Shown: piece by piece, positions 1 through 20,813 of the stretch
Layout of the letters: each line of letters starts with the position of its first letter
How positions within the stretch are numbered: the first letter of the stretch is position 1
IMG/VR virus record: IMGVR_UViG_3300027749_000540
Span: 1 to 20,813 of that record
Reading direction: 5' to 3' (one strand)
Length of the DNA: 20,813 nucleotides
DNA from: a virus
Notes under the pieces: generated by a model
Told to the model about the DNA's origin: nothing
The model's input: only the letters and a program-made list of their open reading frames with translations
Databases searched by the model: none
Made by a program: the position numbers and the translations under genes

Positions 1-15
1 GCCCCATTGAGCCAT
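1..15 (-). CDS. 5' end of a late gene running off the left edge
   Basis: Only the first five codons (MAQWG) are inside the window. The start is convincing because a full AGGAGG ribosome-binding site lies at 25-30, nine bases before the ATG at 15-13, and an exact TATAAATA box lies just upstream at 45-52. The product cannot be identified from five residues. Position behind a late promoter suggests a structural or morphogenesis gene. Confidence 0.7.
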
Positions 16-44
16 AGTAGTAATCCTCCTAAAAGATTTTCTTT

Positions 45-52
45 TATTTATA
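45..52 (-). promoter_or_regulatory. T4-type late promoter box TATAAATA
   Basis: The minus strand reads TATAAATA, the consensus recognised in T4 by the gp55 late sigma factor with its gp33/gp45 partners. It lies about 30 bases upstream of the ATG at 15 and just after the stop codon of the 483-residue gene, so it would start transcription of the leftmost gene. Confidence 0.8.
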
Positions 53-63
53 TTAAGTCGGCG

Positions 64-1515
64 TTAGTCTTTTGCGTGTTTCATCATATGCTCATGAGAC
101 TTTGCGATTTCGGCTTGCATATCTTCCTTCGCAAAAGGCTTCAGTCTATTATACTTTGCAATGACAGCGCGAGCATGGACACGGTGAAGTGCATGTGTGC
201 TACCATCGGCATACTTGATCTTGTGTGGCATCATACCAGAATCAGCAGCCTTACGGATTTGATTCATGATATGCTCATCGGGTTCTGGACCTTCTGCTTC
301 GCCTGCTTCTTTGGCTTTTTGTTGTGCAATGTAAGCAGCAGTGCCTGGCTTTGGTGGGCGACCACGACCTTCGTCGAGTTCAACTTCTTCCTTTACAGGC
401 TTACCAGCAACCAGAGCAGCCTTAGCCTTTTCAAATGAACGATATCTTTTTGGATGATCATTAGATGGCTTATCAAGATCGCCCTTTTCTTTATCACCGA
501 AACGAACACGCCAAGTATTGTATCCACCTTCGCGACCGTGGTACATCATACCATTCTTATGATAATACTTTGCTTCTGGTCCTGTTCTAGGGTGATTGGA
601 CTGGACAAAAGAGTCATCATGTGGAGCCCTAAACTTGGCTTCATCAAGTTCAACTTCTTCCTTAGTGGCAAACTTCTTTTTAGCAGCATCCATCTTTGCA
701 TCAAAATCGCGCAACTTGGCAGTAAGTGCATCTTGTTGAGCCTTTGGCAATCCCTGACCAGGAGGCAGACCAGTTGGGCGATGCCCGTTGTAAACTGCTT
801 CATCAACATCATCACAGGAACAATCTTTGGTTTCTTTCATCTTAGAGGCAATCTTCTTATTGCGAAGTTTCTTGAAATCGGACTTTTCAAGTTTGCCGTC
901 TCCATCAACATCAAGTTTAGCCTGACCGCCAATCAATGCTTCGCCAAGAGCCTTCTTTTTCTTAGCCATAACTTTTTCAATATTGCGTTGTGTAGAGTTC
1001 TTGCTAGAATAAGTATTGAGTTCATAAGGGTGTGAACCACCTCTGTTATAAACTTGCATATGGATCGTGTGATCTTTTCCAGTTGTGTGATCTTTTGCTG
1101 GAAGATTTACAGTTGTCGTATTGCCTTCTGAAGGCTTCTTTGACATAAGACCAATGTGATGGAATCTATCATCATCAGATGCATTCAGCCCATACTTGGA
1201 ATGATGTGATAGCGCATGATCAACCGCATCTGTATATGACTTGTGGTAGATTGCATAGTCAGCACCACCGTGCTTTTCGTCAAGCGAAACTTCTTCAGTC
1301 TGAGAGGCTTTCAGATCAGCAGCCGTTGGTGCACCTTCTGATCCAGGCTTACGCATATGCTCACCAGAACCATTCTTAATACGTTTTTGCTTGGCATGGA
1401 TATTGTCCCATAGGCCACGCTTCTCATCAACCTGTTCGGCTTCTGTGTTCAGGACCTTTGATACCGCCTCAATCAGATCAGCGGAGAATTGATTTTTTAA
1501 GTTATTGTCTTCCAT
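64..1515 (-). CDS. Modular late protein with EEVxLDE repeats, EF-hand-like loop and AT-hook
   Basis: A 483-residue hydrophilic, modular protein. Visible elements in order are: a GLWDNIHAKQKR block (34-45) of a type I have seen in other T4-like phage virion proteins; EEVSLDE (74-80); LGE (190-192); an EF-hand-like loop DVDGDGKLEKSD (202-213); EEVELDEA (286-293); and EEVELDEG (376-383), followed at once by the AT-hook core GRGRPPK (383-389) and a C-terminal helical region. The L-x-E in each repeat fits the cleavage rule of T4 gp21 prohead protease, so the protein may be packaged and cut into pieces, one of them DNA-binding. Its start lies one base after the upstream stop (TAAGATG). It is the last gene of the late operon that begins at 4230. 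Function is inferred; no enzyme motif is seen. Confidence 0.75.
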   Translation of the reverse strand: MEDNNLKNQFSADLIEAVSKVLNTEAEQVDEKRGLWDNIHAKQKRIKNGSGEHMRKPGSEGAPTAADLKASQTEEVSLDEKHGGADYAIYHKSYTDAVDHALSHHSKYGLNASDDDRFHHIGLMSKKPSEGNTTTVNLPAKDHTTGKDHTIHMQVYNRGGSHPYELNTYSSKNSTQRNIEKVMAKKKKALGEALIGGQAKLDVDGDGKLEKSDFKKLRNKKIASKMKETKDCSCDDVDEAVYNGHRPTGLPPGQGLPKAQQDALTAKLRDFDAKMDAAKKKFATKEEVELDEAKFRAPHDDSFVQSNHPRTGPEAKYYHKNGMMYHGREGGYNTWRVRFGDKEKGDLDKPSNDHPKRYRSFEKAKAALVAGKPVKEEVELDEGRGRPPKPGTAAYIAQQKAKEAGEAEGPEPDEHIMNQIRKAADSGMMPHKIKYADGSTHALHRVHARAVIAKYNRLKPFAKEDMQAEIAKSHEHMMKHAKD

Positions 1516-1516
1516 C

Positions 1517-2098
1517 TTAGTCTCCGTCTGTGATCTTGATTTTGCGCTGCGCGGCTTTTGATCTATTGATTAAATATTTCTTTACATTATCCACATCTCT
1601 ATCACCTTGTGGACCACCTTTTGGATCGGGCAGTTGTTCTGCAGGAGGAGAGTGAAATCTTGGATCGTCTACTGGGTTTTTCTCTTGTCCCGGCTTGATA
1701 ACATTTGGGTCGCTCTTCAAGCGCCCCTTAATCTTGTTCAGGCTACTATCTGCGATAGCAGAATGTTCCTTATCAAGATTCATTTTCTTGCCAAGGTCTT
1801 TAACTGTTTTAGCCAAACCTTCAGCATTATCTATATCATTCTGTGTAGATGAATTCGTTGCTTGTGATTCTTTCTCAAGAGCAAACAACTTGTCCAGATG
1901 AACAGCGGCTTGTTGAACATCATCAACGCTTAAATCTTTAGGTAAAGAACTATAAAGAATCTGTGCTTTAGGAGACATATCAAATGCTTTGGTCGTATAG
2001 GTCCCTGCTGCAATCTGATCATTCTGATCAGATTCCAACTTCTTTTCACGGAGCATAATGTCCATAATGGAATGTTCTAGTGATCTATACTTTGACAT
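1517..2098 (-). CDS. Conserved late-operon protein, probably virion-associated
   Basis: A 193-residue hydrophilic protein with no catalytic motif. The frame is open to 2131, but the ATG at 2098 (MSKYRSLEHSI) is preferred because its A is shared with the upstream Dps stop (TAATG). The N-terminal helix RSLEHSIMDIMLREKK and the C-terminal block GDRDVDNVKKYLINRSK look like conserved ends joined by a variable, Pro/Asp/Lys-rich linker. I recall similar ends in other marine T4-like phage proteins, but cannot name a function. Its place between a Dps-like gene and the LDE-repeat gene suggests an internal or structural role. Confidence 0.7.
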   Translation of the reverse strand: MSKYRSLEHSIMDIMLREKKLESDQNDQIAAGTYTTKAFDMSPKAQILYSSLPKDLSVDDVQQAAVHLDKLFALEKESQATNSSTQNDIDNAEGLAKTVKDLGKKMNLDKEHSAIADSSLNKIKGRLKSDPNVIKPGQEKNPVDDPRFHSPPAEQLPDPKGGPQGDRDVDNVKKYLINRSKAAQRKIKITDGD

Positions 2099-2535
2099 TA
2101 CTTTCTTTCCAGTGTAGCACGAAGGAACCATGCATGTTTCTTGTGTGCATTGATACGATCTTGCAAGAAGTTTGACAGACCAACTTCCATCTCACCGCAT
2201 GATCTGTAAGCAGTTTGTAATGAAGCCAAGACAAAAGTATTTACCATTTGCAACTTTGCAACCATTTCTAATGCAGTTGGAACAGTGTCGTCATCTTGAA
2301 TGGTAGCAAGTTCTTTGAGACGACCAAATGATCCAGGCGCATATGCATTCAATGCTCTAATCTCTTCTGCAAATGCATCAATAGCGCCATAGACTTCTAA
2401 GTAAATAGTTTCAAAAAGTAAATGATATTCGTAGAAGTTGGGACCTTCAACATTCCAGTGGTAATAATGTGTTCGCACATACATAGCATATGTATCGGCA
2501 AATGCGCGTTTCATATCGTCAATCAAAGTTTCCAT
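2098..2535 (-). CDS. Dps-like ferritin (DNA-protection family)
   Basis: A 145-residue protein that fits the Dps fold of four helices with an inter-subunit iron site. The four classical ferroxidase ligands are present with the spacing of bacterial Dps: H26 (in HWNVEG), H38 (12 later), D53 (15 later) and E57 (4 later), in FYEYH and IDAFAEEIRALN contexts. Dps proteins form dodecamers that oxidise iron(II) with peroxide, and some coat DNA. No long basic N-terminal tail is seen, so DNA binding is uncertain. The gene overlaps both neighbours by one base (TAATG) inside a late operon, so it would be made with virion proteins. It could protect DNA late in infection or be packaged; the latter is speculation. 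Confidence 0.88.
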   Translation of the reverse strand: METLIDDMKRAFADTYAMYVRTHYYHWNVEGPNFYEYHLLFETIYLEVYGAIDAFAEEIRALNAYAPGSFGRLKELATIQDDDTVPTALEMVAKLQMVNTFVLASLQTAYRSCGEMEVGLSNFLQDRINAHKKHAWFLRATLERK

Positions 2536-2816
2536 TAGTTACAGTTCCATCTTCTTAATGACATTGCTTTCCGAGTTGGTCTGCCTTTTTCATCCTTCAT
2601 AGGACCAGGCATTCCACCCATTCTAGCACAAAATGATCTTCTTCTTCCAGCAGCCTTGCCCTTTGGGTCAAGTTTGCTAGGTGGTGTTGTTACAGCAGTC
2701 TTGATGCCGAAGTGTTTAGCGCCCTTGCGTGTTATTCCAGCGCCATCTTCAGTGGAACGATAATAACCCTTAGAGTCTTCGCCTCTTTCTGTAATGAACT
2801 CTTTAAACGTTTTCAT
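2535..2816 (-). CDS. Small conserved phage protein (SFCARM...RRWNC) with capsid-targeting-like N-terminus
   Basis: A 93-residue basic protein. Upstream in-frame starts exist at 2828 and 2819, but the ATG at 2816 is best spaced from the GGAG and gives MKTFKEFITE, very close to the N-terminal capsid-targeting peptide of T4 internal proteins (MKTYQEFIAE as I recall it). I-T-E at 8-10 would be a gp21-type cut site. The C-terminal half has the hallmark RRRSFCARMGG, a PMKDEKGRPTRK segment and LRRWNC at the end, a pattern I recognise as widespread in phages (probably DUF6321) with no known activity. The start overlaps the upstream gene by 14 bases and the stop shares an A with the Dps start. Confidence 0.8.
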   Translation of the reverse strand: MKTFKEFITERGEDSKGYYRSTEDGAGITRKGAKHFGIKTAVTTPPSKLDPKGKAAGRRRSFCARMGGMPGPMKDEKGRPTRKAMSLRRWNCN

Positions 2817-4230
2817 CATCTTCTCCATCGGTTAGGTTGCCAGATTTAATAATGGCTCTTCCTTTTTTGATCTTTGCCCAATGTGGAGGAGACATAGTGC
2901 CGTCTGCTTTGCGTCTGCCAGCAACTTTCACAGCCTTGACATCAGCGGTTGTTACTTCTTCTTCAATCTCTGCTTCTTCAATCACAGATGGATGCAAAGC
3001 AAATGCGCCCTGCATCTGCATTCCAAGATCAGCGGATGTCAGTGTTACGCCGATACCAGCAGCATAAGCGATGTTGAAGGATTCGTCCAGCGATTCATTC
3101 TTTGCTGTCTTAGCGGCTTTCATGTATTTCTTCTTAGCGATCATCTTAAGAGTCTTTTCAGGAATGCCCTTTGTCTTAAGATCGTGAATCGTGTTAGCCA
3201 GTCTTTCTTTTGATAAAGAAGACAGTTCATGCAAACGATCTTTATCTTCGTCCAAAGATGAAACGAAAGCACCGAACGCATCATCAAGCGTCTTGGCTTC
3301 ATGGAGATCGGAATCGACCTTATAAGCCTTGCCAGCCGAGATGTATGAGTTAACTCTAGAGAAAGCATATTGCTCTTGTGTCATCTTACCGATAGGCTTC
3401 CAATCGTTTAGCCCACGAGCATAAACTTCTTGTAATGTAGAGAACTCAATACCAGACTTAGCGGCTTTCTTCTGAAGTGATTCAGAGATAGCGTCTTTTG
3501 GTAGAATCGCTTCTAACATCTTTTGAAGTTGTGCGGTAAATGGTGTGTTGTCTTCTTTGATCATCGCCTCAATGATCTTGATCAAGTCGCTTTCGCTATG
3601 CGATTCAAAATCCGCAATAACCTGTTCAAATGATTCGTTAGCAGACATCTTGGGCATAATGCCCTGTGCTGCTGGATTCGGTGAAGTGATACTCTTGAGT
3701 GCGGTGCCCTTCATGAAAGACTGCAGCCGTGTTGCTTCAGCCTTTCTGATTGTGGGCAACAGACGAGCGGCAATCTTCTTGACAAGTTTGATTTTCTTAT
3801 CAACGATGCGGTCAACCTGAATCTTTTCAGGTGTGGAAAGTGTCGCGTAATCTACGCCCTTGCGAGCCGCAAATCTTTTCTTGACGATATTCCGAGCAGC
3901 AACCATTGCACGGCTCTTGATCTTATCATCAGATGCAAGTTTATGTTTTGCTACTTCTTTTGCGCGTTCGAGTTTAGGCTCGTTGCGTCTTAACGTTCGT
4001 GATCTTTGTTGGCGTTGTGCAAGTGTTAATGCTTTACGCTCTTGTAATACAGGGGAGTTGACTACGGCATCCTCGCTTTGTGTATTCACATTTTTCTGCT
4101 GAGGATTCATAATGATCTGATCAAGAGGTTTACCAGTCATCGACTTCTTGGTACTCTTAATCGCTGTTTCTTTTTCAAAAGACTTATTAATGTCTTTCTT
4201 GATTGGTTTAGTGGTCTTTTCCAATTTCAT
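2803..4230 (-). CDS. Large basic late protein, probable internal head or scaffold-associated protein
   Basis: A 475-residue protein, first gene after the TATAAATA box at 4301-4308. Residues 1-190 are strongly basic and helical, including a KKIKLVKKIAARLLPTIRKAE stretch typical of a family I have seen in marine T4-like phages. Residues 195-300 are acidic and helical. Around 267-300 is an EVYARGLNDWKP...YAFSRVNSYI block that recurs in such phage proteins. Several (L/I)xE sites (for example SSLDE and ESLDE) could be cut by a prohead protease. The annotated ATG sits almost on top of GGAG (CGGAGATG); a TTG two codons later (4224) is better spaced and may be the true start. No enzyme motif is seen. 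An internal or DNA-contacting role is inferred from charge and position. Confidence 0.75.
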   Translation of the reverse strand: MKLEKTTKPIKKDINKSFEKETAIKSTKKSMTGKPLDQIIMNPQQKNVNTQSEDAVVNSPVLQERKALTLAQRQQRSRTLRRNEPKLERAKEVAKHKLASDDKIKSRAMVAARNIVKKRFAARKGVDYATLSTPEKIQVDRIVDKKIKLVKKIAARLLPTIRKAEATRLQSFMKGTALKSITSPNPAAQGIMPKMSANESFEQVIADFESHSESDLIKIIEAMIKEDNTPFTAQLQKMLEAILPKDAISESLQKKAAKSGIEFSTLQEVYARGLNDWKPIGKMTQEQYAFSRVNSYISAGKAYKVDSDLHEAKTLDDAFGAFVSSLDEDKDRLHELSSLSKERLANTIHDLKTKGIPEKTLKMIAKKKYMKAAKTAKNESLDESFNIAYAAGIGVTLTSADLGMQMQGAFALHPSVIEEAEIEEEVTTADVKAVKVAGRRKADGTMSPPHWAKIKKGRAIIKSGNLTDGEDDENV

Positions 4231-4300
4231 CTCCGCGAGGATTGCCGTAGCCTTTTGACTCGTTATACTGCTAGGTTTGGCTTACCCTTACTAGCATTGT

Positions 4301-4308
4301 TATTTATA
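4301..4308 (-). promoter_or_regulatory. T4-type late promoter box TATAAATA
   Basis: Exact late-promoter consensus on the minus strand, about 70 bases upstream of the 475-residue gene, giving a leader of roughly 60 bases. A perfect 12-base palindrome (ATAATGCATTAT, 4309-4320) lies immediately upstream and includes the stop codon of the preceding gene. The leader contains a short GCTAG/CTAGC inverted repeat (4271-4296 region) and nothing else recognisable. Confidence 0.85.
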
Positions 4309-4316
4309 ATAATGCA

Positions 4317-4943
4317 TTATGCAAGTTCTTTTATTGTAAATGCAAACCACACATCCAGTTTTGTAGCATTATCAACACGTCTCATACACAAAGTTAACAT
4401 GTTTGGAGTATTTCCACCATAAAGAGACGCAGGACCTTCGTCGTTTGATGCATTTTTACCAATAATGATACCACTGTGTCGCATTATAGCACCATTTGGC
4501 GTAAATGTTGTTGCTGGATTGCTTGAATATTTGTCTTGATATACTCTATATTGGCTGTGGACGCCAAAAGTTGTCCACGCTGGAATTGTCCCAGTGATGG
4601 TTATATCGCCTTCATACCATTCGTAAATAATAGTGCTTGCGTTTGCATTATTATTTCCTATCTCATATTCGACTATTTCAATCAAGTCATTAATATTTGT
4701 ACTACCGTTTCTAAAACTTACAACAGGTCTCATCGTATCATCCATGGTCCATCCACGGTTTGCATTTGTTGCGTGATTGTTGAATGAATATAAACTTCCC
4801 GCATCTTGATTTATAATCGCACTCACAGGAAACCTATTGTTAACCGAAACAGGCTGACCAGACAATGTTGCGATTTGATTAACTTCAAACAGCGTCTTTG
4901 CTTGTGCCTGAAATGCACCGTTCGCTGTGTTATATTGAGCCAT
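4317..4943 (-). CDS. Probable virion (tail/fibre-associated) protein
   Basis: A 208-residue protein rich in Asn, Thr, Ser and aromatic residues, predicted mostly beta, with no signal peptide or membrane segment. The N-terminus MAQYNTANGAFQ...TLFEVNQIATLSG...VNNRFPV resembles the leading segment of tail-fibre or tail-associated proteins of marine T4-like phages; the rest has no motif I recognise. Start and upstream stop overlap as TAATG. The gene ends just before the late promoter at 4301, so it closes the 7362-4317 transcription unit. The structural assignment rests on composition and context. Confidence 0.65.
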   Translation of the reverse strand: MAQYNTANGAFQAQAKTLFEVNQIATLSGQPVSVNNRFPVSAIINQDAGSLYSFNNHATNANRGWTMDDTMRPVVSFRNGSTNINDLIEIVEYEIGNNNANASTIIYEWYEGDITITGTIPAWTTFGVHSQYRVYQDKYSSNPATTFTPNGAIMRHSGIIIGKNASNDEGPASLYGGNTPNMLTLCMRRVDNATKLDVWFAFTIKELA

Positions 4944-6190
4944 TATTTCTTACCTTGATCTGCAACCCACTTCTTACCAATTGGGTTTCTGATTGCACCA
5001 GCAGCAATCTTGCGGACTTTCTTATGGACGTGATGCAGATGATCACTGTCATCCTTACTGTTATCGACAACAGTGAAATGTTCATCACCAAACTGCTTCT
5101 GGAAATGACCGATGTTATTCTGTGTCTGGTGCCACATCTTTTCGACATGCTCATCAGGCAAAGAACGATCACGCATTCTGTTGCGCTTCTTAGCAGTATT
5201 CAGGTCGGTGTTAACAAAGATCATGTGTGTGTCATAACCCAAAGACCGAAGATGATCTGAGTGTGCTTTGATCTTCTCTGGATCTTTACCAGTGCCATCG
5301 ATCACCATACCCAACTTGTTCTGTGCATAAATGTCAGACCGCTTCTTGGTATTCGCTTTGGCTCTATTGCGAATCGCTTGACCTTTTTCAGAATAGATAT
5401 TTTCTGGTGTAGATTTCATGCCCTGTCTGGCCATGCCTTTTTCAAACACATCATCAGAGTTGACTTGTTTAAATCCAAGACCATGTGTAACATTTCTTGA
5501 CACATAAGACTTACCAGAACCTGGACCACCAGCAAGGAAGATTGCCTTCAACTTAGCAGGATCATGGACTCCTTCACTGATAAACGCTTCAGTGAAAAAT
5601 GTTTTAAATCTAACAAATGTGCTCTCTTTCAACTTCATTCCTCCTCTGACATCATTGAACAACTCTGTAGCGTGTTCATGTGACATATGTTTCGGCAGAC
5701 CTTTCTTGAAGGAATCGAGGTCATTGTTCTTTGCATGTTCGCGCATCTTCGAAGCGGACATACCTTCTGTTCCTTCAGCGTCTGGATCACGATGCCCAGC
5801 AGACACGACATTGATGCTCTTGAAGTTGAAGTCTTTTCCTGGACCATTGTACTTCTTTACGATCTTGTCATATTCAGGAACACGATCAGAGCCAGCAACC
5901 ATCGTAACATGGCTGTAACCTTTCTGGTGCAGATTTCTCAAATGCGAAATGAATGACGGGCTTTCTTTATCAGAGACTGCAATGTTTGCGCCAGGGAATG
6001 CTCTTCCCAGATGAAGTTTCTTTTGTTCAGGAGTAAGAGGGTTCTTCTTAGCGTCTTGAGTATGACTTGCTACGATCAGATGATCTGCACCTTGCTTATC
6101 TGCAAGAGACTTGACATGGTTGACAAGTTTCTCATGCCCAGTTGTAGGCGGATTAATACGACCAAAAGTGAAGACTACTTTCTTAGACAT
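4943..6190 (-). CDS. Bifunctional HxGH-type nucleotidyltransferase fused to P-loop kinase
   Basis: A 415-residue two-domain protein. Residues 1-185 form a cytidylyltransferase/NMN-adenylyltransferase-like domain: GRINPPTTGH (10-19, the (H/T)xGH nucleotide site), SDR (101-103) and MSASKMR (144-150, the ISSSxxR equivalent). Residues 212-380 are a P-loop kinase of the AAA_33/zeta/polynucleotide-kinase-like type: Walker A GGPGSGKS (221-228), NSDD (244-247), VIDGTGK (296-302) and a basic lid KKRNRMRDRS (334-343). Between the domains lies FVRFKTFFTEAFISE (192-206), a capsid-targeting-like tag whose I-S-E could be cut to free the kinase. The substrate is unknown: NMN/NAD for the first domain and RNA, DNA or a nucleotide for the second are all possible. 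It starts two bases after the ligase-like gene stop, implying joint expression. Confidence 0.85.
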   Translation of the reverse strand: MSKKVVFTFGRINPPTTGHEKLVNHVKSLADKQGADHLIVASHTQDAKKNPLTPEQKKLHLGRAFPGANIAVSDKESPSFISHLRNLHQKGYSHVTMVAGSDRVPEYDKIVKKYNGPGKDFNFKSINVVSAGHRDPDAEGTEGMSASKMREHAKNNDLDSFKKGLPKHMSHEHATELFNDVRGGMKLKESTFVRFKTFFTEAFISEGVHDPAKLKAIFLAGGPGSGKSYVSRNVTHGLGFKQVNSDDVFEKGMARQGMKSTPENIYSEKGQAIRNRAKANTKKRSDIYAQNKLGMVIDGTGKDPEKIKAHSDHLRSLGYDTHMIFVNTDLNTAKKRNRMRDRSLPDEHVEKMWHQTQNNIGHFQKQFGDEHFTVVDNSKDDSDHLHHVHKKVRKIAAGAIRNPIGKKWVADQGKK

Positions 6191-6192
6191 TC

Positions 6193-7362
6193 TTATTGTT
6201 CCCTATTGAAGTTAGATGCACTGAAATCCGCTCTGTCAACAAGTTTGGTTGGGCGATTATGCCGCACAACAACGAAACCTTCTGGCTTGGATTTCTTACC
6301 GCGAATATGATGCTCGAATTCGGAATTGGATGAAAGCGTATTTACCAGCACATCTTTTGCTTTTTGCAAGTGCTTGTGCATAGTTAAAATGTTTTCAAAA
6401 TGATTTCTGTTCTGTGTGACATGGCTGATTGCTGCATCTCTTTCAGCAGTCTTAGCCATCTTGGCTTTGTCACTTTTCACCGCATCGATCTTTTTTCGAT
6501 GTGAGTTGTCGTAATGCTCAATGAAACCATTAACACTAGGCGTCGTGCCAGTGCGTACCGTGTGGTTGATGTATGTCTTGAGAGGAACTTCATGCCCCTT
6601 GATTGCTTCATACGATTCAGAAGGCGTATTTTTATGCGTCTGAGCAGCGGCTCTCATATGCTTCGCAAACTTAGCCTGTTGTTCGGCTGTGTAATCCAAC
6701 TTGTCCAAAGGATGTTCGGTTGAAATCAGGTGGACATCTTTGTTCTTCTTGAACGTGGTCGCTAGATCGGGCGCATATTGTGCTGCCATGTCTTCCATAT
6801 TCTTACCCTTATACGCAGTATGCACCGCAACTCCTATTTCAGAGTTGAGTGCTTCTTTGCCTTGCTTAGAGTTTTTTGGTGCAGAATATGTGATGGTGTT
6901 TGGCGTGAACCTTACCTTATTGCGTGTCTGTGTGACATCGCCTCTGGTATGCATGATATCACCTTGATAGACGCCAGTCTTGGGCGCAACTTTAGGCAGA
7001 TGCTCTAGTGCAGCAGTGAGTTTTGACACAAGCCCAGGAGCGTGCCCATGATTCTTTATGACATCTTCTGGCGTGTAGTTCAGTTTTGGGTTCTTGTTGA
7101 ATGCAGACTTTGATGCAACAAAGAACTTCCCGTTCTCTGGATTGGTCCCAAAAATGACAGAAGGTGACCCATCATATTTCATGGTCACCTTCGTCTCATT
7201 ATGGTTGCCCGTGAGTCTATCATGGACATCTTTTAGGTTGTGGAACGCATGTGAAAATCCTGCATGACCTGCATTGATTACATGGTCTTCAGCATGTTCT
7301 AGATGCTTTAACTTTTGCTCTGATTCAACAGACGATTCAGATAAGAAAGAATAGAAACTCAT
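6193..7362 (-). CDS. Ligase-like covalent nucleotidyltransferase (KxDG family)
   Basis: A 389-residue protein with the motif set of RNA/DNA ligases and capping enzymes. Motif I is KYDG (62-65, K62 the likely AMP-accepting lysine). VYQGDIM (131-137) resembles motif III, IGVAVHTAY (176-184) motif IIIa, EGFVVV (361-366) motif IV, and TKLVD (372-376) motif V. About 150 helical residues sit between IIIa and IV, unusual for T4 Rnl1/Rnl2, so this is a divergent group (it may match DUF6267). The N-terminus MSFYSFLSE matches the [FY]xxF[IL]xE capsid-targeting-like tag. The start follows a good GAGG site. It is paired with a nucleotidyltransferase-kinase 2 bp downstream, which suggests nucleic-acid end repair, but ligation itself is not shown by sequence. 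Confidence 0.8.
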   Translation of the reverse strand: MSFYSFLSESSVESEQKLKHLEHAEDHVINAGHAGFSHAFHNLKDVHDRLTGNHNETKVTMKYDGSPSVIFGTNPENGKFFVASKSAFNKNPKLNYTPEDVIKNHGHAPGLVSKLTAALEHLPKVAPKTGVYQGDIMHTRGDVTQTRNKVRFTPNTITYSAPKNSKQGKEALNSEIGVAVHTAYKGKNMEDMAAQYAPDLATTFKKNKDVHLISTEHPLDKLDYTAEQQAKFAKHMRAAAQTHKNTPSESYEAIKGHEVPLKTYINHTVRTGTTPSVNGFIEHYDNSHRKKIDAVKSDKAKMAKTAERDAAISHVTQNRNHFENILTMHKHLQKAKDVLVNTLSSNSEFEHHIRGKKSKPEGFVVVRHNRPTKLVDRADFSASNFNREQ

Positions 7363-7385
7363 GACAACCTCATTGATATTTCTAT

Positions 7386-7393
7386 TATTTAGT
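7386..7393 (-). promoter_or_regulatory. Possible variant late promoter (ACTAAATA)
   Basis: Minus strand ACTAAATA lies 23-30 bases upstream of the ligase-like start and immediately after the preceding stop codon, the same spacing seen at the exact TATAAATA box of the leftmost gene. It matches the consensus only in its last six bases. The plus-strand gene at 10853 has a similar TCTAAATA, which supports a real CTAAATA variant. Confidence 0.45.
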
Positions 7394-7648
7394 CTATTTC
7401 TTAAGTTGCAGTTTCAGTTCCTTGATTTGGTCCATCAGAGCAGACATTATTCTGGTTTGTTCATTGATCAAAGCAGTTGCTTTAGTTCTCTCATCTGCAT
7501 GTGCAACCATAAGTTCGGCTGTCAACTCTTTAAGTGCCAGAAACTTCTTTGTCTTTTTGATATCTTCTCTGATACCAACATACGCAGCAATGACAACACC
7601 ACTAGCAAAGAACATGAGGTTTGGAATAGTGTTTGGGTCAAGCGTCAA
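7394..7648 (-). CDS. Small membrane-anchored coiled-coil protein
   Basis: An 84-residue protein with one N-terminal hydrophobic segment (about 12-27, LMFFASGVVIAAYVGI) followed by a basic patch and a long heptad-like helix to the C-terminus. The frame opens with GTG at 7663, but TTG at 7648 is preferred: it is seven bases after GGGGAGA and overlaps the upstream stop as TTGA, the coupling used throughout this genome. The topology is compatible with an inner-membrane spanin-like or holin-accessory protein, but no family motif supports that. It is the last gene before the late unit starting at 7362. Confidence 0.65.
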   Translation of the reverse strand: MTLDPNTIPNLMFFASGVVIAAYVGIREDIKKTKKFLALKELTAELMVAHADERTKATALINEQTRIMSALMDQIKELKLQLKK

Positions 7649-7854
7649 TATCGTTCTCCCCACAAAGCAAAGTTATCATATGCTTCAATATCCAAATCCG
7701 AGTCTTCTGTATTGTCTGCATTATATCTATCCCAATATCCTTGTTGCCATCGTGCAGAAGAAAATGATTGGGTTAGAGATGAATAAGGATTTTGGTTATA
7801 CCCTTCTTGTTGTGATAACCAGCCATCCCAATATGCGGTAGATTTATTTTCCAT
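7645..7854 (-). CDS. Small Rmf/CrpP-like protein
   Basis: A 69-residue acidic protein. AYWDGWLSQQEG, then NPY, then SARWQQGYWDRY repeats the layout of ribosome modulation factor and the related CrpP family: a G-W helix, an NPY turn, and a second W..G.W helix. E. coli RMF dimerises 70S ribosomes in stationary phase. Phage and plasmid members of this fold have varied or unknown roles. The acidic C-terminal tail here differs from basic RMF, so ribosome binding is doubtful. The ATG at 7854 is chosen over GTG at 7857 for spacing to GGGA. The end overlaps the next gene by four bases. Confidence 0.6.
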   Translation of the reverse strand: MENKSTAYWDGWLSQQEGYNQNPYSSLTQSFSSARWQQGYWDRYNADNTEDSDLDIEAYDNFALWGERY

Positions 7855-8065
7855 CACTTACATTCCCTTGTTCAAAATCATATTCATAATCTTCTAGTAT
7901 GACAGTCGCCCAATACCGCTTCATAGCATCAGATAATGTTCGACCCTGGACTAGAATATCGATGAAATCACTACCAACGAGAATCATACCTTCTTCTTCG
8001 TATACGTGAATATCACCAATGTGCTTAAGTTTGTTTTTTAGGTCACGGATTGAATGTTCGCTCAT
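7844..8065 (-). CDS. Small unknown phage protein
   Basis: A 73-residue acidic protein (MSEHSIRDLKNKLKHIGD...), not recognised. It appears to have an alpha-beta pattern with no Cys, no signal peptide and no membrane segment. Its ATG overlaps the upstream TGA (ATGA), and its ribosome site AAGGAGG is supplied by the GC-rich 40-bp repeat at the end of the upstream gene. The last 11 bases overlap the next gene. Confidence 0.6.
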   Translation of the reverse strand: MSEHSIRDLKNKLKHIGDIHVYEEEGMILVGSDFIDILVQGRTLSDAMKRYWATVILEDYEYDFEQGNVSDGK

Positions 8066-8100
8066 CCCTCCCCCTCCTTAGGCTGTAGGGCGGCGCGGGT
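8061..8100. repeat. 40-bp GC-rich direct repeat, copy 1
   Basis: Identical to 8306-8345 except one base (A at 8080, G at 8325). On the minus strand each copy encodes the C-terminal tail TRAALQPKEGEG plus stop, contains AAGGAGGGGGAGG, and ends at the ATG of the next gene. It is clearly more GC-rich than its surroundings. Confidence 0.95.
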
Positions 8101-8310
8101 GCCTAAAGTATATGCTTCAACAGCATCCAAACTCCTCGCTTCCCAATCCCAAGCGCGGCCATTCCAAACAACATATCCCGGCGTAAGGGGGCAAACTACC
8201 ATGCCCGGTCGAGGGTCAGGCTCTGTGCCGCCAAGCGCGTATCTACTGACTTGTCCAATAAAAACTAAACCCTTAAGCGGTCCACTTAGTACTCTCCCCT
8301 TATTCCTCAT
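8062..8310 (-). CDS. Unknown small protein with repeated C-terminal tail
   Basis: An 82-residue protein, not recognised. It is rich in Gly, Pro and Trp (GPLKGLVFIGQVSRYALGG, VVWNGRAWDWEARSL), suggesting a small beta-barrel-like fold, and has no catalytic motif. The last 12 residues, TRAALQPKEGEG, are identical to the tail of the gene immediately upstream. Both ends use ATGA overlaps. Base composition is more GC-rich than the neighbours, consistent with acquisition from elsewhere. Confidence 0.6.
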   Translation of the reverse strand: MRNKGRVLSGPLKGLVFIGQVSRYALGGTEPDPRPGMVVCPLTPGYVVWNGRAWDWEARSLDAVEAYTLGTRAALQPKEGEG

Positions 8311-8345
8311 CCCTCCCCCTCCTTGGGCTGTAGGGCGGCGCGGGT
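8306..8345. repeat. 40-bp GC-rich direct repeat, copy 2
   Basis: Partner of 8061-8100, with 39 of 40 bases identical. It carries the end of the 8307-8561 gene and the ribosome site and start of the 8062-8310 gene, so the two copies bracket one complete gene. Confidence 0.95.
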
Positions 8346-8561
8346 TTCGTTTAACAAAACGTCGATTGATGCCAAATTTTCGTTAAAATCGTAGCCCGAA
8401 TTGATCTGCATTCTTAAAATGATCAACCGTGTTTGAGTTATCTTGATGTGCGCCCGCAGCCGCTCGATCTCCGCCGCCTGAGACGCAATGGCATCTCTAG
8501 ACCACTTGAAAGCATTACTTATGTCTTCTTGCGACATAGAAACTTTAAGTGTGTCACTCAT
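8307..8561 (-). CDS. Small helical protein with repeated C-terminal tail
   Basis: An 84-residue protein, mostly helical, with a coiled-coil-like stretch (IASQAAEIERLRAHI, about 26-40). Not recognised. It ends in TRAALQPKEGEG, the same tail as the next gene although the bodies are unrelated. Start and stop both overlap neighbours as ATGA. It lies in the unit driven by the promoter at 9145-9173. Confidence 0.6.
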   Translation of the reverse strand: MSDTLKVSMSQEDISNAFKWSRDAIASQAAEIERLRAHIKITQTRLIILRMQINSGYDFNENLASIDVLLNETRAALQPKEGEG

Positions 8562-9139
8562 GCAACTTCTCCCGTAATGAGTTCGTAGACTTCTTTCCAG
8601 TTAACGACTGGTTTGCAGCCTTCTGGAACATTGCCGAAGTTATGCGATTGCATCATCAGAATGGACTTCAGACCGATAGCAGCACCAGCAGCAGCGTTTT
8701 CTGGCTTGTCTTCAATCCAGAACATTCCGCTATTAGCATACTGTGCTAGGGCTTCGTCTTTATCAGCACCCGTATCAAGACAGATAACGCTATCGATAGC
8801 AGCACCAAACAACCGCTTCAAGTTCTTCTCACGCAACTTAGCCGCATAGGGATCTAGACTCAAACTCGTGATCACTCGGAACACATAGCCGTGTTCTTCA
8901 TGCAATCGCTTGATGTACTTAACGCTATCTAGATAGGGAGCCAAGTAGCCGATGTTTGCAGATTCGTTGAACTGCTTAATCATCTGTCGAATTTGCCACT
9001 TCTCCATACCATATGCAATAGCCATATCGTATTCGTCGTGAACGAACTTCCAGAAGCCCTGCTTTGCCATCCAAGGATCAAAAGCACCGAGCCAGTTCAG
9101 AATGACGCCATCAGCGTCGGTTAGTATCATCTTTTCCAT
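8558..9139 (-). CDS. HAD-superfamily hydrolase (phosphatase/nucleotidase-like)
   Basis: A 193-residue protein with all four HAD motifs: DADGV (8-12; D8 nucleophile, D10 acid/base), T91/S92 in FRVITSL, K127 in GADKDEA, and WIEDKPEN (141-148; D144, metal). A helical cap lies between motifs I and II. The layout fits small phosphatases or 5'-nucleotidases. A polynucleotide 3'-phosphatase role cannot be excluded, and such an activity would complement the kinase and ligase-like proteins downstream. The predicted transcription start from the promoter at 9145-9173 falls on or next to the ATG at 9139, so the message would be leaderless, or translation starts at the second ATG (9130) behind GGAAAAG. 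First gene of its unit. Confidence 0.85.
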   Translation of the reverse strand: MEKMILTDADGVILNWLGAFDPWMAKQGFWKFVHDEYDMAIAYGMEKWQIRQMIKQFNESANIGYLAPYLDSVKYIKRLHEEHGYVFRVITSLSLDPYAAKLREKNLKRLFGAAIDSVICLDTGADKDEALAQYANSGMFWIEDKPENAAAGAAIGLKSILMMQSHNFGNVPEGCKPVVNWKEVYELITGEVA

Positions 9140-9144
9140 AACTT

Positions 9145-9173
9145 AATATAACTCTTTTAGATTAAAAATGCAA
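9145..9173 (-). promoter_or_regulatory. Early promoter (TTGCAT-17-TATATT)
   Basis: Minus strand -35 TTGCAT (9173-9168), 17 bp, -10 TATATT (9150-9145), followed by AAGTTAT. It belongs to the repeated promoter family of this window but lacks the leader and hairpin: the start codon comes only six bases after the -10. Confidence 0.85.
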
Positions 9174-9185
9174 GTTAAAAACAAC

Positions 9186-9584
9186 CTATTCTACCTCTTC
9201 ATCTAACCACTTTTGGATCGAACCATACTTCAGAGTGAAGAGGTATTCCAACCGTTCATAGCCATACCAAGCAACTCGCTCGGTCTCGCCTTCAGCATCG
9301 GCAATAATCGCGATGGCGCCCTTGCGGTCGCAGTTCTTGACGATCTCCATCGTATCTTCAACACGATAGACGAAATCGATCCAGTTCTCTTCTTGCTGCA
9401 TAACTTCGTCATCTTGGTACTTAGACCACTGCTTAGAGAGGAATTCCATATCCTCATAGAAGGATTCAACAGACTCAAAGTTTGCATCGCAAGGGCGCGA
9501 TCCATAAACGTCTTTGAAAAGATCGGAGTAGATCGAACCGTCGTGAGACGAGGTAAGAGCATTGATTTGCATGAGGTTCAACAT
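9186..9584 (-). CDS. Conserved acidic phage protein, function unknown
   Basis: A 132-residue acidic protein. The N-terminal SSHDGSIYSDLFKDVYGSRP, a central Glu/Gln-rich helix and the C-terminal YGYERLEYLFTLKYGSIQKWL look like a conserved family I have met in phages and plasmids, but no function is known to me. The frame runs up to a TTG at 9602. The ATG at 9584 gives the same spacing from the GAAATGGAAA leader as in three sister units; 9590 is the alternative. It is a single-gene unit driven by 9629-9657. Confidence 0.65.
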   Translation of the reverse strand: MLNLMQINALTSSHDGSIYSDLFKDVYGSRPCDANFESVESFYEDMEFLSKQWSKYQDDEVMQQEENWIDFVYRVEDTMEIVKNCDRKGAIAIIADAEGETERVAWYGYERLEYLFTLKYGSIQKWLDEEVE

Positions 9585-9604
9585 TTTCATTTTCCATTTC
9601 AAAC

Positions 9605-9620
9605 GAGAGCGAATTCTCTC
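9605..9620 (-). other. Leader hairpin (GAGAG-CTCTC) of early promoter
   Basis: GAGAGAATTCGCTCTC on the minus strand can fold into a short stem in the 5' leader of the 9186-9584 gene. The same stem with a different loop follows three other promoters (10207, 16203 and 16546), so it is a conserved leader element rather than chance. Confidence 0.65.
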
Positions 9621-9628
9621 TATAACTT

Positions 9629-9657
9629 AATATAACTTATTACGAGAAATAATACAA
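9629..9657 (-). promoter_or_regulatory. Early promoter (TTGTAT-17-TATATT)
   Basis: -35 TTGTAT (9657-9652), 17 bp, -10 TATATT (9634-9629), then the family sequence AAGTTATAGAGAGA and the leader hairpin. It drives the 9186-9584 gene. Confidence 0.87.
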
Positions 9658-9660
9658 CCG

Positions 9661-9960
9661 TTATTTTATCCACCTTGCAATGATACTATGACCCATAAAC
9701 CGACTTACGAGAACCACTGGGCAACACTCTTGTAACTCAGGATTCTTACGCAGATGGCGCTTGAACGCTTTGAACGAACGGCAGTTAGCGGTGTTGCTGT
9801 ACCCTTCAGAAGGATCAATGTCGCGACTCGCTAGCCACTTCTTTTGCACCTCTGCGAACCACTTATCAACCATACCGTCTTCGCAGTAGTGCTGAATACC
9901 AAAGAAACGATTACGCAGGATCCGCATCTTTACAGGAGCCTCAAACTCAAACTGCCACAT
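9661..9960 (-). CDS. Small basic phage protein, unknown
   Basis: A 99-residue basic protein (MWQFEFEAPVKMRILRNRFF...), not recognised. It has four scattered Cys but no clear zinc pattern, and a helical FKAFKRHLRKNPEL segment. The ATG at 9960 shares its A with the stop of the upstream gene (TAATG); an upstream ATG at 9972 lies inside that gene and is less likely. Second gene of the unit started at 10230-10258. Its stop abuts the promoter at 9629-9657. Confidence 0.62.
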   Translation of the reverse strand: MWQFEFEAPVKMRILRNRFFGIQHYCEDGMVDKWFAEVQKKWLASRDIDPSEGYSNTANCRSFKAFKRHLRKNPELQECCPVVLVSRFMGHSIIARWIK

Positions 9961-10181
9961 TATGCGTTCCAATCTTCGATTTCTTGTTCTGCACTAGAGA
10001 AGTAACCAGAAGCATCAATCTCAAAATCACTCCAAGATTCAAGATCACAATTGTTCTCAAGATTCCAGAGCAAGTCTGACTTGACAGCCTGAATCCACAA
10101 GGAGTTATCGCGACCGTTAACCTGAACATAAATAGGACCCTTGAAAGCCTTGACTGCTTTGATGAGGTTCTTGGTAATCAT
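9960..10181 (-). CDS. Small acidic phage protein, unknown
   Basis: A 73-residue acidic protein (MITKNLIKAVKAFKGPIYVQV...), not recognised. The ATG at 10181 follows the shared GAAATGGAAAA leader. Upstream in-frame codons to 10214 are merely translated leader. Two-gene unit with 9661-9960. Confidence 0.65.
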   Translation of the reverse strand: MITKNLIKAVKAFKGPIYVQVNGRDNSLWIQAVKSDLLWNLENNCDLESWSDFEIDASGYFSSAEQEIEDWNA

Positions 10182-10206
10182 TTTATTTTTCCATTTCGAA
10201 CGAGGC

Positions 10207-10221
10207 GAGAGCAAATCTCTC
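10207..10221 (-). other. Leader hairpin (GAGAG-CTCTC)
   Basis: GAGAGATTTGCTCTC in the 5' leader of 9960-10181. It is identical to the copies at 16203-16217 and 16546-16560. Confidence 0.65.
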
Positions 10222-10229
10222 TATAACTT

Positions 10230-10258
10230 AATATCGCATATCCAGATAAATAACGCAA
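10230..10258 (-). promoter_or_regulatory. Early promoter (TTGCGT-17-GATATT)
   Basis: -35 TTGCGT (10258-10253), 17 bp, -10 GATATT (10235-10230), then AAGTTATAGAGAGATTT and the leader hairpin. Confidence 0.85.
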
Positions 10259-10267
10259 GAGTTATTT

Positions 10268-10375
10268 TCATAACTTTACATTTTTTCGCGAATAAGAGGA
10301 CCCCTTGCCTTTCTTGGGTAGGATGACCTTAGCGACATTGAACTTGTATGCATTCTTTGCGATTGGGTTTCGCAT
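10268..10375 (-). CDS. 35-residue basic protein resembling ArfA-type ribosome-rescue tail
   Basis: A very small gene: MRNPIAKNAYKFN, then VAKVILPKKGKGSSYSRKN and two more residues. The KKGKGSSYSRK stretch matches the KKGKGSYMRK core of E. coli ArfA, the part that reaches into the empty mRNA channel and recruits RF2 to stalled ribosomes. The N-terminal NPIAK...FN pattern also occurs in small phage proteins of unknown function, so the match may instead reflect a generic rRNA-binding tail. The start overlaps the upstream stop as TGATG. It is the last gene of a three-gene unit from 10772-10800, and its stop sits inside a short GTTAT/ATAAC inverted repeat (10261-10274). Confidence 0.6.
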   Translation of the reverse strand: MRNPIAKNAYKFNVAKVILPKKGKGSSYSRKNVKL

Positions 10376-10545
10376 CACATCACCTCTGTTGGATAATGAA
10401 GTTTGATATCTTCGTAGAGCGTATCAATCGTCCACTCAAGGAAACTGATATGGCTATATTCTTCACCAAGCGCAATGCCCTCGAAGATTTGACATTCAAG
10501 TTCTGCGATATTCTCATTGATGTATGCACGAGTTGGCTTTAACAT
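10375..10545 (-). CDS. 56-residue acidic protein, unknown
   Basis: A small acidic, helical protein (MLKPTRAYINENIAELECQIF...), not recognised. It is supported by one-base TAATG overlap with the gene upstream and TGATG overlap with the gene downstream, and by the absence of any other gene in this 170-base stretch. Confidence 0.6.
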   Translation of the reverse strand: MLKPTRAYINENIAELECQIFEGIALGEEYSHISFLEWTIDTLYEDIKLHYPTEVM

Positions 10546-10745
10546 TAGATCAGTTCTCCAGTCATAATGAATCTTTCGCCCACAGACGTTGCGTCTTCTT
10601 CTGATAGGAAGTTATTCCAATCTACTCTGATACCAAATTCGGACAATACCAAAAAGAACATCTCTTTCGAGACATGGCCGTCATAGTCGCCGTAGCAGAC
10701 ATCAATGTCAACAGTCTCAGGAGTGATGGTGTATGTGCGAGTCAT
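10545..10745 (-). CDS. Small acidic phage protein, unknown
   Basis: A 66-residue acidic protein (MTRTYTITPETVDIDVCYGDYDGHVSKEMFF...), not recognised. Good AAGGAAA ribosome site seven bases before the ATG. First gene of a three-gene unit behind the promoter at 10772-10800. Confidence 0.65.
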   Translation of the reverse strand: MTRTYTITPETVDIDVCYGDYDGHVSKEMFFLVLSEFGIRVDWNNFLSEEDATSVGERFIMTGELI

Positions 10746-10771
10746 TTGATTTCCTTTTCAATCTATAACTT

Positions 10772-10800
10772 AATATAAACCCGGCAGGAAATAAAGTCAA
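10772..10800 (-). promoter_or_regulatory. Early promoter (TTGACT-17-TATATT)
   Basis: -35 TTGACT (10800-10795), 17 bp, -10 TATATT (10777-10772), then AAGTTATAG. The family leader is kept only in part: no GAGAG hairpin. It is back to back with the plus-strand late-like box at 10819. Confidence 0.87.
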
Positions 10801-10818
10801 ACGGTATCACGGTATTTA

Positions 10819-10826
10819 TCTAAATA
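10819..10826 (+). promoter_or_regulatory. Possible late promoter (TCTAAATA) for the plus-strand gene
   Basis: One mismatch to TATAAATA, 26 bases before the ATG at 10853, the same distance as other late boxes in this window. No sigma70-type -35/-10 pair was seen on this strand here. Confidence 0.5.
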
Positions 10827-10852
10827 ATGATATCATATCATAGGAGAAAATG

Positions 10853-11590
10853 ATGGCAGGAGAATCAGCCGAGCGACAGGAATCTGGATTAGTCAAAGCG
10901 ATTAAAGATGCCGTCAAACTGAATAAAAATAATCCAGTAACCATAGTTGCGGGTAAGACCACGATTGCGGGAGTTATTAACGCAGAGAAATATACTGGCA
11001 GACAGTCAAGTGGATCAGAGCCATATACCGATGTTCAGATTTTTCTTTATGATACGAAAAAATCTCCTATCAATCTATCAATGAAAGGAGAGTCTGCACC
11101 ATCTCTTGCTGGTGGTGGATTACGAGGATTAGAACTAGCAGTTCCTGGAATAGCAAAAAAGTTTATGAAAGCGGCTTTTGCACATTTAACTACACGCTTA
11201 AAACTAAAACTAGGAGATAAAGTTCCTGATGTGTTTGGTAAAATTGGTGCAGTCGCAAAGTTGAAAATTGTTATTGGTAATAAAGCAATGGGTGGTCCAA
11301 TTGATTATATGTATATTGGACCTATGAATGTGATTGCGCCTTACGATCAAACAAAAAATGTTGTAAACTTTAACGGCAATCTAACCGATGCAACCGAATA
11401 CGCAAAAACTCATGATTTGTATTTTAGATTTAGAGCCAGGAGAGAAGATCAACGATTTGATCCATTAGCAAAAGACGCGGATGGTACTCCTAAAATCTAT
11501 GGAAAATCTCCATCAAAAGGAGATTCAGCAGGAAGAATAGTTGTTACCGATAAAGTTCCTGTTAGAGCCGAAGTGGTTAATATTATTTAA
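10853..11590 (+). CDS. Conserved phage protein, possible nuclease-like fold; only plus-strand gene
   Basis: A 245-residue protein. ATG at 10853 is six bases from AGGAG; the ATG at 10850 is too close. I recall relatives in other marine T4-like phages with the same MAGES start and a GGPIDYMYIGPM block (147-158 here), but no known function. Residues D60 (YTDVQIF) and S76-M-K78 (INLSMKGES) have the spacing of a PD-(D/E)xK nuclease core, a weak structural hint only. The gene is reversed relative to every neighbour, has its own late-like box, and its TAA interlocks with the TAA of the convergent gene (TTAA at 11587-11590). This suggests insertion of a late gene into the early block. Confidence 0.75.
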   Translation: MAGESAERQESGLVKAIKDAVKLNKNNPVTIVAGKTTIAGVINAEKYTGRQSSGSEPYTDVQIFLYDTKKSPINLSMKGESAPSLAGGGLRGLELAVPGIAKKFMKAAFAHLTTRLKLKLGDKVPDVFGKIGAVAKLKIVIGNKAMGGPIDYMYIGPMNVIAPYDQTKNVVNFNGNLTDATEYAKTHDLYFRFRARREDQRFDPLAKDADGTPKIYGKSPSKGDSAGRIVVTDKVPVRAEVVNII

Positions 11591-12120
11591 ATCCAGGATG
11601 GAACGTCTCTAGACTTCCATGAGTGCATTCTAGCCTTTGATGTCCGATAATACTCTTGATAGTTCAATACAGGATCATCACTGATCTTGCATTCTTCTGG
11701 CATACACGATGGCATAGGAGTTGCGTCCCATTCCTTTAGTGAAAAAGGTGGAGACTGGAGTGTAAGACCGAGTTTAGTAATAGAAACATGACGCTTACCA
11801 TAACGATAATGATACTCATCACCAAGAGCGAAAAGGTGATCCACAAGCCAATTATAATTCTCAACACTTTGCCTAGCCCAAACGCTAGAAGGATGGTTTT
11901 TGTGTGTGCATTTATATAAGATATCTTCGCGACTATCTTCTAACACCCAATGTGTAGTTTTTCGACCTTTTTCATTTTTTCCTACAACTTCTTTACCGTC
12001 AAGAACACGATGTGCGGTGGATAGAATCTGTGCAGTTTCAAGAATCATCTTGACCACATGCTTATCAACCATCCACTCAGCCGCTTGCCGTGGGTCTTCA
12101 GACAAATAAAAGATATTCAT
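11587..12120 (-). CDS. Conserved phage protein (DKHVVKM family), function unknown
   Basis: A 177-residue protein with a strongly patterned N-terminus: MNIFYLSEDPRQAAEWMVDKHVVKMILETAQ, then STAHRVLDG, HKNHPSSVWAR and NYNWLVDHL. The conserved His, Asp and Lys residues suggest an enzyme. I recognise the family from cyanophages and other T4-like phages but not an established activity; any link to base-excision enzymes would be guesswork. It is the last gene of the long minus-strand run from 16185 and meets the plus-strand gene stop to stop, with no hairpin terminator visible. Confidence 0.75.
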   Translation of the reverse strand: MNIFYLSEDPRQAAEWMVDKHVVKMILETAQILSTAHRVLDGKEVVGKNEKGRKTTHWVLEDSREDILYKCTHKNHPSSVWARQSVENYNWLVDHLFALGDEYHYRYGKRHVSITKLGLTLQSPPFSLKEWDATPMPSCMPEECKISDDPVLNYQEYYRTSKARMHSWKSRDVPSWI

Positions 12121-12128
12121 TTCTTTTC

Positions 12129-12500
12129 CTACAGATAATAGGGAGTCCGTGTACCTTTGTAGACACGAACACCAGTGCCGTCATATTCCCATTCGCGCTC
12201 ATCAGAGTCCAAAGAGAACTTGTTAACTTCAGTATAATCCACTTTGTTGATTAAAGATAGTTTTAATTCGTCTGACCAGCGAGAAAAATCACGGTTATCT
12301 TCATCAAACAACCTCAGATACTCTTCATCATCGATTTCTTTTGAACTTTGGATCGTTTCACCAAGATGCATTTGGGAAAACTCATTGATGTCCATGTCAT
12401 CAAGATGATCAATCAGTGCTACAGCATCAAACTCATTGTTTGCTTCCACAACATACCGACACCGATGTGACGAAATAGTTTCGATTAAAAACTTTGGCAT
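12129..12500 (-). CDS. Conserved small phage protein, unknown
   Basis: A 123-residue acidic protein. MPKFLIETISSHRCRYVVEA, then FSQMHLGETIQSSKEI and EEYLRLFDEDN form a family-like pattern I have seen in phages without known role. The ATG at 12500 is fixed by a TAATG overlap; the open frame upstream to 12557 is inside the previous gene. Confidence 0.65.
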   Translation of the reverse strand: MPKFLIETISSHRCRYVVEANNEFDAVALIDHLDDMDINEFSQMHLGETIQSSKEIDDEEYLRLFDEDNRDFSRWSDELKLSLINKVDYTEVNKFSLDSDEREWEYDGTGVRVYKGTRTPYYL

Positions 12501-12796
12501 TAAAATTCGCTCCAAATATATTCGCTGTTGCCAGTCTTGAAGTGGATGCATTTGCATTCGTCGTTGCCACGAGTCTCAACCCACTCTCTAATGATTGCAG
12601 TTACAGGAGTTGTCTGCCAATAATCCTGCGCCGAATACGAGCGAGCCATATAAGTTCCAACGACCATAACAGCACCTACGAATGGACGAGCATTTTCGAT
12701 TCGTTCTGGTTGTCCGTTTTCATTATAAAAAACAGCAGATGACATAGGACCGCTATCTCCTGCATCATCTCGTGTTCTGCGTAGTGAGTATGTCAT
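12500..12796 (-). CDS. Small phage protein, unknown
   Basis: A 98-residue protein (MTYSLRRTRDDAG...), not recognised. The middle VGAVMVVGTYMARSYSAQDYWQTTPV looks like beta strands, and the C-terminus KCIHFKTGNSEYIWSEF suggests a small beta-rich domain. The start overlaps the upstream stop (TGATG); the TTG one codon earlier is not needed. Confidence 0.62.
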   Translation of the reverse strand: MTYSLRRTRDDAGDSGPMSSAVFYNENGQPERIENARPFVGAVMVVGTYMARSYSAQDYWQTTPVTAIIREWVETRGNDECKCIHFKTGNSEYIWSEF

Positions 12797-13032
12797 CAAT
12801 CAATCCTCTTGTAACGATGATAATTACCGTGTTCATCTTCAACTTCAATTTCGTTTATACCACCATTTCGTGAAACGATCCAGCCATATTGCGTAAAGGA
12901 TTCCATTGCTATATCAAATCCTTCAATCCATTGACTTCTATTTGGCGCATTAAAAAATGCAGCACACATTTCACCAACAAACATACCGGTAAAAAAACAA
13001 CCAAGACCAATAAGAAACAAACCAAAAGCCAT
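12796..13032 (-). CDS. Small membrane protein
   Basis: A 78-residue protein with a hydrophobic N-terminal helix (about 2-27, with GLxxFFTGMFVGE-type small-residue spacing), then a soluble tail ending in a Glu/Asp-rich EIEVEDEHGNYHRYKR. No cleavable signal motif, so it is probably inner-membrane anchored. Function unknown. One base separates its start from the upstream stop. Confidence 0.65.
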   Translation of the reverse strand: MAFGLFLIGLGCFFTGMFVGEMCAAFFNAPNRSQWIEGFDIAMESFTQYGWIVSRNGGINEIEVEDEHGNYHRYKRID

Positions 13033-13033
13033 T

Positions 13034-13375
13034 TTACAACATCACTTCATCGGGAAATGGTGCATAGATAGTCACATTAGCAACCTTCTTATGTGCGCGT
13101 GCTGGAGGAATCATATCTTCACGAATACGTCTAAGTGCATCTCCATAAGTATCAGAAGACGATCCACGAGGATACCACTTATATTCTGCTTCAGCATCAT
13201 CTGCTGGCAAACACATCCAATTATTTACGCCACTTGTATAGTCTTTAGGAACTTTCGCATATACACTCCAACGAATCAAGTCCATTGGAAAGTCAGTGCT
13301 GTCCGCATTGGTAACATAAGGCTTGATGCAGTAGTTCTCTTCTAAAGAGAGATCATATTTGTATCTATCAGTCAT
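13034..13375 (-). CDS. Tandem paralogue A (YKYxxxLEExYCIKP family)
   Basis: A 113-residue protein sharing its whole layout with the next gene upstream: YKY..., LEExYCIKP, RWxVYxKV, W-P-R-G-S, a helix with AL...RE..I.P, and a final V-x-N-V-x-I-x-APFP. A clear tandem duplicate whose copies have diverged. No catalytic motif is recognised; the conserved Cys, Trp and Arg may mark a small alpha-beta domain. Five bases separate it from its paralogue. Confidence 0.7.
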   Translation of the reverse strand: MTDRYKYDLSLEENYCIKPYVTNADSTDFPMDLIRWSVYAKVPKDYTSGVNNWMCLPADDAEAEYKWYPRGSSSDTYGDALRRIREDMIPPARAHKKVANVTIYAPFPDEVML

Positions 13376-13380
13376 TTTAT

Positions 13381-13704
13381 TTACTCCGGTAAATGTTCAG
13401 GGAAGGGTGCATGAATAATAACATTATCCAATCGTTTCATTTCAATTCGTGGTGCAATGATCTTTTCTCGTAGGTAGGCAAGAGCCTTTTCATAAGTTTC
13501 AGAATCACACATATCAGCAGAACCACGGGGAACCCAAACATAGTCTGCATCTTCAGGATCGCCTTTGAAGTTTTCACCAATAAATCGCCCTAGATAAGGC
13601 GATTGTGGCTTTTCTACTTTCAGATAGACACCCCAGCGCCATTCTGTATACCAAAAAGGCTTGATGCAATAACTCTCTTCTAAACCTGGATTATATTTGT
13701 ACAT
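13381..13704 (-). CDS. Tandem paralogue B (YKYxxxLEExYCIKP family)
   Basis: A 107-residue partner of 13034-13375: MYKYNPGLEESYCIKP, RWGVYLKVEKP, VWVPRGSADM, YLREKIIAPR and NVIIHAPFPE. It is shorter in the region between the KV strand and WVPRGS motif than paralogue A. Function unknown. Two bases after the upstream stop. Confidence 0.7.
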   Translation of the reverse strand: MYKYNPGLEESYCIKPFWYTEWRWGVYLKVEKPQSPYLGRFIGENFKGDPEDADYVWVPRGSADMCDSETYEKALAYLREKIIAPRIEMKRLDNVIIHAPFPEHLPE

Positions 13705-13706
13705 TT

Positions 13707-14195
13707 TTAAACTCCATTAATAATAAAATTGGGACCATCAACGGTCACAAAAACACGCTCGACATCTTTGAAATTGCCCACCAATTTGGTGTAGTCACGA
13801 CCGCCATCAATATCACAAACATCGCCAGTGCGATAATCATGCCGCCAGCGAGAAATGATAACTTCTCCGTCATTATTTACAATCCCATCCATAGTTTCTG
13901 AGAACGCACTTTCTGCGTTAGTGATATACGCTTCACCATTCCTGATGAACATACCAAAATAGTTGCTATGACCCTTCGAGCGATCTGGGTCAGCGACATA
14001 GAACACATCCACAGGAGAGTTGTTCCATCCGTCTCTGGAACCTTTGGTACACCAGTAGCCCATGTACTTAGCATTGTACTTTTCGCAAATCTTCTCGATG
14101 CCATCTGGAGCAAACCAGAAAGCCTTTTCAGGAATCTTTACAAAATACTTTTGCAAGCCAACACCGCTACCGAGTCCGCTTTCATCTTCAATCAT
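13707..14195 (-). CDS. Phage protein, unknown
   Basis: A 162-residue acidic protein (MIEDESGLGSGVGLQKYF...), not recognised. It has many Asp, Gly and aromatic residues (GYWCTKGSRDGWNN, WRHDYRTGDVCDIDGGRDY) and is probably beta-rich. ATG at 14195 overlaps the stop of the small membrane gene (TGATG); the GTG one codon earlier is less likely. Confidence 0.65.
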   Translation of the reverse strand: MIEDESGLGSGVGLQKYFVKIPEKAFWFAPDGIEKICEKYNAKYMGYWCTKGSRDGWNNSPVDVFYVADPDRSKGHSNYFGMFIRNGEAYITNAESAFSETMDGIVNNDGEVIISRWRHDYRTGDVCDIDGGRDYTKLVGNFKDVERVFVTVDGPNFIINGV

Positions 14196-14368
14196 CACTC
14201 AATCATTCCGTAGATAAGGAGATAAATGGCTGTGGCTGATAATCCGATTAATACTGCGCTGGAAGTCATTATCGCAACAATAGGAAATAGGCTGACAACG
14301 AAAATAAATCCCGCAAAGCCCAACATAACGCATAGAGTCAGCAATGCTGCTTTGAGTTTAAGGTTCAT
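14195..14368 (-). CDS. 57-residue two-helix membrane protein
   Basis: MNLKLKAALLTLCVMLGF begins the protein, and two hydrophobic segments (about 7-31 and 33-53) cover almost all of it. ATGA overlap with the gene before and TGATG overlap with the gene after show that it is a real cistron in the run. Possible roles include a small inner-membrane effector; nothing in the sequence decides. Confidence 0.65.
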   Translation of the reverse strand: MNLKLKAALLTLCVMLGFAGFIFVVSLFPIVAIMTSSAVLIGLSATAIYLLIYGMIE

Positions 14369-14601
14369 TGTTTATTCTCCATATAAGGCCCTACCCAAGT
14401 GAAATCCTTTATCAATCCCCAAACATCAGAAGTGGGATTACTGCGCTCGATACAATCTTTCAGAACCAACTGTGCGAATCTTTGCAACTGATCATCATAG
14501 TTGCAAGACCAGTCGATTGTTGCACCTTCAGGCTTCCATGACTCATTAGTCCAGAAACAAAATCCCGCTTCCTTGGCAAGTTCTTCAATACGCTTGTTCA
14601 T
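14365..14601 (-). CDS. Small conserved phage protein (AGF...RFAQLVLKDCIE)
   Basis: A 78-residue protein. RIEELAKEAGFCFW, a variable middle, then LQRFAQLVLKDCIERSN follow a pattern common in small phage proteins of unknown role. The gene immediately upstream has the same scheme (ITKESGL...VTRFTNLIVQECI), so the two are probably diverged paralogues. Starts by TGATG overlap. Confidence 0.65.
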   Translation of the reverse strand: MNKRIEELAKEAGFCFWTNESWKPEGATIDWSCNYDDQLQRFAQLVLKDCIERSNPTSDVWGLIKDFTWVGPYMENKQ

Positions 14602-14846
14602 CAGTCACCTTCAAACAGTTGTTGCAAATCCAAAATATGCTTATCTATGTCATCATTGTATTGGCAAACATCTAACTTGCCAGTAAAAATATCACAACTC
14701 TTAGCAGTCTCAAGCGAGGTAATGCACTCTTGAACAATCAAGTTTGTGAACCTAGTTACTCGCTTTTGCCACTTGGCTCGATCATGACCAAGCCCATAGA
14801 CATCAAGCCCAGATTCTTTTGTGATCTGGTTAATCAGTTCGTTCAC
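14601..14846 (-). CDS. Small conserved phage protein, paralogue of downstream neighbour
   Basis: An 81-residue protein. GTG at 14846 is preferred: it overlaps the upstream stop as GTGA and follows GGAA at good spacing. A TTG at 14858 would also open the frame. NELINQITKESGL, then KRVTRFTNLIVQECITSLE mirror the layout of the next gene. No catalytic motif. Confidence 0.6.
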   Translation of the reverse strand: MNELINQITKESGLDVYGLGHDRAKWQKRVTRFTNLIVQECITSLETAKSCDIFTGKLDVCQYNDDIDKHILDLQQLFEGD

Positions 14847-15265
14847 GCTACATTCCAATCATAACCATCTTGCGTCATCACAGTTTCCCTACCATCATAT
14901 TCATCGATACGATACAGAGTACCAGCAGGAACATCTTCAATGCGCAACTCAGCAAATTGATCACCAGCCGCGTCACCAAGTTCCTCTACAACTTGAACCA
15001 ATGCAGGATCGGCTCGGTCAATATCGCGATCATTAAAGTATAATGCGCTTGACCGAGAAAACCGACCAGGAGCAACAGGTGTATCACGTTCTTCGGCAAT
15101 GATTCGATCAAATTCCTCAACGGGGCAGAGATAATAACTCGTCATTCCAAATTTTTCATCTCTGTGAGGATACAAAGTAATACCCTTGATCTCGGCATAT
15201 CGCATCATTGCCTTATGCGAAAGACCGAAACCACCGTAACACGCATTATAAACAATTTTTGTCAT
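14843..15265 (-). CDS. Conserved phage protein (YNACYGGFGLS family), unknown
   Basis: A 140-residue protein starting MTKIVYNACYGGFGLSHKAM, followed by a charged variable middle, RADPALVQVVEELGDAAG, LRIEDVP and YRIDEYDGRETV. I recognise this as a widespread phage family with unknown activity. The ATG at 15265 lies one base after the stop of the 51-residue gene; the frame upstream to 15304 is inside that gene. Confidence 0.75.
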   Translation of the reverse strand: MTKIVYNACYGGFGLSHKAMMRYAEIKGITLYPHRDEKFGMTSYYLCPVEEFDRIIAEERDTPVAPGRFSRSSALYFNDRDIDRADPALVQVVEELGDAAGDQFAELRIEDVPAGTLYRIDEYDGRETVMTQDGYDWNVA

Positions 15266-15266
15266 T

Positions 15267-15422
15267 TTAAGATCCACACTTTCCACAATCGCGACCAGCA
15301 TCAAATGCCGCTTCTAGCCAAGAGCCAATGAACGACAGTTGATAATCGGTCAAATAAAGTTCTTCGAAATCTTCTTCAAGCGGCTCTGAGACCGCATCAA
15401 GCCATTCTGTGTATGCGCTCAT
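15267..15422 (-). CDS. 51-residue acidic protein, unknown
   Basis: MSAYTEWLDAVSEPLEEDFE, then an amphipathic helix with FIGSWLEAAFDAGRD and a terminal CGKCGS. It resembles the small phage proteins in which a helix ending in AFxAGR precedes a short Cys tail. The start shares a base with the upstream stop (TAATG), and the stop is one base before the next start. Confidence 0.6.
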   Translation of the reverse strand: MSAYTEWLDAVSEPLEEDFEELYLTDYQLSFIGSWLEAAFDAGRDCGKCGS

Positions 15423-15838
15423 TACAAAGTCCGTGTAATAGCAACAGCATTCTTTGTTTTGAATTCTGTCATACTCACATTGTACTTGCGACCATACTTC
15501 TTACCAAGAATATACCCAGGACCACGACACTTGTCGGCAAGCCAGTGAGCGCGATCACGTTGAGGATCAAGTTTCTTGATACACTTGCTCCTATTATAGT
15601 TTTCAGCAAACTCTTCAAACTTAATATAAAGAGTTTGACCAGACTTCATATCGGCAATCTTACTCATCAAAGTCTTTTTTTGTGGCATATCCAGCCCATT
15701 GCCAATGACGGGCGAGTGCATTTGCACTGGACTAGCCGCGTATGACCGCTTTCGTGGCGCAGGCTTACTAAGACCAAAATATGCACTAAGGTATTCGCGT
15801 ACTTCTTCACGGATAATCCGCTCAACAACAGCAGTCAT
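15422..15838 (-). CDS. Basic phage protein, unknown
   Basis: A 138-residue basic protein. An acidic helix (MTAVVERIIREEVREYL) precedes a Pro/Ser/Lys-rich linker. The C-terminal domain has SGQTLYIKFEEFAENYNRSK, DRAHWLADK and GRKYNVSMTEF. Positive charge suggests nucleic-acid binding, but no family is recognised. TAATG overlap with the gene upstream. Confidence 0.62.
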   Translation of the reverse strand: MTAVVERIIREEVREYLSAYFGLSKPAPRKRSYAASPVQMHSPVIGNGLDMPQKKTLMSKIADMKSGQTLYIKFEEFAENYNRSKCIKKLDPQRDRAHWLADKCRGPGYILGKKYGRKYNVSMTEFKTKNAVAITRTL

Positions 15839-16185
15839 TACAAAATCTCCTCAAATCCAAAAGCCATTACCTGATAGAACGTTCCATCAAGTTTGCAGAC
15901 ATCACCAACACTCATACTATATGAGCGTTCACCGGGAACTGAAATCATCTTTTCAGCGGGTCCGATATTACCGATACGGAATGCATCCTCTAGATCATTC
16001 GCATCAATCTCAGCCACACATTTATAATAATGTGTGAATTCTTCAAAACTTACTTTCTTGCCACGCAACATGACATCCATCTTACATGCATAATCTGGAA
16101 ACTCTAGTTCAGCAGCAGCATGACCATACTGATTGACAGCGGTGTAAACCAGATCATGCATTTGATTTTGATAAAGCCTAATCAT
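15838..16185 (-). CDS. Phage protein, first gene of the long early run
   Basis: A 115-residue acidic protein (MIRLYQNQMHDLVYTAVNQYG...), not recognised. ATG at 16185 follows the conserved GAAATGGAAAG leader; codons further upstream (to 16254) are translated promoter and hairpin. It opens a run of about 14 cistrons that continues to 11587 with overlaps or gaps of a few bases and no further promoter seen. Confidence 0.65.
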   Translation of the reverse strand: MIRLYQNQMHDLVYTAVNQYGHAAAELEFPDYACKMDVMLRGKKVSFEEFTHYYKCVAEIDANDLEDAFRIGNIGPAEKMISVPGERSYSMSVGDVCKLDGTFYQVMAFGFEEIL

Positions 16186-16202
16186 TTCTTTCCATTTCAA
16201 AC

Positions 16203-16217
16203 GAGAGCAAATCTCTC
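16203..16217 (-). other. Leader hairpin (GAGAG-CTCTC)
   Basis: GAGAGATTTGCTCTC in the leader of 15838-16185, same as the copies at 10207 and 16546. Confidence 0.65.
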
Positions 16218-16225
16218 TATAACTT

Positions 16226-16254
16226 AATATCGCATACCACGAGAAATAAGTCAA
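16226..16254 (-). promoter_or_regulatory. Early promoter (TTGACT-17-GATATT)
   Basis: -35 TTGACT (16254-16249), 17 bp, -10 GATATT (16231-16226), then AAGTTATAGAGAGATTT and the leader hairpin. It begins the longest early unit in the window. Confidence 0.88.
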
Positions 16255-16258
16255 GCGG

Positions 16259-16525
16259 CTACTTGGCTTCTATAAGCCTCAGAACGATATTATAAGCAGC
16301 CTTATAACAATCATATGCATCATCGTCATCATATCGCGCCCAAGAATCAGACGCATCTTGTTCCAACTGAGCCGCATTGGTAGGCTCAAAGCCATAGGCT
16401 TCAACAATCTTTATGTAAGCCATCTTGAAGTATTCCAACGCTTCGTCGGTGCGATCACATTCGTAAGCATTTTTAGCAAGTTCGCGAAACTCGACGTAGT
16501 TCATTTCGGAGAATTTCTTAGACAT
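16259..16525 (-). CDS. Small acidic helical protein, unknown
   Basis: An 88-residue acidic protein (MSKKFSEMNYVEFRELAKNAY...). Two helical hairpins with Tyr/Ala/Glu patterning (TDEALEYFKMAYIKIVEAYG; DDAYDCYKAAYNIV) resemble a small TPR-like repeat pair. ATG at 16525 follows the shared leader GAAATGGAAAA; the frame upstream is translated leader. Single-gene unit between two promoters. Confidence 0.65.
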   Translation of the reverse strand: MSKKFSEMNYVEFRELAKNAYECDRTDEALEYFKMAYIKIVEAYGFEPTNAAQLEQDASDSWARYDDDDAYDCYKAAYNIVLRLIEAK

Positions 16526-16545
16526 TTCTTTTTTCCATTTCGGAC

Positions 16546-16560
16546 GAGAGCAAATCTCTC
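16546..16560 (-). other. Leader hairpin (GAGAG-CTCTC)
   Basis: GAGAGATTTGCTCTC in the leader of 16259-16525, same as at 10207 and 16203. Confidence 0.65.
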
Positions 16561-16611
16561 TATAACTTAATATACCATATGCATTTAAATAATGCAAGCG
16601 TTATCTTTCAT
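16552..16611. repeat. 60-bp direct repeat, copy 1 (promoter cassette)
   Basis: 58 of 60 bases match 16870-16929. It contains a whole promoter, the start of the leader, and the bases just after the stop of the upstream gene. The unit length (copy to copy) is 318 bp and encloses the SWIM gene. Confidence 0.95.
16569..16597 (-). promoter_or_regulatory. Early promoter (TTGCAT-17-TATATT)
   Basis: -35 TTGCAT (16597-16592), 17 bp, -10 TATATT (16574-16569), then AAGTTATAGAGAGATTT and the hairpin. A GCATT/AATGC inverted repeat overlaps the -35 and could be an operator. Confidence 0.88.
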
Positions 16612-16853
16612 GCCACCAACTTTTTGTGGACAACGGTAATGTGCTTGCACTTACCATGGAAACTGAAACCGGGACAATCACATGTAAAGCCCTTCTCGGT
16701 CAACTCAGTCTCATAGACTGTACCCTTGCTGTTGACATATGGCCAGATATAGCCATTTAGAAAATGGCCCTTGAACTGCATATCAGGAAACGTTACAGGG
16801 CGCTTCTGAAACTTACTCTTGCGCTTGAAGTTTGAACCGCGTGGATCTGACAT
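16608..16853 (-). CDS. Small SWIM zinc-finger protein
   Basis: An 81-residue basic protein ending in a SWIM-type zinc site, C58-x-C60-x8-C69-x-H71 (FTCDCPGFSFHGKCKHI). The N-terminal 30 residues are Lys/Arg-rich and probably disordered, and a YVNSKGTVYETELTEKG strand pair leads into the finger. SWIM domains bind DNA or proteins in helicases, transposases and recombination factors; a free-standing one may be a DNA-binding adaptor. The gene has its own promoter (16887-16915) and lies between two 60-bp repeats, suggesting a movable cassette. Confidence 0.85.
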   Translation of the reverse strand: MSDPRGSNFKRKSKFQKRPVTFPDMQFKGHFLNGYIWPYVNSKGTVYETELTEKGFTCDCPGFSFHGKCKHITVVHKKLVA

Positions 16854-16869
16854 TACGAACCTTTTGAAA

Positions 16870-16929
16870 AAATCTCTCTATAACTTAATATACCATATGC
16901 ATTTAAATAATGCAACCGCTATCTTTCAT
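16870..16929. repeat. 60-bp direct repeat, copy 2 (promoter cassette)
   Basis: Partner of 16552-16611, with mismatches at 16916 and 16919. It includes the stop codon of the 16919-17089 gene. Unlike copy 1, the leader after the repeat lacks the second half of the hairpin. Confidence 0.95.
16887..16915 (-). promoter_or_regulatory. Early promoter (TTGCAT-17-TATATT)
   Basis: -35 TTGCAT (16915-16910), 17 bp, -10 TATATT (16892-16887), then AAGTTATAGAGAGATTTTTTC. It drives the SWIM gene. Confidence 0.88.
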
Positions 16930-17089
16930 AGTTGATCATTTCATCCAGTTCAATGAACCAGAACTCGGACTTTGGCTCAAGCATTTGCAACCTAACGAGT
17001 TCTCGCTCGGCACGTTCTCTGTGTGCATAGATAGTCGAACTGGTTTCTATCCAGTTGCTATCACGATTTTGAGACTGAATGATATACAT
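16919..17089 (-). CDS. Small phage protein, unknown
   Basis: A 56-residue protein (MYIIQSQNRDSNW...), not recognised; a strand-turn-strand, then an Arg/Glu helix (AHRERAERELVRLQ) and a final strand (SEFWFIELDEM), a common small-phage-protein layout. The start is uncertain: the ATG at 17089 overlaps the upstream gene by 29 bases, and another ATG at 17122 adds 11 residues. Neither has a strong ribosome site. Confidence 0.55.
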   Translation of the reverse strand: MYIIQSQNRDSNWIETSSTIYAHRERAERELVRLQMLEPKSEFWFIELDEMINYER

Positions 17090-17324
17090 TAACGCTGTAC
17101 CTAAACTGTGGAACGATCTCATCTGGAATCTGTGTCCAAGTGTAACCGTTTTCTGTTGAACAAATAAGAATATGATAATCTTTGTACCGCTCGTCTGCTT
17201 TCAGCGTTGCAGCATTTTCAATAGCAGAATACTTGTTATAATAACTGATGGCACAATCTGAAGGAATCTCAAGAGACATTGCTGAACCAGTCTTCAGCCG
17301 CATAAAGATTCTATAAGTGTTCAT
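17061..17324 (-). CDS. Small phage protein, unknown
   Basis: An 87-residue protein (MNTYRIFMRLKTGSAMSLEI...), not recognised. ATG at 17324 overlaps the upstream TGA as ATGA, which decides the start; codons upstream lie in the previous gene. Its C-terminal 9-10 codons overlap the next gene, a longer overlap than usual here. Confidence 0.62.
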   Translation of the reverse strand: MNTYRIFMRLKTGSAMSLEIPSDCAISYYNKYSAIENAATLKADERYKDYHILICSTENGYTWTQIPDEIVPQFRYSVNVYHSVSKS

Positions 17325-17560
17325 ACTTTTGCCTTTCGCATAAGACGACCGATATCTTTGTCTTCGTAGTTGCCTAGACGATACCAAACACGAACAGCAA
17401 CACATTCTTTTGTGCCAATAGAACAGTAATCTGCTAGACTACATGTATCGCATGGAACTTCACGAACATTAACAGGAGTGTTAAGAACAATACTTGAATG
17501 AGTACAAGGACCATTCATGAATGACATATCAGTTGCAATAGAAAAGTTTTCTAGAGACAT
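17321..17560 (-). CDS. Small Cys-rich protein, possible zinc binder
   Basis: A 79-residue protein with Cys at 19, 37, 40, 46 and 53 (VPCDTCSLADYCSIGTKECVAVR), a spacing that could hold one zinc, followed by YRLGNYEDKDIGRLMRK. Similar short Cys-rich phage proteins with a trailing G-x-Y/F-x-D segment exist, function unknown. First gene of a three-gene unit from the consensus promoter at 17594-17622. The start has only a weak AAAGA ribosome site. Confidence 0.68.
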   Translation of the reverse strand: MSLENFSIATDMSFMNGPCTHSSIVLNTPVNVREVPCDTCSLADYCSIGTKECVAVRVWYRLGNYEDKDIGRLMRKAKV

Positions 17561-17593
17561 ATTAAATCTTTCTTTATTATTACGCTACAGTTC

Positions 17594-17622
17594 ATTATAC
17601 CATCGGTATAAAAGAATGTCAA
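17594..17622 (-). promoter_or_regulatory. Perfect sigma70 consensus promoter (TTGACA-17-TATAAT)
   Basis: -35 TTGACA (17622-17617), exactly 17 bp, -10 TATAAT (17599-17594). It lacks the AAGTTATAG sequence of the other early promoters, so it has a separate origin. Its -35 overlaps the stop codon of the degenerate frame upstream. Confidence 0.93.
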
Positions 17623-17783
17623 GCATCTTTCCATGTTTTTCGGTAACCGAATGAAGTTTTTTCTTGGACACCTTGTTCGGCGGTAAAGCGATCTGTATAT
17701 TCATAACGGAAAGCATCTTTACTGACACGGATGCCATCGATATAATATCGCTTTCTATAGAGGTTACCCCATAGAGAATCAGT
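17619..17783 (-). pseudogene. Start-less 54-codon frame, likely gene remnant or non-canonical start
   Basis: Between the 17779 gene and the consensus promoter, one frame reads like real protein: DSLWGNLYRKRYYIDGIRV, then SKDAFRYEYTDRFTAEQG and a basic end GYRKTWKDA. It has no ATG, GTG or TTG after the preceding in-frame stop, and an ATG in the CTATGGGG context is out of frame by one. Either a small indel destroyed the start, or the frame is reached by a +1 shift or an unusual start. The other frames across this 200-base stretch look less protein-like. No function is recognised. Confidence 0.4.
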
Positions 17784-18216
17784 TTAAATCAACTTCATAA
17801 TCCCAAACCACCAACTTATAAGGAGCGTCCCAACGACCGATGTGAATGTTGATGTACCAGCCCACATCAAAGTAGTCGGATTGACTGTTGCTGTTGTTGT
17901 GATTGTCCTTCATCATTGCATCACGGAGTTCAGTCAAAGCCTTTCGAGCCTTATCACTGAAATAATCAGCAATGTAATAGTGATTGACTTGGATGCAATC
18001 TTTCTCAGGCACATAAGCAAAGCGCCCGTGAGCCGATTTGTTGCTTTCCAGATTATCGTTGGCGTTTTGAATGAAATCGATCTCGCCTTCCTTGATCGTA
18101 AGAACGAGGTTAGTATGATCGCGGACAGAGAGACTGCCCTTTAGACCGTGCTTCTTGAGGATAGCCTTGACGACTGGAGCGATGGACTTCTTGCGTTCTT
18201 GAGACATATAAGCCAT
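17779..18216 (-). CDS. Conserved phage/plasmid protein (MAYMSQERK family), unknown
   Basis: A 145-residue protein. MAYMSQERKKSIAPVVKAIL, then SLSVRDHTNLVLTIKEGEIDF, CIQVNHYYIADYFSDKARK and DYFDVGWYINIHIGRWDAPY match a family I know from phages, plasmids and enterobacterial mobile elements, with no proven role. It has an AAGGAAAA ribosome site and its own early promoter. The stop lies directly after TTTAAAC. Confidence 0.75.
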   Translation of the reverse strand: MAYMSQERKKSIAPVVKAILKKHGLKGSLSVRDHTNLVLTIKEGEIDFIQNANDNLESNKSAHGRFAYVPEKDCIQVNHYYIADYFSDKARKALTELRDAMMKDNHNNSNSQSDYFDVGWYINIHIGRWDAPYKLVVWDYEVDLN

Positions 18217-18246
18217 GATATTTTTCCTTGTTTCTATCTATAACTT

Positions 18247-18275
18247 AATATCGCATAGCCAGATTAATAAGTCAA
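18247..18275 (-). promoter_or_regulatory. Early promoter (TTGACT-17-GATATT)
   Basis: -35 TTGACT (18275-18270), 17 bp, -10 GATATT (18252-18247), then AAGTTATAGATAGAAACAAGGA. The leader has no hairpin. It sits directly downstream of the terminator of the replication operon. Confidence 0.87.
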
Positions 18276-18293
18276 AAGAAATGATGGTATCAA

Positions 18294-18328
18294 AACAAAA
18301 AAAGAGGCAGTCCGAAGACCGCCTCTTT
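18294..18328 (-). terminator. Strong intrinsic terminator of the uvsX-41 operon
   Basis: On the minus strand a 12-bp stem (AAAGAGGCGGTC / GACTGCCTCTTT, one G-T wobble) with a TTCG tetraloop is followed by a run of seven T. It ends transcription 20 bases after the last gene of the replication operon. Confidence 0.95.
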
Positions 18329-18348
18329 AAGTTTGATTTTAAAGATCG

Positions 18349-18552
18349 TTATGCGTTTTCAAGTTTCTTTGTTTTGATGAGGAAGAATGACGGAGTCCAT
18401 CCATCAAATACCGCACCAAAGTTTAACTCCCTGCACCGCTCCTTAGCCTCAACTGCTGGGATGTTAGTCACAACTAGTTGATTGGTTGCGGTCTCTAGGA
18501 TGTCACAGTACATCTTATTCACGCTCATATTCACAATCTTGTACGATACCAT
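18349..18552 (-). CDS. Small conserved phage protein (ELNFG...GWTPSFFL)
   Basis: A 67-residue protein with a C-terminal signature (CRELNFGAVFDGWTPSFFLIK) that I recognise from many small phage proteins, preceded by a helix after two strands. Role unknown. TAATG overlap with the helicase gene ties it to the replication operon, and the terminator follows its stop. Confidence 0.7.
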   Translation of the reverse strand: MVSYKIVNMSVNKMYCDILETATNQLVVTNIPAVEAKERCRELNFGAVFDGWTPSFFLIKTKKLENA

Positions 18553-19958
18553 TATTTAAAATCCTTGAATGTGGGTTTGTTGAACTTTGGCTTAGGCTTA
18601 GATTCTTCTTCATATCGATGCCCATAATCGGACTTGTCCATCACAGGGCGATCATCCACGATATCTTCTTGTGCAGACTCTTCTACATCATAGAGTTTCA
18701 TCTTAGCACGATTGATACCGACGACAAACTTCTTGTAGTAGTTTGGATCACCATATCGGTTCTTCAGTTGCTTCACCATGATCTGGTTCAACGCTTGAAG
18801 TTCTTCGCTAGTGATTGCAGCAATCATAAAGTCGGCTGTGGCTGGTAGACCGAAAGATTCGGACGTATCTTCCAAGCCAACATCAGAGTTACTGAAGCCA
18901 GATCGAGTGGTCTGTGTCGCTGATATCAGAGGCACATTGAACTCAACCGCAAGACCACGGAGTTCTTCTGCAATAGACTTGACATAGGTATAGGAGTTGA
19001 CATTCGCACCAGCCTTGATCCGAGAACTGGAACAGATATTCAGATAGTCCACATAGATGACATCTGGGATAAAGTTCTTCTTCAGTCTCAGTTCTTGAAG
19101 CAGATAGCGGAAGTTGGCACTACCAGCCGACGCTGTTGGATATTCCTTGACGATCAGTTTGCCAGTTGTCTTCCGCTTGATCCGCTCAATCTTCTTTTCA
19201 TAAGATTCCAGAGACATCTCTTTCAGTTGGTCAAGAGGTGTGTCCATCAAGTTCGCATCGATACGCTCCGCAATCTTCTCTTCTGACATTTCAAGAGTGA
19301 TGTACAGGACGTTCTGACCTTGCGTGAGGTTGTGTGCTGCCATGTGACACATGAACAGACTCTTACCAACACCAGTGCCTGCTAGGATGATATTGAGTGT
19401 CTTTCTAGGCAAGCCACCGCCAGTAATCTTGTTAAGATAATCAAGGTCGAATGGAATGCGGACTTCTTTCTTATGATAGAAATCATATCGGCTTGCGGAG
19501 TCTTCAAGGAAATCGTGACCGATGTTTGTGTCAAACGATACAGCAAGAGCATCAGACAGAATCTTTGGGATTGCTCCCACTGATATCTTATCATCTTTCT
19601 TGTCCACGATCTTGATGGACTCGATCAAGGCATTGTAGATAGCCTTGTCTTTACAGAACGATTCTGTCTTATCGATCAGCCATTCCATATCAATGATATC
19701 GGTTACTGTGATGGCTCTGATATTGTCTTTAGCATTCTTGTACACTTCTTCATTTAGACCGCTCTTATCTGACAAGTCAATTTCCAACGCTTCCTTTGTG
19801 GGGAAAGCGTTGTACTTTTTGACATATTCATCAATCAAGTCAAACATAATCTGGTCTGACTTGTTGGTAAAATATTCGGTCTTTAGAAAGGGAATGACCT
19901 TGCGAGCGTAATCTTCATTGTGGATTAGATTTTCAAAGATTACATTCTCAATGTTCAT
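18552..19958 (-). CDS. 41: Replicative DNA helicase, T4 gp41-like (DnaB family)
   Basis: 468 residues, close to the length of T4 gp41. A helical N-terminal domain (1-140) precedes the RecA-type motor. The motor has Walker A GTGVGKS (194-200), TLEMSEE (221-227, catalytic Glu), Walker B IYVDYLN (301-307, D304) and SATQTTRSG (346-354, sensor Gln). The gp41/DnaB hexamer unwinds DNA 5' to 3' on the lagging strand and works with the primase. The Lys/Pro-rich C-terminal tail (about 445-468) probably contacts partners. It starts by TAATG overlap with uvsX; in T4 gene 40 lies between the two, here it is absent. All motifs are intact. Confidence 0.96.
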   Translation of the reverse strand: MNIENVIFENLIHNEDYARKVIPFLKTEYFTNKSDQIMFDLIDEYVKKYNAFPTKEALEIDLSDKSGLNEEVYKNAKDNIRAITVTDIIDMEWLIDKTESFCKDKAIYNALIESIKIVDKKDDKISVGAIPKILSDALAVSFDTNIGHDFLEDSASRYDFYHKKEVRIPFDLDYLNKITGGGLPRKTLNIILAGTGVGKSLFMCHMAAHNLTQGQNVLYITLEMSEEKIAERIDANLMDTPLDQLKEMSLESYEKKIERIKRKTTGKLIVKEYPTASAGSANFRYLLQELRLKKNFIPDVIYVDYLNICSSSRIKAGANVNSYTYVKSIAEELRGLAVEFNVPLISATQTTRSGFSNSDVGLEDTSESFGLPATADFMIAAITSEELQALNQIMVKQLKNRYGDPNYYKKFVVGINRAKMKLYDVEESAQEDIVDDRPVMDKSDYGHRYEEESKPKPKFNKPTFKDFK

Positions 19959-20813
19959 TAGTTATCCTCTTCCAGGTCAGTGTAAACTTCAGCCGTATTA
20001 TCTTCGGCAGAGATAAGAGCACCGTGAGAGATGCAATACTTATTCTCCACATACTTGTTGAACGATGGAGACTTCAGAATAGGCAACCAGAACTCCTTAG
20101 TGTCTGTGTCGGCTTCACGGTAGTTCTTAGCACCATCAACAACTTCACCAGTTTCTGGATCAACAACCTGATACCAGCCAACCTTAGGCTTGATCACATG
20201 ACCAGATTCCAGAGCCATCTCTAGTAGACCAGACCACTTAGACAGACCACCGTCAAACGATACCGTAATAGGAATCTTTGACTTCTCACGGACATAGCGC
20301 GACTTCTCCACATTGATGATGAAGTTGTAGCCCGTCAGTTCCTTGCCGTCCTTCTCTTGTTGGCGACCAAGAATGAAGATATTGTCCGATGAATAATACG
20401 AGCCAGTACCACCACCAACAACGTCCTTAGCGTAGAGTTCCATTGTCTTGTAGGTGTGATTGACCACAACCATTGGAATGTCTTTCATGGTCAAGTGTGG
20501 TGTGACCATGCGGAACAGAGACTTCAGTTGCTTGGCTCGCGACATATCAGCCTTGGAACTGCCATCCAGAGCATCTTCAACTTCTTTCTTAGAAGCAAGA
20601 TTGCCGATAGAGTCGATGACAATAATAACACGATCACCACGGCTAATGTTGGTAATCTGTTGCATGATATCAAACTTCAACTCTTCGACATCCAACAAAG
20701 GAGTGTGCATGATCCGTGAAGTGTCAATATCAAGAGACTCAAAGTAAGCCTTGGGTGTACCGAACTCGGAGTCATAGAACAACATGACCGCATCATCATA
20801 CTTGTCCATATAA
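19958..20813 (-). CDS. uvsX: UvsX-like RecA-family recombinase, N-terminus off the right edge
   Basis: The visible 284 or so codons are the C-terminal three-quarters of a T4 UvsX-type recombinase (T4 UvsX is 391 residues). The frame is still open at the window end (TAT before the ATG at 20809), so that ATG is internal and the Walker A region is missing. Visible here are LFYDSEFG, Walker B-type RVIIVIDSIGNL, the loop and Q/H-type motif MVVVNHTYKTMELY, VGGGTGSYYSSDNI (loop 2 region) and NVEKSRYVREKSKI. UvsX coats single-stranded DNA and drives strand exchange for recombination-dependent replication. An acidic C-terminus ends in TDLEEDN. It is transcribed with gene 41. Confidence 0.96.
   Translation of the reverse strand, partial: YMDKYDDAVMLFYDSEFGTPKAYFESLDIDTSRIMHTPLLDVEELKFDIMQQITNISRGDRVIIVIDSIGNLASKKEVEDALDGSSKADMSRAKQLKSLFRMVTPHLTMKDIPMVVVNHTYKTMELYAKDVVGGGTGSYYSSDNIFILGRQQEKDGKELTGYNFIINVEKSRYVREKSKIPITVSFDGGLSKWSGLLEMALESGHVIKPKVGWYQVVDPETGEVVDGAKNYREADTDTKEFWLPILKSPSFNKYVENKYCISHGALISAEDNTAEVYTDLEEDN

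What the first reader, a model, noticed from the sequence alone, without database searches (positions are those of the whole stretch)
2535..7362. Shared capsid-targeting-like tags on several late proteins, including two enzymes
Seen: MKTFKEFITE (93-residue gene), MSFYSFLSE (ligase-like gene) and FVRFKTFFTEAFISE (inside the nucleotidyltransferase-kinase) share [FY]xxF[IL]xE. Known: T4 internal proteins carry an N-terminal targeting peptide (MKTYQEFIAE, from memory) that sends them into the prohead and is removed by gp21, which cuts after (L/I)xE. Inference: these proteins, enzymes among them, are packaged in the head and injected with the DNA.
Basis: partly seen in the sequence, partly recalled or inferred. 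Interest (0 to 1): 0.85.

Follow-up and report, generated by a model that had tools for sequence, protein, structure and literature searches.

The report
Portable capsid-entry tag on phage enzymes
Several enzymes of this T4-like water phage start with the same short peptide that phage T4 uses to load proteins into its head, and published mass spectrometry of related phages finds most of the proteins that carry the peptide inside the virus particle, so the phage probably delivers ready-made enzymes along with its DNA.

Summary
The DUF6321 gene (MKTFKEFITE) and the DUF6267 gene (MSFYSFLSE) carry the motif exactly, as in the T4 capsid-targeting sequence MKTYQEFIAE. The third copy, inside the nucleotidyltransferase-kinase, is an imperfect composite. 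The tag is far above chance: 102 of 1053 genes in related contigs against 1.3 expected, and 0 of 4671 at internal methionines. The same search in 100 kb of T4 finds only IPII and IPIII. The tag precedes about two dozen unrelated protein families and comes and goes independently of the domains. In three published cyanophage virion proteomes, 5 of 7 strictly tagged proteins were in particles (background 18%, p=0.0025), including all five tagged enzymes. The capsid protein of those phages keeps T4's [IL]xE cleavage site. DUF6321 separates the two halves of the signal: the aromatic half occurs only when the tag is N-terminal, while [IL]xE is also kept where the domain sits inside long proteins. 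DUF6267 models as an RNA-ligase-like fold with an invariant KxDG; its tag is disordered. Packaging is well supported for relatives, untested for this phage; injection and the enzymes' role are inference. Verdict: T4-type capsid targeting, extended to a swappable set of enzymes.

The parts
7336..7362 (-). N-terminal capsid-targeting-like tag MSFYSFLSE of the DUF6267 protein; predicted cut after E9
   Evidence: conserved in 60/74 distinct homologues; disordered in the model, residues 1-16 pLDDT <50
6193..7362 (-). DUF6267 protein, 389 aa, RNA-ligase-like covalent nucleotidyltransferase with invariant KxDG, EGxV and KxV motifs
   Evidence: Pfam DUF6267 4e-103; invariant K62,D64,G65,E361,G362,V364,K373,V375; the VIA rows are all RNA/DNA ligases, best Z 9.4
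4943..6190 (-). NMNAT-like nucleotidyltransferase (res 1-189) joined to a polynucleotide-kinase-like P-loop kinase (res 207-415)
   Evidence: fold matches NadR, Pnkp, T4 Pnk, PSTK, PPAT
5573..5617 (-). Internal composite motif FVRFKTFFTEAFISE between the two domains; two possible cuts (FTE, ISE), the second directly before kinase GVHD
   Evidence: only disordered stretch of the model is 190-208; [IL]xE precedes G[VLI][HYN]D in most fused and separate kinases
5636..5647 (-). Possible internal translation start for a separately made, tagged kinase: AGAGGAGGA next to ATG (MKLKESTFVRFKTFFTE...)
   Evidence: but homologous NTases without a kinase also have purine runs before this conserved Met, so weak
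2787..2816 (-). N-terminal tag MKTFKEFITE of the DUF6321 protein; predicted cut after E10, mature start RGEDSKG
   Evidence: T4 IPI begins MKTFKEF...ITE
2535..2816 (-). DUF6321 protein, 93 aa
   Evidence: Pfam DUF6321 2.9e-14
64..1515 (-). 483-aa protein with three EEV-x-LDE sites (SLDE|K, ELDE|A, ELDE|G), possibly a head polyprotein cut by the same protease
   Evidence: 3 observed, 0.01 expected in shuffles; no homologue found in viral contigs

Best explanation
The N-terminal peptides are T4-type capsid-targeting sequences. In the late phase the aromatic half (F/Y at T4 positions 4 and 7) docks the enzyme on the prohead scaffold core, so that it is enclosed as the shell forms. The gp21-type prohead protease then cuts after [IL]xE, releasing the folded enzyme inside the head, where it stays with the DNA and enters the next host. 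The tag is portable: the same ten residues are fused to many unrelated proteins, giving a swappable payload. Where a payload domain lies inside a longer protein only the [IL]xE cut site is kept, as between the nucleotidyltransferase and the kinase here. Shown by sequence: tag conservation, register, modularity, cut-site conservation. Shown by published mass spectrometry in relatives: tagged enzymes are in virion preparations. Inferred: docking, cutting and injection in this phage, and that ligase-like protein, kinase and nucleotidyltransferase act at once on infection (RNA-end repair or NAD salvage).
For: Enrichment 102 observed vs 1.3 expected, internal-Met control 0/4671; T4 control finds IPII and IPIII only. 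Consensus M-K-x-F-K-x-[FY]-[LI]-T-E, first aromatic at residue 4 in 67 and at residue 3 in 23 of 95 distinct N-termini; in T4 residues 4/7 target and 8/10 are for processing (PMC9026906). Unrelated domains share it: DUF6267, NTase, kinase, DUF6321, HAD phosphatase, NT5C-like, adenylate kinase, SAM lyase, protein-kinase-like. S-CREM2: 3/219 proteins strictly tagged, all three in the virion and all non-structural enzymes; with S-SZBM1 and S-SCSM1, 5 of 7 tagged CDS vs 127/719 overall, p=0.0025. S-SZBM1's DUF6267 lacks the tag and is not in its virion list. Capsid protein cut site FLTE|A of T4 aligns with LLTE|A, ILTE|A, FLAE|A. DUF6321: aromatic half in 22/29 stand-alone and 0/22 embedded copies, [IL]xE in 25/29 and 21/22. 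T7-like phages have DUF6321 without the tag, 4/4.
Against: Two strictly tagged S-SZBM1 proteins (gp191, gp192) were not detected in virions, though both are small. The tagged sample with proteomes is seven proteins in three phages. The authors of those proteomes could not exclude carry-over of abundant proteins (PMC10665884, PMC9602691). DUF6267 in several cyanophages is untagged, so packaging is not essential to its function. One large related contig (164 kb) has only one tagged gene. No cleaved N-terminus is known to me for any of these proteins. In the window's nearest relatives the NTase is alone and ends ...RFKNWIS, so the window's internal motif may be an NTase tail.
Confidence: 0.82

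Rival explanations
1. The tag is a docking peptide for the prohead core and the proteins are assembly helpers that end up trapped in heads; it is not evolved for delivery to the next host.
For: Small tagged proteins lie by terminase and neck genes; DUF6321 lies between scaffold and capsid genes in T7-like phages. Targeting for assembly and targeting for delivery would look alike in proteomes.
Against: Most identifiable tagged proteins are enzymes of nucleotide, RNA or SAM chemistry with no known assembly role; a SAM lyase makes sense at DNA entry, against restriction-modification.
Confidence: 0.12
2. The enzymes are found in virion preparations only because they are abundant, and the shared N-terminus reflects something else, such as a common translation-start or degradation signal.
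For: Carry-over is stated as possible by the proteome authors.
Against: Codons vary within the tag, so selection is on protein; untagged replication and metabolic enzymes such as the DNA polymerase, NrdA and PhoH are not on the S-CREM2 virion list; the match to the T4 register and the protease cut site is specific.
Confidence: 0.04
3. For the third copy only: the internal motif of the nucleotidyltransferase-kinase is the remnant of a gene fusion with a formerly separate tagged kinase, or an NTase C-terminal tail, and no longer works as tag or cut site.
For: NTases of L001-L003 end NESFI[IV]RFKNWIS or similar; separate kinases with their own tag exist (L028 MKRFSFFLQEEENLQEG).
Against: An [IL]xE directly before the kinase is kept in several divergent fusions (LLTE, LLVE, LLIE, IIRE, TLTE) and the stretch is the only disordered linker of the model.
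Confidence: 0.4

Closest known systems
T4 internal proteins IPI, IPII, IPIII and their capsid-targeting sequence (PMC9026906)
   Same: 10-residue N-terminal MKTYQEFIAE / MKTFKEF...ITE, aromatic residues at 4 and 7, I at 8, E at 10, gp21 cut
   Different: T4 IPs are small proteins; here the tag is on ligase-, kinase-, NTase-, phosphatase- and SAM-lyase-type proteins
T4 Alt, ADP-ribosyltransferase packaged and injected
   Same: An enzyme with a cut N-terminal propeptide (MELITELFDE) carried in the head
   Different: Alt's propeptide lacks the aromatic pattern; no Alt homologue was seen here
Non-structural enzymes in cyanophage virions (S-CREM2, S-SCSM1, S-SZBM1, S-CRM01)
   Same: Homologous NTases, and kinases with the same tag, detected by mass spectrometry
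   Different: In the parts read, the papers do not report a targeting tag; the packaging route was left open
phiKZ / SPN3US prohead-protease substrates
   Same: Head proteins cut after glutamate behind a short motif; propeptides with redundant sites (PMC9026906)
   Different: Diverged proteases with other site preferences; no shared 10-residue tag was tested here

Membership tests
T4-type capsid-targeting sequence | N-terminal ~10 residues with aromatics at T4 positions 4 and 7, I/L at 8, E at 10 | tested here: met
   Two window genes exactly, one in T4 register and one a residue shorter; 95 distinct N-termini; T4 IPII/IPIII recovered by the same search
T4-type capsid-targeting sequence | Phage encodes an S77 prohead protease that cuts the capsid protein at [IL]xE | tested here: inconclusive
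   Met in relatives: S77 protease in 5/5 large contigs, capsid site conserved in three isolates; the window's own head genes are not in the 20.8 kb fragment
T4-type capsid-targeting sequence | Tagged protein is inside the virion | tested here: inconclusive
   Met for 5 of 7 tagged proteins of isolates with published proteomes; not measured for this phage
T4-type capsid-targeting sequence | Tag removed by the protease, new N-terminus after E | not testable with these tools
   No N-terminomic data held
T4-type capsid-targeting sequence | Tag is sufficient to carry a foreign protein into the head | not testable with these tools
   Needs a packaging experiment; shown in T4 (PMC9026906)
Covalent nucleotidyltransferase / RNA ligase superfamily (DUF6267) | Motif I KxDG and motif IV/V-like residues | tested here: met
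   K62,D64,G65 and E361,G362,V364,K373,V375 invariant in 43 homologues
Covalent nucleotidyltransferase / RNA ligase superfamily (DUF6267) | Ligase fold | tested here: inconclusive
   The VIA rows are ligases throughout, Naegleria RNA ligase Z 9.4, T4 Rnl1 7.8, but Foldseek E is only 0.065
Covalent nucleotidyltransferase / RNA ligase superfamily (DUF6267) | Adenylation of the motif I lysine and strand joining | not testable with these tools
   Needs biochemistry
NadR-type NMNAT-kinase | NMNAT domain followed by ribosylnicotinamide kinase | tested here: inconclusive
   NadR is the top Foldseek hit for the whole chain, but the kinase alone gives its best VIA scores with PSTK and polynucleotide kinase and the NTase with PPAT

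The most novel reading that the evidence does not exclude
T4-like phages of aquatic bacteria use one portable ten-residue tag to load a swappable enzyme kit into the head, including an RNA-ligase-like protein, a polynucleotide-kinase-like protein and HAD phosphatases, so that cleaved host or phage RNA (or depleted NAD) can be repaired from the moment of DNA entry, before any phage gene is expressed. Internal [IL]xE sites turn longer payload proteins into polyproteins that are split inside the head.
Probability: 0.25. Interest if true: 0.85.

Novelty: new variant of a known kind. Interest (0 to 1): 0.7.

Why it matters
Enzymes keep turning up in cyanophage virions and their discoverers could not tell whether they were cargo or contamination. 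A conserved tag predicts cargo from sequence alone, so the virion payload of uncultured T4-like phages becomes readable from metagenomes and directly testable. It also gives a likely place of action to several domains of unknown function and suggests early counter-defence by delivered enzymes.

Tried and rejected
Homologues of the 483-aa protein (64-1515) in viral contigs: none. Pfam on many other tagged proteins: no match. Reading every internal match as a tag: rejected, because the loosened pattern also falls in the gp41 helicase core. An internal start for the kinase: AGAGGAGGA next to ATG looks good, but similar purine runs precede the same conserved Met in NTases without a kinase. Sequence search of DUF6267 against solved structures: no credible hit. 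Full record of the 164-kb contig G001: only one tagged gene, so the tag set per phage can be small. Megablast of the window against phages: only a 180-base uvsX match. The 14 virion proteins of S-CREM1 are named only in supplementary tables and a figure, which were not readable here, so they were not used.
Full report
What was checked. The window is a 20.8 kb IMG/VR fragment of a T4-like phage: uvsX and gp41 lie at one end and a block of unknown late-type genes at the other, nearly all on the minus strand. The record holds no head genes, so relatives had to carry the test.

The motif. FVRFKTFFTEAFISE (5617-5573) does not quite: it is internal and splits the pattern over two glutamates. The families are DUF6321, DUF6267, and a CTP_transf_like domain joined to an AAA_33/Zeta-type P-loop domain.

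Is it chance? In 80 related contigs 102 of 1053 gene-like ORFs carry the strict motif within eight residues after an ATG near the start. The rate of internal matches predicts 1.3, and internal ATG codons give 0 of 4671. These loci were chosen for DUF6267, so that family dominates: of 105 hits to a slightly looser pattern, 63 are DUF6267, 12 are NTase, kinase or DUF6321, and 30 fall outside these families, in about 20 unrelated clusters. Those 30 alone are still far above the expectation. In 100 kb of T4 the same search finds two genes, IPII and IPIII. Among 95 distinct tagged N-termini the first aromatic is residue 4 in 67 and residue 3 in 23, with K most common at residue 2 and T most common before the Glu: M-K-[STKN]-F-K-x-[FY]-[LI]-T-E. 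Codons vary, so the protein is what is kept.

Homologues. Of 74 distinct DUF6267 homologues closest to the window, 60 have the strict tag, 9 a relaxed one and 5 a near miss. More distant DUF6267 proteins of P-HM2, S-PM2, S-SZBM1 and S-CRM01 start directly at the domain, while Stenotrophomonas phage DLP_6 has MMKFTQFLAE. Many NTases begin MKFRDFLREQ, MKGFKDYIVE, MKSFKEHLTE and the like. Where DUF6267 and NTase are fused there is one tag, at the front. So the tag is gained and lost apart from the domains.

Virion evidence. S-CREM2 has a published virion list with coordinates (PMC10665884). Three of its 219 proteins carry the strict tag: SAM lyase MKDFDSFLEE, APH/ChoK-like kinase MKRFDAFLTE, cytidylyltransferase MKNFSSFLTE. 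All three are in the virion (p=0.013). The SAM lyase assignment is Pfam PF23780, E 2e-19. Near-tags sit on other detected proteins: gp13 MKDLHSFLTE, gp136 MQTFSMFFSE, and the Cas9-like protein with FASFMAE shortly after its start; one 55-aa near-tagged protein, gp175, was not detected. In S-SZBM1 (PMC9146016) the only enzyme detected is the cytidylyltransferase, tagged MRFRQFIIE; its DUF6267 is untagged and not on the list, but two small tagged proteins are not on it either. In S-SCSM1 (PMC9602691) the only strictly tagged annotated gene is the NMNAT, MKSFLQFLKE, a virion protein. Together 5 of 7 tagged proteins against 127 of 719, p=0.0025. The S-CRM01 kinase reported in virions (Dreher 2011, as cited in PMC10665884) begins MISFDQFLSE. 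The proteome authors raised carry-over as an alternative; the tag argues against it.

Protease. T4 gp23 carries FLTE|A at its known cut site. The aligned positions in the three cyanophages read LLTE|A, ILTE|A and FLAE|A. Five of five large related contigs have an S77 protease.

Two halves of the signal. T4 work assigns targeting mainly to residues 4 and 7 and processing to 8 and 10 (PMC9026906). DUF6321 shows the same split by evolution. Stand-alone copies have the aromatic pair in 22 of 29 and [IL]xE near the domain in 25 of 29. Copies inside longer proteins (129-1093 aa) have the aromatic pair in 0 of 22 but [IL]xE in 21 of 22, 20 of them within 0-1 residue of the domain start. T7-like phages carry DUF6321 with neither, close to scaffold and capsid genes. 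The SAM lyase shows the pattern too: N-terminal tag in S-CREM2, but preceded by internal ITYREFIAE|G and ESFSDFLNE|G in long proteins of S-SZBM1 and P-TIM40; there the aromatic half is kept as well.

The enzymes. The DUF6267 model is confident (pLDDT 91) except residues 1-16, the tag, and the last three residues. KxDG and other nucleotidyltransferase-like motifs are invariant. Foldseek is weak (best E 0.065, DNA ligase IV) but the second look lists ligases throughout, RNA ligases first, Z 9.4. The NTase-kinase model has one disordered stretch, residues 190-208, which is the internal motif. As a whole it resembles NadR; the kinase alone resembles PSTK and polynucleotide kinases (Z 16-17, T4 Pnk 14.1) and the NTase resembles PPAT (Z 14-15). 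RNA-end repair and NAD salvage both remain open.

The internal motif. Several fused kinases of other contigs are preceded by LLTE, LLVE, LLIE, IIRE or TLTE, then GVHD, which suggests a cut between the domains. But the window's nearest relatives have the NTase alone, ending RFKNWIS, so the motif may descend from an NTase tail. I do not count it as a targeting tag.

Conclusion. Works like and very probably is a T4-type CTS: sequence criteria met, virion presence met in relatives, removal and sufficiency untested. Injection and role are inference. The library search found no paper linking capsid targeting to cyanophages beyond a T4 review; that review already suggested that the CTS lets T4-like phages package varied proteins.

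Noticed in passing
window 64-1515 (-): 483-aa protein with three EEV-x-LDE repeats (0.01 expected by shuffling) between small segments and an EF-hand-like DVDGDGKLEKSDF; looks like a head polyprotein. S-SCSM1 gp92, a virion protein, also has KEEVELDE.
   Followed up: partly
L067:1864-2439: Tagged adenylate kinase (MKSFKQYFFEA..., Pfam ADK 3.6e-44) in a contig that also holds DUF6267, NTase and PNK-like kinase genes.
   Followed up: no
L007:8090-8713, L016:4595-5221, L039:9054-9632: HAD-type phosphatases and an NT5C-like nucleotidase carry the tag; with the kinase and ligase-like protein they could complete an RNA end-repair set.
   Followed up: partly
L087:26312-26629, L094:2397-2726, L179:44215-44535: A ~106-aa family (MKSFKSFLSE / MKSYKQFLSE / MKTFKQFMSE, then SVNI[SA]GDFNG) sits near terminase genes in three cyanophages but is not reported in virions of S-SZBM1 or S-SCSM1.
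   Followed up: no
L197-L200: DUF6321 lies between scaffold and major capsid genes in Pelagibacter T7-like phages, and near them in P-SCSP2, without any tag.
   Followed up: partly
window 2098-2535 (-): A Dps/ferritin-like gene overlaps the end of the DUF6321 gene by one base; it has no tag.
   Followed up: no
window 5636-5647 (-): AGAGGAGGA abuts an in-frame ATG just before the internal motif; it could give a separate tagged kinase, as T4 gene 21 has an internal start.
   Followed up: partly
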